Positions 1 through 64,000 of a DNA stretch of 64,000 bases are shown in pieces. Source of the DNA: Pectobacterium aroidearum (GTDB taxonomy: Bacteria; Pseudomonadota; Gammaproteobacteria; Enterobacterales; Enterobacteriaceae); NCBI RefSeq assembly GCF_015689195.1, contig NZ_CP065044.1, positions 3,038,001-3,102,000 on the forward strand, in the 5' to 3' direction. A program made the translations under genes and the position numbers. The notes beneath the pieces are model-generated. The model had not been told where the DNA came from. It worked only from the letters and a program-made list of their open reading frames with translations, and did no database searches. Every line of letters starts with the position of its first letter. Positions within the stretch are counted from its first letter, which is position 1.

Positions 1-1256
1 ATACCGGCCGCCAGCCCATATTCGCTATCATTGGCACGGCGGATAACCTCATCCTCATTTTGATACGTCAGAATACTCATGACCGGGCCAAAGATTTCTT
101 CCCTCACAATCTTCATATCGTCCCGACAATCCGTGAACACCGTAGGGGCAACGAATGCACCTTGTGCATATTTCTCGTCAGCCATCGGTTCGCCGCCCAC
201 CAGCACGCGAGCACCTTCGCGTTTTCCACTTTCGATGTAGCGCAGTACAGATTCTCTGTGCGGGAAGCTAACCAGTGGACCAAAATTTACGGCTTCATCA
301 GTCGGGTTACCGATACGAATGCGCTGAACGCGCGCCAGAATTTTTTCCTCAAACTGCGCCTGCAATGCCTGCGGAACGAAGACGCGTGTACCGTTGGTAC
401 ACACCTGCCCTGAGCTGAAAAAATTCGCCATCATGGCGATATCCGCCGCCTTATCCAGATCGGCATCCTCAAAAACGATCAGCGGCGATTTCCCACCCAG
501 CTCCATTGTAACGTCTTTCAGCGTCGAGCCTGCGGCATTGGCCATTACCGTTTTCCCGCTGGCAATCCCCCCAGTGAAAGAGACTTTGGCAATCCCAGGA
601 TGCGTGGTCAGCGCCTGACCAACGGATTGTCCCGTTCCCGTCAGCACGTTGAATACGCCAGCCGGTAATCCAGCCTCGGTGTAGATTTCTGCCAGTTTCA
701 GCGCGGTAAGCGACGTGACTTCGCTGGGTTTGAAGATCATTGCATTGCCCGCCGCCAGCGCAGGGGCCGATTTCCACAATGCGATCTGAATGGGATAGTT
801 CCAGGCACCGATGCCGGCGACCACACCAAGCGGTTCCCGGCGGGTATAGGCGAACGAGGTATCACGCAGGGGGATCTGCTGCCCTTCGAGCATGGGAATC
901 AACCCCGCATAATATTCCAGAACATCCGCACCAGTCACGATATCGACGGTGCGTGTTTCTGAGAGCGGTTTGCCAGTGTCGTGCGTTTCAAGTAACGCGA
1001 GCTCATCATTGCGTTCACGCAGGATATCCACGGCACGGCGTAAAATACGCGAGCGCTCCATCACCGTCATCGCCGCCCATATCTTCTGCCCTGCGGCGGC
1101 GGTGCTGACCGCACGATCAACATCAGCAACAGTGGCCGACTGGAGCTGAGCGATGATGTCGCCATTCGCGGGATTTACTGCATCAAACGTATCGTCACCC
1201 GTGCTATCGACATAAGCGCCGTTGATATAAAGCTGTTGTAAACCGTAGCGAGACAT
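1..1256 (-). CDS. betB: Betaine aldehyde dehydrogenase, 3' end beyond window edge
   Basis: NAD-dependent oxidation of betaine aldehyde to glycine betaine, the second step of choline-to-betaine osmoprotectant synthesis in the cytoplasm. The first 418 codons are visible. They read as an aldehyde dehydrogenase with the Rossmann-side motif around W152-N153, the general base E252 in MELGGKSP and the nucleophile C286 in GQVCTNGT, the same numbers as in E. coli BetB. The ATG at 1254-1256 is preceded by AGGAG at a good distance. It lies 67 bp downstream of betI on the same strand, so it is the second gene of a betIBA-type operon; betA should follow outside the window. Identification is very secure; only the C terminus is missing. 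Confidence 0.96.
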
Positions 1257-1323
1257 AAATTCTCCTGTCTGATGGCTACCCGGTACGCACTCCGGGCAGA
1301 AAAGGCAAAATGATAAGGAAGGA

Positions 1324-1911
1324 TTACGTGCGAGTGAGCTGCTGCTCGATATAGTCATAGGCAATGCTCAATGCTTCTTCGCGGTTGAAGGCGTCGTGAC
1401 TTAGCGCACTGCGCAGCCACAGCCCATCAATCAGCCCCGCTAGCCCTTTTGCCGCAATACGCGCGTTATCTTTCGGCAAGCAATGGCTAAACTCGACGCA
1501 CAGGTTGGAGTAAAGCCGCCGATCGTTAACCTGCTGTAGCCGATGGAGCATGGGGGAATGCAGGCTACTAGCCCAGAACGCTAGCCAGGTTTTCATCGCC
1601 GCGCTATTCGTCTGGCTATCATCAAAATTTCCCTGAACAATCGCCCGTAAACGTGCACGAGGCGTGTTTTCTGTCAGGCTCAGTAGCCTTGATTTCACCG
1701 CCAGCCCCAGATGACTTATCAGGTAGCGCATCGTCGCTTCCAGTAAGCCATTTTTATCGCGGAAGTAATGGCTGATGATCCCATTCGACACCCCCGCACG
1801 TCGGGCAATCTGTACGATCGAGGCATCATGCATCCCCACATCGTTAATCGCGGCCAGTGTCGCTTCGATGAGCTGCTGCCGTCTGATGGGCTGCATTCCG
1901 ACTTTAGGCAC
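1324..1911 (-). CDS. betI: TetR-family choline-responsive repressor BetI
   Basis: Represses the bet genes, and choline relieves repression (known for E. coli BetI). The 195-aa length equals the family norm. The N terminus begins [18 protein letters not shown], and a TetR helix-turn-helix occupies about residues 27-47 ([20 protein letters not shown]), followed by an all-helical ligand domain. It is divergent from betT across about 350 bp that contain a perfect TTGAACGTTCAA-type palindrome, the expected operator. It is the first gene of the leftward betI-betB unit. Confidence 0.95.
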
Positions 1912-2263
1912 TGCACTTCCCCTTCATTTCCTTCCCTTCATTTTTGCGTGATGAATCACGGTAAAAAACGATGATTCATGATCCGATTTGTCCCATTAAA
2001 CTTTTTTTTGATTGAACGTTCAATAAAAAATGAATATCTTTTATTGCTGAAAGGTTAAAAATCTGTATCAATTATCACGAAAAACAGTTTGAGTTCAGAC
2101 GATAACTCCAACTTAAAAAGAATAATTTCTTTTTTGTTCTGACGACGATCTTCAACGGAAAGCGTACTCAGCGGATGTCCTGCGTCCCGTTCTTGGTATG
2201 CGCTAAGCACGCTTCGTGGAGAGAGGAATCAGAGTATCTGTTCACGTAACGCAAGGGATAACC
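1912..2263. promoter_or_regulatory. Divergent betI/betT control region
   Basis: Noncoding AT-rich DNA between the divergent betI and betT genes. It holds the palindromic BetI operator (separate entry) and should contain both promoters. I could not assign -35/-10 elements with confidence. E. coli bet promoters also answer to oxygen through ArcA; no site for that was identified here. Confidence 0.6.
2011..2024. promoter_or_regulatory. BetI operator
   Basis: ATTGAACGTTCAAT is a perfect 14-bp palindrome centred in the betI-betT intergenic region. TetR-type BetI repressors are known to bind palindromes of this form between the divergent bet genes. Assignment rests on sequence form plus position. 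Confidence 0.75.
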
Positions 2264-4297
2264 ATGCCAGCATCAGAAACGACCACCCAGCAGGATCGCC
2301 TGAATCCTGTCGTGTTCTACACATCAGCGGGACTTATCCTGACCTTCTCGCTGATGACCATGTTGTTTAACAAAGAAGCAAATGCCTGGATTACCCACGC
2401 GCTCAACTGGGTTTCCGCCACCTTTGGTTGGTATTACCTGCTAGCCGCCACGCTCTACATCGTTTTCGTCATCTTCATCGCCTCGTCTCGCTTTGGCTCG
2501 ATCAAGCTCGGGCCGGAGCAGTCGAAACCTGAATTTAGCTTGATGAGCTGGGCTGCAATGCTATTTGCGGCGGGGATCGGCATTGATTTAATGTTCTTTT
2601 CCGTCGCGGAACCCATTACGCAATATATGATGCCGCCGGAAGGACAAGGCCAGACGATGGAAGCAGCACGGCAGGCTATGGTCTGGACGCTGTTTCACTA
2701 TGGGCTCACAGGCTGGTCAATGTACGCGCTGATGGGCATCGCGCTGGGCTACTTCAGCTACCGGTATAATTTGCCGCTGACCATTCGCTCCGCCCTGTAT
2801 CCCATTTTTGGTAAACGCATCAATGGCCCGATTGGACACAGCGTCGATATCGCGGCCGTACTCGGAACCATCTTCGGTATCGCCACCACGCTGGGTATCG
2901 GCGTCGTTCAGCTTAATTACGGGCTGAAAGTCCTGTTCCAGATTCCCGAGAACCTTACCGTTCAGGCCTCACTCATCCTGCTTTCCGTAATCATGGCGAC
3001 CGTTTCCGTGACGTCTGGCGTCAATCGTGGCATTCGCTTCCTTTCCGAGCTGAACGTCCTGCTTGCACTCGGTTTGATTCTCTTTCTGCTCTTCTGGGGT
3101 GATACCGAGTTTCTGCTAAACGCGCTGGTGTTGAACGTCGGGGATTACATCAACCGCTTTACCGGTATGACGCTCAACAGCTTTGCGTTCGATCGCCCGA
3201 CCGAGTGGATGAATAGCTGGACGTTGTTCTTCTGGGCGTGGTGGGTCGCATGGGCACCGTTTGTCGGGCTGTTTCTGGCACGTATCTCGCGCGGCAGAAC
3301 GATTAGGCAGTTTGTCGTCGGCACGCTGATCATCCCGTTTGTCTTTACCCTGCTGTGGCTCTCCATTTTTGGTAACAGTGCGCTTTATCAGGTAATTCAC
3401 GGTAATCTGGACTTTGCGAACGAAGTCATGCAGCACCCGGAACGTGGGTTCTACAGCCTGCTGGCACAGTACCCCGGCTTCAGCCTGAGCGCCTCTGTCG
3501 CGACCATTACCGGCCTGCTGTTTTATGTTACCTCTGCCGATTCCGGTTCGCTGGTACTGGGCAATTTCACCTCTCGCCTTGGTGACATCAACAACGATGC
3601 ACCAAACTGGCTGCGAATTTTCTGGTCAGTCGCGATTGGCCTGTTGACGCTGGGTATGTTGATGACAAACGGCGTGTCAGCATTACAGAACACGACCGTC
3701 ATCATGGGATTGCCGTTTAGCTTTGTGATGTTCTTTATTATGGCGGGGTTATATAAATCACTGCGGGTTGAGGATTACCGTAAAGCCAGCTCCTTGCAAA
3801 CCTCAGCGCCGATGCCAATTTCAGGCGACGATCGCCTGAACTGGAAACAACGCATCTCACGCGTCATGAATTTCCCTGGCACAACGCATACACAGAAAAT
3901 GCTGGATAACGTCTGTAAAGCGGCCATGGAGGATGTTGCACGTGAACTGCGCCTGCGCGGTGCCAATGTTGAAGTCAACGAATTACCGCCAGTCGAAGAT
4001 GAACGTCTGAATCACCTCGAACTGTTGGTGGATTTGGGTGATGAGCAGAATTTCCTCTACCAAATTTGGCCACAGCGCTATAGCGTCCCAGCGTTTACCT
4101 ACCGGGCCCGCTCGGGGAAATCGGATTATTACCGCCTTGAAACCTTCCTGTTGGAAGGAAGTCAGGGAAATGATCTGATGGACTACAGCAAGGAACAGGT
4201 GATTAACGACATTTTGGATCAGTACGAACGCCACCTGAATTTTCTTCATCTTAATCGAGAAGCGCCCGGCAATACGCTAACCTTCCCGGATGCATAA
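2264..4297 (+). CDS. betT: High-affinity choline:proton symporter BetT (BCCT family)
   Basis: Inner-membrane choline importer that feeds the BetA/BetB pathway. Starting at the ATG at 2264 it is 677 aa, the E. coli BetT length. An upstream GTG at 2216 keeps the frame open but adds 16 residues unlike the family; the ATG has AAGGG a few bases upstream. About 12 hydrophobic segments are visible. The BCCT signature is seen in WTLFFWAWWVAWAPFVGLF, and GxGIDLMFFSVAEP marks the unwound TM3-like region. A long hydrophilic C-terminal domain (from about residue 510) is shared with E. coli BetT, where it takes part in osmotic activation. It is divergent from betI and ends at a good terminator. Confidence 0.97.
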   Translation: MPASETTTQQDRLNPVVFYTSAGLILTFSLMTMLFNKEANAWITHALNWVSATFGWYYLLAATLYIVFVIFIASSRFGSIKLGPEQSKPEFSLMSWAAMLFAAGIGIDLMFFSVAEPITQYMMPPEGQGQTMEAARQAMVWTLFHYGLTGWSMYALMGIALGYFSYRYNLPLTIRSALYPIFGKRINGPIGHSVDIAAVLGTIFGIATTLGIGVVQLNYGLKVLFQIPENLTVQASLILLSVIMATVSVTSGVNRGIRFLSELNVLLALGLILFLLFWGDTEFLLNALVLNVGDYINRFTGMTLNSFAFDRPTEWMNSWTLFFWAWWVAWAPFVGLFLARISRGRTIRQFVVGTLIIPFVFTLLWLSIFGNSALYQVIHGNLDFANEVMQHPERGFYSLLAQYPGFSLSASVATITGLLFYVTSADSGSLVLGNFTSRLGDINNDAPNWLRIFWSVAIGLLTLGMLMTNGVSALQNTTVIMGLPFSFVMFFIMAGLYKSLRVEDYRKASSLQTSAPMPISGDDRLNWKQRISRVMNFPGTTHTQKMLDNVCKAAMEDVARELRLRGANVEVNELPPVEDERLNHLELLVDLGDEQNFLYQIWPQRYSVPAFTYRARSGKSDYYRLETFLLEGSQGNDLMDYSKEQVINDILDQYERHLNFLHLNREAPGNTLTFPDA

Positions 4298-4306
4298 CTT
4301 TCCTCT

Positions 4307-4333
4307 ATGGCGCTGAAATACAGCGCCATTTTT
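4307..4333 (+). terminator. Rho-independent terminator of betT
   Basis: Perfect 9-bp stem ATGGCGCTG/CAGCGCCAT with a 5-nt loop, followed by TTTT, starting 9 bp after the betT stop codon. Confidence 0.85.
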
Positions 4334-4420
4334 CAATGTGTTATGTCTTTATTGTCCCTTTTCCGTTCATTGTGTTTTTCCTGAATCTATGGGCTATGCC
4401 GCATTCTTTGCTTCCACGAT

Positions 4421-4448
4421 TTGCGCTTTATTTTTGAAACGGTATACT
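4421..4448 (+). promoter_or_regulatory. Sigma-70 promoter candidate for the RpiB-like gene
   Basis: A -35-like TTGCGC (4421-4426), a 16-bp spacer and a -10-like TATACT (4443-4448). Transcription would start near 4455, leaving a leader of about 58 nt. The match is moderate; position ahead of a highly codon-biased gene supports it. Confidence 0.5.
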
Positions 4449-4460
4449 GCACACATCAAA

Positions 4461-4477
4461 TTGAAATACAGTTTTAA
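4461..4477. promoter_or_regulatory. KdgR-like operator
   Basis: TTGAAATACAGTTTTAA is an imperfect palindrome resembling the enterobacterial KdgR box (TGAAAC-N3-GTTTCA core, two core mismatches here). It sits just downstream of the predicted transcription start, a classic repressor position. KdgR controls pectin and uronate catabolism in soft-rot bacteria. This is inference from sequence only. Confidence 0.45.
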
Positions 4478-4512
4478 AAAATGTATTTGTCCGTCACAGA
4501 AAAGGAACGAAC

Positions 4513-5151
4513 ATGAAAATTGCACTGATTAACGAGAACAGCCAGGCTGCCAAAAACGCCATCATCGCCGAGTCTCTGACCAAAGCGGTTGCACCGTTGG
4601 GCCACACTGTACACAACTACGGTCAATACGCCGTTGAAGATGCCGCACAGCTGACCTACATCCAGAACGGTATTCTGGCTGCTATTCTGCTGAACTCTGG
4701 CGCTGCTGATTTCGTTGTGACTGGCTGCGGTACTGGCCAAGGCGCCATGCTGGCTTGTAACTCTTTCCCAGGCGTAATCTGTGGTCTGGTTGTTGACCCA
4801 TCTGATGCTTACCTGTTCTCTCAGATCAACAACGGTAACGCCGTATCCGTTCCTTACGCTAAAGGCTTTGGCTGGGGCGCTGAACTGAACCTGGAAAACC
4901 TGTTTACCCAGCTGTTCAAAGAAGAAGGCGGCCGTGGCTATCCGAGCGATCGCGTTGTTCCTCAACAACGTAACAAAAAAATCCTGGATGCCGTAAAAGC
5001 AGTGACCTACAACGACCTGATCACCATTCTGAAAGGTCTCGATCAGGATCTGGTTAAAGGTGCTGTTGCTGGTCCTAAATTCCAGGAATACTTCTTCGCT
5101 AACAGCAAAGACGAAGCACTGACCAGCTACGTCAAAACGCTGCTGGCGTAA
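4513..5151 (+). CDS. RpiB/LacA/LacB-family sugar(-phosphate) isomerase
   Basis: A 212-aa cytosolic protein of the RpiB/LacAB superfamily. It has the N-terminal Rossmann-like strand MKIALINENSQAAKN and the family's anion-hole loop GCGTGQGAMLACN (about residues 75-87), including the Cys used as base in RpiB-type enzymes. It is longer than classical RpiB (about 150 aa) through a C-terminal helical extension. This long subfamily includes streptococcal DhuI, which isomerises 4-deoxy-5-ketouronate from unsaturated uronic acids. With a KdgR-like box upstream, a role in pectin-derived uronate catabolism is plausible. Codon use is strongly biased towards highly expressed codons. The substrate is not shown by the sequence; ribose-5-phosphate or another keto-sugar is possible. 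Confidence 0.8.
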   Translation: MKIALINENSQAAKNAIIAESLTKAVAPLGHTVHNYGQYAVEDAAQLTYIQNGILAAILLNSGAADFVVTGCGTGQGAMLACNSFPGVICGLVVDPSDAYLFSQINNGNAVSVPYAKGFGWGAELNLENLFTQLFKEEGGRGYPSDRVVPQQRNKKILDAVKAVTYNDLITILKGLDQDLVKGAVAGPKFQEYFFANSKDEALTSYVKTLLA

Positions 5152-5170
5152 TTGTCCTACAGCTGATAAA

Positions 5171-5203
5171 AAACCACAGGCCATCGCGGTCTGTGGTTTT
5201 TTT
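5171..5203 (+). terminator. Rho-independent terminator of the RpiB-like gene
   Basis: A 12-bp stem (one G-T pair) AAACCACAGGCC/GGTCTGTGGTTT around loop ATCGC, then a run of seven T residues. It starts 20 bp after the stop codon. Confidence 0.92.
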
Positions 5204-5369
5204 ATGCCTATTCCCCACCCATTTTTCCTGCATTTTCATGACACCGTAGCGCTGACTATCCGTTACCGTTCAATGCTTAGCCAGACGCACCATTCGCGCT
5301 AAATACTGCTTGACCGAAGCTAAGCGACTCCCTATAGTAGCGCCCCGTTGCCCCTTGTAGGTAACCCCC

Positions 5370-5459
5370 GGTGAGGTGTCCGAGAGGCTGAAGGAGCACG
5401 CCTGGAAAGTGTGTATACGTGAAAACGTATCAAGGGTTCGAATCCCTTCCTCACCGCCA
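5370..5459 (+). tRNA. tRNA-Ser (anticodon GGA)
   Basis: 90-nt class II tRNA with acceptor stem GGTGAGG/CCTCACC, discriminator G and encoded CCA end. The anticodon loop CTGGAAA has anticodon GGA at 5404-5406, the long variable arm forms TATACGTGAAAACGTAT, and the T-loop reads GGGTTCGAATCCC. It corresponds to E. coli serW/serX, which read UCC/UCU. Confidence 0.98.
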
Positions 5460-5508
5460 TATAAAAGAAAACGCCCCTGACACAAGTCAGGGGCGTTTTC
5501 TTTTATAT
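5459..5508. terminator. Bidirectional terminator between tRNA-Ser and phoH
   Basis: A 23-bp perfect inverted repeat (5459-5481 and 5486-5508) with loop ACAA. The GC core CGCCCCTGAC is flanked by A-rich and T-rich arms, so it works as a rho-independent terminator on both strands for the convergent tRNA-Ser and phoH. Confidence 0.93.
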
Positions 5509-5549
5509 GCTGATGGCACAGGAGTTTTCACTCCCGCACCATACAGACA

Positions 5550-6338
5550 TCAGCCATAGGCATGGAGCGTGCGCTGGCACAGCGCCGAACGCACACAGTC
5601 CTCTTTACCGAAAGAGACCACGCCAATCATGTCATCCTCAACAAAGCGCTCCAGCGCGTCGCGCAGGCCGGATTTCACACCAGCCGGCAAGTCGCACTGC
5701 GTCACATCACCATTGACGATAACCGTGACATTCTCGCCTAAACGTGTCAGGAACATTTTCATTTGGTTCACCGTCACGTTTTGCGCCTCATCCAGAATCA
5801 CAACTGCATTTTCAAATGTCCGCCCGCGCATATACGCAAAAGGCGCAATTTCAACTTTGGCAATTTCCGGCCGCAAACAATATTGCATGAAAGAAGCCCC
5901 CAGCCGACGCAAAAGTATGTCGTAAACCGGACGGAAATAAGGCGCAAATTTCTCCGCAATATCTCCAGGTAAAAAGCCAAGATCCTCGTCGGCCTGTAAT
6001 ACCGGCCGCGTAACAATAATACGCTCAACCTCTTTATGGATTAGTGCCTCCGCCGCTTTCGCAGCGCTCAGATACGTTTTACCGCAGCCAGCTTCGCCTG
6101 TGGCAAAAATCAACTGTTTGTTTTCTATCGCAGACAAGTAATGTTCCTGGGCAGCTGTACGAGCTTGAATAACGGAATTATCGCGATTCTCACGCGCCAT
6201 GCCGATTGCTTCAATCCCGCCCATCTGTACCAGAGAAGTGACCGATTCTTCCTCACGCTGACGATGGCTACGCGACTCACGACGAATAACGCGTTTTGCT
6301 TCACGACGAGCTTTGATCACTGCTTTTTGTCTTCCCAT
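5550..6338 (-). CDS. phoH: PhoH-family ATPase
   Basis: A 262-aa P-loop protein nearly identical over its length to the core of E. coli PhoH: start MGRQKAVIKARREAKRV, Walker A GEAGCGKT (about residues 81-88), Walker B VVILDEAQN, and end CQRTLHAYG. PhoH is phosphate-starvation inducible in E. coli. The family is linked to RNA metabolism as an ATPase or helicase-like protein, but its exact function is unsettled. Some annotations give E. coli PhoH a longer N terminus; here no in-frame extension is convincing, and the ATG is followed at once by the conserved start. A possible Pho box lies about 400 bp upstream. It converges with tRNA-Ser on a shared terminator. Confidence 0.93.
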   Translation of the reverse strand: MGRQKAVIKARREAKRVIRRESRSHRQREEESVTSLVQMGGIEAIGMARENRDNSVIQARTAAQEHYLSAIENKQLIFATGEAGCGKTYLSAAKAAEALIHKEVERIIVTRPVLQADEDLGFLPGDIAEKFAPYFRPVYDILLRRLGASFMQYCLRPEIAKVEIAPFAYMRGRTFENAVVILDEAQNVTVNQMKMFLTRLGENVTVIVNGDVTQCDLPAGVKSGLRDALERFVEDDMIGVVSFGKEDCVRSALCQRTLHAYG

Positions 6339-6869
6339 AGTGGCACCTTACAGTTTGTTTCACTTACCGCACTGTTCTACAGCGCGTGACGTTTAACTCA
6401 CTAACGAGGTTAGGCTTCCTTATTAAGCCAATAGCGGACAGAAAATACACATGATTCATCCACGAACCGAGTGAAAAATGGATAACGCGTTCATGGATAG
6501 AAAACGAAAATAAACGGAGAGTTTGGGTAACAAGAGAATGGTGTAGCGTTGAAAATAAGTGGGAGGAACATCCCTCGCATCGGCGAGTCAGCAGCGTAGA
6601 ATCTTGACATCGACTACAAAGTCCAAAAAAGGACATTACCATTCGCGTTCCTCACTGTGACAACGACTATTCCACTGAATAATGATTGATCGCATCGTAG
6701 AACTACTGCTAACCATTGCCTAAAAATTAGTGCCGAATGATTTCAGTAGTATGACAGTGCAATAATTTGCCCCTACAATGCAAGCATTTTTTACACTGTC
6801 ATAACATTTACGTATAGTCAGTATCCCATGGTTTGGCAATGTCAGCCTGAGAACGACGCATTATGTACG
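6339..6869. other. 531-bp intergenic region between phoH and fliZ
   Basis: No convincing coding frame on either strand. It contains the upstream region of phoH, with a Pho-box-like sequence and a 10-bp inverted repeat (tatgacagtg 6750-6759, cactgtcata 6794-6803), and the 3' flank of fliZ. Both phoH and fliZ are on the minus strand. I saw no clear fliZ terminator. Confidence 0.6.
6740..6757 (-). promoter_or_regulatory. phoH: Possible Pho box for phoH
   Basis: Read on the minus strand it is CTGTCAT-ACTA-CTGAAAT, two 7-mers 4 bp apart like the PhoB consensus CTGTCAT-N4-CTGTCAT (7/7 and 5/7 matches). It lies about 400 bp upstream of the phoH start codon, which is far and would imply a long leader. 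Confidence 0.35.
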
Positions 6870-7385
6870 TCAGAAATGCCGCTGCCAGTCCAGATATTGA
6901 TCGTATTTTCGTAAGGCACTGCGGTAAATATTTTGCTCAATATCGGGAAGGTAATCACAAACGCGCTGCTGTACCCCATCGCGGTGACGGGAAAAGGTTT
7001 CCGCGGGGTAATTATTTGCAGCCAGCAACTCGTCCAGCCGCCGCAGGCGAATGACATACTCGCGCATCGTGCTATGGCGGACTTCAGTCTGTTCGATCAG
7101 ATACTGCGTGAAAGCTTTAATATCGAAATAGCTAGCAGTCGTATTGCATAATATTTCGCTACAAAAGCGGCAAAGTGGGATTAATTCCTGTTGCAGGCCG
7201 GACCATATTTCGTCATCAATAAGCCTGTCGATGCTGCCAATCGATTTTTTATTGATAAGCTGATTGCGAAATACCAGTGAAACGCGGTCGAGCTCTTTAT
7301 CACACTGGGAACAGTTGGTCTGTCTGTGTTTGAAGTCTTTCAGATAACGGCTTAGCAGCTGTTTCTTCCGAATTGATGGGTGCAT
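6870..7385 (-). CDS. fliZ: Flagellar regulator FliZ
   Basis: A 171-aa protein colinear with E. coli FliZ, with the N-terminal block LSRYLKDFKHRQT, two Cys pairs (CSQC, CRFC) and the DNA-contacting helix STMREYVIRLRRL. FliZ resembles the core-binding domain of tyrosine recombinases. In E. coli it represses sigma-S promoters, and in Salmonella it raises FlhDC activity through RflP. It lies 203 bp downstream of fliA on the same strand, the usual fliAZ pair. The intervening gap has no gene. Confidence 0.93.
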   Translation of the reverse strand: MHPSIRKKQLLSRYLKDFKHRQTNCSQCDKELDRVSLVFRNQLINKKSIGSIDRLIDDEIWSGLQQELIPLCRFCSEILCNTTASYFDIKAFTQYLIEQTEVRHSTMREYVIRLRRLDELLAANNYPAETFSRHRDGVQQRVCDYLPDIEQNIYRSALRKYDQYLDWQRHF

Positions 7386-7588
7386 GAATCCATTCCATGA
7401 CGATATATAACTTCAATATGAAGCAATAGCACCTTTCATTACGCCAGAAAACCTGGGGTGCTAACAACAGGCAGTATTGATCACGTAAATACTGATGCAA
7501 AAACACCCATCAATATTCAAATGCTGCCATGTTTTTGTGCTTCAGAGACTGAAGATATATTTGATAACAGTATTCCTACGCAGCGCAA

Positions 7589-8311
7589 TTAAACATCGTT
7601 CATTAATTTCACGCGCAGGCGCTTTATCGCCTGGCTATGCAACTGACTGACCCTCGACTCCCCGACTTCGAGAACGGCACCGATTTCTTTCAGGTTCAAC
7701 TCTTCCTGATAGTAAAGCGTCAATACCAATTTCTCACGCTCTGGCAGGCTTTCAATCGCGTCCATCACACGATGGCGCAAATTGCCTTCCATCAATTGAT
7801 GCAATGGATTCGCATCTTCATTGCCTTCCAGTAGAGCCTCTGCGCTATCACCATGTTCCTCACGCCATTCATCGTAAGAAAAAAGCTGGCTGTTGTTCGT
7901 ATCCAGCAATATCTGACGATAATCCTCAAGCGTGATATTCAGGGCCTGCGCAACCTCCTGCTCTGTTGGAGTACGACCGAGCTGTTGTTCAGCCTGCTGC
8001 ATTGCTTGTGCCACTTCCCGCGCATTACGCCGTACACTGCGTGGAGCCCAATCACGACTGCGTAATTCATCCAGCATCGAACCGCGGATTCGTTGAACGG
8101 CATAGGTAGTAAACGCCGTACCTTGCAACGAATCATAACGCTCGACTGCACTGAGCAAGCCGATACCACCAGCCTGTAGCAGATCGTCAAGCTCAACACT
8201 CGCGGGGAGACGAACCTGTAAACGCAAGGCTTCATGGCGCACTAGTGGAACATAGCGCTTCCAAAGGGAATTTTTATCCATTGTGCCTTCGGCGGTATAC
8301 AAATCGCTCAC
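7589..8311 (-). CDS. fliA: RNA polymerase sigma-28 factor FliA
   Basis: A 240-aa flagellar sigma factor for class 3 genes. The sequence tracks E. coli FliA (239 aa) from SLYTAEG at the N terminus to RLRVKLMN at the end. Region 2 is seen in ELDDLLQAGGIGLLSAVERYD, region 3 around the SRDWAPRSVRRN block, and region 4 in LPEREKLVLTLYYQEELNLKEIG. Anti-sigma factor FlgM (43.7 kb) holds it until the hook is finished. First gene of fliAZ. Confidence 0.98.
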   Translation of the reverse strand: MSDLYTAEGTMDKNSLWKRYVPLVRHEALRLQVRLPASVELDDLLQAGGIGLLSAVERYDSLQGTAFTTYAVQRIRGSMLDELRSRDWAPRSVRRNAREVAQAMQQAEQQLGRTPTEQEVAQALNITLEDYRQILLDTNNSQLFSYDEWREEHGDSAEALLEGNEDANPLHQLMEGNLRHRVMDAIESLPEREKLVLTLYYQEELNLKEIGAVLEVGESRVSQLHSQAIKRLRVKLMNDV

Positions 8312-8853
8312 AGTGACAAATACCTACGATGATAATGTTATCGACACTATTATGCTTTTAGGTAGGGTAGCCAATCGTCTGAATAGCGTCAAAAAAGAAG
8401 GGTTATTCCTGCCATGTATGACAGGATTAGGTAAAGACTCTGCGATGAGGGGCAAAAATGGTAAGCGCGTAGCGAGCTTATCGATTTCGTTGGGAGATTT
8501 CTCGCCCCAACACGGTTTCAAAATCAACGCCAAGTACATACTGCTCAGGGGGAGTTCCGATGACAATTTGTGTGCATAGAGCCCCCCGGAAACGCTACCT
8601 CTGAATAATCGCTCCTCTATTACTTCTGACCTTACGAAAATACTGGAGACTACAGATGCCTGCATATCTTCCGAGAAGCAAGCCCACTATTCTTAACATC
8701 CGTCTTGTATGGCAACTAACGCTTAACTACTGGTTTTTCATGTGGTTCACTCACCTGTTATAATCACATTCGAGATAATTAACGCTATCGTTCACATGTC
8801 TTGCCATGTGAGCAACCTCTGATTGGGCGTTCATTCACTTAGCTACGTGCTCA
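8312..8853. other. 542-bp intergenic region upstream of fliA
   Basis: No credible gene. It contains the fliA promoter zone, including a weak sigma-28-like element (8338-8364), and the 3' flank of the glycosyltransferase gene, where a 7-bp hairpin (TCACATG 8792-8798, CATGTGA 8805-8811) has no T-tract and is not a convincing terminator. This is the right boundary of fliAZ and the left boundary of the sugar-gene island. Confidence 0.6.
8338..8364 (-). promoter_or_regulatory. fliA: Weak sigma-28-like promoter of fliA
   Basis: On the minus strand a -10-like GTCGATAA (7/8 to GCCGATAA) lies 27 bp upstream of the start codon. At the right distance the -35 is only TACCTAAA, a poor match. fliA is autoregulated from such a promoter in Salmonella and E. 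coli; here the match is marginal. Confidence 0.35.
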
Positions 8854-10284
8854 TTATGGTTGGATAAAATCAGACCCCGAATATTTATCAGCAAGTTGTC
8901 TTTTATATGTAAAGTACTTTCCTTCACTACTCTTAACCGTTGTAACAACCCACATAAAAGAATGGTCATTGTGATCGGTATCACACACAATATCTGAGTC
9001 AACCCTGCACACAAGAGGGCTTATCTTAACAGCATCCAAAGATGCTGAAAGTGCGACTTGATCTAAAAACCAGACATTATTCCCATTTACCAAGTTAACA
9101 CTTATAAATGACGCAACTTTACTTATAAATTGCTTAGATACTTCTCCTCCATCAAGATAGACAAATCCGGCTAAAGCCTTTTCCCAAAAAGGCGCACTTT
9201 TAGTTTCAGTTAAAATTAAATCACATGGTTTTTCAGGTGAAATGACTGAAGATAAATCTTTCCTCATTAAACAGTCTGCATCAATAATTAATACAGGACC
9301 ATCCCATACAGATAAGGCATAGTGAGAGAATAAAAATCGCCTTGAAGCAAAATGTACATTTACTCCACTCACCATAGGAACACTTTCCGCTGTGCATGAT
9401 ATATTTAGCTCAGGAAATTTTTTTTTGTTCTTCTTTATATCAACTAAAACATCATCGGTTATATTGTAAATATGAAAATGAACATTGAAATTACTCTTGT
9501 TTGTTTCGTAAATTGAATATAGGGCATAAACCGCATGTTGGAAATAGTATTTTTCATCACAGGAAACAACAACATTTACTTTTTCATTTTTGCAGTCTTT
9601 ATCAATAAGCCAAAGATATTCTTCAATAGGAAAATAATCATCTTCATTTAATAAAGGACGAAAGTCTATATAAGAATCTGGATATCCACCGAGTTTGTAA
9701 ATTGCACAAGTCACCATTAACAACACGAGCCAATGCTCACCAACAAGCTTTTGATTAGAAGTCATTTCTTTTATTAAAGGCAAAGCCATATCGAAATTTT
9801 CTTCAATCATACAGATTATCAATAATATTCTAAACGCAGCCGGAGAGTCCGCAAGCACAGAAAAATTATTATTAATTAATTCAACCACTGGTTCTACATC
9901 ACCAACTCTAAACAATAACTGAATAGCGACCACAAGGTATTCTACAGATGGCCATAATTTTATTATCTCAACCAGTGAAGATCGTATATTATTAATATAC
10001 TCGTCTGGAAGTTTTACTTTCTTCCCTTCAAACTTTTCGTCAAGTGCCAGATTTGCCAAAGATATAGTGAGCAACAGTTGTTTTAATGCAATATCATGAT
10101 TATTTTCCAAGCCACTATCATATGTAAGAATAGTTTTATAAATTGATAACGTATCTAAACTACCTGCCACAATAGATGCTATAAATTCTTTGGGGAAATT
10201 GCCTATATTACCCAATTCAAGATCTCGAGAAAATATATCACGATAAAACTGATGCATTGACTTTGTATGGTTATATTCAAACAT
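8854..10284 (-). CDS. Putative GT-A glycosyltransferase with unrecognised N-terminal half
   Basis: 476 aa. Residues 236-476 look like a GT-A fold of the GT8-like type: a nucleotide-binding start VNVVVSCDEKYYFQHA (236-251), a metal-binding DxD at D335-A-D337 in VLIIDADCLMRKD, and a late FLDQVAL motif (406-412). Residues 1-235 are helical and I do not recognise them; they could be a repeat or partner-binding domain. There is no signal peptide or membrane segment, so it is probably cytosolic. The start has GGTGGGA upstream. It is last in an AT-rich operon after the aminotransferase and NeuD-like genes (41-bp gaps), next to the flagellin locus. A role in adding a sugar to flagellin or extending its glycan is inferred from place. 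Confidence 0.72.
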   Translation of the reverse strand: MFEYNHTKSMHQFYRDIFSRDLELGNIGNFPKEFIASIVAGSLDTLSIYKTILTYDSGLENNHDIALKQLLLTISLANLALDEKFEGKKVKLPDEYINNIRSSLVEIIKLWPSVEYLVVAIQLLFRVGDVEPVVELINNNFSVLADSPAAFRILLIICMIEENFDMALPLIKEMTSNQKLVGEHWLVLLMVTCAIYKLGGYPDSYIDFRPLLNEDDYFPIEEYLWLIDKDCKNEKVNVVVSCDEKYYFQHAVYALYSIYETNKSNFNVHFHIYNITDDVLVDIKKNKKKFPELNISCTAESVPMVSGVNVHFASRRFLFSHYALSVWDGPVLIIDADCLMRKDLSSVISPEKPCDLILTETKSAPFWEKALAGFVYLDGGEVSKQFISKVASFISVNLVNGNNVWFLDQVALSASLDAVKISPLVCRVDSDIVCDTDHNDHSFMWVVTTVKSSEGKYFTYKRQLADKYSGSDFIQP

Positions 10285-10325
10285 TACATTCCCACCTAGA
10301 TATACATTTATCCAATCAGTATGAA

Positions 10326-10973
10326 CTACATAAATACTCTTCTTTTATTGTTTTCTCTTACTATCTTCGCTGGATTTCCTGCTACAACCATTCGATCAGG
10401 TACTGATGATAGTACGTTAGATCCCATTCCAACTATAACATCATCACCTATATGAATCTTCTCTTTAATTAACGCCCCCATTCCTATAAATGTTCTAGAA
10501 CCAATAGAAACAGCACCGGCCATCGCAGAATACGTCGACGTTACTGAGTGGGGACCAATATAACAGTCATGACTGAGACTAGAAAACGCTTGCATAACAA
10601 CATTATTTTCTATACGAGTATCGCAAGATATATTAACCCCCTGAAAAATAACGATTCCCTCACCTAATTGACTATAAGGTGAAATATAGACTGATGGAGC
10701 GATTAGTGTCGCCAGATTAATACCATTCTCTCTGATTTTTTCAGACAACATAGCTCTTAGTGATGGTTCACCAATAGCAATAACTATTTCAAGTGATTTA
10801 AGACTCTTTATCTGCTCAAAACATTTAACAGATAGATTATGTAAACAACGATTATAATCCATATCATCAATAAAAATAATATCATCCCATTTTTTAGATG
10901 TACAATTAATAAGATGAGCTAATGTTAATATTTCTCGGCCTAACCCACCAGTACCATAAATTCCTAATATCAT
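10326..10973 (-). CDS. NeuD/PglD-family sugar N- or O-acyltransferase
   Basis: A 215-aa protein with an N-terminal Rossmann-like part (MILGIYGTGGLGREIL, FIDD) that binds the sugar nucleotide, and a C-terminal left-handed beta-helix of hexapeptide repeats (about residues 90-205: VYISPYSQLGEGIVIFQG, GSRTFIGMGALIK, VVAGNPAKIVR). The family acyl-transfers from acetyl-CoA to amino sugars. His in SLSHDCYIG is in the position of the family's catalytic base. The ATG at 10973 has AGGTGAT upstream and is preferred over an in-frame GTG at 10982. Set between an aminotransferase and a glycosyltransferase, it probably acylates the 4-amino sugar made by its neighbour. Confidence 0.88.
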   Translation of the reverse strand: MILGIYGTGGLGREILTLAHLINCTSKKWDDIIFIDDMDYNRCLHNLSVKCFEQIKSLKSLEIVIAIGEPSLRAMLSEKIRENGINLATLIAPSVYISPYSQLGEGIVIFQGVNISCDTRIENNVVMQAFSSLSHDCYIGPHSVTSTYSAMAGAVSIGSRTFIGMGALIKEKIHIGDDVIVGMGSNVLSSVPDRMVVAGNPAKIVRENNKRRVFM

Positions 10974-11014
10974 CTGTATCACCTATGATAGACAAGAAAG
11001 ATTTCGTTAATACA

Positions 11015-12124
11015 TTATAAAAAAGAAAGAATCTCATTAATAACTTCATCCTGTTCTTCATCTGTCAAATCAGCGTATATTGGCAAACACAAGACCATCT
11101 CAGATATATTATTTGCAATAGAAAGATTATTTCCCATCGCACTATCTAATCCACGATACATAGGAAATGAACTTATTAAAGGATAAAAGTAACGGCGGGT
11201 ATAAATATTCTTTTTCTTCAAGTTTTCATATAAAATCTCACGATCCACAGGGAAGTTAGAGTCGACAAAAATAGGACAATAGGCATAATTCCATGTAACA
11301 TTATGAGGAACGCTAATGAGTCGAATCCCTGAAATACCACCTAACCGCTCACAATAAGTCTGATATAGTTTTTTACGACAGTGTAAAGCACCATCAATGT
11401 AATTTAACTGCAACAAACCAAAAGCAGCTTGTACTTCATTCATTTTTCCATTGATACCCGGTGCAACTACGGTAAGTTCATCAGCAAAACCAAAATTTTT
11501 TAAATAATCTATTCGTTTTTTTGCCTTTTCATCTGGACAAATAATTGCCCCCCCCTCAATAGTATTGAAGACTTTAGTCGCATGAAAGCTAAGAATGGAC
11601 AAGTCTCCATGATTCAAAATACTCATATCATCTTTCTTGACACCAAAAGCATGTGCTGCATCATAAATAATACGTAAGCCGTAATTGTCAGCAATGCTCT
11701 GGATTTTATCTACATTCGCTGGAATCCCATAGCAATGCACTGGCAATATAGCAGAAGTAGCCGGTGTAATTGCTTCTTCAATTTTATTCTCATCAAGATT
11801 ACAGGTTACAGGATCAATATCGACAAACACAGGCTTCAAACCATTCCATAAGAGAGTATGGGAAGTGGCCACAAAAGAATAAGGTGTAGTAATAACCTCA
11901 CCGGTAATACGCAGAGCCTGTAACGCAGTTAATAATGCCAGCGTACCATTTGAAAAAAGGCTGATATAATTTACGCCAAGATAATCAGCTAATTCTTGTT
12001 CTAATTTTTGATGGAAAGGACCACCATTAGTCAGCCATTTGTTCTGCCAAATCTCTTCAAGATACGGTGTGAACTCTTCTAACGGTGGAAGTAATGGACT
12101 TGTTACATATATTGGTTTTTTCAT
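11015..12124 (-). CDS. DegT/DnrJ/EryC1 sugar-nucleotide aminotransferase (VioA/FdtB-like)
   Basis: A 369-aa PLP enzyme of the nucleotide-sugar aminotransferase family. It has the N-terminal signature WLTNGGPFHQKLE and the FSNGTLAL phosphate-binding loop. DAAHAFG carries the PLP-contacting Asp, and the Schiff-base Lys is in SFHATKVFNTIEGG (about residue 180). Members convert keto-deoxy sugar nucleotides to amino sugars such as dTDP-viosamine; the exact sugar cannot be read from sequence. The ATG at 12124 follows GGTGGAG at good spacing; an upstream in-frame GTG (12137) overlaps that ribosome-binding site and is unlikely. It is 41 bp ahead of the NeuD-like gene. Notably AT-rich against the flagellar genes. 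Confidence 0.9.
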   Translation of the reverse strand: MKKPIYVTSPLLPPLEEFTPYLEEIWQNKWLTNGGPFHQKLEQELADYLGVNYISLFSNGTLALLTALQALRITGEVITTPYSFVATSHTLLWNGLKPVFVDIDPVTCNLDENKIEEAITPATSAILPVHCYGIPANVDKIQSIADNYGLRIIYDAAHAFGVKKDDMSILNHGDLSILSFHATKVFNTIEGGAIICPDEKAKKRIDYLKNFGFADELTVVAPGINGKMNEVQAAFGLLQLNYIDGALHCRKKLYQTYCERLGGISGIRLISVPHNVTWNYAYCPIFVDSNFPVDREILYENLKKKNIYTRRYFYPLISSFPMYRGLDSAMGNNLSIANNISEMVLCLPIYADLTDEEQDEVINEILSFL

Positions 12125-12235
12125 ATCACTCTGCTCCACCTATAACCACGTCATATTAACATAAAAGGAATATTTTATTTTTCTAATAACTGCTACGTGT
12201 ACATCCGACATTGGTCTTAGTCAAAAAACAGAAAT

Positions 12236-15200
12236 TCAATACCCAATCGAATAACTTTTATTTTTTTCGCTGGCACACCAAGCTTTCCAAATTACTCTGA
12301 GCGTTTTTTCAAAATAAGTTGCAGGCGTAACACCATCAGCATCAATATCACGACCAATTTTATTACGTAAATCATGACGAATCTGATTAAGCTCATCCAG
12401 TCTATCACTCCAGCCAATTGCTTTATTTATATAATCAGTTTGAGAAGAAACAATAAACTCATTCAAACCCACCTGAGATAAGTTCGAAACACCTTGCCTC
12501 GTAGCTAATTTTTCACCCGCCAAAGTTAAAGTCGGCACCCCCATCCAAAGTGCATGATTCGTCGTTGTGCCCCCTGTATAAGGAAATGTGTCTAACAACA
12601 AATCAATCTCATGGTGCATAGCCAAATAGTTTATTATATTGGTTCTCTCGCGGAAAATGAGCTGTTCAGGTTGAACCCCCTGCGATTCCAGAGTATTACG
12701 TATTTTTTCCCTCGCCTCATGATTAGGTAATGCACCGATAATCATTTTGCTCGTGGGCAAGGCTAGCAAAATTTTAGCCCATGCGGATAAGACGTCGTTA
12801 TTGATTTTAGTCGGTCGGTTAAAACTTGCGAAAGTGAAATACTTGTTTTTTAATGCGGGAAGATCATTCACGGGTGGACAACCAGATACAGGATCAAACT
12901 GACGACTAAATGGAACGTAGAGTAGTTTTTCGGTAAATTGACAATCCAAAACCTCAGGAAGTGGCTTATGGTTCATAATCAAATAATAATCCATCGATTT
13001 TAATCCAGTCGTCCCTGGATAGCCAATCCAACTTATCTGAATCGGTGCTGGCTTCATAGCAAAAACAGGTAAACGGTTATAGGCAGTATGTCCAGAAAGA
13101 TCGAATAGTATGTCAATCTCATCGCGCCGAATGATTTCAAACAACTCAACATCACTTGTACCAGCTACATTACGCCATACAGTCGCACCTGTTTCCAATA
13201 AACGAGAGGTATTATCGTAATGATTTGATGTCGAATAGGCATAAAGAGAGAAATATTCACGATTAATAGCATTCCATACCGGAGCCAAAAAACTGCTGAC
13301 TGGATGTGACCATAAGTCGCCAGAAACAAAACCAATGCGCAATACACGTTCGGGATTTTTATCCTGCTGATGGTATATGCTCACAGAAATATCCGAGTCA
13401 ATACGACTTTCAACCAACTCACCATAGCGACGATGTTCTGCAAATAATTCAGCCGCACTAATATTTGCATTATGCAACAATGCAAACAGCAGATTACTAT
13501 ACAAATTTAAATCATCAGGCGCAGAGGCAATAGCACGGCGATAATATTCAATAGCACCTTCAACATTCGACTGCTTATCCAACACCATCGCCATCGAATT
13601 TAATATTGCAGAATCATTAGGCAGAAGTTGCATTGCTTTATTGAGACAACTTTCCGCCCCCGTCATATTTTCAGTTCTTAGATAAACAAGAGCAGCTACG
13701 TTCCATGCAATTGCATTATTGCCATCACAGCGGATTACCTTATAAGCTAAATTAATCGCGTGCCAATAGTGATAGGTGCTATGCAATAAACTGGACAGTT
13801 CGCTGTATACCAACCATGCATTGCTGTACATAGAAATGACTTTCGCCAGAGAAAAGATCGCCGCATTTTTATCACCAGTGACAAAATTTATTCTTTCTAA
13901 TGCAATCCAACTCTGAAGATTGTGCGGCTGTGCCACGGTAAGCTCTTCTGCCAGACGTCTAGCCTCTGTATATTTTTGTTCTTTTAGTAGCTCATATAAG
14001 CGGCTTTTGATTTTCACATCAATAGGGCTGTTGATAAATCTTTTTCTGCTTTTTTCAACTTTTTTAACATCGCTGGGCTTAAACATTCCCCCGCCAGTTA
14101 TATCGCTGGAATACATAATCATTGGATTAATGTTGTGGATCACATCAGCAACAGATGTTGCTAGCGCCAGACGTTTTTGGAAATACCGTTGCCAAGCAAC
14201 AGCACTCCCAATGAGTAATCCCTTGCTATGTAACTCATCGAGTAGCGCTAACGAATCAGGCCCTGATTCCAACGCTTCCAACTGAGCGAGAAGTGATTGA
14301 CTACCCTGTACAGATGGCGGTAAAGAGACAGACTCATGCCAATAGTTGAATGAGCCCCATCCTCCCTCAATGCCAGGTAAAAATCTTAATACACTAAAAT
14401 CACTTTTCCGATAAACACATTCACCAACACAGTAATGAAGACTCGGTAAACCTTGTTTTAACAGAGCATATAGAGAGTCGCGGACATTTTTTTCATGTTG
14501 GTCATCTTTCTTTTCTGGAAAATGCGTATTAAAGATAAGCTGCTTGAAGGTAACGCTAGCCGGCCAGGCTTCACCCAGAACATCGAGAATCCTCTGAGTC
14601 AGCTCATGATCCGTGGAAATCTGTATACCGTCATTCGCAATGTGTGCATTAGAGGCAAACCCTTCCGCCAGCATGACACGCCGGAAGCTGCCCGCCCAGG
14701 AAAGTTTGTCCAATCGCGAGACATCAATTTCCGATTCCAACTTTTCCGCCCGTTCAGCAGCGACCAGCAGACTAAACCGACGTTTGCGTCCAACGTTAAA
14801 ATCCAGATACTGCTGTTTCAATATCTTATTGCCAGTCGGACAGATTGTGCGCAGTAAGTTATCTACCTGGTCACCATAGTGAGAGGCAATCTCAGTATGA
14901 GGCTCAATTTCGCCAACATAAGCCAAGCCTTCTTGCGTAATCAGTGCATTAAAGTCGAGCAGATAGCAGGGTTGATTCAGGCCTTGTAGATAGTTGAGCG
15001 CTAGCGACACATCGCCCAGTTGTTCGGCTTCTTCAACCAGAGTCGCAATAGCGGCTCTTTGAGGGTTATTTGCCGACATGCCCAGCGATAAATAGCTCAA
15101 CATGGCTCTTGCACTGGCTTGCTGTTGTTCCGGTGTTTCTGCCAGACTCGCGTGCAGGTTTAAAGCATCCTGCAGAATTTCCTCTGTCTTCCCGCCAGGA

Positions 15201-15661
15201 TAGGTCGAATAGGAAAAACACACCACGCCTTTTGCACTTAAATGACGGTGGCAATATGCTAACAACGCCGAGCGAGCTTCGCCGCTAACCAGTCCGAAAA
15301 CACCATGAACAATGATATAATCAAATTTGCCAAGATTGCTGTCCAAAAGCGATGCTAAATCCATTGCCTGGAGTTGCAGATTGGTTAATCCATATTGCTG
15401 AACCCACATCTGCCCTTGCGCAATTTTTTCCTCATCAAGATCGATACCAATAGCCTGCGCCTGCGGATAAGCAGTAGCAAATGGCAACAGGTTCGCGCCA
15501 CTCATGCATCCCAGTTCCAGTACCCGAGCTCTATCAGGGTCCGCTGCCACAATGCCATGCAAGTATGCTACTGCCTGCAAATGCGTCGGTGAGGTATAAG
15601 GCAAAGGACAGCGCTCAGCAGCGCTCGTTGTTGGATGGCTGGCGGCAGTATCTAGAGTCAT
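12236..15661 (-). CDS. Methyltransferase-TPR-OGT (GT41) fusion, candidate flagellin glycosyltransferase
   Basis: 1141 aa from the ATG at 15661; the open frame runs on to a TTG at 15730 that is unlikely to be used. Residues about 46-155 are an SAM methyltransferase (motif I VLELGCMSGANLLPFA, acidic GIDLDEE at 72-78). Residues about 165-505 resemble a methyltransferase regulatory domain. Residues about 550-745 hold TPR repeats (for example AIAWNVAALVYLRTENMTGAESCLNKAM). Residues 774-1126 are an OGT/GT41 catalytic region: RIGFVSGDLWSHPVSS with the catalytic-type His786, PAPIQISWIGYPGTTG, FNRPTKINNDVL with the UDP-binding-type Lys952, and DTFPYTGGTTTNHALWMGVP. GT41 enzymes put GlcNAc on Ser/Thr. 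Lying just downstream of fliC on the same strand, flagellin is the likely acceptor (inference). Confidence 0.85.
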   Translation of the reverse strand: MTLDTAASHPTTSAAERCPLPYTSPTHLQAVAYLHGIVAADPDRARVLELGCMSGANLLPFATAYPQAQAIGIDLDEEKIAQGQMWVQQYGLTNLQLQAMDLASLLDSNLGKFDYIIVHGVFGLVSGEARSALLAYCHRHLSAKGVVCFSYSTYPGGKTEEILQDALNLHASLAETPEQQQASARAMLSYLSLGMSANNPQRAAIATLVEEAEQLGDVSLALNYLQGLNQPCYLLDFNALITQEGLAYVGEIEPHTEIASHYGDQVDNLLRTICPTGNKILKQQYLDFNVGRKRRFSLLVAAERAEKLESEIDVSRLDKLSWAGSFRRVMLAEGFASNAHIANDGIQISTDHELTQRILDVLGEAWPASVTFKQLIFNTHFPEKKDDQHEKNVRDSLYALLKQGLPSLHYCVGECVYRKSDFSVLRFLPGIEGGWGSFNYWHESVSLPPSVQGSQSLLAQLEALESGPDSLALLDELHSKGLLIGSAVAWQRYFQKRLALATSVADVIHNINPMIMYSSDITGGGMFKPSDVKKVEKSRKRFINSPIDVKIKSRLYELLKEQKYTEARRLAEELTVAQPHNLQSWIALERINFVTGDKNAAIFSLAKVISMYSNAWLVYSELSSLLHSTYHYWHAINLAYKVIRCDGNNAIAWNVAALVYLRTENMTGAESCLNKAMQLLPNDSAILNSMAMVLDKQSNVEGAIEYYRRAIASAPDDLNLYSNLLFALLHNANISAAELFAEHRRYGELVESRIDSDISVSIYHQQDKNPERVLRIGFVSGDLWSHPVSSFLAPVWNAINREYFSLYAYSTSNHYDNTSRLLETGATVWRNVAGTSDVELFEIIRRDEIDILFDLSGHTAYNRLPVFAMKPAPIQISWIGYPGTTGLKSMDYYLIMNHKPLPEVLDCQFTEKLLYVPFSRQFDPVSGCPPVNDLPALKNKYFTFASFNRPTKINNDVLSAWAKILLALPTSKMIIGALPNHEAREKIRNTLESQGVQPEQLIFRERTNIINYLAMHHEIDLLLDTFPYTGGTTTNHALWMGVPTLTLAGEKLATRQGVSNLSQVGLNEFIVSSQTDYINKAIGWSDRLDELNQIRHDLRNKIGRDIDADGVTPATYFEKTLRVIWKAWCASEKNKSYSIGY

Positions 15662-15823
15662 CAGAAGGGAAAACCTTTCATGAGAGGAAAAAGAAATTAC
15701 TACTATCGTATCAACTATTAAGATACGCAATCTTATAAATAGAGGGAAATATTAGGCGTATAACATACGTTAGGGAAGAGTGATATCGCTTCACAACAGT
15801 GTGATACATGGGGCATTCATCAT

Positions 15824-15850
15824 AAAAAAACCAGCCCCGAAGGGCTGGTT
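15824..15850 (-). terminator. fliC: Rho-independent terminator of fliC
   Basis: On the minus strand AACCAGCCC-TTCG-GGGCTGGTT followed by seven T residues: a very stable UUCG-tetraloop hairpin 34 bp after the fliC stop codon. Confidence 0.95.
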
Positions 15851-15884
15851 ATCATATAAGCTACAGCGTTTGTCTGGCTGAGAA

Positions 15885-16751
15885 TTAACGCAGCAGAGAC
15901 AGAACAGTCTGTGGAACCTGGTTTGCCTGAGACAGTACAGATGTACCAGCCTGCTGCAGAATCTGGCTACGGCTCATGTTTGATACTTCGGTCGCGTAGT
16001 CAGCGTCTTCGATACGGCTACGAGCAGAAGACAGGTTGTTAATAGAGTTGTTCAGGTTAGTAATGGTAGATGAGAAACGGTTCTGAATCGCACCCAGGTT
16101 ACTACGAGCAGTGTCGACAGCAGACAATGCAGTATCAACTGCTGTGATCAATGCCTGAGCAGCAGAGTTCGCAGAACTACCGGCAGCAACAGACCCCAGA
16201 GAGGAAATGTTAGCTGAAACATCACTCATTGAACCGCCAGTCGTTGCGTTGATCAACGCAGTGCTGTCAATTGTAATGGTTTCAGTTGCACCAGTGTTAG
16301 CACCAACCTGAATAATGATACCACCACTTGCAGAACCGTCCAGCAGTTTAGTACCGTTGAAAGAAGCACTCTGCGCAACACGGTTAACTTCGTTAATACG
16401 CTGGGTCATTTCCTTAACGATAGAATCACGGTCAGTCTTGCCGTTAGGATCGTTCGCTGCTTGAGTTGCCAGCTCACGGATACGCTGCAAGTTGTTGTTG
16501 ATTTCGTTCAGGTTGCCTTCGGCAGTTTGAGTCAGAGAGATACCATCGTTGGCGTTACGAGCGGCCTGGGTCATACCCTTAATCTGAGCGCTCATACGGT
16601 TAGCGATCGCTTGGCCAGCTGCGTCATCTTTCGCGCTGTTGATACGCAGACCAGAAGACAGACGCTCGATAGCGGTACCCAGAGCAGACTGAGATTTGTT
16701 CAGGTTGTTCTGAGTAGTCAGAGACATGATGTTAGTATTAATAACTGCCAT
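15885..16751 (-). CDS. fliC: Flagellin FliC (short form)
   Basis: The filament subunit, exported unfolded through the flagellar type III pore. 288 aa, much shorter than E. coli K-12 flagellin (498 aa). The conserved D0/D1 N terminus (MAVINTNIMSLTTQNNLNKS, LSSGLRINSAKDDAAGQAIANR) is joined through a short Ser/Thr/Ala-rich middle (about 145-205) to the conserved C-terminal D1/D0 (SRIEDADYATEVSNMSR to VLSLLR). The outer D2/D3 domains are largely absent. Surface Ser/Thr residues in the middle are candidate glycosylation sites given the neighbouring OGT gene. Codon use is that of a highly expressed gene. Transcribed from a strong sigma-28 promoter and ended by a UUCG terminator. Confidence 0.98.
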   Translation of the reverse strand: MAVINTNIMSLTTQNNLNKSQSALGTAIERLSSGLRINSAKDDAAGQAIANRMSAQIKGMTQAARNANDGISLTQTAEGNLNEINNNLQRIRELATQAANDPNGKTDRDSIVKEMTQRINEVNRVAQSASFNGTKLLDGSASGGIIIQVGANTGATETITIDSTALINATTGGSMSDVSANISSLGSVAAGSSANSAAQALITAVDTALSAVDTARSNLGAIQNRFSSTITNLNNSINNLSSARSRIEDADYATEVSNMSRSQILQQAGTSVLSQANQVPQTVLSLLR

Positions 16752-16820
16752 AATAGCGTTCCTTAATCAGTGGTTATCAGTTTCGGGTTAGACCCACGGG
16801 TTCATCCCCGTCGCTAACAT

Positions 16821-16847
16821 TTATCGGAACGCTTTTCAGAAGCTTTA
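16821..16847 (-). promoter_or_regulatory. fliC: Sigma-28 promoter of fliC
   Basis: Minus strand TAAAGCTT-N11-TCCGATAA: 7/8 in both boxes of the FliA consensus TAAAGTTT-N11-GCCGATAA, with exact spacing. It leaves a leader of about 60 nt. Confidence 0.93.
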
Positions 16848-16951
16848 ATTTTTTTTTTAGCCTAAATTCATTTTTATTGCTCAAAGGGCGATTCTGACCG
16901 CCCCCCTATCCTGCGACAATATCAGCCATAAAGAGAGGTGTTCTTTACTGC

Positions 16952-16978
16952 TAAACTTATTCTCTATTCTGCCGATAA
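16952..16978 (+). promoter_or_regulatory. fliD: Sigma-28 promoter of fliDST
   Basis: TAAACTTA-N11-GCCGATAA: perfect -10 box, TAAA core in the -35 and exact spacing. It lies 42 bp upstream of the fliD ATG. Confidence 0.94.
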
Positions 16979-17020
16979 TGGCTTCATAGCGCATCGCACT
17001 CTGAATAAAAGGATTCTATC

Positions 17021-18445
17021 ATGGCAAGCATTTCTGCATTAGGTTCGGGTTCTGGACTACCTTTAGACACATTGCTAACGCAGCTTAGAACCGCTGAAAA
17101 TCAAAAACTTGTACCGATAACAACCCAACAGTCGAGTTTCAAGGCCCAACTGAGCGGTATCAGTGCCCTGAAAAGTGCGCTTGATAAACTCAAAACAGCG
17201 AACGATGCTTTAGCAATCTCTGAATCTTTCGGCATTGTTAAAGGTTCAATTGATGGCATCACATCAACCAAAGTTTCCAGCACAAACAAAGCATTCTCTA
17301 CCACCGCCGATAGTAAAGCGGTGGCGGGTACCTATAGCATTGACGTGAAACAATTAGCACAGGCACATTCAATAACGTCAACGGCCAAGACTAGCGCCAC
17401 AGAGCCCTTGAGTACAACAGATACAAAGCTCGTTATTGCCCAAGATAACGGTAAATTCACTAAAGTCGGTGATGATTACCTAAAATATCTGGAAATAGAT
17501 ATCAAAGCGGGCGAAACATCGTTGAACGACGTTCGTGACGCTATTAACAAAGTCAATGGCACCGTAACAGCAAGCGTCGTCAAAGCCAAAGATAATGAGT
17601 ACTACCTGATGCTGACCGCCAAAAACAGCGGTACTGAGAGTAAAATCTCTATCGGGGGAGACGACACGAGCGTTTTTAATGGTACGCCGACAGAAAAAGT
17701 CGCGGCCAAAAACGCACAAATCACGGCAAACGGCATTGAGATCGAAAGACAAAGCAACGCAATCTCTGATGCTTTCGAAGGCGTCACGATCAATCTTCTG
17801 GCTCAAACAGAGACAGGCAAACCGGAAACGCTGACGATTGAGCAAGATATCACCGGGATGAAGGATACGATCAAAGCCTGGGTTGATGCTTACAATGCGC
17901 TGCAAGACACCATTTCAGCTCAAACAAAATATACTGCAGTTGAAGCAGGCGAATCGCAAGTAAGCTCCAACGGCGCGTTATTAGGCGATTCTACGGTTCG
18001 TGGTATCCAGAGCAAGCTCAAGGCGCAGCTAACAACGGTACAAAGCGGCGGTGACGAATTCCGTATTCTGGCAGATCTTGGTATTACGCAAAACTTCAAA
18101 ACAGGGAAGTTAGAAATCAGTGATACCAAGTTAGAAAAAGCGCTGAAAGAAGAACCCGGTAGAGTTCGAGACTTTTTCGTTGGTGATAATGATAAAACAG
18201 GATTTGCGACACAGACTCGTACATACCTGAAGGAAGTCCTTGATACGTCAGAAGGTCTCATTAAAACCAAAGAAGATGGTATTAATAGTTCGCTGAAAAA
18301 ACTGGATACTCAGGCTGCGCGTGTCCAAGATGCAATAGAAAGTACAATTGCTATTTATCAAAAACAATTCGTCGATCTTGATAAAGCGATGACTAACATG
18401 AATAGCACCATGAGTCGTTTAACGAGCATGTTCTCTAAACTCTAA
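17021..18445 (+). CDS. fliD: Filament cap protein FliD (HAP2)
   Basis: Caps the filament tip and guides flagellin polymerisation. 474 aa, close to the E. coli length (468). The N terminus MASISALGSGSGLPLDTLLTQL matches the FliD_N domain. A variable central part (residues about 90-280) contains a flagellin-hook-IN-type segment (NKVNGTVTASVVKAKDNEYY). The C-terminal coiled coil (about 400-474) ends in MNSTMSRLTSMFSKL. Starts the fliDST operon, divergent from fliC. Confidence 0.97.
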   Translation: MASISALGSGSGLPLDTLLTQLRTAENQKLVPITTQQSSFKAQLSGISALKSALDKLKTANDALAISESFGIVKGSIDGITSTKVSSTNKAFSTTADSKAVAGTYSIDVKQLAQAHSITSTAKTSATEPLSTTDTKLVIAQDNGKFTKVGDDYLKYLEIDIKAGETSLNDVRDAINKVNGTVTASVVKAKDNEYYLMLTAKNSGTESKISIGGDDTSVFNGTPTEKVAAKNAQITANGIEIERQSNAISDAFEGVTINLLAQTETGKPETLTIEQDITGMKDTIKAWVDAYNALQDTISAQTKYTAVEAGESQVSSNGALLGDSTVRGIQSKLKAQLTTVQSGGDEFRILADLGITQNFKTGKLEISDTKLEKALKEEPGRVRDFFVGDNDKTGFATQTRTYLKEVLDTSEGLIKTKEDGINSSLKKLDTQAARVQDAIESTIAIYQKQFVDLDKAMTNMNSTMSRLTSMFSKL

Positions 18446-18471
18446 ATTTTCGATTAAAGATAGGTAACGTG

Positions 18472-18882
18472 ATGTACAACATGAAAGGCAGCCAAGCCTA
18501 TGCTCAGGTAGGCCTTGAAAGCAGCGTGATGAGCGCAAGCCCTCACCAGCTTATCGTCATGCTGTTTGATGGTGCGCGCAGTGCGATGATTCGCGCGCGC
18601 ATCCTCATGGAACAGGGCGATATCCCAGGCAAAGGCATGGCGTTATCTAAAGCAATCAATATTATCAATAACGGACTCAAAGCCGGGTTGGATATGGAAG
18701 CCGGGGGCGAACTCGTTGAAAACCTGTCCGCTCTGTACGACTACATGTCCCAGCGTTTGTTGATTGCCAATTTACATAACGATGCAAAAGCGATAGAAGA
18801 AGTTGAAGTGTTGTTGGAAAATATCGCTGATGCCTGGCGGCAAATCGGTCCTAATTACAAACCAGAGCAGGAAGTACGTTAA
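18472..18882 (+). CDS. fliS: Flagellin export chaperone FliS
   Basis: A 136-aa helical bundle that holds the flagellin C terminus before export and also binds FlgM. The ATG at 18472 gives MYNMKGSQAYAQVGLES, aligned with the E. coli start MYAAKGTQAYAQ; the codon before it is a GTG that would add one residue. AGG lies 5-6 bp upstream. Conserved SPHQLIVMLFDGA and AINIINNGLKAGLD are seen. Its TAA overlaps the fliT ATG by one base. Confidence 0.96.
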   Translation: MYNMKGSQAYAQVGLESSVMSASPHQLIVMLFDGARSAMIRARILMEQGDIPGKGMALSKAINIINNGLKAGLDMEAGGELVENLSALYDYMSQRLLIANLHNDAKAIEEVEVLLENIADAWRQIGPNYKPEQEVR

Positions 18883-19262
18883 TGGCCTCCCCCCATCGGC
18901 TTCTAAAAGATTACCAACAGCTTTTGTCTCTGAGTCAAAAAATTCTTCATTTGGCAGTCAACGGCCAATGGGATACGTTGGTTGAGCAAGAGATTGTTTA
19001 TGTTCAGTCCGTTGAAGGCTTAGTTAACATGCCAATTCCTGACGAAATTGACAGTGTGATGCGTCTGCATCTGCGACAAATTTTGCAGGAAGTGATGGAT
19101 AATGAAGCGAAAGTAAAACAACTTCTGCAGAAGCGGATGGACGAGTTAAGTTCGTTAATGGGACAGTCACTGAAGCAAAAGTCAATTAATACGACTTATA
19201 ACGAATTTGCGGGGCAGAGAATGCTGCCTGGTGATGCCTTACCTGATGAAACACGCTCATAG
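18882..19262 (+). CDS. fliT: FliD export chaperone and FlhDC antagonist FliT
   Basis: 126 aa, alpha-helical. It resembles enterobacterial FliT in size and in the pattern LLKDYQQLLSLSQKILHLAVNGQWDTLVEQE. FliT binds FliD and, when free, FlhC to lower class 2 transcription (known in Salmonella). Sequence conservation is low in this family, so identity rests partly on the fliDST order and the 1-bp overlap with fliS. A terminator follows 35 bp later. Confidence 0.92.
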   Translation: MASPHRLLKDYQQLLSLSQKILHLAVNGQWDTLVEQEIVYVQSVEGLVNMPIPDEIDSVMRLHLRQILQEVMDNEAKVKQLLQKRMDELSSLMGQSLKQKSINTTYNEFAGQRMLPGDALPDETRS

Positions 19263-19297
19263 TAGCATCACACATTATCGGTATACCGAGCTCACCG

Positions 19298-19324
19298 CGC
19301 CTCTATTATTGGGGCGTTTTTTTT
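19298..19324 (+). terminator. Rho-independent terminator of fliDST
   Basis: Stem CGCCTC/GGGGCG (one G-T pair) with loop TATTATT, followed by eight T residues. Confidence 0.85.
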
Positions 19325-19347
19325 GACTGTTTTTCGTCAACATGGTT

Positions 19348-19351
19348 AGAC
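19348..19351. repeat. Target-site duplication, left copy
   Basis: AGAC directly before the TGTAAG end of the insertion sequence; the same four bases follow its other end. Confidence 0.85.
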
Positions 19352-19367
19352 TGTAAGCACACCCGTT

Positions 19368-20162
19368 TTAGTTCCACGCACTTTTTGAGATTTCCGGGTT
19401 TTCAGCCATCAGACGGTACTCTTCCGGCGTCAGGTTATTCAGGGATTCATGGGGCCGCTCACCGTTATATTCAGCCAGCCAGCGCTCTGTAATTTCCCGT
19501 GCTTCATTCAGTGTTCTGAACAGATAAAAATCCAGTATTTCGGTCCGGTACGTCCGGTTAAAGCGTTCGATAAATGCGTTTTGCGTCGGTTTACCCGGCT
19601 TGATAAAGTCCAGCATCACGCCATGCTCTTCGGCCCATTGAGCCAGCGCCAGCGATATAAGTTCTGGCCCATTATCCATCCTCATCTTCAGCGGATATCC
19701 ACGGTTTGCCACGATCCTATCCAGTACCCGGACAACACGCTGGGCCGGGATATTCAGGTCAATTTCAATGGCCAGGGCTTCCCGGTTAAAATCATCCACC
19801 ACATTGAAGGTTCTGAAGCGTCTGCCGCAGACCAGCGCGTCGTGCATAAAATCGATGGACCAGCTCTGGTTCAGCGCCTCTGGGGTCGCCAGTGGAGCCG
19901 GATTACGCACCGGCAGACGTTGCTTTCCTTTGCGACGAAAATTCAGTTTCAGAAGACAGTAAATTCGGTGAACACGCTTGTGATTCCAGGTATTCCCCTG
20001 CCTGCGCAATACCTGAAAAAGCTTCTTAAATCCGTATCGTGGATAGCGTTCAGCCATCACTAGCAGCCCCTGGATCACCGATTCATCACGCCGGGTATCT
20101 GGCTGGTATAAAAACACCGTCCTGCTCAACGATAACGTCCTGCATGCCTGACGTATGCTCAT
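19368..20162 (-). CDS. IS3-family transposase, OrfB (DDE catalytic part)
   Basis: 264 aa as a separate frame; in life it is probably read as an OrfAB fusion. It has an HTH_21-like N-terminal part (YPRYGFKKLFQVLRRQG) and an integrase core with the DDE triad: Asp in SWSIDFMHDAL, Asp in MRMDNGPEL and Glu in NAFIERFNRTYR. The reading frame continues upstream of this ATG, in the -1 frame, into the end of orfA through EKKALKPAIKRELVSYL. A run of seven A followed by G at 20226-20219 (heptamer A-AAA-AAG) is a classic IS3 slippery site. Confidence 0.94.
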   Translation of the reverse strand: MSIRQACRTLSLSRTVFLYQPDTRRDESVIQGLLVMAERYPRYGFKKLFQVLRRQGNTWNHKRVHRIYCLLKLNFRRKGKQRLPVRNPAPLATPEALNQSWSIDFMHDALVCGRRFRTFNVVDDFNREALAIEIDLNIPAQRVVRVLDRIVANRGYPLKMRMDNGPELISLALAQWAEEHGVMLDFIKPGKPTQNAFIERFNRTYRTEILDFYLFRTLNEAREITERWLAEYNGERPHESLNNLTPEEYRLMAENPEISKSAWN

Positions 20163-20212
20163 CGCAAACTGCGAGGTCAGATAACTGACGAGCTCACGTT
20201 TTATCGCTGGTT

Positions 20213-20479
20213 TTAAAGCTTTTTTTCAATAACATCTTTTAGCGCCCGGCATTCCAGACTGAGGTCGGCAAACATCTGTTTGAGCCGCCGGTTCTCGTCT
20301 TCCAGATCTTTGATCTTTTTAATATCAGCCGCTTCCATCCCGCCGTATTTTGCTTTCCAGTTGTAATAGCTGGCTTCGGATATAGCGGCTTCGCGGCAGA
20401 CATCTTTGACGGTTCGTCCGGCTTCGACGGACTTCAGAACGGCGATGATCTGGTGTTCAGTGAATCGGATCTTGCGCAT
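20213..20479 (-). CDS. IS3-family transposase, OrfA (DNA-binding part)
   Basis: 88 aa from the ATG at 20479, which follows GAGGAG at ideal spacing; a longer frame begins at 20500. It has the HTH_Tnp_1 sequence RKIRFTEHQIIAVLKSVE and an IS407-type leucine-zipper helix (KKIKDLEDENRRLKQMFADLSL). It ends EKKL-stop just after the slippery A7G stretch, where -1 frameshifting would make the OrfAB transposase. Confidence 0.94.
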   Translation of the reverse strand: MRKIRFTEHQIIAVLKSVEAGRTVKDVCREAAISEASYYNWKAKYGGMEAADIKKIKDLEDENRRLKQMFADLSLECRALKDVIEKKL

Positions 20480-20558
20480 AGCGATCTCCTCAGGGGACAT
20501 AGTTAGTATGTCGGAAGATCTCTAAAAGTGAATGGTCCGCTTTACAGGGATACTTACA

Positions 20559-20562
20559 AGAC
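20559..20562. repeat. Target-site duplication, right copy
   Basis: AGAC directly after the CTTACA end of the insertion sequence. Together with the left copy it marks a simple, recent-looking transposition event. Confidence 0.85.
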
Positions 20563-20613
20563 TATCGGCAGAAGGAAATCTGGAAATCTGTAGGCGCTAA
20601 AAAGATTGAAGAC
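20563..20613 (+). pseudogene. Possible C-terminal gene remnant next to the IS
   Basis: In one frame the DNA after the IS reads RQKEIWKSVGAKKIED-stop (TAA 20611-20613), which looks protein-like. No start or 5' part exists: across the IS the sequence joins 24 bp to the fliDST terminator. It may be an old remnant or chance. I cannot name a family. Confidence 0.2.
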
Positions 20614-20661
20614 TAACTGCGTTGATAAGCAGGAAGAAACTGGCAGGAAATCAGCACAAAT

Positions 20662-20710
20662 AAAAAATTGCGCGCAATCTCATCAGCATTAACAGTGAGA
20701 TCGCGCACAA
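20662..20710 (-). terminator. fliE: Rho-independent terminator of fliE
   Basis: On the minus strand a 15-bp stem (two G-U pairs; arms 20668-20682 and 20696-20710) is followed by TTTTTTA. It begins 39 bp beyond the fliE stop codon. Confidence 0.9.
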
Positions 20711-20748
20711 TAATGTTGATAATTACAGCCTGATGCCATGAAGTGGCA

Positions 20749-21063
20749 TCAAACGGACATATTCATCACTTCCTGATACGCAGAGACCAGTTTATTACGT
20801 ACCTGAATGCCCATTTGCATTGAAATGGATGACTTCTGCAAATCCACCATTACATCATTCAATGCTACGCCTGGCACACCCAAGGTGAATTTTTCAGCCT
20901 GCGTACGAGCCGTCTGTTGCGTGTCGCTGATCTTATCGATCGCAGCCTTCAACTCACTGGCAAAACCAGGTTCTACCGATGGTCTGGCTATTGGCGTACC
21001 AGATGCCTGCAGGGCTTTGACCTGCATTTGCTGTAAAACGCCATCAATACCTTGAACCGACAT
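20749..21063 (-). CDS. fliE: Basal-body protein FliE
   Basis: 104 aa, the E. coli size. Links the MS ring to the proximal rod and is among the first type III substrates. It has the conserved C-terminal half ([39 protein letters not shown]) and the short N-terminal helix ([14 protein letters not shown]). Monocistronic on the minus strand, divergent from fliF across 260 bp that must hold two class 2 promoters; I did not identify FlhDC boxes. Confidence 0.97.
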
Positions 21064-21323
21064 AATACCTCACTAAACCATGCTAATTAGGCTTTTTCAT
21101 ACACATTTATGACAGCGATACCCTATCACACCACTCTTAGGCTAAATGGGGTAATTAGCGTGAAAAATGCCACCTTATCGACCCATCGATTTTTCTTTTA
21201 CGGAAAATAATGACATGCCGATAAATGTAGGCGAAATGTTTTATTGATTGCGCAATCAGGGAGTTCTGTTTTGTCACGTCACAACGTTAAGTATATCGTT
21301 CAACAACCAAGCAGAGATAGAGT

Positions 21324-23054
21324 ATGAACGCCTCATTAACCGGCGCCGCTACCGGTAAAAATAGCTTTGGCGAAATACTCAACCGGTTACGCGCCAATCC
21401 GAAGATTCCGCTATTGATCGCAGCTGCTGCGACCATTGCCATTGTCGTCGCGTTAACGCTATGGGCTAAAGGTCCAGATTATCGGGTTCTTTATAGCAAT
21501 ATAAATGACCGGGACGGCGGTGCGATTGTCGGCGAATTAACAAAGCTGAATATCCCTTATCGCTTTGCGGAGAGCGGCGGCGCGATCATGATTCCCGCCG
21601 AAAAGGTCTATGAGACCCGACTCCGACTTGCTCAACTTGGCCTGCCAAAAGGTGGCGCAGTTGGTTTTGAATTGCTCGATCAGGAAAAATTTGGCATCAG
21701 CCAATTCAGCGAGCAGATTAATTATCAGCGTGCGCTGGAAGGTGAGCTGTCCAGAACAATAGAAACGCTCGGCCCTGTTCAGAATGCGCGAGTTCACCTT
21801 GCCATACCGAAGCCTTCACTGTTCGTTCGTGAGCAAAAAGCCCCTTCTTCTTCTGTCACCCTAACGTTACAGCCAGGCCGTGCATTAGATGAAGGCCAAA
21901 TCAACTCCATCGTTTACATGGTTTCCAGCAGCGTTGCTGGCCTGCCGCCAGATAATGTTACGGTCGTTGATCAGACCGGACGTCTGTTGACTCAGGCGGG
22001 TGGAAGCGGTCGCGATCTGAATGCAGCGCAACTTAAGTACAGCAACGAAGTCGAAGCTATGTACCAGCGCCGCATAGAATCAATCATCGCCCCCATGGTC
22101 GGTATGGGTAACGTGCATGCTCAGGTCACCGCACAAATTGATTTCTCTGCCCGCGAACAGACTGACGAGCAGTATCAACCTAACCAACCGCCAGATAAAG
22201 CGGCCGTTCGCTCTCAGCAAACCAGCCAGAGTGAGCAACGAGGCGGTCCTAACGTAGGTGGTGTTCCTGGTGCCTTGTCCAATCAGCCAGCGCCTGCTCC
22301 AACCGCGCCTATCGCAACACAGCCAAACAATGCTAATGCCAATGCGAACAATCAGGCTGGCCAACAGAACCAGAACCAAAACAATGCAGCGGGTGCGCAA
22401 GCCAATGCGGCAAACGCGAATACCGTCATTCAAACATCAAATATTCGTAATGATGCAACAACCAACTATGAAGTTGATAAGACGATTTTACATACCAAAC
22501 ACAGTACGGGTGGTGTAAAGCGTTTGTCTGCTGCCGTTATCGTTAACTACCAGCCACCTGGTGAAGATGGCAAACCGGTTGCACTAACGGAAGAACAGAT
22601 TAAACAGATTGAAACAGTAGCACGTGAAGCAATGGGCTTTTCTGCTGAACGCGGTGATACATTGAATGTCGTTAATACGCCATTTATGGACAGCACCGAC
22701 GGTTCTGGCGAACTCCCCTTCTGGCAAAAACAGGCATTCTTCGATCTGCTGATGGAAGCTGGCCGTTGGCTGCTGGTTCTGATCGTTGCCTGGATTCTGT
22801 GGCGTAAGCTGGTTCGTCCACAATTGCAGAGAAAAGCACAGCAGCAAGAAGCGGCACTGGCAGCGGCTGCCCTGTCTCAAGGTGCAGACAACGATGTTAT
22901 GGTCAACCTGAGTAGCTCGGAAGTTGAACAGCAGCGGAAATCACAACAACGCGTCAATGCAGAAATGCAAAGTAACCGCATACGTGAAATGGCAGAGAAC
23001 GATCCACGCGTTGTCGCTCTGGTAATTCGTCAATGGATGAGTACTGAACTATGA
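21324..23054 (+). CDS. fliF: MS-ring protein FliF
   Basis: The 576-aa inner-membrane ring on which the motor is built. First TM at about 26-46 ([20 protein letters not shown]), YscJ-like ring domains at about 48-220 ([21 protein letters not shown]) and a low-complexity Pro/Gln/Asn-rich loop at about 295-370. Second TM at about 475-490 ([12 protein letters not shown]), then a cytosolic C terminus ending in the FliG-binding helix ([15 protein letters not shown]). The Asn/Gln-rich loop is longer than in E. coli and variable in the family. Heads fliFGHIJK; its stop overlaps fliG by 4 bp. Confidence 0.97.
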
Positions 23055-24043
23055 CCCTGACAGGAACAGAAAAAAGCGCCATCTTATTGATGACCATTGG
23101 TGAAGACCGCGCCGCAGAGGTGTTTACTCACCTTTCGACCAAAGAAGTACAGCATCTCAGTGCTGCGATGGCGAACATGCGACAGGTATCACAACAGCAG
23201 TTGCTCGAAATCCTGAGAGAATTTGAGGCGGACTCAGAGCAATATGCTGCGCTCAGCGTGAATGCCGGCGACTACCTTCGCTCAGTGCTTGTCAAAGCGC
23301 TTGGTGAAGAACGAGCATCTAGCCTGTTGGAAGATATTCTTGAAAGCCGCGACTCTACGAGTGGGATGGAAACACTCAACTTTATGGAGCCGCAGATTGC
23401 CGCAGACCTTATTCGCGACGAACACCCACAGATTATCGCAACAATTTTGGTGCATCTGAAGCGTGCTCAGGCTGCCGATATCTTAGCTCTGTTTGACGAA
23501 CGCCTTCGTCATGACGTCATGCTACGTATTGCGACCTTCGGCGGCGTTCAGCCTTCGGCACTGGCAGAATTGACAGACGTTCTGAATGGCTTGCTGGACG
23601 GACAGAACCTCAAACGCAGCAAGATGGGTGGTGTTCGTACTGCGGCTGAAATTATCAACCTGATGAAAACTCAGCAGGAAGAAGCGGTTATTGATGCCGT
23701 ACGCGAGTTCGATGGCGAATTGGCACAGAAAATCATCGACGAAATGTTCCTGTTCGAAAACCTGGTGGACGTGGACGACCGCAGCATCCAGCGTCTTCTG
23801 CAAGAAGTCGAGTCCGAGTCTCTGCTGTTGGCATTGAAAGGTGCCGAAGAGCCTTTGCGCGAGAAATTCCTGCGCAACATGTCTCAACGTGCGGCAGAAA
23901 TTCTTCGCGACGACCTTGCAACCCGTGGCCCGGTACGTATGTCGCAGGTGGAAAACGAACAGAAAGCCATTCTGCTTATCGTTCGTCGACTGGCAGACAG
24001 CGGCGAGATGATTATCGGTGGCGGCGAGGATGCTTATGTCTAA
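23051..24043 (+). CDS. fliG: Motor switch protein FliG
   Basis: 330 aa. Couples the stator to the C ring and sets rotation direction. The EHPQ motif at residues 124-127 and the Gly-Gly hinge region (FGGVQP, MGGVRT) are present. The C-terminal charged torque helix ([21 protein letters not shown]) faces MotA. ATG overlaps fliF stop (ATGA). Confidence 0.98.
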
Positions 24044-24761
24044 CGCCCCCAAGAACCTGGCCTGGCAACCCTGGAAGCTTAACGATCTGGCTGAGCCCGT
24101 TTCGAAACCAGTCCTCCCAACCTATCAGGTAAATGATGAGCCTGAGATACCTGACATGGAGCGTTTCGCTGAAGAAAACGCTCTTTCAGCAGCCGAGGAC
24201 GAGTTGGCTTCTCTGCGCGAAAGCACACTGCAGCAAGCGCGAGAAACAGGTTTTGCGCAAGGCCACCAACAAGGCTATGACGCAGGCTATCAGGAAGGTT
24301 TAGCCAAAGGGCAACAGCAGGGTCTGCAGAATGCCCTGCAGCAGCAACAGCCGATCATCGAACAGATGCAGAATATGGTCACCGAATTTCAACAGACGTT
24401 GGATACACTCGACAGTGTGATCCCAGCTCGTCTGATGCAGTTGGCTTTGACCGCAGCCAAGCAGATTTTGGGACAACCTCCGGTATGCGACGGCAACGCG
24501 CTGCTCGGTCAGATACAGCAATTGATTCAGCAAGAACCTATGTTTTCGGGTAAAACGCAACTGCGCGTTCACCCTTCAGATCTGGAACGCGTTGAACAGT
24601 ATTTGGGCCCAACACTCAGTTTGCATGGCTGGAGATTACTTGCCGATAGCCAACTTCATCCTGGTGGCTGTAAAGTCAGCGCGGAAGAAGGCGATCTGGA
24701 TGCCAGCTTGGCAACGCGCTGGCATGAGCTTTGCCGTTTAGCTGCACCGGGAGAGCTATGA
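24036..24761 (+). CDS. fliH: Export-ATPase regulator FliH
   Basis: 241 aa from the ATG at 24036 ([18 protein letters not shown]), which overlaps the fliG end by 8 bp; the open frame begins at a GTG at 24018 that adds six unrelated residues. FliH binds FliI and the C ring and delivers substrates. It has an N-terminal W-x-P-W motif like E. coli FliH. GxxxG-type repeats ([25 protein letters not shown], about 77-101) and a C-terminal FliI-binding domain follow. Confidence 0.95.
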
Positions 24762-26131
24762 TGACTTCACGCCTCGGACGCTGGCTTTCTTCTCTCGATT
24801 CATTTGAGAAGCGTATTGACGACACGCCGTCGGTGCGTCGTTACGGCCGCTTAACCCGGGCGACAGGTTTAGTATTGGAAGCGACAGGGTTGCATATGCC
24901 ACTGGGCGCCACCTGCCTCATCGAACGACAGAATGGCTCTCAGGTTGAAGAAATCGAAAGTGAAGTGGTCGGGTTCAACGGGCAAAAACTCTTTCTCATG
25001 CCGCTGGAAGAAGTTGAAGGCATTACCCCCGGCGCACGCGTTTATGCCCGCGTCGGCCAAGACAGCAGCAGTCAGGGAAAACAATTACCATTAGGCCCTG
25101 AACTACTTGGCCGGGTGCTGGATGGTAGCGCAAAACCGCTGGATGGCTTACCCGCACCGGATACAGGCTATCGTGCACCGCTAATTACGCCGCCATTCAA
25201 CCCATTACAAAGAACGCCAATCGAAAGTGTTCTGGATGTAGGTGTCCGAGCCATCAACGCCTTGCTTACCGTGGGCCGGGGGCAGCGAATGGGTCTGTTT
25301 GCTGGTTCAGGGGTGGGTAAAAGTGTGCTGTTGGGCATGATGGCGCGTTATACTCAAGCTGACGTCATCGTTGTCGGCCTTATCGGTGAACGTGGCCGAG
25401 AAGTAAAAGATTTTATCGAGAATATTTTGGGCACAGAAGGACGAGCGCGTTCCGTCGTTATTGCTGCGCCAGCGGATGTTTCTCCATTATTAAGGATGCA
25501 GGGCGCCGCTTATGCCACGCGTATTGCGGAAGATTTTCGCGATCGTGGATATCACGTTCTGCTCATCATGGATTCGCTCACGCGTTATGCCATGGCACAG
25601 CGTGAAATTGCTTTAGCAATTGGCGAACCGCCGGCAACCAAGGGTTACCCCCCTTCTGTCTTTGCCAAATTACCCGCGCTGGTAGAACGCGCAGGCAATG
25701 GTATTCATGGAGGTGGATCAGTCACCGCCTTCTATACTGTTCTAACAGAAGGTGACGATCAGCAGGATCCAATAGCCGACTCCGCTCGCGCCATCCTGGA
25801 CGGACATATTGTGTTGTCTCGTCAATTGGCTGAGTCTGGTCACTATCCAGCAATTGATATCGAAGCCTCGATTAGCCGTGCGATGACCGCGCTGATAGAT
25901 GAAGGCCACTACGCTTCTGTGAGACAGTTTAAACAGTTACTATCCAGTTACCAACGTAACCGTGATTTAGTCAGTGTTGGTGCCTACGCCGCAGGCAGTG
26001 ACCCTATGCTCGACAAAGCTATTCGGCTCTATCCGCACCTGGAAGCCTTCTTGCAGCAGGGTATGTTTGAACAAAGTAACTATGAAGAATCTTGCCAGGC
26101 GTTGCACACTATTTTCCCTCGTAACGAGTAG
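24761..26131 (+). CDS. fliI: Flagellum-specific export ATPase FliI
   Basis: 456 aa from the second of two tandem ATG codons (24758 and 24761); the choice follows E. coli MTTRL. An F1-beta-like ATPase: Walker A GSGVGKS at 182-188, Walker B in [12 protein letters not shown], and catalytic Glu in IGERGREV (210). It unfolds or loads substrates at the export gate with FliH and FliJ. Overlaps the fliH stop. Confidence 0.97.
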
Positions 26132-26139
26132 GAGAGCAG

Positions 26140-26586
26140 ATGAAAACCCAGTCACCGCTGGTTACACTACGCGAACTGGCGCAGAAAGAGGTTGAGAAAG
26201 CAGCAGGCCAGTTGGGACAGGTGCGTCAGGCGCATCAACAGGCAGAACAGCAGCTCAATATGCTGTTAAACTATCAGGATGACTATCGTCAAAAATTGAA
26301 CTCGACGATGTCTGCTGGTATGGCGAATAATAGCTGGCAGAATTATCAGCAGTTCATCCGAACGCTGGACAGTGCAATTGAGCAACACAGACAACAGCTC
26401 TCGCAGTGGACATCACGTTTAGATTTAGCAATGAAGACCTGGCAAGAAAAGCAGCAGCGATTGAACGCCTTTGAGAAACTGCAAGATCGTGAGTTGACAA
26501 GACAGCTTGCCAAAGAAAACAAAATAGAACAAAAACAAATGGATGAATTTGCCCAACGGGCCTCACAGAGGAAAGCAGAATCATGA
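26140..26586 (+). CDS. fliJ: Export chaperone-escort FliJ
   Basis: 148 aa, almost entirely a charged antiparallel coiled coil (for example LAQKEVEKAAGQLGQVRQAHQQAEQQLNML). FliJ sits in the FliI hexamer pore and contacts FlhA. Eight bases after fliI, overlapping fliK by 4 bp. Confidence 0.95.
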   Translation: MKTQSPLVTLRELAQKEVEKAAGQLGQVRQAHQQAEQQLNMLLNYQDDYRQKLNSTMSAGMANNSWQNYQQFIRTLDSAIEQHRQQLSQWTSRLDLAMKTWQEKQQRLNAFEKLQDRELTRQLAKENKIEQKQMDEFAQRASQRKAES

Positions 26587-27878
26587 ATCTGTCCGCGTTA
26601 CCCATAGCGACTACTGTCAGTGATACGAGCAGTTCTTCTGCTTCTCTGCTGACACAGGGCGAGCTGCCAAAAGATTTTGTTGATCTGTTGAGCAAACGCA
26701 TATCGCAAATAGCCGATACATCGGATAAAAAAACACTCGAAAAAGTGGACGAAGAAGCGCTGCTAAACGCTTTAGGGAAAGATGCTGCTTCCCTCAGCCG
26801 CGATGATTTAAACGCGCTGCTTTCTTCGTTCAGTTCACTTACTGGCGCAGCCATTACTGCGGGTAAGCAAAATCCAGACATTGCCGAACAGGCGAAGCTT
26901 AAGGGCCTGGACAAGAAAGACAGTGCCAGTACGTCAGATGACGCCATCGCGATGCAGGCGCTGCTTGCTATGTTGCAGACAACGCCACTTGCGACGCAGC
27001 CTGCCACTGATAGCATTGCCGCAACTGCCGTAAATGCGGGATTAACGATTCCGGGGCTCATTGACGCAAAACGCCAGAATGAGGCTCCTACTTCTGTACT
27101 GAACAGTACGGGTGAGAATGCCAAAAGTACCTTGGCAAAGCTGCTAGACACATCAGTAATGCCTGATAAAGATGCGGGTATATCACGCGATCTGCGCCAT
27201 GCAGCCAAACAAACCTCATCTCCTGCGACAGAGTCAGCAGATGACGCAGCCAAGTTTGCGCTAACGACGCCAAATTCCCTAGCAGGCGATCGCAATGCCT
27301 CTGAATCGGTGTCCACCTTAAGCAACAGCGTGTCTCAAACCACACCGCCTGTCGCACAGGCTATGCATATTCAGCCAACAGCAGTGGGGACGACCACACC
27401 AGCACCTCAGGCAGCAAGCGCGCAGTTGAATGCACCGTTTGGCTCACCACAATGGCAAGACGCATTGGGACAGCAGATAGTGATGTTCAGCCGTAATGGA
27501 CAGCAGACTGCGGAACTACGTTTGAACCCGCAGGAACTGGGCGCTCTGCACATCAGCCTAAAAATTGATGATAATCAGGCACAGATTCATCTGGCATCAG
27601 CAAGCAGTCAGGTTCGTTCAGCACTGGAAGCTGCACTGCCCCACCTGCGTAATGCGATGGCAGAAAGCGGAATTAACCTTGGCCAAAGCAGCGTAGGTAG
27701 TGATTCCTCTGCCTGGCAACAGCAAATGGCCAGTAATAATAACGACGGCAATAACCGTGGCCCGTCTTATCAGCAGCAATTTGGTCATTCAGCAGAAGGC
27801 ACGGGTGAATTACTAAATGTACCAGAACAGTTAAGATCAATGGCGTCATCGGTCAACGGCGTTGATATCTTTGCCTGA
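26583..27878 (+). CDS. fliK: Hook-length control protein FliK
   Basis: A 431-aa molecular ruler that stops hook growth and flips export to filament substrates through FlhB. The N-terminal two thirds is low-complexity, rich in Ala/Ser/Thr/Asp. The compact C-terminal domain (about 295-365, ELRLNPQELGALHISLKID) is the FlhB-switching T3S4 domain, followed by a Gln/Asn-rich tail. Length is similar to enterobacterial FliK (375-405 aa). Last gene of fliFGHIJK. A 323-aa antisense open frame over it is a shadow. Confidence 0.95.
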   Translation: MNLSALPIATTVSDTSSSSASLLTQGELPKDFVDLLSKRISQIADTSDKKTLEKVDEEALLNALGKDAASLSRDDLNALLSSFSSLTGAAITAGKQNPDIAEQAKLKGLDKKDSASTSDDAIAMQALLAMLQTTPLATQPATDSIAATAVNAGLTIPGLIDAKRQNEAPTSVLNSTGENAKSTLAKLLDTSVMPDKDAGISRDLRHAAKQTSSPATESADDAAKFALTTPNSLAGDRNASESVSTLSNSVSQTTPPVAQAMHIQPTAVGTTTPAPQAASAQLNAPFGSPQWQDALGQQIVMFSRNGQQTAELRLNPQELGALHISLKIDDNQAQIHLASASSQVRSALEAALPHLRNAMAESGINLGQSSVGSDSSAWQQQMASNNNDGNNRGPSYQQQFGHSAEGTGELLNVPEQLRSMASSVNGVDIFA

Positions 27879-27912
27879 AACTGAAGTAAACGAATAAGTT
27901 AGCACGGTTTTC

Positions 27913-27950
27913 CCTGCCTATTCTCTGTATTGAACATAGCAATAGGCAGG
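27913..27950. repeat. 10-bp inverted repeat between fliK and fliL
   Basis: CCTGCCTATT (27913-27922) and AATAGGCAGG (27941-27950) with an 18-nt loop. There is no T-tract after it on the plus strand, so it is not a standard terminator; it could shape RNA ends or partly end the fliF operon. Confidence 0.45.
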
Positions 27951-28033
27951 ATAATCATCGACATTACGCATTTATTTACTGCTGGTTTCATCCAGCAGTA
28001 AATATCGATAAGTAACGGGAACTATCTTTGGCT

Positions 28034-28513
28034 ATGTCTGATATGCAAGTTCGACCAGGACGTAAACGGTCTATTTGGCTAATACTACTGATTATCGTTG
28101 CTCTCGCTGCGACTGGTGCTGCGGGCGCCGCCTGGTGGCTATTAAATCAGAAAAACTCAGCAACGGCCGAGCAGGAGGCACCGCCACCGCCAGAGCCTGT
28201 TTTCATGCCGCTGGATACCTTTACCGTTAATCTCGTCAATGCAGATAACGATCCTGACCGCGTGCTGTATGTTGGCTTCACTCTGCGTTTACCAGATGAA
28301 GCAACGCGCACACGGTTTACTAATTATCTGCCAGAGGTTCGCAGCAGACTGTTATTATTACTTTCTCGTCAGGACGCGATTGCGCTCGCTAATGAGCAAG
28401 GCAAACAGAAGCTGATTGAGCAAATTAAGCAAGTGCTAAGCCCACCATTAGTTCCTGGTCAACCTAACCAGGTCGTTACTGATGTTCTGTTCACGGCCTT
28501 TATACTGCGGTAA
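28034..28513 (+). CDS. fliL: Stator-associated membrane protein FliL
   Basis: 159 aa from the ATG at 28034; the frame extends six bases to a TTG. One N-terminal TM (about 15-36, [22 protein letters not shown]) and a periplasmic domain ([13 protein letters not shown] to [10 protein letters not shown]) as in E. coli. FliL surrounds the MotAB stator and supports torque under load. First gene of fliLMNOPQR. Confidence 0.96.
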
Positions 28514-28518
28514 CCATT

Positions 28519-29532
28519 ATGGGCGATAGCATTCTTTCACAAGCAGAAATTGATGCATTATTAAATGGCGACAGTGGCGATAGCGACGCTGATGCCAATG
28601 CGTCGTCAAAAGTGGATGGGGGCGTAAAACCCTACGATCCGAATACGCAACGACGTGTTATCCGCGAGCGTTTACAGGCATTAGAAATCATTAATGAGCG
28701 TTTTGCGCGCCAATTCCGTATGGGATTGTTTAACCTGTTACGCCGCAGCCCTGATATCACCGTAGGTGGAATCAAGATCCAGCCGTACCATGAGTTTGCC
28801 AGGAACCTTCCTGTACCGACAAACCTGAATCTGATTCATTTAAAACCACTACGCGGCACGGCTCTGTTTGTATTTTCACCAAGCCTGGTGTTTATCGCCG
28901 TAGATAACCTTTTCGGCGGCGATGGGCGCTTTCCGACGAAAGTCGAAGGACGTGAATTTACCCATACCGAACAACGCGTAGTTAAGCGTATGTTACGCTT
29001 GGCTCTGGAAGCCTATGGCGAAGCCTGGAATGCGATTTACAAACTTGACATCGAATACGTACGTTCAGAAATGCAGGTCAAGTTTACCAACATCACAACG
29101 TCGCCTAATGATATCGTCGTGACTACACCGTTTCATGTTGAAATCGGTTCACTAACTGGCGAATTTAACATCTGTATTCCTTTTTCGATGATCGAGCCGC
29201 TGCGCGAACTGCTTGCGAATCCACCATTGGAAAACTCACGTCAGGAAGACCAGAGCTGGCGAGACACCTTAGCCAAGCAGGTACAGCATTCCGAATTGGA
29301 GCTGGTCGCAAGCTTTGTTGATATCCCGCTGCGCTTGTCCAAGATTCTGAAGCTCCAACCCGGCGATGTGTTACCGATCGACAAACCTGACAAAATCATT
29401 GCCCATGTTGACGGTGTGCCAGTGATGACCAGCCAATATGGCACATTGAACGGGCAATATGCTCTACGCGTTGAACATTTGATTAACCCTATATTGAATT
29501 CTCTGGATAACGAGGAACAGCCCCATGAGTGA
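28519..29532 (+). CDS. fliM: Motor switch protein FliM
   Basis: 337 aa. The N-terminal helix SILSQAEIDALL (about 4-15) is the phospho-CheY target. A CheC-like middle domain (about 45-230) and a C-terminal SpoA domain that binds FliN follow. Overlaps fliN by 8 bp. Confidence 0.98.
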   Translation: MGDSILSQAEIDALLNGDSGDSDADANASSKVDGGVKPYDPNTQRRVIRERLQALEIINERFARQFRMGLFNLLRRSPDITVGGIKIQPYHEFARNLPVPTNLNLIHLKPLRGTALFVFSPSLVFIAVDNLFGGDGRFPTKVEGREFTHTEQRVVKRMLRLALEAYGEAWNAIYKLDIEYVRSEMQVKFTNITTSPNDIVVTTPFHVEIGSLTGEFNICIPFSMIEPLRELLANPPLENSRQEDQSWRDTLAKQVQHSELELVASFVDIPLRLSKILKLQPGDVLPIDKPDKIIAHVDGVPVMTSQYGTLNGQYALRVEHLINPILNSLDNEEQPHE

Positions 29533-29938
29533 CACCAAGAAACCGTCCGACGACAAGGAATCAGTGGACGATCTGTGGGCTGATGCATTTAACGAGCAAC
29601 AGGCTGCAGAAAAACCGGCCGCGACAACCGAAGGCATTTTCAAATCGCTGGAAGGTCATGATCCGCTGGGTGCCTTACAGGATATCGATCTTATTCTGGA
29701 TATTCCTGTCAAACTCACCGTTGAGCTTGGCCGGACAAAAATGACGATAAAAGAGCTTCTGCGTCTCACCCAAGGTTCTGTTGTCGCACTTGATGGCTTG
29801 GCTGGTGAACCGCTGGATATCCTGATCAATGGTTATCTCATCGCTCAGGGGGAAGTTGTTGTCGTATCTGACAAGTATGGTGTGCGTATTACCGACATCA
29901 TCACACCATCCGAACGTATGCGCCGCCTGAGTCGTTAA
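29525..29938 (+). CDS. fliN: Motor switch protein FliN
   Basis: 137 aa, the E. coli size. A variable acidic N-terminal part and a C-terminal SpoA domain (LILDIPVKLTVELGRTKMTIKELL to ITDIITPSERMRRLSR). It forms the base of the C ring and binds FliH. The TAA shares a base with the fliO start. Confidence 0.98.
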   Translation: MSDTKKPSDDKESVDDLWADAFNEQQAAEKPAATTEGIFKSLEGHDPLGALQDIDLILDIPVKLTVELGRTKMTIKELLRLTQGSVVALDGLAGEPLDILINGYLIAQGEVVVVSDKYGVRITDIITPSERMRRLSR

Positions 29939-30360
29939 TGGCAATAGCCTCGGTATCACCTCCGACTCCAGTAACAAGTCAGCAGTCGACGCTTGTTACT
30001 GAGCCACCACTTACCGGCAGCATGCTACTGACACAGGTTGGTAGTGTGCTCGCTGGTATTTTATTATTTATTCTGCTGATTGCCTGGTTCGTTCGCAAGC
30101 TGGGTTTTGTACCGCAAGCCAAGCAAAATAAGTTGCTAAAAGTGGTATCCAGTTGCCCTGTTGGGCAACGTGAACGTGTAGTTATTGTAGAAGTTGATAA
30201 TACCTGGCTGGTGTTAGGTGTTACTGCTCAACAAATCACACCTCTGCATACGCTCCCAGCACAACCAACCAACGACAGTTCATCTGCTGGCGGTAACAAG
30301 CCGGTCGATTTCAACCAACTGTTAAAGAAAGTTTTAAAGCGTCCGGAAAAGTCGGAATGA
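29938..30360 (+). CDS. fliO: Export-gate assembly protein FliO
   Basis: 140 aa, slightly longer than E. coli FliO (121). One TM (about 29-55, [19 protein letters not shown]) and a short cytoplasmic domain ([24 protein letters not shown]). FliO helps FliP assemble. Overlaps fliP by 4 bp. Confidence 0.93.
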
Positions 30361-31133
30361 GTGCCTTGCCTAATTATTTTCGTATCACCGCTTTGTTACG
30401 CACGCTACGCTATGGTTTAGCCATCAGCTTATTGCTTCTGGCTCCATCGGTGTGGGCCCAGCTTCCTGGAATTGTGACTCAACCGCTACCTAACGGTGGA
30501 CAGAGCTGGACGCTATCAGTACAAACGCTGGTTTTCCTCACGTCATTAACGTTTATTCCTGCCGCATTGTTAATGATGACCAGCTTCACCCGGATCATCA
30601 TTGTACTGAGCTTGTTACGCAACGCGCTGGGTACGCCAACCGCACCACCGAACCAGGTCTTGTTAGGGTTGACGCTTTTCCTGACGTTTTTTGTTATGTC
30701 GCCAGTATTAAACCGCGTTTATGAAGAAGCCTATCTTCCCTTCAGTCAGGATCAAATCAGTATGGAGGTCGCCATCGAACGCGGGGCAGAGCCTGTGCGT
30801 GAATTCATGCTGCGGCAAACCCGAGAAACCGATCTGGCATTGTTTACTCGGTTGGCCGAAATTCCTGAAATTCAGGGGCCTGAAGCGGTTCCCATGCGTG
30901 TGCTTCTCCCTGCATTTGTGACAAGTGAACTAAAAACCGCTTTCCAGATTGGCTTTACTATATTTATCCCTTTCCTGATCATTGACCTCGTTGTTGCCAG
31001 CGTATTGATGGCACTAGGGATGATGATGGTTCCTCCGGCAACCATTTCCTTGCCTTTCAAGCTCATGCTTTTTGTATTAGTCGATGGCTGGCAGTTGCTA
31101 CTCGGTTCATTAGCCCAAAGTTTTTATAGTTAG
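30357..31133 (+). CDS. fliP: Export-gate protein FliP
   Basis: 258 aa. A cleavable signal peptide (about 1-35, ending in SVWAQ) is followed by four TM segments with FliP signatures ([22 protein letters not shown] and [20 protein letters not shown]). It forms the FliP5-FliQ4-FliR1 export gate. Confidence 0.97.
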
Positions 31134-31153
31134 ACGGATAGAGGAATGCGACT

Positions 31154-31423
31154 ATGACACCAGAATCGGTGATGGCGCTTGGCTATGAAGCAATGAAGAT
31201 AGCATTGGCGCTTGCAGCCCCTCCATTGATAGCGGCACTGCTCAGCGGGCTGACGATCAGCCTCTTGCAGGCGGCGACTCAGGTAAACGAAATGACACTG
31301 TCGTTTATCCCTAAAATCCTCACCGTATTCTTCACTTTAGTGATCGCTGGCCCTTGGATGTTAAACCTCATGCTGGACTACATGCGTACGCTATTCGGCC
31401 AGTTACCTAATATTATTGGGTAA
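31154..31423 (+). CDS. fliQ: Export-gate protein FliQ
   Basis: 89 aa with two TM segments (about 16-38 and 55-75), family motif [15 protein letters not shown]. Start [15 protein letters not shown] matches E. coli FliQ. Export-gate subunit between fliP and fliR. Confidence 0.97.
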
Positions 31424-31425
31424 GC

Positions 31426-32211
31426 ATGCTGACGTTTAACAGTTGGGACATGGTGAATTGGGTCAGCCAGTTTTTCTGGCCTTTTGTCAGAATTCTTGCG
31501 TTGATTAGCACTGCGCCTGTCTTTAACGAAAGAGCGATTGGGAACCGGGTGAAAATTGGTCTGGGTGTGCTGATCACCCTACTGGTTGCGCCCTATTTGC
31601 CATTAAACACCACGCCTATCTTTTCCGTCGCTGGTGTATGGCTGTTAATACAGCAAGTTCTCATCGGCGTTACTCTTGGCCTGTCAATGCAGTTAGCATT
31701 TGCCGCTATTCGCCATGCCGGCGAACTTATTGGTTTACAGATGGGACTCGCCTTTGCGACCTTTTTTGATCCCACTGGCGGCCCGAATATGCAGGTAATA
31801 GCGCGTTTTCTGAATATTCTTGCCATCTTATTGTTCCTGACATTTGATGGTCATCTCTGGATGATTTCGTTATTAGCAGATAGCTTCTATACTCTGCCCA
31901 TCAGCACCAATCCTATTAACAGCCATGCCTTTCTCGCGCTTGCACGTGCCGGTGGACTGATTTTTATTAACGGATTGATGCTGGCGCTGCCAATCATCAC
32001 CCTGCTGCTAACTATTAACCTGGCCTTAGGCATGCTTAACCGCGTTGCCCCACAGCTCTCGATATTTGTCGTGGGTTTCCCGATAACCCTTACCGTGGGT
32101 ATCATGACGCTAGGTTTATTAATTCCGTTAATCCCACCATTTGCAGAGCACTTATTCAGCGAAGTTTTCGATTTACTCGCTGATATCCTTACCCAGCTAT
32201 CCAGCCCCTAA
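31426..32211 (+). CDS. fliR: Export-gate protein FliR
   Basis: 261 aa, about six TM segments, with family sequence [16 protein letters not shown] and [19 protein letters not shown]. Last gene of fliLMNOPQR, converging with flgKL. In E. coli rcsA and dsrB follow; here dsrB is about 31 kb away and rcsA is not in the window. Confidence 0.97.
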
Positions 32212-32543
32212 TTTCCTATAAGCAAACATAAGTCGATGTGACTGACTAGTCAGGGATGTGCTTGTTTATCGCTCATGCCCTATTTCACTTTTTATATAAT
32301 TAGCCCCGTCGCGATCGTGGGGAATCGCATGTAGTACACATGCCATGTCAAATATCGATGCGCTAACAAGTGAGGGTAAGATAAGGAGAATTAGAATTAA
32401 CAGGGAAAATATAGGGCAATGACGGTAGGATAAAAAATGGCATGTCATCCAATATAATAAAGAGAATGACACGCCCAAAAAATACGCCCGGTTTAAGCGT
32501 ATTCAAACCGTACAGTAGAATAGATAAATGTTCTCTATTACTA
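32212..32543. other. 332-bp convergent intergenic region fliR-flgL
   Basis: No gene seen on either strand. It contains the flgKL terminator near its right side. I see palindromes (CTGACTAGTCAG at 32240-32251) but no clear plus-strand terminator for fliR. Confidence 0.6.
32477..32503 (-). terminator. Rho-independent terminator of flgKL
   Basis: Minus strand stem AATACGC/GCGTATT with a 9-nt loop, followed by TTTTTTGGG. Begins 41 bp beyond the flgL stop codon. Confidence 0.75.
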
Positions 32544-33497
32544 CTATTTCATCTGGAATAACGACATACCCTGCATGTTCTGGAAAGCCGTATAAGAAGC
32601 CTGCAGAGAAGACTGCTGCATGATGTAAGACGAGATCGCCTCATACCAATCGGTGTCCTGCAACTGCGACAATGTCGTTTTATTCGCTACATCACGATCT
32701 TTACCAACCGCATCGAGATTATCAATCTCATTAAGCTGAATACCCAATTCGGCCCGAACGGATGAGATGTTATTAAGTGAATTGTTTAAACCACGGTTTG
32801 CCGTTTCTAACGCTGCAGCAACATTGGCTTTTGTTACATCATCAGCATCCGCAAGTGGGGTTTCAAGCGCTTTAATTGCAATGTCTAGCGTTTCAAATAA
32901 GTCCGACTGGATACTCCCATCCGGTTCTTTTCTGGCATCACCAGTTACACCATTGAAAACCGCAGAGCCAGTATGGCCGACTGTCATATTTCGAGCGGAA
33001 TCAACACGCTGTGAAATGGCCTGATTTCCGCCGACGTACTGAATTCCCGTCGCACCGTCAACAAAAGGAGGATTATCGGTTTCATAACCAGAAAAAATAT
33101 AGTTACCATTACCATCGGTACTGTTAGCCATATTCAACAATTCAGCTTTCATACCGCGCAGAGAAGTCGCGACCGATTTACGGTCGTCGTCATTCAAAAC
33201 ACCGCCGCCTTTGATGACTTCAGTCAATGCGCTGGTAATTGTGGTCGAGCTCTTATTAAGAATAGATTCTTCCAAAGACATACTTTGCTTAGCAAACGTA
33301 CGCGCCAACGTATACTGACTGTTTTCTGATTGAGCCTGGCCAAGCATAATGGCGCTCGCCGCCGCAATCGGATCGTCTGATGGATTTACGACGCGTTTAC
33401 CGGTTGATAACTGCTCACCCGTTTTTTGCCACGTTGCCTGACCATTAATAATGCCTTGCATATTTTGCTGGTACATCATGCTGGTACTTAAGCGCAT
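32544..33497 (-). CDS. flgL: Hook-filament junction protein FlgL (HAP3)
   Basis: 317 aa, the E. coli size. Flagellin-like coiled-coil ends: N terminus MRLSTSMMYQQNMQGIINGQATW with the SGKRVVNPSDDPIAA motif, C terminus ASYTAFQNMQGMSLFQMK. Joins the hook-side junction to the filament. 31 bp after flgK. Confidence 0.97.
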   Translation of the reverse strand: MRLSTSMMYQQNMQGIINGQATWQKTGEQLSTGKRVVNPSDDPIAAASAIMLGQAQSENSQYTLARTFAKQSMSLEESILNKSSTTITSALTEVIKGGGVLNDDDRKSVATSLRGMKAELLNMANSTDGNGNYIFSGYETDNPPFVDGATGIQYVGGNQAISQRVDSARNMTVGHTGSAVFNGVTGDARKEPDGSIQSDLFETLDIAIKALETPLADADDVTKANVAAALETANRGLNNSLNNISSVRAELGIQLNEIDNLDAVGKDRDVANKTTLSQLQDTDWYEAISSYIMQQSSLQASYTAFQNMQGMSLFQMK

Positions 33498-33528
33498 GGT
33501 ATCAATTCCTCTTTCTTAAATGGTCAAA

Positions 33529-35235
33529 CTAGCTACGAGCCGCCAACAGCGCATCAAATATAGATTGTGCAGTCTTTATTACCTGAGCATTTGCCATATA
33601 GTATTGCTGGTAACGCATCAGATCGCCGTATTCTTCATCGAGGTTTACACCAGATACGGACTGCTGTTCTGCCGTTAATTGCTTAACAACGTTTTGCTGC
33701 GATGTATTGTTTATTTTCAGGGTGCTGGTTTGGTTACCAATCTCTCCGACCAAGCCCGCGTATGCGCCGGAAATACTCGCTTTACCGCCCACAATTTTTT
33801 CATTTTGCAGTGCAAGTAACGCTTTAGCATTCGTGTTATCGCTAACACCACCAAACACAGGATTACCGCTTCCATCTACTACAGGATTGCCAGCATCATC
33901 AAGCTTCACGGACGCCGCAGCAATTTTACTAGGATCGGAAATAGCCACCGACATATCGATAATCACGTCGTTAACCGGCTTGAGCAGGAAAGTATCGTTT
34001 GTCGTCGGCGTACCCGTAATCGTCATTTTGATGCCATCAAAATTCAGGCTGCTCTCAGGAGGAGTCCCCGCTGTCGTCACTGCCGCAGTGAATTTTGAAT
34101 TGTCAGACAAACGGGTCACTTGCCAGTTAGCGCCATCGTATTTGATCGAATAATTGGTTGCCTGCACATCTTTGGAATTGGTGTAAGACGGCGTTAACAC
34201 GGCATTGCCAGCATTCTTGCTATCATTCAGAACGACCGCTTTACCAAAAGAGAAAAAGTCGCCGCCTTTAACACCATCACGGTCATAACCTTGCTGATGT
34301 TGAGCATTAAATGCATCGGCAAATGCCAACGCGAGCTGCCCAAGCTGATTACGTGCCTCATCCAGCGTTTCTGTACGGAAAGAGAGCAACCCACCTAATG
34401 AACCACCTGTTAAAGTACTCTCATTCAGCGAGACAACATCATTTGTCTGGTCTCTATATCCAACGGTCAGGCGAGTCGGATCGCCGCTAGAACCAATGGC
34501 GACCAGTTGGTTGCTCGTTCCAGCCTGAACCAGGTTAGTACCATTTTTCAATGCAACGTTGTAAACAATGCCATCCTGGACAGTAACATCAACACCCACC
34601 AGCTTATTGAGCTGATCGACCAGAAGATCCCGCTGATCGAGCAAATCGTTAGGCATCGTGCCGCTATTTGCTCCCATTAGCTTCGTGATTTCATTGTTTA
34701 AAGACGCAATTTGTTCAGTATATGTATTAACCTGACCAACGGTGCTTTGAATCTGCGTATTCAGACCGCTGTCCATATCACGCAAATATTTATCTGTAAC
34801 TTTAAACTGGTTTACCAGCCCTTCTGCCTTACCCAGCACGGTTTGGCGAGTCGATGAATCGCCGGCGTTACTGGTCAGGTTTTGCAGGTTAGAAAAGAAG
34901 CCCTGAATCGTTGATGAAAGGCTTGTTGTGCTGCTGGCCAGCAAGTTATCAATCTTGGAGATCTGCTCGTAGTACGCCGTGACAGAGCTGCTTGTTGTTT
35001 GCGCAGCACGCAGCTGATTGGTGATAAATTCGTTGTATTGGCGGTTGATACTAACAACATTGACACCGTTACCAATATATCCAGCCGATGTGCTGCTGCT
35101 AGTCGCCTGCTCAAGTATCGCATTTTGCCGGCTATAGCCAGTAACAGCCTGATTACTAATGTTGTTACTCACCGTACTGAGCGCAACCTGTGCACCTTTT
35201 AAGCCACTCATCGCGGTGTTAATTAAATTGGACAT
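33529..35235 (-). CDS. flgK: Hook-filament junction protein FlgK (HAP1)
   Basis: 568 aa (E. coli 547). The rod-type N-terminal signature MSNLINTAMSGLKGAQVALSTVSNNISNQAVTGYSRQ is followed by a long variable middle and the C-terminal helix (YGDLMRYQQYYMANAQVIKTAQSIFDALL). Transcribed from its own sigma-28 promoter, with flgL. Confidence 0.98.
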   Translation of the reverse strand: MSNLINTAMSGLKGAQVALSTVSNNISNQAVTGYSRQNAILEQATSSSTSAGYIGNGVNVVSINRQYNEFITNQLRAAQTTSSSVTAYYEQISKIDNLLASSTTSLSSTIQGFFSNLQNLTSNAGDSSTRQTVLGKAEGLVNQFKVTDKYLRDMDSGLNTQIQSTVGQVNTYTEQIASLNNEITKLMGANSGTMPNDLLDQRDLLVDQLNKLVGVDVTVQDGIVYNVALKNGTNLVQAGTSNQLVAIGSSGDPTRLTVGYRDQTNDVVSLNESTLTGGSLGGLLSFRTETLDEARNQLGQLALAFADAFNAQHQQGYDRDGVKGGDFFSFGKAVVLNDSKNAGNAVLTPSYTNSKDVQATNYSIKYDGANWQVTRLSDNSKFTAAVTTAGTPPESSLNFDGIKMTITGTPTTNDTFLLKPVNDVIIDMSVAISDPSKIAAASVKLDDAGNPVVDGSGNPVFGGVSDNTNAKALLALQNEKIVGGKASISGAYAGLVGEIGNQTSTLKINNTSQQNVVKQLTAEQQSVSGVNLDEEYGDLMRYQQYYMANAQVIKTAQSIFDALLAARS

Positions 35236-35324
35236 AGGGTGTTGTTCCTTTTACACAGGCTCTTTCGCCCTGCGCGATTAACCAAATGCTGAAAGCAGCA
35301 AATACGCTACATAAGTTAATTACT

Positions 35325-35351
35325 TTATCGGTCAGGAAGCGCAAATCTTGA
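35325..35351 (-). promoter_or_regulatory. flgK: Sigma-28 promoter of flgKL
   Basis: Minus strand TCAAGATT-N11-ACCGATAA: -10 7/8, -35 6/8, exact spacing, 89 bp upstream of flgK. It fits the late expression of the junction proteins. Confidence 0.75.
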
Positions 35352-35360
35352 ATAAAAAAA

Positions 35361-36323
35361 TTAAAATAGGCCGCTCAAATCGTGCGTATATGCCTTCGCC
35401 ACTTTCTCACCTGAGTTCTTCATTTGCTGGATCATGCTCACCAGCTTCTGAGCATATTGTGGATCCGTTGCATAACCCGCTTTTTGTAACGCATGAGCTG
35501 CCTGCTCAGCCGTTCCAGCGCTCATCACCGCTGAATAACGTGGGTTGTTGGTGAGCAATTTCACATAATCGCCAATCGCTTCAATATAGGAATCGTACAC
35601 CCGGAAACTCGCCTTGACCTTCTTGGCTACGCCCTGCTCATACTCTGTCGTGGTGATCTCAGTTGTCGGCCCATTCCAGCTACTACCAGCTTTGATACCG
35701 AACAGGTTGTGACTAGGACGCCCATCTTCGGTAGGAATTTCACGCTGGCCCCAACCAGACTCAAGCGCCGCCTGAGCAATAATAAGATGGTGGGGTATAC
35801 CGCTATGCTGGCTAGCAATCTGAGCGGGCAAAGAAATCTGCGACACAAAGTTACTATTGGATAGCGGCAAGGCTGACCCCGTAGTGGGCAGTTTAGGCAG
35901 CGCTTTACGCACCATCTGCTCGACGGCCGCCGTTGGCATGGTTTTTAGCACATCACCATCGAATGTTAATGGAACAGAAGGAACCGGTGCTTTAGCTGCT
36001 GTCGCATCGGGAGATTGACGAGTCAATTGCTCAACCATGACATCCGCGAGCCCCAATCCCTTGCCCTTCGTTGAGATCTCCTGGGCAATTTGCTGGTCAT
36101 ACATTGAGGTATACAGACGCGTCTGATCGCTGTTGAAGAGCCCGTCCTGCGGAATCGCAGAACGCATGCTTTTCATCATCAATTGCACAAACACGCCTTC
36201 CATCTGTTGCGCAACCGCCCTGATACCCTCTTTACTTTGGGGATTACCTGAAACTTCACGTTTCAGCGTATTCAGGGACTGCGCATCATAGGCCGCATTA
36301 TTCAGCGTCTGTATATCGCTCAT
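35361..36323 (-). CDS. flgJ: Rod-cap and peptidoglycan hydrolase FlgJ
   Basis: 320 aa with two parts. Residues about 1-105 are the rod-scaffold domain (GVFVQLMMKSMRSAIPQDGLFNSDQ). Residues about 160-315 are a glucosaminidase with catalytic Glu188 in AALESGWGQREIP. It opens the cell wall for the rod. Start ATG is one base past the flgI stop (overlap). Confidence 0.97.
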   Translation of the reverse strand: MSDIQTLNNAAYDAQSLNTLKREVSGNPQSKEGIRAVAQQMEGVFVQLMMKSMRSAIPQDGLFNSDQTRLYTSMYDQQIAQEISTKGKGLGLADVMVEQLTRQSPDATAAKAPVPSVPLTFDGDVLKTMPTAAVEQMVRKALPKLPTTGSALPLSNSNFVSQISLPAQIASQHSGIPHHLIIAQAALESGWGQREIPTEDGRPSHNLFGIKAGSSWNGPTTEITTTEYEQGVAKKVKASFRVYDSYIEAIGDYVKLLTNNPRYSAVMSAGTAEQAAHALQKAGYATDPQYAQKLVSMIQQMKNSGEKVAKAYTHDLSGLF

Positions 36324-37432
36324 TAGATAATTTCCAGTTTGGCACGCAAGCAGCCAGCGCTTTGCATCGCCTGCAGAATAGACATCAGCTCCATCGGCGT
36401 CGCCCCCAAAGAATTCAGTGCACGCACGACATTGTTGAGGTTGGCGCTGGAATTGACTCGCTGCAGAGCCCCACCCGCCTGCTGAACCGAAATCTCTGTT
36501 TGCGGAGTCACAACTGTCTGTCCGCCGCCAAATGGGGTATTGGGCTGACTGACGTTAGCCTGCTGATTAATCGTCACAGAAAGGTTGCCCTGAGCGATAG
36601 CGCAGCTATCCAGCGTGACATCACGGTTCATCACGACAGAACCTGTGCGAGAATTGATCACCACCTTGGCATCCTGAATACCGACGTTAACTTCTATATT
36701 CTGGACATCGGCCAAGAAGCGAACCTGAGAACTGTTGCCATGTGGAGCAAGCACCTGAATGGTACGAGAATCCAGCGGAGTAGCCGTGCCACCATATCCA
36801 GAGCGGTTGATGGCATCGCTCACTTTCTGCGCCATGGAGAAGTCGTCATTTTTCAGTTGCAGCATAATGGTATTCGATGCACCAAATGTGCTGGGTAACT
36901 CTCGCTCGATAACCGCACCATTACTGATCCGGCCGCCGGCAAGCTGGTTAACCTGAACACTACTTCCGCCAGCGGATGCACCAGCACCGCCAACCAGCAC
37001 ATTACCTTGAGCAAGGGCATAGACCTGATTATCGACTCCTTTCAATGGGGTCATTAACAGTGTCCCGCCGCGCAGGCTCTTCGCGTTACCGAGTGAAGAA
37101 ACAACAACATCAATATTCTGGCCAGCTCTACCGAAAGGCGGAAGCTCCGCCGTGACCATCACCGCAGCAACGTTTTTCAGTTGCATGTTGGTTCCGGCTG
37201 GCACGGTAATACCTAATTGGGAAAGCATGTTAGTTAAGCTTTGCGTGGTAAACGGCGTCTGCATCGTCTGGTCACCAGAACCATCCAGACCAACGACTAA
37301 ACCATAACCAATCAACGCATTACCACGTACGCCCTGGATGTTTACCAGATCGCGAATTCTCTCTGCCGACGCAGGGGCAATATTCAGCGTCAGTAACGTC
37401 AGCAGTACAGTGAAAAATGATGCAATCCGCAT
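36323..37432 (-). CDS. flgI: P-ring protein FlgI
   Basis: 369 aa from the ATG at 37432, which has AGAGG six bases upstream and opens a clear signal peptide ([23 protein letters not shown], cut before ERIRDLVN). The open frame runs upstream into flgH and would add 49 residues unlike any FlgI. Conserved [13 protein letters not shown] follows. It forms the periplasmic bushing with FlgH. Confidence 0.97.
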
Positions 37433-37448
37433 GGCAGGCCTCTTAAGC

Positions 37449-38168
37449 TTAGAACGGAGAAACATTGAGGAAGAACCGCTGTAACCAGCCCATGTTTTGC
37501 GCTTCGTTAATATAGCCATTGCCGACATATTCAATACGCGCATCCGCAACCTGGGTTGATGGCACCGAGTTATTACCACTAATGGTTCTCGGATTAACTA
37601 CCCCAGAGAAACGTATAAACTCTGTTCCCTGATTAATGGCAATTTGTTTTTCGCCAACGACCTGTAGGTTGCCATTGGCCAGCACTTGCCCCACAGTAAC
37701 GGTAATCGTGCCGCTGAACGTATTGTTGGCGTTAGCGCCACCTTTCCCGGTGAAATCATTTGTGCCTGTGGCATCTAATGCAGCACGGTTGTTACCCAGA
37801 GGTCCTTCGAGATAGCGTGGTGTCGTCGTCACACCAAACGTCGACGATCCATTACGAGCGGCATTAGCAGATGAACTTTTACTGGCGCTGACATTCTCCT
37901 GCAACACGATCGTCAATGTGTCGCCAATATTACGTGGGCGACGATCCTCAAACATCGGCTGGTAGCCATAATTCATCGGCTGCACAGTCTGGAAAATAGA
38001 ACCATTAGGGCCCGCTAACACTGGTGATGCAGGCTGGGCAGTTGTAGGCCCAGTGACAACTTTATCATGCGGAATATAGGCGCAACCGTTAAGTGCTAAC
38101 ATCGCGATCAATGCCAACAGACGGGGTCGGCGGAGTGGTTTGATAACCGACTTTGCATTTATTATCAC
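37449..38168 (-). CDS. flgH: L-ring lipoprotein FlgH
   Basis: 239 aa with a GTG start at 38168 (AAGG about 11 bases upstream). The lipobox LNGC places the lipidated Cys at about residue 29. The mature protein matches E. coli FlgH from [24 protein letters not shown] to [17 protein letters not shown]. Outer-membrane ring of the basal body. 175 bp separate it from flgG; I see no gene there. Confidence 0.95.
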
Positions 38169-38343
38169 TGCGGATATCGCCTTAAATTAATCTATTTCAC
38201 ATATTCACGGGGTAAATCAAAACCATATCGGCCCCACTTATCTGGTGCTTATGGCCATCATTACCCCGTTAAACACTGTCTACATTGCTAACATCAGACC
38301 ACCAGAGCACCCGCTCTCGTTCCTGAAAGTAGCGAGTTACCTA

Positions 38344-39126
38344 TTACAGCTGAGTCAATTTCTGCAACATTTGGTCAGAAGAAGAAATTGCCTTACTGTT
38401 GATTTCATAAGCACGCTGCGTCTGAATCATCGATACCAACTCTTCCGCCACATTGACGTTGGAGGTTTCGACATATTTCTGATACAGCAAGCCTGCGCCA
38501 TTCAAACCAGGGTTTGTTTCATTTGGCGCACCAGAGCTTGCGGTTTCCAGATACAGGTTCTCACCCATGCTCTCAAGGCCGCTATCATTAATGAAGGTCG
38601 TCAACGTCAGCTGGCCGATCTGGTTTGTTGCCGCCTGCCCTTGAACTTTAACGCTGACAATACCGTCACGGCCAATGTTCAGTTCTGTTGCATTCGCCGG
38701 AACAGTAATCGCGGGCTGAACCTGATAACCGCTGGACGTCACTAACTGACCGTTACCGTCAAGCTGGAAAGCACCGTCACGCGTATAAGCCGTTGTCCCA
38801 TCAGGCAGCTGAACCTGAAAGAAACCCTGTCCTTTAATGGCAACGTCTTTAGAATTACCGGTTTCGGAAAACGTCCCCTGAGTATGAATACGCTCCGTTG
38901 ATACCGGACGAACACCGGTGCCTAACTGCAAGCCGGACGGTAGCATCGTTTGTTCTGAAGACTGAGCGCCAGGCTGACGAACTGTTTGATACATCAAGTC
39001 TTCAAATACCGCACGCTGACGCTTGAAACCATTGGTGCTGACGTTTGCCAAGTTATTGGAAATAACGTCCATATTGGTTTGCTGAGCATTCAAGCCGGTT
39101 TTTGCAATCCACAAAGAACGGATCAT
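38344..39126 (-). CDS. flgG: Distal rod protein FlgG
   Basis: 260 aa, the E. coli length. N-terminal rod signature ([30 protein letters not shown]) and C-terminal helix ([26 protein letters not shown]). Builds the long distal rod across the periplasm. Confidence 0.98.
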
Positions 39127-39153
39127 TTATTCACTCCTGTGCGCACTCGGCGC

Positions 39154-39909
39154 TTAACCCATTGCTAATATCTGATTAGCGCGTTGTGCATTATCGTCGA
39201 CGCTGCTAATGACTTTCATCTGCATTTCAAAGCGGCGAGCATTGGCAATCATATCGACCATAGTATCGACCGTGTTCACATTACTGCCTTCAATCACGCC
39301 CGGCATAATGCGCACGGTGGGATCGTTTTGCAGAACATTACCACGTTGTTGCTGAGCCTGTTGCGTCAAGCGGAATAAACCGTCATCAGACCGCTCAACT
39401 TCTTGTCCTGTAGCCTTAACGAGCTTCAAACGCCCCAACTGGGCAATCGTATTCGGTGGATCCCCAGGGTTAAGAGCAGAAATCGTACCGTCAGCAGAAA
39501 TACTGATCTGGGCCTGCGGCGGCACGTCAATCGGCCCACCGTCGCCCATCACTACACGCCCCTGGATAGTTAACTGCCCATCAGCGTTGATCTCCATATT
39601 ACCATTACGGGTGTACGCCTCACCGCCGTTAGCTGTTTGTACTGCCAGCCAACTCTCTTTCGGTAAGGCGACATCCATTGCACGGCCAGTATAATTCATC
39701 ACGCCTTCGGTCATATCAGCACCAGGCGTTGAAGCAACAACCAGCGTTCGGGTGGGCAGTGTCAACCCATTCACCGGCACAGCGCGCAGTGCAGAAAGCT
39801 GTGCCCGGAAACCCGGCGTTGAGGCGTTAGCCAAGTTGTTCGCAGTAATCGCCTGCTTTTCCAATGATTGGCTCGCGCCGCCCATTGCCGTATAAATCGC
39901 GTGATCCAT
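39154..39909 (-). CDS. flgF: Proximal rod protein FlgF
   Basis: 251 aa. Start MDHAIYTAMGGASQSLEKQAITANNLANASTPGF and end NARRFEMQMKVISSVDDNAQRANQI as in E. coli FlgF. Between flgE and flgG on the same transcript. Confidence 0.98.
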   Translation of the reverse strand: MDHAIYTAMGGASQSLEKQAITANNLANASTPGFRAQLSALRAVPVNGLTLPTRTLVVASTPGADMTEGVMNYTGRAMDVALPKESWLAVQTANGGEAYTRNGNMEINADGQLTIQGRVVMGDGGPIDVPPQAQISISADGTISALNPGDPPNTIAQLGRLKLVKATGQEVERSDDGLFRLTQQAQQQRGNVLQNDPTVRIMPGVIEGSNVNTVDTMVDMIANARRFEMQMKVISSVDDNAQRANQILAMG

Positions 39910-39930
39910 GCAATGTCCCCGTTAGGATAA

Positions 39931-41148
39931 TTAACGCAGGCTAACCAGCGTTTGCAGAATGGAATCCTGCGTTTTGATGGTTTGCGCATTCGACTGGTAG
40001 TTACGCTGCGCAACAATCATGTTGACCAGCTCTTTACTCAAATCAACGTTCGACATTTCGGTGGATTTACCCACTAGCTTACCCAAGTTTCCGCTCCCAG
40101 CGAGACCGACAACAGCCTGACCAGAGCTTGCCGTTTCAGACCACGCGTTATCGCCTTCAGGCGATAAACCTTCTGGGTTAGCAAAACCAGCCAGAAGAAT
40201 CTGACCCAGAGCCTGTTTCTGACCATTACTATAGCTACCCACGATAGTACCGTCGTCATTGATAGCATAACCAGTCAGCGATCCCGGGCCGAAACCATTC
40301 TGAGTTGGGCTCTTGTAGCTATATTCGGTATTTTGCTGCACGCTCCCCGTCAAATCGAGAGTGAACGTACCACCTGCCGCGCCATTCGTCCCAGTCATAT
40401 TGATAGTAAAAGGCGTATGAGCAGTGGCACCGGTGGAACTTAAAGCACCATTTGCTTCAAAATTCAGCGTTCCAGCATTTTGATAAGTAGCAGGGGTAAC
40501 TGCGTCATCTTTCGCATACGTCTGCCACGTATTATTCGCCGTTTTGACAAAATACAGCGTGTAGTTATGCACGTTACCCTGACCATCATAGGTTGTTAGT
40601 GCAGTCTTGCTGTTATAGGTACCTTCTCCACCAGGTGTTGTCGCCCAGGAGTTTGCTGGAACTGAGTCTGAAGATTTCAGGTTGGCTTTAATGGACGCAG
40701 TTGTCGTACGGTTCGCTAACATGTCGCCATCAGGAATCGTCAACGGAACGGGATCGGCACCCGTTTGAACAACTGGAGGCGTCCCCGCTACCGGGTAACC
40801 CGTCAGTTGCATACCTTGTGCGTTGACAATATTACGGCCGTTCAGCATGAATTGACCATTACGGCTGTAATAGACGGAACCGTTGGTATCCTGCAGACGG
40901 TAAAAACCACCGCCGCTAATCGCAATATCCAGGTCTCGTGAAGAGGAGGTGACGGTACCATTACCGAAATCCTGCAATACCGATGCAACCTTCACACCCA
41001 TACCCACTTTAGAGCCTGCAAACATATCGGCAAATGTGACAGTACCGGATTTAAAACCTACTGTTGCTGAGTTAGCGATGTTATTACCGATAACATCCAG
41101 GTTATTAGATGCCGCGTTTAAGCCACTGACCGCCTGAGAAAAACCCAT
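39931..41148 (-). CDS. flgE: Hook protein FlgE
   Basis: 405 aa (E. coli 402). MGFSQAVSGLNAASNNLDVIGNNIANSATVGFKSG at the start, variable outer domains in the middle, LVNMIVAQRNYQSNAQTIKTQDSILQTLVSLR at the end. Polymerises under the FlgD cap into the universal joint. Confidence 0.98.
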   Translation of the reverse strand: MGFSQAVSGLNAASNNLDVIGNNIANSATVGFKSGTVTFADMFAGSKVGMGVKVASVLQDFGNGTVTSSSRDLDIAISGGGFYRLQDTNGSVYYSRNGQFMLNGRNIVNAQGMQLTGYPVAGTPPVVQTGADPVPLTIPDGDMLANRTTTASIKANLKSSDSVPANSWATTPGGEGTYNSKTALTTYDGQGNVHNYTLYFVKTANNTWQTYAKDDAVTPATYQNAGTLNFEANGALSSTGATAHTPFTINMTGTNGAAGGTFTLDLTGSVQQNTEYSYKSPTQNGFGPGSLTGYAINDDGTIVGSYSNGQKQALGQILLAGFANPEGLSPEGDNAWSETASSGQAVVGLAGSGNLGKLVGKSTEMSNVDLSKELVNMIVAQRNYQSNAQTIKTQDSILQTLVSLR

Positions 41149-41223
41149 GTCGTTCTCCAGATGAATTGATTAAGTCATATTCCCGGTAATGCGTTTCACC
41201 GGAATACTGTGAAATTTATAGCG

Positions 41224-41898
41224 TTACAGAATCTGCCGGACATCGTCCATGGTGGCTCTGCCACGCAGTCCTAAATCCAGCAATGCACCGCTATCGCCGC
41301 GAACGACACTATTTACAACCGCATAGCTCAATGGCTGAACAACTTGCTGCGCGCCGCCCGTGCTGGCAGCGACAGTGAAGGTATAAGCACCATCAGGCGC
41401 AACCGTGCCATCAGAAAGCTTACTATCCCAGTTAAACGAGTGAACACCGGCAGAAAGCGTCCCCAGTTCGATCGTGCGAACGGCTTTACCAGTCGCATCA
41501 TTGACGGTGACAGTAACGACTTCTGCGGCTTTCTCCAGTTCCACACCAAAGGGGGTACTGGTTTCTTTACCCACAAGAATGTCTTTCCCAGGGATCATGA
41601 CACTATGACCAATCAGCGTCGTTGCCTGCATGGATTGGTTGTTATTGAGCTGGCCGGAAATAGAACCCAAGGTGGTATTCAGTTTTTCAATACCACTCAC
41701 TGTATTGAGCTGAGCAAGCTGGCTAACAAGCTGATCGTTGCTCATCGGATTCGTTGGATCCTGATTCTTCAACTGCGCAACCAAAAGCGTCAGAAACTGA
41801 TTCTGTAGGTCGGCACTACTATTTTTCTCTACCGCCGTTGTCGACGAGACACTCGATGTACTCTGTGCCGAGGAAGTATCATTAATAGTTACAGACAT
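41224..41898 (-). CDS. flgD: Hook-cap scaffold FlgD
   Basis: 224 aa. An N-terminal Ser-rich disordered part is followed by the FlgD motif (FLTLLVAQLKNQDPTNPMSNDQLVSQLAQL, about 36-65). C-terminal Ig-like and tudor-like domains follow (FNWDSKLSDGTVAPDGAYTF). Discarded when the hook is complete. Confidence 0.97.
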   Translation of the reverse strand: MSVTINDTSSAQSTSSVSSTTAVEKNSSADLQNQFLTLLVAQLKNQDPTNPMSNDQLVSQLAQLNTVSGIEKLNTTLGSISGQLNNNQSMQATTLIGHSVMIPGKDILVGKETSTPFGVELEKAAEVVTVTVNDATGKAVRTIELGTLSAGVHSFNWDSKLSDGTVAPDGAYTFTVAASTGGAQQVVQPLSYAVVNSVVRGDSGALLDLGLRGRATMDDVRQIL

Positions 41899-41913
41899 TT
41901 ATTCGTCTCCCGA

Positions 41914-42318
41914 TTATTGCCCGATCGTTAACGTCTTCAGCATCATCGATTTTGTCGTATTCAAAACTTCGACGTTTGCCTGATAGCTGCGTGATGCAGA
42001 AATGGTGTTTACCATCTCAGCCACTGGGTCAACATTCGGCATGCGAACGTATCCCTGTCCATCAGCCAGCGGATTGCCCGGTTCGTAAACCAGACGTGCA
42101 GGTGACGGGTCTTCGATAACATTAGCAACGCGCACGCCGCCAGTTGACTGCCCCGGGGCCGCATTCACTTCGAATACAACCTGCTTGGCGCGATAAGGTT
42201 CGCCATCAGGGCCCGTCACGCTGTCTGCGTTAGCCAGGTTACTGGCGCTCACATTCAGACGCTGAGATTGCGCAGAGAGCGCTGAGCCTGAAATTTCGAA
42301 TATATTTAATAACGACAT
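41914..42318 (-). CDS. flgC: Proximal rod protein FlgC
   Basis: 134 aa, the E. coli length. [33 protein letters not shown] at the start and [33 protein letters not shown] at the end. Confidence 0.98.
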
Positions 42319-42346
42319 GAATCTTTACCTTCTCATCGCGCTACGA

Positions 42347-42763
42347 TCACGAACCTGACTGCAAGACCGACATCATGCCTTTAATCTGCCCGCCCAGAAC
42401 GGTCAGGCTGGTTTGATATTTCAGGCTATTATCGGCAAAATTAGTGCGTTCCCGGTCCATATCGACCGTATTACCGTCCAATGCAGGCTGATCGGGTACG
42501 CGATAGAGCAAATCAAGTTCCGGCGGCTGAAAATTCTGTGCCGGTATATGCCGTACAGATGTGGTTTTCAGCGCGATACCTGTACCGTTCACCCGCCCTT
42601 GCTCCATCGTTTTACTGAGCTGGCTGGCAAAGTCGATATCCCTGGCCTGATAGCCTGGCGTATCCGCATTAGCAATATTCGCGGCCAGAATTTCCTGCCG
42701 CTGGGCACGCAAGTTCAACGCTTCCTGCTGGAACCGCAACGAGGCGTCTAATTTATCAAGCAT
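42347..42763 (-). CDS. flgB: Proximal rod protein FlgB
   Basis: 138 aa, the E. coli length. [42 protein letters not shown] opens the protein. First gene of the flgBCDEFGHIJ unit. Divergent from flgA across 165 bp that must hold both class 2 promoters. Confidence 0.98.
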
Positions 42764-42928
42764 GCTCCCTCCGCAAGTTAGAATTTGGAGTGGGTAGGAT
42801 AATTCTCATTATGGCTATGTCATCGAACGAATAGGCACCAAATGCAGCGCTATTTATTGCCTTAACCTTGCGCTGACATCGTTACACTTATTGCCCGACA
42901 TAATCGGAATCAGGAGCGCTGAACTGGA

Positions 42929-43597
42929 ATGAAAACAATATATTATTACCTTTGTCTGGCGACATCCTGTTTTTTTACCCTATGCGCTCCTGTCAATGCC
43001 AATGACCTTCCCGCGCAAATCAATCAATTCTTTGCATCACGCTTTCAGGGAAGCCCAAATACCGTTAACGTTGTGATAAAATCGCCGGAATCACAGTGGC
43101 CACAGTGCGAAGCGCCCCAAATCACGCTGCCCGGGAATACGAAAATGTGGGGTAATGTGAGCCTGTCCATACGTTGTGGACAACAGCGCCGCTTCATTCA
43201 AACTGAAGTGCAGGTAACAGGGAACTATGTCACCAGTTCACGGCCGATAAACCGTGGAACAACGCTGACAGAAAAAGACATTAGTTTGACCAAAGGCAGG
43301 CTCGATTTATTACCGCTGCGCCCTATACTGACGTTACAAGGCGCACAGGGTGCAGTCCTTTTACGCGATCTCACTCCGGGCCAGGTTATTACCGCTTCTA
43401 TGATCAGGCGTGCATGGGTCGTCAAGGCTGGTCAGTCGGTGCAGATTATTGCCCAGGGAGAAGGTTTCACGATTAATGGCGAAGGAAAAGCCATGAACAA
43501 CGCGGCAGTTGGGCAAGCAGTCAGAGTTAGAACGGCAAATGGACAAATAATCAGCGGAATCACAAACGAAGATGGGATTATTCTGATCTCACAGTAA
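42929..43597 (+). CDS. flgA: P-ring assembly chaperone FlgA
   Basis: 222 aa. Signal peptide at about 1-24 (ending CAPVNAND), then SAF-like domains (RGTTLTEKDISLTKGRL and LLRDLTPGQVITASMIRRAWVVKAGQ). Periplasmic chaperone for FlgI. Followed by flgMN on the same strand. Confidence 0.96.
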   Translation: MKTIYYYLCLATSCFFTLCAPVNANDLPAQINQFFASRFQGSPNTVNVVIKSPESQWPQCEAPQITLPGNTKMWGNVSLSIRCGQQRRFIQTEVQVTGNYVTSSRPINRGTTLTEKDISLTKGRLDLLPLRPILTLQGAQGAVLLRDLTPGQVITASMIRRAWVVKAGQSVQIIAQGEGFTINGEGKAMNNAAVGQAVRVRTANGQIISGITNEDGIILISQ

Positions 43598-43602
43598 TTA
43601 AT

Positions 43603-43629
43603 TAAAGATTTGCTCATGTTTGCCGATGA
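43603..43629 (+). promoter_or_regulatory. flgM: Sigma-28 promoter of flgMN
   Basis: TAAAGATT-N11-GCCGATGA: 7/8 in both boxes with exact spacing, 110 bp upstream of flgM. It matches the class 3 promoter that lets flgM be made late in addition to read-through from flgA. Confidence 0.9.
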
Positions 43630-43738
43630 TAGTTACAGAGTCATTACTGACGACGTTTTAAAATTGAACACCAATGTGATGAAGATTCTGTAACACATTG
43701 ATGATTAACTTTTTATCCTCAAATTAGAGGGATGTATT

Positions 43739-44035
43739 ATGAGTATTGATCGCACCCAGTCACTGAAGCCGGTCAGTCAAGTGCAACAACGCGAGTCTGG
43801 CGATATCGCTAAAACCAAACGCAAACAGGCTGAGGCTCAGTCTGAAGTCAGCGCAACACAGGTAAAACTGAGCGACGCGCAGGCAAAATTGATGCAGCCT
43901 GGTACGCAGGACATCGACATGAACCGTGTTGAAACGCTGAAGCAGGCAATTCGTGATGGCTCACTTAAAATTGATGCCGGAAAGATCGCGGATGCATTGC
44001 TGAAAGAAACACAGGATTTTTTAGCAGGTAAGTAA
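43739..44035 (+). CDS. flgM: Anti-sigma-28 factor FlgM
   Basis: 98 aa (E. coli 97). MSIDRTQSLKPVSQVQQRE at the start; C-terminal FliA-binding helices (VETLKQAIRDGSLKIDAGKIADALLKETQDFL). Holds FliA until it is exported through the finished hook. AGAGG precedes the ATG. Confidence 0.98.
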   Translation: MSIDRTQSLKPVSQVQQRESGDIAKTKRKQAEAQSEVSATQVKLSDAQAKLMQPGTQDIDMNRVETLKQAIRDGSLKIDAGKIADALLKETQDFLAGK

Positions 44036-44040
44036 TATCT

Positions 44041-44478
44041 ATGGAAAATCTGCAATCGATTCTGGAGCAACTGCTGCATAACCTGCGTGAGCTTGATGCT
44101 GTCATGTCTGACGAGCAAACGTTACTTTGCGCAGGGCATATCAATAGTATTGCTCTACAACAGGTGACGGAGAAAAAAACCTCTTTGCTGGCAACGATGC
44201 AGCATTTGGAAACTCGACGTCATGACATCGAATCAACGCTTAAGCTACAAGCACCTTATGATGGTATTGAAAAGTTGTCTGCTTACTGGCAGCAGGTTCA
44301 AGAGCTAACCAGACGCTTGAACGATCAGAATAAGCACAATGGTCTTCTGCTGAGTCGGCATATTGCCTATACCAATGAAGCCATCAATATACTGAAGCCT
44401 CGTCATGGTCAGGGATTGTATGGTCCTGATGGTCAGTCGAAAGGTGTAACAGTGGGCGGTAGAAAAATCACGTTCTAA
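44041..44478 (+). CDS. flgN: FlgK/FlgL export chaperone FlgN
   Basis: 145 aa, helical coiled coil (MENLQSILEQLLHNLRELDAVMSDE, GLLLSRHIAYTNEAINILKP, end YGPDGQSKG). Type III chaperone for FlgK and FlgL. Five bases after flgM. Confidence 0.96.
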   Translation: MENLQSILEQLLHNLRELDAVMSDEQTLLCAGHINSIALQQVTEKKTSLLATMQHLETRRHDIESTLKLQAPYDGIEKLSAYWQQVQELTRRLNDQNKHNGLLLSRHIAYTNEAINILKPRHGQGLYGPDGQSKGVTVGGRKITF

Positions 44479-44506
44479 AAGTCTCTGTATTTCAGCAGAG
44501 ACTTTT
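44477..44506. terminator. Terminator after flgN, probably bidirectional
   Basis: A perfect 11-bp stem AAAAGTCTCTG/CAGAGACTTTT with an 8-nt loop; A and T runs flank it, so it can serve flgMN and convergent flhE. Confidence 0.88.
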
Positions 44507-44536
44507 CATCATTTAAAACTGCTACTTTTTTAAAAA

Positions 44537-44956
44537 CTACTTATAGTTCACCGCGATATCTATCGTGCGAACGCTGAATGTATGATTTATACGTCCATTT
44601 CCTGCAATGTAGTAGACAAAGCGAAACTCATTGTTAGCCGCCAGTCCCTCAAATGCCTGAGTTTGTCCGTCACCACTTCCGCCTAAGTCAACACAACGCT
44701 GCGGTGTTTGTGAACAGAGCTTAACCGCAAGCCCTGTCGGTATCTCTGAATCAATAAGATGCCGCCAATATATTGTTGTGATAGTTTCCTCTGGCTTAAC
44801 GGCAATGTTAGGCGTGAAAGCCGACGTGGTAACCATTTCACCACGGTAATCCAGCTTTATTCCGGCCATACTTCCGTTCCAACTGCCAGGTGTCGCAATA
44901 GCATAGAACGGAAGCGCCAGCACGGCGACCGACAAAAAACGCATCACCGTCCTCAT
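44537..44956 (-). CDS. flhE: Flagellar protein FlhE
   Basis: A 139-aa periplasmic protein with a signal peptide (about 1-22, LSVAVLALPFYAIATPG). It has family features GSWNGSMAGIKLDYRGE, a Cys pair (CSQTPQRC) and the end SVRTIDIAVNYK. FlhE is present in many enterobacteria; its loss causes proton leak through the export gate in Salmonella. The ATG overlaps the flhA stop by 4 bp; a second Met lies four codons in. Confidence 0.92.
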   Translation of the reverse strand: MRTVMRFLSVAVLALPFYAIATPGSWNGSMAGIKLDYRGEMVTTSAFTPNIAVKPEETITTIYWRHLIDSEIPTGLAVKLCSQTPQRCVDLGGSGDGQTQAFEGLAANNEFRFVYYIAGNGRINHTFSVRTIDIAVNYK

Positions 44957-47037
44957 TTCTGGGCTTCCCCTATAATCGATGTCATACGGATCTGGCGATG
45001 ATCGCTGATTTCCAAATTAGACAGCACCGCCATGTTTGGCAGGCTGCGATGCAGGAAGCGGGCGAGCAAAGCGCGTAAGGCATGGTTCACAAGCAGAACC
45101 GGTGGAGCACCTAGCATCTCCTGCCGCTGTAACGCTTGTTTCGCCTGTTCGAGCAGGCGATCGGCAAGCCCAGGCTCAAGGCCACCGCCCCCCTGAAGTG
45201 CCTGTAACAGAAGGCGTTCCAACGATCCTTCAAGGCCTATAACCTGAAGTTCGCTGTCTCCCGGGAACCACTGCTGAGTGATAGCACGTCCCAGAGCCAC
45301 CCTCACTACCGTGGTGAGTTCATAAGGATCCGGTTGAACAGGCGCATGTTCAGCCAATGTCTCCATGATGGTACGCATATCCCTGATAGATACTCTCTCG
45401 CTAAGCAGATTTTGCAAGACCTTGTGCAAAGTTGTTAGCGTCACGACACCAGGAATGAAATCTTCTGTCAGTTTTGGCATTTCCTGCGCAACGCGGTCCA
45501 TCAATTGCTGCGCTTCTTGTCTTCCAAACAACTCACTGGCATGTAATGCAATTAAGTGGTTCAAATGTGTTGCCACCACCGTACTGGCCTCTACGACCGT
45601 AAACCCTTGAGCTTGGGCCTGTTCTTTCAGGGCATTATCAATCCAGACTGCCGGCAACCCAAACGCAGGGTCTTGCGTGATATCACCAGACAAAGAACCA
45701 ACCGCATTGCCGGGGTTGATCGCCATCCAACGTCCAGGATGAGCTTCACCGCTACCAACCTCAACACCTTTCATCAATATGCGATAGCTGGCAGGCTGAA
45801 GCTCCAAATTATCCCGGATATGAACCACCGGCGGTAAATACCCCATTTCCTGAGCAAATTTCTTCCTGATACTACGAATCCTACCCAGCAGTTCGCCATC
45901 TTGCTGTGCGTCGACCATTGGAATCAAGCGATAACCCACTTCCATACCTAGCGGGTCTTCAAGCTGTACATCAGACCAGCTGGCTTCAATGACCTGATGT
46001 TTCTCCATTGCTGCGGGTGTTGGCTGCAATACAGGTTCTTTTTGCTGCTCACCGCGCATCCACCAGGCTAGCCCTAACAAAGATGCCGTGAATAACAGAA
46101 AGACAAAATTAGGCATACCGGGAACCAAGCCAATAAGCCCGATAACCGCCGCACTCAGTACCATAACCCGTGGATTGTTGAACAACTGCGTGACCATCTG
46201 TTGGCCAACATCCTGATCGGTACTCACACGAGTAACAATAACACCCGCTGCGGTAGAAATAATCAGAGCAGGAATCTGGGCAACCAGGCCGTCACCGATG
46301 GTAAGTAGCGTATAGCTTTCCGCGGCCTGCCCTACCGGCATGTTGTGCTGTACAACACCGACGATCAACCCACCAACAATATTGATGACCATGATAATCA
46401 ATCCGGCGATAGCATCACCGCGCACGAACTTACTGGCACCATCCATTGAACCGTAAAAATCTGATTCCTGCGTCACCTCAGCACGGCGTTTTTTCGCCTC
46501 TTCTTCACCAATTATCCCAGCATTAAGATCAGCATCGATCGCCATCTGCTTACCTGGCATACCGTCCAGTACAAAACGCGCGCCGACTTCGGCGATACGT
46601 CCGGCACCTTTGGTGATAACCATGAAGTTGATTAAGACAAGAATGATAAAGACCACAATACCTATGGCAAAATTTCCGCCAACCAGAAAGTGGCCAAATG
46701 CTTCAACGACCTTACCGGCAGCAGCGGTGCCCGTATGGCCTTCCAGTAAAATAATACGGGTAGACGCGACGTTGAGTGACAAACGCAGCAACGTAGAAAA
46801 CAGCAGGATCGTAGGGAATGCCGCAAATTCCAGCGTCCGCTGCGTGAACATCGCAACCAGCAATACCATGATTGACAGTGCGATGTTAAAGGTAAATAGC
46901 AGATCCAGGATAAATGGCGGCAGCGGCAATACCATCATGGAAAGTATCAGCAGGATCAGTATAGGTCCGGCTAATATTTGCCATTGGGTACCTTTCATAT
47001 TACTCGGTAAACGAAGCAAAGAGGCCAAATTAGCCAT
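44953..47037 (-). CDS. flhA: Export-gate protein FlhA
   Basis: 694 aa from the ATG at 47037 (MANLASLLRLPSNMKGTQWQILAGP), colinear with E. coli (692). The open frame adds 11 residues upstream that lie inside flhB. About eight TM segments span residues 20-325, and the FHIPEP signature is seen in GRIAEVGARFVLDGMPGKQMAIDADL. The cytoplasmic domain (about 350-694) forms the nonamer that takes up chaperone-substrate pairs. Overlaps flhB by 8 bp. Confidence 0.98.
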   Translation of the reverse strand: MANLASLLRLPSNMKGTQWQILAGPILILLILSMMVLPLPPFILDLLFTFNIALSIMVLLVAMFTQRTLEFAAFPTILLFSTLLRLSLNVASTRIILLEGHTGTAAAGKVVEAFGHFLVGGNFAIGIVVFIILVLINFMVITKGAGRIAEVGARFVLDGMPGKQMAIDADLNAGIIGEEEAKKRRAEVTQESDFYGSMDGASKFVRGDAIAGLIIMVINIVGGLIVGVVQHNMPVGQAAESYTLLTIGDGLVAQIPALIISTAAGVIVTRVSTDQDVGQQMVTQLFNNPRVMVLSAAVIGLIGLVPGMPNFVFLLFTASLLGLAWWMRGEQQKEPVLQPTPAAMEKHQVIEASWSDVQLEDPLGMEVGYRLIPMVDAQQDGELLGRIRSIRKKFAQEMGYLPPVVHIRDNLELQPASYRILMKGVEVGSGEAHPGRWMAINPGNAVGSLSGDITQDPAFGLPAVWIDNALKEQAQAQGFTVVEASTVVATHLNHLIALHASELFGRQEAQQLMDRVAQEMPKLTEDFIPGVVTLTTLHKVLQNLLSERVSIRDMRTIMETLAEHAPVQPDPYELTTVVRVALGRAITQQWFPGDSELQVIGLEGSLERLLLQALQGGGGLEPGLADRLLEQAKQALQRQEMLGAPPVLLVNHALRALLARFLHRSLPNMAVLSNLEISDHRQIRMTSIIGEAQK

Positions 47038-48181
47038 CAGTAGTATTCTCTTTAGCAAAATCCAGTGCATCAGGCACTGGCAAATGTTTCGGTTTTCTAG
47101 GAATTAATCCACCTTCGCGCTTCCAGCGTTTCAGTTGATAAACCCAAGCTAAGACTTCTGCAACAGCCGCATACAACGCAGCGGGAATGTGCTCTCCGAT
47201 CTCTGAATGACGAAATAGCGCTCGAGCCAACGGGGGCGCTTCTAAAATAGGGACGCGATGCTCGGTCCCCAACTCACGAATACGCAAAGCGATCTCTCCC
47301 GCACCTTTAGCCAACACTTTCGGTGCATTCATTTTTTTCTCATCATAACGTAATGCTACCGCATAATGCGTCGGGTTAGTGACTATCACATCAGCCTTAG
47401 GAACATCAGCCATCATTCTACGCTGAGCAATTGCTCTCTGCTGCTGACGAATACGGCCTTTAACATGAGGATCGCCTTCACTCTGTTTATGCTCGTCCCG
47501 AATTTCCTGCTTGCTCATCCGTAATTTTTTGATGTGGCTCCAGACTTGCCAAAACACATCAAAAGCGACCATCGGAATCAGGCCCATGATGATGAGAAAG
47601 CCACACATTACGGCCAACTCTAACGCATCACCTAACGCCGCAATCGGCGATTCGGATATTAAATGCAATATTTTTGGCCAGTTATGAATCAAGAACAGCG
47701 TACTAATGATCCCAACCATGACTGATTTTAATATTGCTTTAAAAAGCTCAGCCAGTGATTGAGCAGAAAACAACCGCTTCAGTCCAGAGATAGGATCTAA
47801 TTTTTTAAAATTAACTTTTAATGATTTGGTACTAAATAGTACCCCGCCGAGCAGCAAAGGCGCAGACAGTGCCACCAACACAGCCCCAAACATAATGGGT
47901 ATTAACGCCGACGCAGCCTGACGCAGTAATGAGCCAACATGCCGTAGCATTTGGGTGTCATCACCGATCGTTGCGTAATCAAAATTTAACGACTGTGAGA
48001 CAATTCTGGCCAATCGGCCAGCCATAGCATCGCCACCTATCCACAGAATAGCCAATCCTGCGACCATCATCAGAACAGAAGTCAGCTCTCGAGATCGTGG
48101 GATCTGGCCTTCTTCACGCGCCTTTTCCTCCTTTTGGGGAGTGGGGGCTTCTGTTTTTTCTAGATCGCTATCATCAGCCAC
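47030..48181 (-). CDS. flhB: Export-gate switch protein FlhB
   Basis: 383 aa. Four TM segments (about 34-215) and a cytoplasmic domain with the self-cleavage motif N269-P270-T271-H272, numbered as in Salmonella. FliK acts on it to change export specificity. First gene of flhBAE; its promoter must lie in the 242-bp gap to cheZ. Confidence 0.98.
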   Translation of the reverse strand: MADDSDLEKTEAPTPQKEEKAREEGQIPRSRELTSVLMMVAGLAILWIGGDAMAGRLARIVSQSLNFDYATIGDDTQMLRHVGSLLRQAASALIPIMFGAVLVALSAPLLLGGVLFSTKSLKVNFKKLDPISGLKRLFSAQSLAELFKAILKSVMVGIISTLFLIHNWPKILHLISESPIAALGDALELAVMCGFLIIMGLIPMVAFDVFWQVWSHIKKLRMSKQEIRDEHKQSEGDPHVKGRIRQQQRAIAQRRMMADVPKADVIVTNPTHYAVALRYDEKKMNAPKVLAKGAGEIALRIRELGTEHRVPILEAPPLARALFRHSEIGEHIPAALYAAVAEVLAWVYQLKRWKREGGLIPRKPKHLPVPDALDFAKENTTDG

Positions 48182-48327
48182 TATGGCGTTCCTGTTACGA
48201 CTTTCGGGATAGGAATTTGCTGCCTAGCATGACAAATACGGAAAAATTTTATGGCTGGAACAACGAGAAAAACCAACGCTTCTTTAACGAATAGTAAGGG
48301 GGAAAGGTGGGGAATATCGAATTTAGC

Positions 48328-48358
48328 TATTTATGGCCATAAGTACTGGCCATAAATA
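48328..48358. repeat. 12-bp inverted repeat in the flhB-cheZ gap
   Basis: TATTTATGGCCA/TGGCCATAAATA with loop TAAGTAC. Perfect and symmetric, but lacking a T-tract on either side, so its role (protein binding or RNA end protection) is open. Confidence 0.5.
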
Positions 48359-48382
48359 ACCAGGCGATGGTGTTCATCATTG

Positions 48383-48416
48383 TTTCAAAAAAGGAATCAC
48401 TCCCTTTCTTGAAACA
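48383..48416 (-). terminator. Candidate terminator of the che operon after cheZ
   Basis: On the minus strand GTTTCAAGAAAGG...CCTTTTTTGAAAC folds into a hairpin (7 + 5 bp with one mismatch) just 8 bp past the cheZ stop codon, with six T residues within the distal arm. Moderate support. Confidence 0.5.
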
Positions 48417-48423
48417 AGATGGA

Positions 48424-49068
48424 TTAGAACCCAAGGCTATCCAGAAGATCATCAACCTGATCCTGATTGGCGACGATACCTGCTGCACCTTTATCCAACT
48501 GAGGCCCATTCAGCAGACCATCATTTGCACGCTTAGGCGCATCTGGTTTTTCTGGGATATTTTCCAGCAACACCATCAGCAGTTGTTTTTCAATCTCCTG
48601 GACAACATCCATCATACGCTTGATGACCTGACCGGTAAGGTCCTGGAAATCCTGCGCCATCATGATTTCCAACAGTTGAGCGTTGGTAAATGAGGTATGC
48701 TGCGGTACATCTTCAAGATAGCTACGCGTATCCGTCACTAATTCACGCGCATCAGCCAGCTCGATTGGATTTTCAAACCACTCATCCCAACGAGCTTTCA
48801 GAGACTTAGCATCAGCTTCTAGTTGGTTTTGACGTGGCTGTGCAGCTTCTACGCAACTCAGAGCGCGCTCTGCCGCTTGCGCAGTCATCTGGACAACATA
48901 GTCAAGGCGATCGCGGGCATCAGGAATAGCTTCTGCGGCTTCTGCTATCGCATTATCTAGACCCAGCTCTTTCAAGCTGTCGCGCAGCATACGAGTCAAT
49001 TGGCCAATACGCGAAATGATCTCGGTTGCTGAAGCAGTGTCGTTCACGGACGGCATATGTGGCGTCAT
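48424..49068 (-). CDS. cheZ: CheY-P phosphatase CheZ
   Basis: 214 aa, the E. coli length. The catalytic pair D143 and Q147 is in [14 protein letters not shown], and the C-terminal CheY-binding peptide is [12 protein letters not shown]. Nine bases after cheY. Confidence 0.98.
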
Positions 49069-49077
49069 AAGATCCCC

Positions 49078-49491
<414 letters not shown>

Positions 49492-49505
49492 TCACCGAGA
49501 GCTGC

Positions 49506-50558
49506 TTATATACGTAATGCCTGTCCGGCAGAGATTTGTGCCAACATACGCTGGCTCACCTGGTGCAAATCCACCACTTCATCAACGCCACCCATAGCAA
49601 TCGCTTCACGTGGCATCCCGAAAACCACACAACTTGCTTCATTTTGGGCCAGAGTATAAGCGCCAGCCTGATGGAGTTCCAACATACCAGCCGCCCCATC
49701 ATTCCCCATTCCAGTAAGGATTACCCCTACGGCATTTCGCCCGGCGTATTGTGCAACCGAACGGAATAACACATCGACTGATGGACGATGTCGATTCACC
49801 GGAGGTCCATCATTTAAACGTACTTGGTAGTTTGCTCCACTACGCGCCAGTTCAAGATGGCGTGCTCCTGGGGCAATGTAGGCATGACCAGGAAGAACAC
49901 GTTCCCCGTCTTCCGCTTCTTTCACCGTAATCTGGCACAGTTTGTTCAACCGCTCGGCGAAAGATTTCGTAAAGCCTGGCGGCATGTGCTGTGTAATCAG
50001 TAATGCGGGGCTTGTCGGCGGCAGAGGCTGTAATACATGCCGTATCGCTTCCGTTCCCCCTGTTGATGCACCAATCGCGATCAATTTCTCACTACTGAGC
50101 AGAGGCATATGCTGAATAATTTTTGTCGGCTCAGCCGCTGCACTCCGCTGCGGCAGGCGTGCCTTCGCTGCCATGCGAATTTTTTCCGCAATCAGCTCGC
50201 TGTACGCCAGCATCCCCTCACGAATGCCTAACTGAGGCTTGGTGACAAAATCAATCGCACCAAGCTCCAAAGCACGAAGCGTGATTTCCGAACCTTTTCC
50301 CGTCAGGGACGACACCATGACGACAGGCATCGGGCGCAAACGCATCAGCTTTTCAAGAAAATCCAATCCATCCATACGCGGCATTTCAACATCCAACGTT
50401 AATACCTGAGGATTGAATTTTTTAATCAAATCACGAGCAACTAATGGATCTGGCGCAGTCGCGACAACTTCCATATCAGAATGGCTATTAATTATTTCAG
50501 TCATGATCTGACGCATGAGGGCAGAATCATCAACGCATAATACTCTTATCTTGCTCAT
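49506..50558 (-). CDS. cheB: Receptor methylesterase/deamidase CheB
   Basis: 350 aa. Receiver domain with D56 ([12 protein letters not shown]) and a C-terminal esterase with S165 in GASTGGT and H191 in ITQHMPPGF. Start overlaps the cheR stop by one base. Confidence 0.98.
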
Positions 50559-51430
50559 TATCTTTCCTTAGCCAGCCCGTATACAGTTTGCCCACGCAAA
50601 TAGAATTCGCGACTGATCTGGCTGAAATTCTCTGAATGCCCGGCAAATAACAATCCCCCCGGCTTAAGCATCGGGACGAATCGGCGGAGAATACGCTCTT
50701 GAGTTTCTTTATCGAAATAAATCATTACATTACGACAAAAAATAGCATCGAATGGCGCAGGAACAGACCAATCAGGAGCGAGTAGATTTAGTTGTTGGAA
50801 ATGCACCATTGACGCAAGCTCAGGACGAACACGAACCAAACCACTGTGTGGCCCAGTACCGCGTAAAAAGAATCGCTGTAGTTGCTGTGGAGAAAGAGAG
50901 CGCAACTCCTCCTGACGATAGATGCCAGCCGTTGCCTTTTCTAATACCTGGGTATCAATATCACTGGCCCATACCTGACATCCACTTGCTTTATTACCCA
51001 AAACTTCGGCAAGTGTCATGGCCAGCGAATAGGGTTCTTCCCCTGTAGAAGCCGCTGTACTCCAGATAGTGTAACCGTTTGGACGTTTTCTGGCATGCTC
51101 AGCCAATATAGGAAAATGGTGAGCTTCACGGAAAAATGCCGTTAGGTTAGTGGTTAACGCATTAACAAAGGCTTGCCATTCTGCGCTGTTAGGATCTGAC
51201 TCCAACAACGCTAAATACTGACCGAAATCATTAATCCCAAGCAAACGGAGACGTCTAACCAAACGGTTATAAACCATTTCGCGTTTGTGATCGGCCAGAA
51301 CAATGCCGGCTCGCTGATATATTAATTGGCTGATGCGTCGGAAATGAGTGTCCGACAACGGCAACCGATCAACCATCTGCGTCAGAATAGAGGCAGATTC
51401 AGGGCGATTTTGCGATGGTGTACTTTTCAT
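50558..51430 (-). CDS. cheR: Receptor methyltransferase CheR
   Basis: 290 aa. An N-terminal helical domain and an SAM-binding domain ([17 protein letters not shown], and [14 protein letters not shown]). It has the beta-subdomain that binds the receptor NWETF tail, which both MCPs here carry. Confidence 0.98.
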
Positions 51431-51946
51431 ATCAAACCGCTCGAATAGTGTTTTTTGCTATGGTTTTTTTCAATCTGAACTTTCCTTTACAGCTAACGCA
51501 GGTTTTTTATTGTCATTCGTCAATTGCTCATCGCATGGCGATTAAAACTGACACTGTATTGGTAATACACCCTACAAGTTCTGCAAACAAAACCAGTCAG
51601 TGTGTTAGTTCTACCAAAGCCACATGCTGTCGGGTGGCATTCTCCCTCTCATCACAGCTGCGCTACCTGCTTTATTCTTTGGCTTTAATACCAAAGCCAG
51701 CCTCACCCCATCATATCCATAACATAAGTTACAGATTGAACAATACCATGAATTATCCTGCTTCAAAGCACCAAGTGCTATATCACTTATAAAACCCCAA
51801 GCATGCGGAGATAAATTACTCGCCTATTCATTTTTTAAATTATGGCGAGTAAGAGAGCACCCAGCCACCTACTCGTAAGCGGCTGGGAATTGGCTCAGTA
51901 ACACGTCCTACAGCTTGGTTATTTATAGCCTATAGACGGTTCTTTA
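51431..51946. other. 516-bp gap between the receptor gene and cheR
   Basis: E. coli has tap here. I read the minus strand throughout and see no receptor remnant or other gene. It contains two hairpins without T-tracts: CCCAGCC/GGCTGGG (51860-51866, 51881-51887) and a GGCTTT/AAAGCC one near 51690. It is a long spacer for an operon interior, so cheRBYZ may have its own promoter; none was identified. Confidence 0.6.
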
Positions 51947-53632
51947 TCAGAACGTTTCCCAATTATCATTGGATAAACCTTCTTTTGCTTTCTTGCCGCC
52001 ACCCGCTGATGGCGCCAGCAATACAGGTTTTTGCCCCGAAGCTGCCGGTGTCGTTCTTCTAAAAGAACCCGCATCTTCAGACAGGCGGAATACCGCAACA
52101 GCCTGATTCAGCACTTTCACTTGTTCTTCCAGAGCAACCGCTGCGGCCGCAGACTCTTCAACCAAGGAGGCGTTTTGTTGCGTTACGCGATCCATTTCAG
52201 TTACAGCCTGACCAACCTGATCGATCCCTTTACTTTGCTCATCTGAAGCTGAGGCAATTTCGCCCATGATGTCTGTTACACGAGTCACCGCACTGACGAT
52301 TTCTCCCATCGTCTCGCCCGCGCTCTCAACCAGCACAGAACCTTCATCGACCCGGCTGACAGAATCTTCAATCAGACTTTTAATTTCTTTCGCAGCTTGT
52401 GCACTACGCTGTGCCAAATTACGCACTTCGCCTGCAACAACCGCAAATCCACGGCCTTGTTCCCCTGCTCTGGCCGCTTCAACCGCCGCATTCAGCGCAA
52501 GAATGTTGGTTTGGAAAGCAATACCATCAATCACACTAGTAATATCGGCAATTTTTTGCGAACTTCCAGCGATATTGTGCATGGTTTTGACAACATTATC
52601 GACGACCTTGCCGCCCTTCTGTGCCGTCTCTGACGCACTCAGAGCCAACTGGCTGGCCTGACGGGCGTTTTCCGCATTCTGTTTAACGGTTGCGGTCAAC
52701 TGTTCCATACTTGCCGCTGTTTCTTCTAACGAAGCAGCTTGCTGCTCGGTACGTGAAGAAAGGTCGTTATTTCCAGCACTAATCTCTGTTGCGCCAGTAT
52801 AAATCGCATCAGCGCCTTGTCGAACAGCACTAACCGTTGCAACAAATTCACTTTGCATATGACGAATACTGTCAGCCAGAATTCCCATTTCATTGCTGCT
52901 GTGAAAGTGGGTGGTTTTTGTCAAATCACCTTTTGCAATATGACGAATGTGTTCAACAATATTATTTAGTGGCCTAATTAGTAGTTGTTGAATACCAATC
53001 CAGGAAACCAGAGCTACCGCAAAAACCAGCACAACAATGAAACCAAGGATCCAAAGTGCCGAGTCATAAGCTTCGTTGTTTTTCGCTATACCGGCCTGAT
53101 AAAGTTTATCGCTTTCCGCTTTATAGGCGTAATACGCTTTTTCAAAGTTATCCTGGAAACTTTGTGTCGGTTGCTCAACAAACTTCTTAAATTCCCCTGC
53201 ATTCAAAAACTGAATTAATTCCGTTAATGCGCCATTCAAAGCCACATAATTCTCTTTTACGCCCCGAGTAACGGCCTCATCCTGGCGTGCGTCCTGCGGC
53301 ACTTTCTCATAGCGAGAGAAAAAATCGTTTGCCACAACCAGTTGTTTTTGAGCTGAAACCAGAAGCTCTTTACCACCGGCACCAGCACCGGTACCACTCG
53401 CATCAAGAGCAAAACGCGTACCTGCCCGATTAAGGGTATTACGGGTCTGTAATAAATATGACCATGCTGAATCCAGTTCAGAACGCTTTTGGTTAATAAT
53501 CTGCGTTGAGCTGAAGATATCCTTATCATTTTTTAATGCACTAAAGAATAAACCACCAGAAATAAGCTGAAGTGCCCCAAACAACACCAGTACAAGCATC
53601 AGACCTGTAACAACTTTTATACGGTTAAACAT
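51947..53632 (-). CDS. Tar/Tsr-type methyl-accepting chemotaxis receptor
   Basis: 561 aa from the ATG at 53632 ([19 protein letters not shown]); the longer open frame to 53710 would start upstream of its own promoter. TM1 at about 7-29, a periplasmic four-helix sensor, TM2 at about 190-210, HAMP, and a signalling hairpin ([26 protein letters not shown]). The C-terminal pentapeptide NWETF binds CheR/CheB. The sensor keeps the Tar/Tsr amino-acid-binding residues: three Arg in [12 protein letters not shown] (R64/R69/R73 equivalents) and the Thr in EQPTQS. An amino-acid ligand (Asp- or Ser-like) is therefore likely. It occupies the tar position between cheW and cheR. Confidence 0.94.
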
Positions 53633-53664
53633 ATAACGCCTTTTGAGTAGACCAACCACCGATG

Positions 53665-53691
53665 ATATCGGCACTATTCTGGATATCTTTA
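53665..53691 (-). promoter_or_regulatory. Sigma-28 promoter of the Tar-position receptor
   Basis: Minus strand TAAAGATA-N11-GCCGATAT: -10 7/8, -35 6/8, exact spacing. It lies 33 bp upstream of the ATG at 53632 and so also decides that start. Confidence 0.85.
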
Positions 53692-53767
53692 CGAATTTCT
53701 GAACTGACAAGGATATGACTAAGGAAGGTTTTCGGGGCCACTTTCGTAGCCCCTGAAGGCCGATGGA

Positions 53768-54274
53768 TTAGACTTTTAATACGCTATCAACCAGCGCCAT
53801 TTCTTCGCTGCTCAACAGTTTTTCGATATCAACCAGAATCAGCATTCTCTCGCCTAAAGAGCCCAAACCAGTCAGGTATTCCGTTGACAGAGTTACGGCA
53901 AACTCCGGTGCAGGGCGAATTTGATCTGCGGTCAATGACAACACATCAGACACGCCATCGACGACAATACCTACGACACGCTGACCAAGATTCAGAACAA
54001 TAACAACCGTGTTGTCATCGTATTCAACATCCTGCTTGGCGAATTTAATGCGCAAGTCAACGATCGGTACAATGACACCGCGTAGATTGGTGACACCTTT
54101 GATGAAGGAAGGCGTGTTGGCAATGCGCGTTACCTGGTCATAACCGCGAATTTCTTGTACTTTTAAAATATCAACGCCGTACTCTTCGTCACCCAGCGTA
54201 AAAATCAGGAATTCCTGTCCTACTGTTTCGCCAGTTAATTTCGTGACGCTTGCAAGTCCAGTCATGTTTTCCAC
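53768..54274 (-). CDS. cheW: Chemotaxis coupling protein CheW
   Basis: 168 aa (E. coli 167), two SH3-like lobes ([48 protein letters not shown]). Joins receptors and CheA. A GGGGC/GCCCC hairpin follows between cheW and the receptor gene. Confidence 0.98.
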
Positions 54275-54296
54275 CCTTTATTAACGATCTGTTTTA

Positions 54297-56318
54297 TTAA
54301 GCTGCAGTTTCAACCACACGCTTTTCACGATTAAGCGCTTGTAACGCTGAAACATCCACAATCAGCGCAACGCTACCATCACCAAGAATGGTAGCGGCTG
54401 AAACGCCTGGCACCTTGCGATAATTACTTTCCAGGTTTTTAACGACGACCTGATGTTGCCCAATCAACTGATCGACCAACAAGGCGTAACGCCGTCCCGC
54501 ACTCTGCAGGATAACGACGATTCCCTGCGTAGCATCCGTTTTAGCGCCATCCACATCAAAAATATGGAATAGCTCAACGAGAGGTAAATATTCACCACGA
54601 ACCTGTAGTACACGCTCGCCACCGGCTAATGGATACAAATCCTCCGACTGAGGCTGCAGGGATTCCATCACAGCATTAAGCGGCAGAATAAAGACTTCAT
54701 TGTTAACTTTAACGGACATACCATCGAGGATGGCTAACGTTAATGGCAACAAGATTCTGATAGTTGTACCTTTTCCAGCCTGGAAGTGGATTTCGACATG
54801 CCCACCCATTTCCTGGATATTTCGCTTAACCACGTCCATGCCGACACCGCGGCCAGAAACGTCTGTGACCTTCTCAGCCGTGGAGAAGCCAGGAGCAAAA
54901 ATCAACATGCCGACTTCTTCATCAGACATTGTGTCGCTTACGGCCAATCCTTGAGACAGCGCCTTAGCCAGAATTCTTTCGCGGTTGAGCCCTGCTCCAT
55001 CATCGATAACTTCAATGCAGATGTTACCGCCCTGATGTTCCGCTGAAAGCGTCAGGTTACCTACCGCAGATTTACCTGCAGCAACGCGTTTATCTGGCGA
55101 TTCGATACCGTGATCGAGGCTGTTACGCACCAAGTGAGTAAGAGGATCGATAATACGTTCGATCAAACTCTTATCCAATTCAGTCGAACTCCCCATGAGC
55201 GTCAGCTCGACCTGCTTATCCAATTTGGCAGCCAAGTCACGAACCAAACGAGGGAAACGGCTAAACACATATTCCATCGGCATCATACGGATAGACATAA
55301 CCGACTCTTGCAAATCGCGAGCGTTACGTTCCAACTGCCCCATGCTGTTAAGCAGATCGCCATGCGCCACAGGATCGAGTTCGCTTGAGCGCTGTGCCAG
55401 CATCGATTGCGTAATGACTAACTCTCCAACGAGGTTGATAAGCTGGTCAACTTTCTCAACCGCTACACGAATACTGGTATCACCGGTTTTTGCTTTATTT
55501 TTTCCATTTTCCGGTGCAGCTTGCGGTTTTGCAGCAGTTGGCGCAGACGGTGCAACTGGAGCTACCGGGGCTGGTGCAGGCGCTTCAACAACAGCCAATG
55601 TCTCTACAACTTCAGCAACGACAGGCTGGCTAGCTACGGCAGACTTGAAACTGATTTGCTCAGGTTCAAGAACAAAACACAGCACGGCACTAATATCGTC
55701 TTCACTTTCCGAAGTAACCAATGTCACTTCTACGCTAGTGTCGGTCTGGTGAGGATCTTTAACGGTTCCCAGATTACCAAGCTCTTCCAGCATTTGAGGT
55801 ATTTCCTGGGATTTCAGGCCGGTTAATGCGATACGCATTTCACCTTTACCTACAGCGTTAGATGCCGGGCTGGTAGTGTGCTGTGTTCCAACTGGTGCCT
55901 CAGCCTGAGTGACGTCACCATCAGCTTTAGACTCCAGGGCGAGCTGGCGCAGAGCCTGACAGATATACTCAAAGCTTTCGGCATTGGGCTCCTGCGCGGT
56001 TTTATAAGCGTCCAACTGATCCTGCATAATGTCTTTTGTTTCCAGAAACAGGTTGATGATATCAGTGCTAAGACGCATTTCTCCACGTCTTGCCCCATCG
56101 AGTAGGTTTTCTAAAATGTGTGTAGTTTCTTGTAATACTTTAAAACCGAACGTACCCGCGCCCCCTTTTATGGAGTGAGCCGCTCGGAAAATTGCATTCA
56201 ATTGCTCTGTATCAGGCTCCGACGGATCCAACAATAATAAATGTTGTTCCATATCTGCCAGTAATTCATCTGCTTCATCAAAGAAAGTTTGATAGAAAGC
56301 ACTCATGTCCATGCTCAC
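54297..56318 (-). CDS. cheA: Chemotaxis histidine kinase CheA
   Basis: 673 aa (E. coli 654). P1 with phospho-His48 in AAHSIKGGAG. P2 at about 160-230 binds CheY/CheB, followed by an Ala/Pro-rich linker (about 240-275). P3 dimerisation, P4 ATPase (RNSLDHGIE N box, GAGLNRERIL, GRGVGMDVV) and P5 CheW-like domain follow. 22 bp after motB on the motAB-cheAW transcript. Confidence 0.98.
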   Translation of the reverse strand: MSMDMSAFYQTFFDEADELLADMEQHLLLLDPSEPDTEQLNAIFRAAHSIKGGAGTFGFKVLQETTHILENLLDGARRGEMRLSTDIINLFLETKDIMQDQLDAYKTAQEPNAESFEYICQALRQLALESKADGDVTQAEAPVGTQHTTSPASNAVGKGEMRIALTGLKSQEIPQMLEELGNLGTVKDPHQTDTSVEVTLVTSESEDDISAVLCFVLEPEQISFKSAVASQPVVAEVVETLAVVEAPAPAPVAPVAPSAPTAAKPQAAPENGKNKAKTGDTSIRVAVEKVDQLINLVGELVITQSMLAQRSSELDPVAHGDLLNSMGQLERNARDLQESVMSIRMMPMEYVFSRFPRLVRDLAAKLDKQVELTLMGSSTELDKSLIERIIDPLTHLVRNSLDHGIESPDKRVAAGKSAVGNLTLSAEHQGGNICIEVIDDGAGLNRERILAKALSQGLAVSDTMSDEEVGMLIFAPGFSTAEKVTDVSGRGVGMDVVKRNIQEMGGHVEIHFQAGKGTTIRILLPLTLAILDGMSVKVNNEVFILPLNAVMESLQPQSEDLYPLAGGERVLQVRGEYLPLVELFHIFDVDGAKTDATQGIVVILQSAGRRYALLVDQLIGQHQVVVKNLESNYRKVPGVSAATILGDGSVALIVDVSALQALNREKRVVETAA

Positions 56319-56345
56319 GTGGTCACCTCTGCTGTGAATCGCGGC

Positions 56346-57398
56346 TTATTGAGAAGGCGTCGCCTGACTATCGGGCGCAGCAGGCAACGCAGTGGTTGGC
56401 TGTTGACGCTCTGGAGCAGGAACTCCATTAGTTGGTTGTGGCGATGCCCCACCACTCCCACTCGTATTATTATCACTATTTTCGGCAGCCGGAGTGGTAG
56501 GTTTAGGCTTATCCAACTCCATATTTTGTAAATTTTCCGCCTTGTCTATATTTACAGCAGAGCTTTCTGCATTTTCTTCTTCAATATCCTTTTGAGCTTG
56601 TCTGCTCAATACCAGCAGACTGATGCGTCGGTTAATCGCATCATTTCCACCTGCCGCCTGTTTGAGGTTCATTGTCGCAGCCATGCCCACAACGCGCAAA
56701 ACTTTTCCATCAGACAAACCACCAAAAATAAGCTCTCGGCGCGATGCATTGGCACGATCTGCGGACAGTTCCCAGTTACTATAACCACGTTCCCCCGTCG
56801 TATACTGAACATCATCGGTATGGCCTGAAATACTCAGTTTATTGGGGAAATCGTTCAGAATAGGCGCTATAGCACGCAGAATATCGCGCATATAAGGTTC
56901 AACCTGTGCGCTTCCGGTTTTAAACATTGGGCGGTTTTGACTATCGATGATTTGGATACGTAGCCCTTCATCGATCATTTCAATTAACAGATGTGGACGA
57001 AGTGCGCGCAGCCGTGGATCGGCCTCAATTAACTGATCCAGACGCTCACGCAATCTGTTGAGTCGAACCTCATCCAGCTTCTTTTCCACGTTATCTGTTT
57101 TGATGGCCTTTTTCACTTCACCATCTTGCTGGGTTGGATCGTTTCCTCCACCAGGAATCGGGCTGGAACTGTCGCTTGATTTAGAGCCTGACGTTAGCGC
57201 AACCTTTAGTGGGGTTCGAAAATACTCTGCGATTTGGGCCAGCTGCATTGGCGTAGAAATTGCGATAAGCCACATTACAAGAAACAATGCCATCATTGCT
57301 GTCATGAAGTCAGCGTAGGCAATCTTCCAGGAGCCACCATGGTGGCCCCCATGTCCAGACTTACGCTTTTTGCGAATAATGGGATGCTGATGTTTCAT
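56346..57398 (-). CDS. motB: Stator protein MotB
   Basis: 350 aa (E. coli 308). One TM with the proton-path Asp30 ([21 protein letters not shown]), then a plug and periplasmic OmpA-like peptidoglycan-binding domain ([35 protein letters not shown]). The Pro/Ser/Asn-rich tail beyond residue 300 is longer than in E. coli. Overlaps motA by 4 bp. Confidence 0.98.
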
Positions 57399-58282
57399 GC
57401 GTTACTGTCCGACGCTTGCTGAGTCGGCGATTTCACACGACGAATGTGTTCTTCCAATTCGGTAAAGGAAGGACGCTCCGTTGAGTACAGCGTTTTACGA
57501 CCAAATTCAACGGCAATTTGCGGAGCATAGCCATTAAGGCTCGACAGTAAAGTGACTTTAATACACTGTAATACTTTGATTTTTTCTGCATTCTTCTGGC
57601 GCAATAAAGCCGCCAATGGCGAAACAAAGCCGTAAGCAAGGAGGATACCCAAGAAGGTTCCCACCATAGCATGAGCGATCATCATCCCCAGCTCAGCAGC
57701 AGGTCGATCAACATAAGCTAGTGAGTGAACAACACCCATAACAGCGGCTACGATACCAAATGCTGGGAGACCATCCCCCATTAGCGTCAAGCTCGTCGCC
57801 GGCACTTCGCTTTCATGTTCAATCGTTTCGATCTCTTCATCCATCAGCGTTTCAATCTCAAACGCATTCATGTTGCCGCTGACCATCAAACGCAAATAAT
57901 CGGTAATAAATTCAACGACGGTGTTGTCAGCAAGGATATTCGGGTAGCTTGAGAAGATTTCGCTCTCACGAGGATTATCAATATCAAATTCCAGCGAAAG
58001 CATGCCTTGCTGGCGGGATTTGGCCATTACACGAAAGAGTAAGGCCATGAGATCCATATACAATGCTTTATTATACTTGGAGCTTTTGACCAAAAGAGGT
58101 AATGCGCGTAGTGTTGCTTTTATCGCCTTTCCATTGTTACCAACGATGAAAGCACCTACCGCCGCACCACCGATAATCAACAGCTCCGAAGGTTGATAAA
58201 GCGCACCCAAGGCCCCACCGACCATGAGATAACCGCCGAGTATCGAGGCCACAATTACGATATAACCCAATATAACCAGCAC
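57395..58282 (-). CDS. motA: Stator protein MotA
   Basis: 295 aa, the E. coli length. Four TM segments and a cytoplasmic loop with the charged residues that touch FliG ([27 protein letters not shown]). First gene of motAB-cheAW. I found no sigma-28 box upstream. Confidence 0.98.
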
Positions 58283-58362
58283 AAGAAATCCTTATAATAA
58301 AAAAGGTGGGCGGAGAGTGAGATAAAACTGCGGAGCCGTAGCCAGGACGTTCTTGAAGGAGA

Positions 58363-58399
58363 AATCTATCACTGCCTTCACAACCAACAGTGATAGATT
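58363..58399. repeat. 12-bp inverted repeat between flhC and motA
   Basis: AATCTATCACTG/CAGTGATAGATT around a 13-nt loop. On the minus strand it is followed by only three T residues, so it may be a weak terminator for flhDC or a site for RNA processing. Confidence 0.5.
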
Positions 58400-58416
58400 C
58401 ACAAATCGCTACAGGC

Positions 58417-58995
58417 TCAGACTGCGTGTTTTACCTGTTCATCCAGCAGTTGAGGTATTATATCGGCAAGATTTTGCGAAAGTTTACGCTTTTTTACTGC
58501 TCTGGAAGGGGGTTGGCACAAACTACAAACAAAGCTGTTTTTAGGTTGATGAGCGTGAGTAATGAACATCCCTTTGCAGCAATTGCATGACGACAGTTGC
58601 AGCATACCGCTGTCAACAAACCGGACTAATGTCCAGGCTCGCGTCAATGCCAACAGTGGAGAATCGCTCTGCGGCGCACACTGTTCGAGATAAAGCCGGT
58701 AAGATTTAATAACCGCTTCAACACCACTGCACTGCCCATTCTTGATTAAAAAGCTGTATGCATTGTAGAACATTGATGAATGAATATTCTGTTCCCAGGT
58801 CATAAACCAATCCGTTGAAAAAGGTAACATTCCCTTTGGCGGCGGACTTCCTCTCAGTTCTTTGTACAGTTTAATCAAACGTCCGCGGCTTAACTGAGTT
58901 TCACTTTCTAACATCTGTAAACGAGCACCAAGCGAAATGAGCTCCATTGCTAATTGGATATCTTTCGCTTCCTGAACAATACTTTTCTCCGCCAT
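58417..58995 (-). CDS. flhC: Flagellar master regulator subunit FlhC
   Basis: 192 aa, the E. coli length. The zinc site C137, C140, C157, C160 is preserved. With FlhD it makes the D4C2 activator of class 2 promoters. Three bases after flhD. Confidence 0.98.
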
Positions 58996-58998
58996 TAC

Positions 58999-59358
58999 TT
59001 ATGCCCTTTTCTTAGGCAGGTTTTCTTCTTTCGAAGTTAACTGTTGTAATAAGTGACTCGACAACAGAATCCCGGTATGAATTTGCTGTAAATCATCCAC
59101 ACGTGATTCCTGAGTCAACACTTTGATTGTATTGTGATCGTTAAAACGGAAATGGCATATCAATTGGTTAGTTTCTGCCAACTTCACCATCTGCGGTAAA
59201 GTCAGTTGCATCAAGGTATCTGCCATCTCGTCATTGATTCCAAGACGGAACATCGCAGAAGCTTTTTCATCATTAATTAAGCGTTGCGCCAGTAACAAAT
59301 AAGACAGATTAATGTCATAAATGTGTTTGAGTAATTCAGAGGTACCCATATTTCCCAT
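58999..59358 (-). CDS. flhD: Flagellar master regulator subunit FlhD
   Basis: 119 aa. [41 protein letters not shown] matches E. coli FlhD; a second Met at position 4 is a possible alternative start. Expression is controlled by the long upstream region described separately. Confidence 0.98.
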
Positions 59359-59586
59359 CCCGACAGGCTATGTTTAAAACATAAGTTAGGTGATAGACCA
59401 TATCGCCCAGTTCGAAAATCACTCTCCATTGATGGCATAAAAAACTATCGGTGCCAGATACTGCGAGTTACTACTTTATCATTTCTTATTCGGGCAATCG
59501 TTACTTGCCAACTTTACGCATCACGCTGCGAATCCGTTCATCCGTTGCTTTTTAGTCACATCCTGAAGACCCACTCCAACCAAAGC

Positions 59587-59600
59587 ATAGGATTAATCCT
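59587..59600. promoter_or_regulatory. flhD: RcsAB-box-like palindrome in the flhDC leader
   Basis: TAGGATTAATCCTA, a perfect 14-bp palindrome matching 11/14 bases of the RcsAB consensus TAAGAATATTCCTA and 11/14 of the E. coli flhDC RcsAB box. It lies at about +5 to +18 from the predicted start site, against +4 to +17 in E. coli. Confidence 0.7.
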
Positions 59601-59610
59601 AAAACAGCGC

Positions 59611-59640
59611 AACTGTACCGCCTAATCCGTAGCACATACA
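59611..59640 (-). promoter_or_regulatory. flhD: flhDC promoter candidate
   Basis: Minus strand -35 TTGTAT (59635-59640), 18-bp spacer, -10 TACAGT (59611-59616); start near 59604. Weak boxes fit a CRP-activated promoter. Confidence 0.55.
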
Positions 59641-59669
59641 ACGCGGCTGAAGAATGATTTTGGCCATTA

Positions 59670-59685
59670 TGTGATACAGATCACA
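59670..59685. promoter_or_regulatory. flhD: CRP site of flhDC
   Basis: TGTGATACAGATCACA is a perfect match to TGTGA-N6-TCACA. Its centre lies about 73 bp upstream of the predicted start site, as in E. coli (about -72). Confidence 0.9.
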
Positions 59686-60159
59686 CAAATGAAAGCATTA
59701 TGAGCCAAAGTCCGTCTGGTCAGATCACTTTTGCGCCTATTTTTACGCCAAAAACGCGCACCAAACGTTACAAAAAAGATCATTGAAAAGGATCAAAAAG
59801 AAACGATTTGCTTGCTATATAAATGATAGATATACAAAAAATCCATTACGCCTAAGATGCATACCGCTATGTAAGTTTATACCTTTCACGAAAAACTTAC
59901 ACTTTTTACCCAAAAAACTCTTAAACGCATGTTCTGAAGCAAAATTTATCTATCTTCTGCCGAAGCACAGCCGCAATGACAACAAAGCATAGAAGTATGA
60001 CATAAAAAGGAAGGAAATAAGATATTTCATTGATATTAAAGAAATTAATGAGACATTGGGATTAGTTGCAGACGCGATAGCGTGAAGTCGTTCTACTCTC
60101 AAACTTCACGCTACAGGCAGCGTCTTTAGGACAATATGCGGACTGGATGACGGAGGTAC

Positions 60160-61122
60160 TTAGCGAGCGCTTTTCACCACTCGGTTAACCAACCAAATAC
60201 CTGAACAAACCAAGACAAGTGCAAAGAAATATTTCCACTCCAGGATGCTTTCATTAAGGAACAGGGCTGAAAGCAGCGTACCAGATACCGGGATGAGGAA
60301 ATTAAATGGTGCGACCATACCAACTCGATTATATTTCAGCAATTGGCTCCATAATGAAAAAGCGACAGAAGAGAGCAAAATAAGATAGCCCAGCATCAGT
60401 ACAGCTTTCCAATCAGGTATGATGAGTGTTCCACCTGTACAGTACCCCGATATCGTTAAAATGATCCCACCAATAGCCAATTGATAACCTGTCATTACAG
60501 TTGGATCCATGGTTTGCGATATCCGCTTACCATATATAGTGGATGCAGACAAAATAAATGCGGCAATAACAACGAACCCATCACCTAACAACGTAAAACT
60601 GGTACTCATGCCGTTGCTGTTGATATTAACGACCATCACACCGATAAAGCCTAATATACAACCCACTAGCTTGTTGATATTTAATTTATCATTCTGGTAC
60701 AAATAATGAGCAAGCAGCACGCTGAAAAAAGTACTAGTTGCATTCATGATCGAGCCTTTAACGCCAGTGGTATAAGCTAGACCGATATAGAAAAAAACAT
60801 ACTGCAATGATGTCTGGAATATTCCTAGGATGCTTAACTGGACTAACTGCCCACGCTGAAAGCGCCCGATAGACCGCCCGCTTAACACAGCCAGCACTAG
60901 CAGCAACAGCCCGGCGAAGGCGAACCGGTAGCCTGCAAAAACGAGTTTTCCAGGAATATCATTATCTGCAATGTGAAACAGTTCATAACCATTTTTAATT
61001 GCCGGATAAGCACTTCCCCAGAGCAAACAGCATAATGTGGCGACAAAAAAAACAATTTTTTTATCAGAAAAAAAATGCGTGCGCTTTTCCAAGAAAAATT
61101 CCTCCGAAGATAGAGCCGACAT
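60160..61122 (-). CDS. EamA-family (DMT) transporter
   Basis: 320-aa inner-membrane protein with ten predicted TM segments in two EamA repeats (about 25-160 and 170-315; first repeat LLWGSAYPAIKNG, second GDGFVVIAAFILSASTIYGKR). The family exports metabolites such as amino acids or sugars; the substrate cannot be told. Flanked by flhDC and an MCP gene; no operon partner. The start has no strong ribosome-binding site. Confidence 0.85.
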   Translation of the reverse strand: MSALSSEEFFLEKRTHFFSDKKIVFFVATLCCLLWGSAYPAIKNGYELFHIADNDIPGKLVFAGYRFAFAGLLLLVLAVLSGRSIGRFQRGQLVQLSILGIFQTSLQYVFFYIGLAYTTGVKGSIMNATSTFFSVLLAHYLYQNDKLNINKLVGCILGFIGVMVVNINSNGMSTSFTLLGDGFVVIAAFILSASTIYGKRISQTMDPTVMTGYQLAIGGIILTISGYCTGGTLIIPDWKAVLMLGYLILLSSVAFSLWSQLLKYNRVGMVAPFNFLIPVSGTLLSALFLNESILEWKYFFALVLVCSGIWLVNRVVKSAR

Positions 61123-61262
61123 AATAGCGTTGAACCCCAGACAAATAAAGTTAGGAAACCAGACTCTTTATTTTTTATTATCAATCTGTATGATTTCGCA
61201 TCACGTATTTCTCTTTTCTTTTTAAAGAGTTAAAAACGTGATCGGGATCGCACCGAATTTGA

Positions 61263-61289
61263 TTAAGGTTTCTCAATATATGCCGATTA
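61263..61289 (+). promoter_or_regulatory. Sigma-28-like promoter of the second MCP
   Basis: TTAAGGTT-N11-GCCGATTA: 6/8 and 7/8 with correct spacing, 113 bp upstream of the ATG at 61403. Confidence 0.6.
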
Positions 61290-61353
61290 TCTTTTACATT
61301 GGTTGTTTAGCTAATGGCTTGTCATTAATGTAGACACTAAAACCTAAACGCCA

Positions 61354-61372
61354 ATGCCACTACTAGTGGCAT
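61354..61372. repeat. 7-bp inverted repeat in the MCP leader
   Basis: ATGCCAC/GTGGCAT with a 5-nt loop TACTA, ending 30 bp before the start codon; it could affect translation of the receptor mRNA. Confidence 0.35.
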
Positions 61373-61402
61373 GGTAAATCATAAATTCCTGAGAATGAGC
61401 GA

Positions 61403-63124
61403 ATGGATATGAAAATAACTTCAAGGTCTGAGCAGCACGTCGAGGCTGGCATGCTGAGCAATTTACGGCTAGTTCCCTTATTCGTCATTATTCTGGGTGG
61501 AATCATGCTGTTATTTGCAGCATCTATCGGCACATCCAGCTACTTTCTGCAAAGCAGCAATCAGTCATTAGACGACGTTACACAAGAAATTGATACCCGA
61601 ATGGGGATCTCAAACAGCTCCAACCACCTTCGTACTGCGCGTCTGTTGCTCATTCAGGCTGCGGCAGCTGCACGTATCGGTGACTCTCAGGTCTTCAATG
61701 ACAACCTGAAGCAAGCTGAACAGCGGCTGGAACAGTCAAAAAAAGCATTCCTTGTCTATGAAGAGCGTCCAGTTAAAACGCCGCAGGATATGGCGTTGGA
61801 CGACGAACTGCGCAAATCTTATGATGCTTATGTGAATCAAGGTCTTATGTTAATGCTCACTGCAGCAAAACAGGGGCTATTTGAAGAAGTCATCACTCTC
61901 GAATCCGAAGAAACCCGGGTTTTGGATTTGGCCTATAACAAATTTCTGTTAGAGGCTGTCGCTTACCGTACACAAAGAGCGAAAGAATTAAATGAAACTG
62001 CGCAGAGAAACGCGCTACTCGGATATTCGTTGATGGGGGGCAGCTTTGCTCTGGCGACGATTTTAACACTTCTGACCTTCTTCCTGCTGAGAGGTATTCT
62101 CATCAAACCAATGAATCAGTTGGTCGCGAGAATTCAGCGTATTGCGCAAGGCGATCTGACTCAGATGTCAGATCGTTATGGTAGGAATGAAATCGGTACG
62201 CTAGCCAGCAACGTTCAGCAAATGCAATCTTCTCTGGTAACAACCGTCACTACCGTCCGGGAAAGTGCAGATTCTATTTATCAGGGTTCAACGGAGATCT
62301 CATCCGGTAACACGGACCTTTCCTCACGAACCGAGCAGCAAGCCGCCGCGCTTGAGCAGACCGCAGCCAGCATGGAGCAATTGACGGCAACGGTGAAGCA
62401 AAACTCAGAAAACGCACATCACGCAAGCCAGCTCGCAGCCAATGCATCTGGAAAAGCCAAACAGGGTGGCGAGATCGTTGCAAACGTCGTCAATACGATG
62501 AACAGTATTTCGGGTAGTTCAAAGAAAATCTCTGAAATTACCAATGTCATTAACAGCATTGCATTCCAAACCAATATTCTCGCGCTAAATGCCGCAGTTG
62601 AAGCTGCCAGAGCGGGAGAACAAGGTCGCGGTTTTGCCGTTGTCGCCAGTGAGGTTCGTAGCCTCGCACAGCGTAGTGCACAAGCCGCAAAAGAGATTGA
62701 AACGCTGATTTCCGAATCCGTCAACCTGGTCAACAGTGGTTCTATTCTGGTTGATAATGCGGGTCAGACAATGAAAGAAATCGTCGATGCGGTCACTAAC
62801 GTCACTGATATCATGGGGGAAATTGCCTCTGCCTCTGACGAACAAAGCCGGGGAATCTCTCAGGTTGGCCAGGCGATATCTGAAATGGACAGCGTGACAC
62901 AGCAGAATGCTGCGCTTGTTCAGGAAGCCAGTGCAGCAGCAGCCTCGCTGGAGGAGCAAGCCGCACTACTGACCCGCGCAGTTGCGACATTTAAGCTATC
63001 TAGCCATTTATCAGGCGCTCCTTCAGCACCTGGTCGGCCGAACGCTCTGGCCGCAAAGGATCGTTCCTCACTCGCCCTCCCCCGTAAAACCAATACGGAA
63101 AACGGCAACTGGGAAACGTTCTAA
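61403..63124 (+). CDS. Methyl-accepting chemotaxis protein, ligand unknown
   Basis: 573 aa. TM1 at about 22-48 ([21 protein letters not shown]), a periplasmic helical sensor, TM2 at about 210-232, HAMP, and an enterobacterial signalling domain ([26 protein letters not shown]). It ends NWETF for CheR/CheB. The sensor's helix [17 protein letters not shown] keeps only the first of the three Arg that bind amino acids in Tar/Tsr, so the ligand class is probably different. An alternative Met lies two codons in. Ends at a terminator shared with dsrB. Confidence 0.93.
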
Positions 63125-63145
63125 TACTGGATACAGCAATCACAG

Positions 63146-63173
63146 CGAGCATTGTTAACTCGGACAATGCTCG
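63146..63173. terminator. Terminator between MCP and dsrB
   Basis: Perfect 10-bp stem CGAGCATTGT/ACAATGCTCG with an 8-nt loop; the plus-strand T-rich tract TGTGTGTTCTTTTT follows. Serves the MCP gene and perhaps convergent dsrB. Confidence 0.75.
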
Positions 63174-63185
63174 TGTGTGTTCTTT

Positions 63186-63389
63186 TTACTCTTCGTCCGG
63201 CAACGTCTTTGGCTCAACAAACGTACCATCTTTGCTGTCAGCCTCATTGAAAAACCAGATACCGGCTGGGTAATCTTTTAATGCAACTAAATACATTATC
63301 CCTTCCTGAAACGTTTCCACAGCCAGAATCGTCCCTTCCCGGCGCGTTTTCCCATCGGTTTTAACCGTAACCAGATCGTTCACTTTCAT
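63186..63389 (-). CDS. dsrB: DsrB family small protein
   Basis: 67 aa, matching E. coli DsrB (62 aa): [37 protein letters not shown]. Function unknown. In E. coli its transcription is sigma-S dependent and it lies beside rcsA and the sRNA gene dsrA. I see neither neighbour here. Confidence 0.93.
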
Positions 63390-63599
63390 AAAATTATCTC
63401 AAAATAGCTTCTAACATCAAAAAAACAGCATTATCATTTACAGCAACGGCAGTAATAGTACCTATATGAAATGATTAATTTTATTTGTTTTTAACAACGC
63501 CATATTGACCCTCTCTGTCATTAAATATCGATTATTCAGGCAAAAAATTGATCGTTTCTATCCTAGTACATCCGACAGACTCGCAAAAGAGATTAAAAG

Positions 63600-64000
63600 T
63601 TGAACGAACTATTGAACGTTAATGAACAGAGAGATAACGATGAGTTGGACTACAATCAAGTCATAACATCAGAATGGACGCAATTAATAGCTACAACCTC
63701 ACAGAAATCTTTTAATCTACTGCGCACTATCTCCGAGCAGAAAGCGTCCGACTTTGCTGACAAGTTCTACTCCTACATGCTCAAAGATCAGGAAGCTTCA
63801 CTTTTTCTTTCCAGTCAGCAAGTTCACGATCGCCTCCATGGGTCTATGAGTAAATGGATAGCAGATATTCTGACGAATACCGGAGAGCACCTGGCTGACC
63901 TGATTAATCATCAAAAGAAAATTGGCCAGATTCATGCACGTATTGGCATTCCCGTCGATTTGGTTGAGCGCGGAGCCCGGCGTCTAAAATGGCACCTTTA
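63600..64000 (+). CDS. Globin-coupled sensor diguanylate cyclase, 5' part
   Basis: 133 codons of a globin-sensor domain are visible; the protein runs past the window. The sequence parallels E. coli DosC. A distal-side Tyr lies in DKFYSYM, and the proximal heme His in QIHARIGIPVDLVERG. SMSKWIADIL and RRLKWHLY align with the same helices. DosC proteins bind O2 at heme and control a C-terminal GGDEF domain, which here must lie outside the window. A Pectobacterium carotovorum protein of this type is known to affect motility and virulence. No in-frame ATG is present near the 5' end; TTG at 63600 (AAAGAG upstream) is the first start after an in-frame stop, with TTG at 63612 and 63645 as alternatives. 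Confidence 0.82.
   Translation, partial: MNELLNVNEQRDNDELDYNQVITSEWTQLIATTSQKSFNLLRTISEQKASDFADKFYSYMLKDQEASLFLSSQQVHDRLHGSMSKWIADILTNTGEHLADLINHQKKIGQIHARIGIPVDLVERGARRLKWHL

Follow-up and report, generated by a model that had tools for sequence, protein, structure and literature searches.

A methyltransferase-TPR-GT41 fusion encoded beside flagellin in Pectobacterium aroidearum: a candidate one-chain flagellin modifier specified by a mosaic gene

INTRODUCTION

Between the flagellin gene and fliA in the 64,000-nucleotide stretch of the Pectobacterium aroidearum genome analyzed here (contig NZ_CP065044.1; hereafter referred to as the window) lies a gene whose single product joins a methyltransferase to a glycosyltransferase of family GT41. 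This arrangement raises the question of which protein is modified by such an enzyme, and with which groups. The domain content, predicted structure, genomic context, and relatives of the fusion were assessed in order to answer it.

RESULTS AND DISCUSSION

Domain architecture of the fusion protein

The open reading frame of the fusion (Table 1) extends on the minus strand from an ATG at position 15661 to a stop codon ending at position 12236, while an alternative TTG start at position 15730 would add 23 amino acids. Pfam analysis of the resulting 1164-aa form returned Glyco_transf_41 (E 5.2e-46), MethyTransf_Reg (PF10119; E 2.9e-18), Methyltransf_25 (E 2.2e-13), and several TPR families. The proposal of the sequence-only reading, which gave no strand, that one 1141-aa chain combines a methyltransferase, a regulatory domain, a TPR array, and a GT41 part is thus confirmed, both the GT41 and the methyltransferase signals being present. 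An AlphaFold model of the chain was obtained with a mean pLDDT of 83.1 and a pTM of 0.76, on which the VIA-align ranges lie mainly within residues 545 to 1139. The fusion was the sole GT41 protein and the sole PF10119 protein found in the source genome.

TABLE 1 Features of the flagellin island and fusion gene (window positions)
Feature	Position	Strand	Evidence
fliA (presumed), far border of island	7589..8311	minus	full-length match in 25/25 genus genomes, window's included
Segment differing from conspecific genome: C-terminal 826 residues of fusion and sugar genes	8450..14715	minus	
Probable second glycosyltransferase, 476 aa	8854..10284	minus	predicted fold
NeuD/PglB/VioB-type sugar N-acyltransferase	10326..10982	minus	
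DegT-type sugar aminotransferase, nearest DesI-type dTDP-4-keto-6-deoxyglucose 4-aminotransferase (VioA-like)	11015..12139	minus	
Fused methyltransferase-TPR-GT41 gene, 1141 aa	12236..15661	minus	ORF list, Pfam, AlphaFold model
TPR array plus GT41 catalytic domain (residues 545-1139), holding His786 and Lys952	12245..14029	minus	
Protein-lysine-methyltransferase-type module, residues 19-484, putative AdoMet-binding Asp74 and His119	14210..15607	minus	
PF10119 MethyTransf_Reg stretch, residues 218-300	14762..15010	minus	E 8e-19
Terminator-like hairpin between fliC and fusion gene, 9 pairs and T run	15829..15850	minus	
fliC, encoding the 288-aa flagellin (likely acceptor)	15885..16751	minus	

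The methyltransferase half

Whereas methylation of either the sugar or the protein had originally been envisaged, sequence and predicted-structure matches appear to narrow the N-terminal half to the protein lysine methyltransferase (PKMT) type. It resembles Rickettsia PKMT1 and PKMT2, which act on OmpB, and Acinetobacter KmtA, which acts on AtaA, in its fold, its AdoMet contacts, and the presence of a PF10119 region C-terminal to the AdoMet domain, a likeness for which PF10119 was scanned for in the fusion and not in the PKMTs themselves, and KmtA was compared by description rather than by sequence. Among PDB relatives of the module only PKMT1/2 stand out, so that the best match leaves room for other acceptors within the family. 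Asp74 and His119 of the fusion are the counterparts of RpPKMT1 Asp102 and His146, and the window protein retains both of these putative contacts together with the glycine motif. In the alignment of 17 fusions (fused loci L079 and L095 being left out), Asp74 is present in 15 sequences and replaced by Glu in 2, and His119 is present in 13 and lost in 4; some fusions may, because of these changes, be methylation-dead. Both residues occur in all seven stand-alone rows of the alignment. PF21782, the PKMT C-terminal domain, was not detected in the window protein by sequence, unlike the make-up of the PKMTs, while the structural alignment of the module extends to residue 553 of 5do0. The module appears to be a near full-length PKMT-type enzyme, and its core is under purifying selection. 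PKMT1, PKMT2, and KmtA are separate enzymes for outer membrane or adhesin proteins, OmpB and AtaA being the main outer membrane substrates (PMC11784438), whereas the module described here is joined to a glycosyltransferase beside flagellin.

The GT41 half and its neighboring sugar genes

In the C-terminal half, a TPR array is followed by a GT41 catalytic domain, in which position 786 is occupied by His and position 952 by Lys, as the sequence-only reading had stated; both are identical in 17/17 aligned fusions. We take them to be the OGT catalytic/UDP-site pair, equivalent to human H498 and K842. The GT41 fold is common to the fusion, SPINDLY, Thermobaculum OGT, XcOGT, and human OGT, none of which, to our knowledge, carries a methyltransferase, unlike the fusion. 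The “O-GlcNAc” label that had been attached to this half is not established, since it is about equally near to Arabidopsis SPINDLY and to OGT enzymes, and since the neighboring genes point elsewhere (see below). OGT uses UDP-GlcNAc as a donor of GlcNAc, and SPINDLY uses GDP-fucose as a donor of fucose; by the titles of the structure entries, SPINDLY holds GDP-fucose and human OGT holds UDP-GlcNAc.

The adjacent aminotransferase matches NCBIfam PLP_DesI (E 4.6e-88, under the curated cut-off) and entry 2po3 (E 1.1e-61), which is titled “4-dehydrase” and which we take to be DesI. The N-acyltransferase scores 170.2 bits against TIGR03570 (cut-off, 160.8) and matches perosamine N-acetyltransferase 4ea7 (E 3.9e-27) and VioB 7txp (E 9.1e-21). 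Judged by sequence, this viosamine-type gene pair looks like part of a dTDP-4-amido-4,6-dideoxyhexose pathway. The 476-aa neighbor had no Pfam match above a cut-off, nothing useful emerged from a PDB sequence search, and tblastn among plasmid records gave six partial matches of 26 to 29% identity. Its model (pLDDT 74.6) places a GT-A fold (GT8/GT6-like) C-terminal to a helical half. Among the Foldseek matches listed (best E 7.5e-05), the 25 at E <= 0.001 are glycosyltransferases, with weak TM-scores of 0.22 to 0.33 by query length among the 50 listed; a second glycosyltransferase is, on this model, probable. No methyltransferase family was matched by the window's other island proteins. The gene at the far border is presumably fliA, as named by sequence and position.

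Flagellin as the likely acceptor

The fusion gene had been placed directly after fliC. It does lie downstream on the same strand, but the two genes are 223 bp apart, and the gap harbors a terminator-like hairpin which, if functional, would have the fusion gene transcribed apart from fliC. Three terminator-like sites were found in the 8.8 kb scanned versus 6.1 in shuffled sequence, and their number is consequently no evidence by itself.

The proposal that flagellin is the likely acceptor is supported. A flagellin gene is present in 16/17 named-genome loci with a fusion. At one fused Cupriavidus locus (L088), no flagellin homologue occurs within the DNA stretch examined. According to a report on Dickeya dadantii 3937, disruption of Dda3937_03424 in strain A4277 yields a flagellin of 28,890 Da rather than 32,170 Da, a loss of approximately 3.3 kDa in which methyl groups and sugars are not separated (PMC6637903). 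That gene is OGT annotated and occupies the same slot, being likened to the fusion by annotation and place rather than by sequence; unlike the fusion, its description there mentions no methyltransferase half. FlmG of Caulobacter crescentus, a cytoplasmic flagellin O-glycosyltransferase, likewise has TPR and glycosyltransferase domains, the N-terminal TPR domain serving to bind flagellin (PMC7591256); its sugar is pseudaminic acid, and no methyltransferase half is mentioned in the accessible portion of its description. The flagellin lysine-N-methylase FliB, found at this slot in one other Pectobacterium genome, belongs to a family unrelated to the methyltransferase of the fusion and uses a 4Fe-4S cluster, according to the title of PMC8598068; NF038110 (FliB) matched in that genome and had no match in the window protein or its genome.

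Flagellin lysine counts gave no help as support for lysine methylation. FliC of the window contains six lysines (positions 19, 41, 58, 105, 113, and 135), with 0/60 in the variable region (residues 141 to 200), and the flagellins beside the two stand-alone enzymes have 10 lysines each within their variable regions, which are 194 and 203 residues long. An alignment of 19 flagellins revealed no lysine column that sets apart those next to fusions, a comparison whose “no methyltransferase” set (n = 8) includes one flagellin beside FliB.

Distribution and relation to described islands

A single-sequence search of the genome contigs gave no match, while an alignment-based scan confirmed 145/196 stretches, the best 80 of which were kept. 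In their tree, the methyltransferase halves form one lineage, as do the glycosyltransferase halves in theirs, which is consistent with one fusion event to a flagellin-directed lysine methyltransferase. The closest stand-alone relatives of the methyltransferase half adjoin fliC without any sugar gene.

The fusion had been viewed as a departure from the usual TPR-plus-OGT arrangement; in enterobacterial flagellin islands it is, however, common, all GT41 enzymes except eight GT41-11 carrying a methyltransferase domain (194 strains; De Maayer & Cowan 2016, PMC4875605). Those islands share with the window the fliC-fliA slot, the GT41 enzyme with a methyltransferase domain, and aminotransferase and NeuD-type neighbors. 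De Maayer and Cowan class the methyltransferase domain under glycan modification, and “protein lysine,” “PKMT,” “Rickettsia,” and “MethyTransf_Reg” are absent from their main text; in the portion available, the stand-alone SmtA (FMI2) is not tied to GT41 enzymes (PMC4875605). The FMI2 SmtA of P. wasabiae is presumed to be the stand-alone enzyme of genomes G001 and G015, in which no glycosyltransferase occupies the slot. Such fusions are already in print, and no link between PKMT-type enzymes and GT41 fusions was found among the matches listed in the open-access PMC literature.

More generally, PF10119 matched in 44/369 genomes (window's included), and BLAST with the window's fliC found flagellin near PF10119 genes in 0/40 places (out of 55 other than the window's), 12 of these stretches being shorter than 13 kb, mostly where contigs end. 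The six neighbors scanned at stand-alone loci L046, L072, L073, and L074 are housekeeping enzymes or a transporter, with no surface protein among them. A separate scan covered four long neighbors of PF10119 genes, picked by size from 14 ORFs of at least 900 aa. One neighbor at L044 is a FleQ-type regulator.

Proposed function and alternatives

From these observations we infer a methylation activity with flagellin lysines as its target, a donor sugar, and an order of events, as follows. The TPR-GT41 half would bind cytoplasmic FliC and place a first sugar on Ser/Thr residues; the glycan would, to judge from the neighboring genes, contain a 4-amido-4,6-dideoxyhexose (viosamine type) derived from dTDP-4-keto-6-deoxyglucose; and the GT-A-type neighbor would add a second sugar. 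The N-terminal half, being of the Rickettsia PKMT/Acinetobacter KmtA type, most likely methylates flagellin lysines, and would so assume the role of FliB in other strains. Several observations weigh against this account: FliC is poor in lysine, and no lysine column marks the flagellins next to fusions; AdoMet contacts are lost or changed in some fusions; PF21782 went undetected by sequence; PF10119 genes showed no general linkage to flagellin, nor were surface proteins among the neighbors scanned at four stand-alone loci; and L088 shows no flagellin homologue in the DNA examined. That both halves are catalytic on flagellin in this manner is, in our estimation, an evenly balanced proposition.

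O-methylation of the sugar, either as nucleotide sugar or as attached glycan, was a first reading of the methyltransferase half, favored by the viosamine-type gene pair downstream, the lack of a methyltransferase match among the other island proteins, the lysine-poor FliC, and the 2-O-methyl viosamine of Pseudomonas syringae flagellin, attributed to a separate 241-aa VioM in the accessible part of the source (PMC3927599). It is weakened by the near full-length PKMT-type module, by the stand-alone relatives without sugar genes, and by an island (G007) that possesses both a fusion and a separate methyltransferase, and is considered unlikely, if still a serious contender. The losses of His119 and changes of Asp74, the TPR-mediated flagellin binding of FlmG, and the matching of the methyltransferase core and fliC, but not the glycosyltransferase half, to a conspecific genome would suit a half that now serves mainly in flagellin docking or regulation, with GT41 alone catalytic in many members; as the window protein keeps its AdoMet contacts and glycine motif, and the TPR array could itself serve for docking, this is likewise considered unlikely, purifying selection suiting either role. 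GT41 enzymes elsewhere act on proteins other than flagellin. PKMTs do likewise (PMC11784438), and the Cupriavidus locus lacks a nearby flagellin, yet the flagellin genes at 16/17 named loci and the altered FliC mass in Dickeya render another cytoplasmic or surface target very improbable.

Should both halves act on flagellin, as we propose, the fusion would be the first such one-chain enzyme of which we are aware; we know of no earlier single chain that adds both methyl groups and sugars to one surface protein. Flagellin would then join OmpB and AtaA as a main PKMT-type substrate (PMC11784438), which would suggest that the methyltransferase domains in the 194 enterobacterial strains be reread as protein rather than glycan methyltransferases (PMC4875605).

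Mosaic structure of the fusion gene

The fusion gene has a mosaic make-up. Over the first 947 nt, up to a breakpoint near codon 316, it shares 99% identity with a conspecific genome (G059), which the methyltransferase core matches together with fliC, whereas the remainder and the sugar genes (mean GC, 38%) differ from it throughout. The differing segment has a GC content of 37.8% versus 49.3% at the methyltransferase end. Because the glycosyltransferase part is lower in GC than the core in 21/21 rows, by 1 to 11 points, this step alone does not prove exchange, which is shown instead by the comparison with the conspecific genome. The gene may act as a hinge, the flagellin-facing core staying with fliC and the sugar-facing half being swapped along with the sugar genes. 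The combined account, in which one enzyme of single-fusion origin places two marks on flagellin (PKMT-type lysine methylation and GT41 O-glycosylation) and its gene is a recombination hinge, is advanced tentatively, as somewhat less than an even prospect. The mosaic gene could offer a strain a way to swap its flagellar sugar yet keep the flagellin-facing part.

Domain organization and published precedents of the fused enzyme

The fusion is real and conserved. As the sequence-only reading had proposed, a single chain was found by Pfam domain search to carry a class I methyltransferase, the regulatory domain MethyTransf_Reg (PF10119), TPR repeats, and Glyco_transf_41, and the expected His786 and Lys952 are present and identical in all 17 fusion sequences aligned. 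A sugar-gene cluster which ends at fliA borders the other side of the open reading frame (ORF). Neither a second GT41 nor a second PF10119 protein was found in the window's genome.

Coordinates of the fusion ORF and the flagellin gene in the window
Feature	Position	Strand	Remarks
Fusion ORF	15661 to 12236	-	1141 aa from ATG; 1164 aa from upstream TTG
fliC	16751-15885	-	Adjoins the fusion ORF on one side

The built-in methyltransferase had been viewed as a departure from the usual TPR-OGT layout, a view superseded by PMC4875605. There, the fliC-fliA interval of 307 of 2,000 Enterobacteriaceae genomes is described as holding flagellin glycosylation islands. Apart from eight GT41-11 members, every GT41 enzyme (194 strains) is said to carry an AdoMet methyltransferase domain, and a stand-alone "SmtA" is named in six P. 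wasabiae strains. Such a fusion is therefore already on record; its methyltransferase half is placed here in the protein-lysine-methyltransferase family. Flagellin, the acceptor suggested earlier, is well supported, since, in PMC6637903, disruption of Dda3937_03424 (an annotated O-linked N-acetylglucosamine transferase gene between fliA and fliC) in strain A4277 lowered flagellin mass from 32,170 Da to 28,890 Da; that of a second mutant, A3422, was 31,034 Da.

Distribution of fused and related enzymes

Among 25 genomes of the genus, the fused enzyme was present in nine (the window's, its conspecific G059, G007, G018, G010, G009, G020, G013, and G016), a stand-alone methyltransferase in two (G001 and G015), the unrelated flagellin lysine-N-methylase FliB in one (G006), and a GT41 chain lacking the methyltransferase in one (G012). 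None of these types was found in the remaining 12, among which the large island proteins of G003 and G004 were confirmed as GT2 and the fliC-fliA slot of G005, G014, and G021 was seen incompletely or rearranged. In G021 (locus L067), this region appears inverted and fragmented, with fliD and the aminotransferase gene each in two pieces.

Across the order, the methyltransferase module was detected in 12 of 295 sampled genomes, the window's included (E <= 1e-20), and only the window and G221 matches lie in open frames of >1,000 aa. In named genomes, 17 of the best 80 loci harbor a fusion, representing Pectobacterium, Serratia, Symbiopectobacterium, Dickeya, Enterobacter, Cedecea, Huaxiibacter, and Silvania, together with the Burkholderiales Pollutimonas, Cupriavidus, and a MAG; the L095 fusion is interrupted by a frame break. 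Flagellin and aminotransferase genes each accompany 16 of these 17 fusions; neither was found at L088.

Serratia marcescens locus L078 (6418-13483) has a tandem pair of fused genes following fliC; in the first copy, Gln replaces His119 and Glu replaces Asp74 (both putative AdoMet-binding residues). Symbiopectobacterium loci L079 and L119 are likewise two-copy, with one copy broken, and ORFs of 2176-2369 aa with GT41 similarity directly follow flagellin genes at betaproteobacterial loci L106, L115, and L093.

Predicted glycan and sugar donor

The closest relative of the island aminotransferase is a DesI-type enzyme, the acyltransferase passes the NeuD/PglB/VioB model, and the last island gene is modeled as a probable GT-A glycosyltransferase; rmlB is located elsewhere in the genome. 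By analogy with P. syringae, as described in PMC3927599, a viosamine-type sugar would be expected. The GT41 assignment holds, whereas the O-GlcNAc activity initially attached to it is not to be assumed, because the glycosyltransferase half resembles SPINDLY, whose structure was determined with GDP-fucose, about as closely as it does the OGT enzymes.

Acceptor of the methyl group

A protein is considered the likelier acceptor for the methyltransferase half. In G001 and G015, relatives with lengths of 566 and 564 aa that contain PF10119 as well as PF21782 stand alone between fliC and fliA, with no glycosyltransferase or sugar gene in that slot. FliB, which occupies the slot in G006, was found in none of the 11 genus genomes that have the enzyme in fused or stand-alone form. 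In a tree of 44 methyltransferase rows, the 17 fused modules form one group (93/94) whose neighbor is the G001/G015 pair (89/90, under the starred level); the glycosyltransferase halves likewise form one group in theirs (23 rows, 88/73). A further relative in G048, from another family, adjoins four flagellin genes and is placed elsewhere in the methyltransferase tree. Additional support comes from the G007 island, which encodes a separate methyltransferase besides the fusion (one scanned among four islands of that type), and from four long ORFs, picked by size, near other PF10119 genes, whose products are two autotransporters and two two-partner-secretion proteins.

The stand-alone G001/G015 relatives and the separate G007 enzyme make sugar methylation the less likely reading. 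Against a protein acceptor, the window flagellin is lysine poor, with six lysines in all and none in residues 141-200. Lysines 19, 41, and 58 are common to all 19 flagellins compared, among which no lysine column is diagnostic for those beside fusions. PF21782 is undetectable in the window fusion. Furthermore, two of the 17 fusions have Glu in place of Asp74 and four lack His119, substitutions which point to a noncatalytic methyltransferase half in at least some of them and would suit a docking module, a role we deem less likely than catalysis for the half in general. Linkage of PF10119 to flagellin or surface proteins is not general, as no flagellin homolog occurred near PF10119 genes at 40 fetched places in other Gammaproteobacteria and scanning neighbors of four stand-alone genes turned up housekeeping enzymes or a transporter. 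The interpretation we prefer is a dual flagellin methyltransferase-glycosyltransferase, with roughly an even chance of being correct.

PF10119 methyltransferase genes adjoin autotransporter or two-partner-secretion genes at L193, L198, L200, and L202, and the secreted products may be substrates of the adjoining enzymes. At L222 (G635; 6031-10113), a 1360-aa protein ends C-terminally in a methyltransferase of the PKMT type, its ~880 N-terminal residues having no Pfam match at E 1e-5.

Mosaic history of the gene and island

Compared with G059, the fusion gene shows 8 differing sites in its first 947 nt and 31 in the next 93 nt (Fisher p 6e-28, the boundary having been picked after inspection), and 99% identity resumes at 8449, down to 7373, spanning fliA. 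Over residues 1-330, of which ~15 lie past the break, synonymous divergence amounts to 0.062; further along, it is near or beyond saturation. As extrapolated from the alignment and published domain borders, the break lies ~10 residues beyond the AdoMet region. The G009 and G020 islands show a sharp identity drop against that of G013 after approximately codon 900, within the glycosyltransferase half. These breaks suggest that the part next to fliC can be retained while the sugar-facing part is swapped. GC content is 37.8% in segment 8450-14715, against 49.3% at the methyltransferase end, 48.9% in fliC, and 48.1% in the rest of the window, but a lower value in the glycosyltransferase part recurs in the 20 other fusion rows, so little can be concluded from GC by itself.

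Elsewhere in the window, a transposase ORF (19368-20162, minus strand) lies within 19324-20584, between the fliDST cluster and the next fli genes; the match to G059 jumps there from 19323 to 20585, with ~40 bases between in G059.
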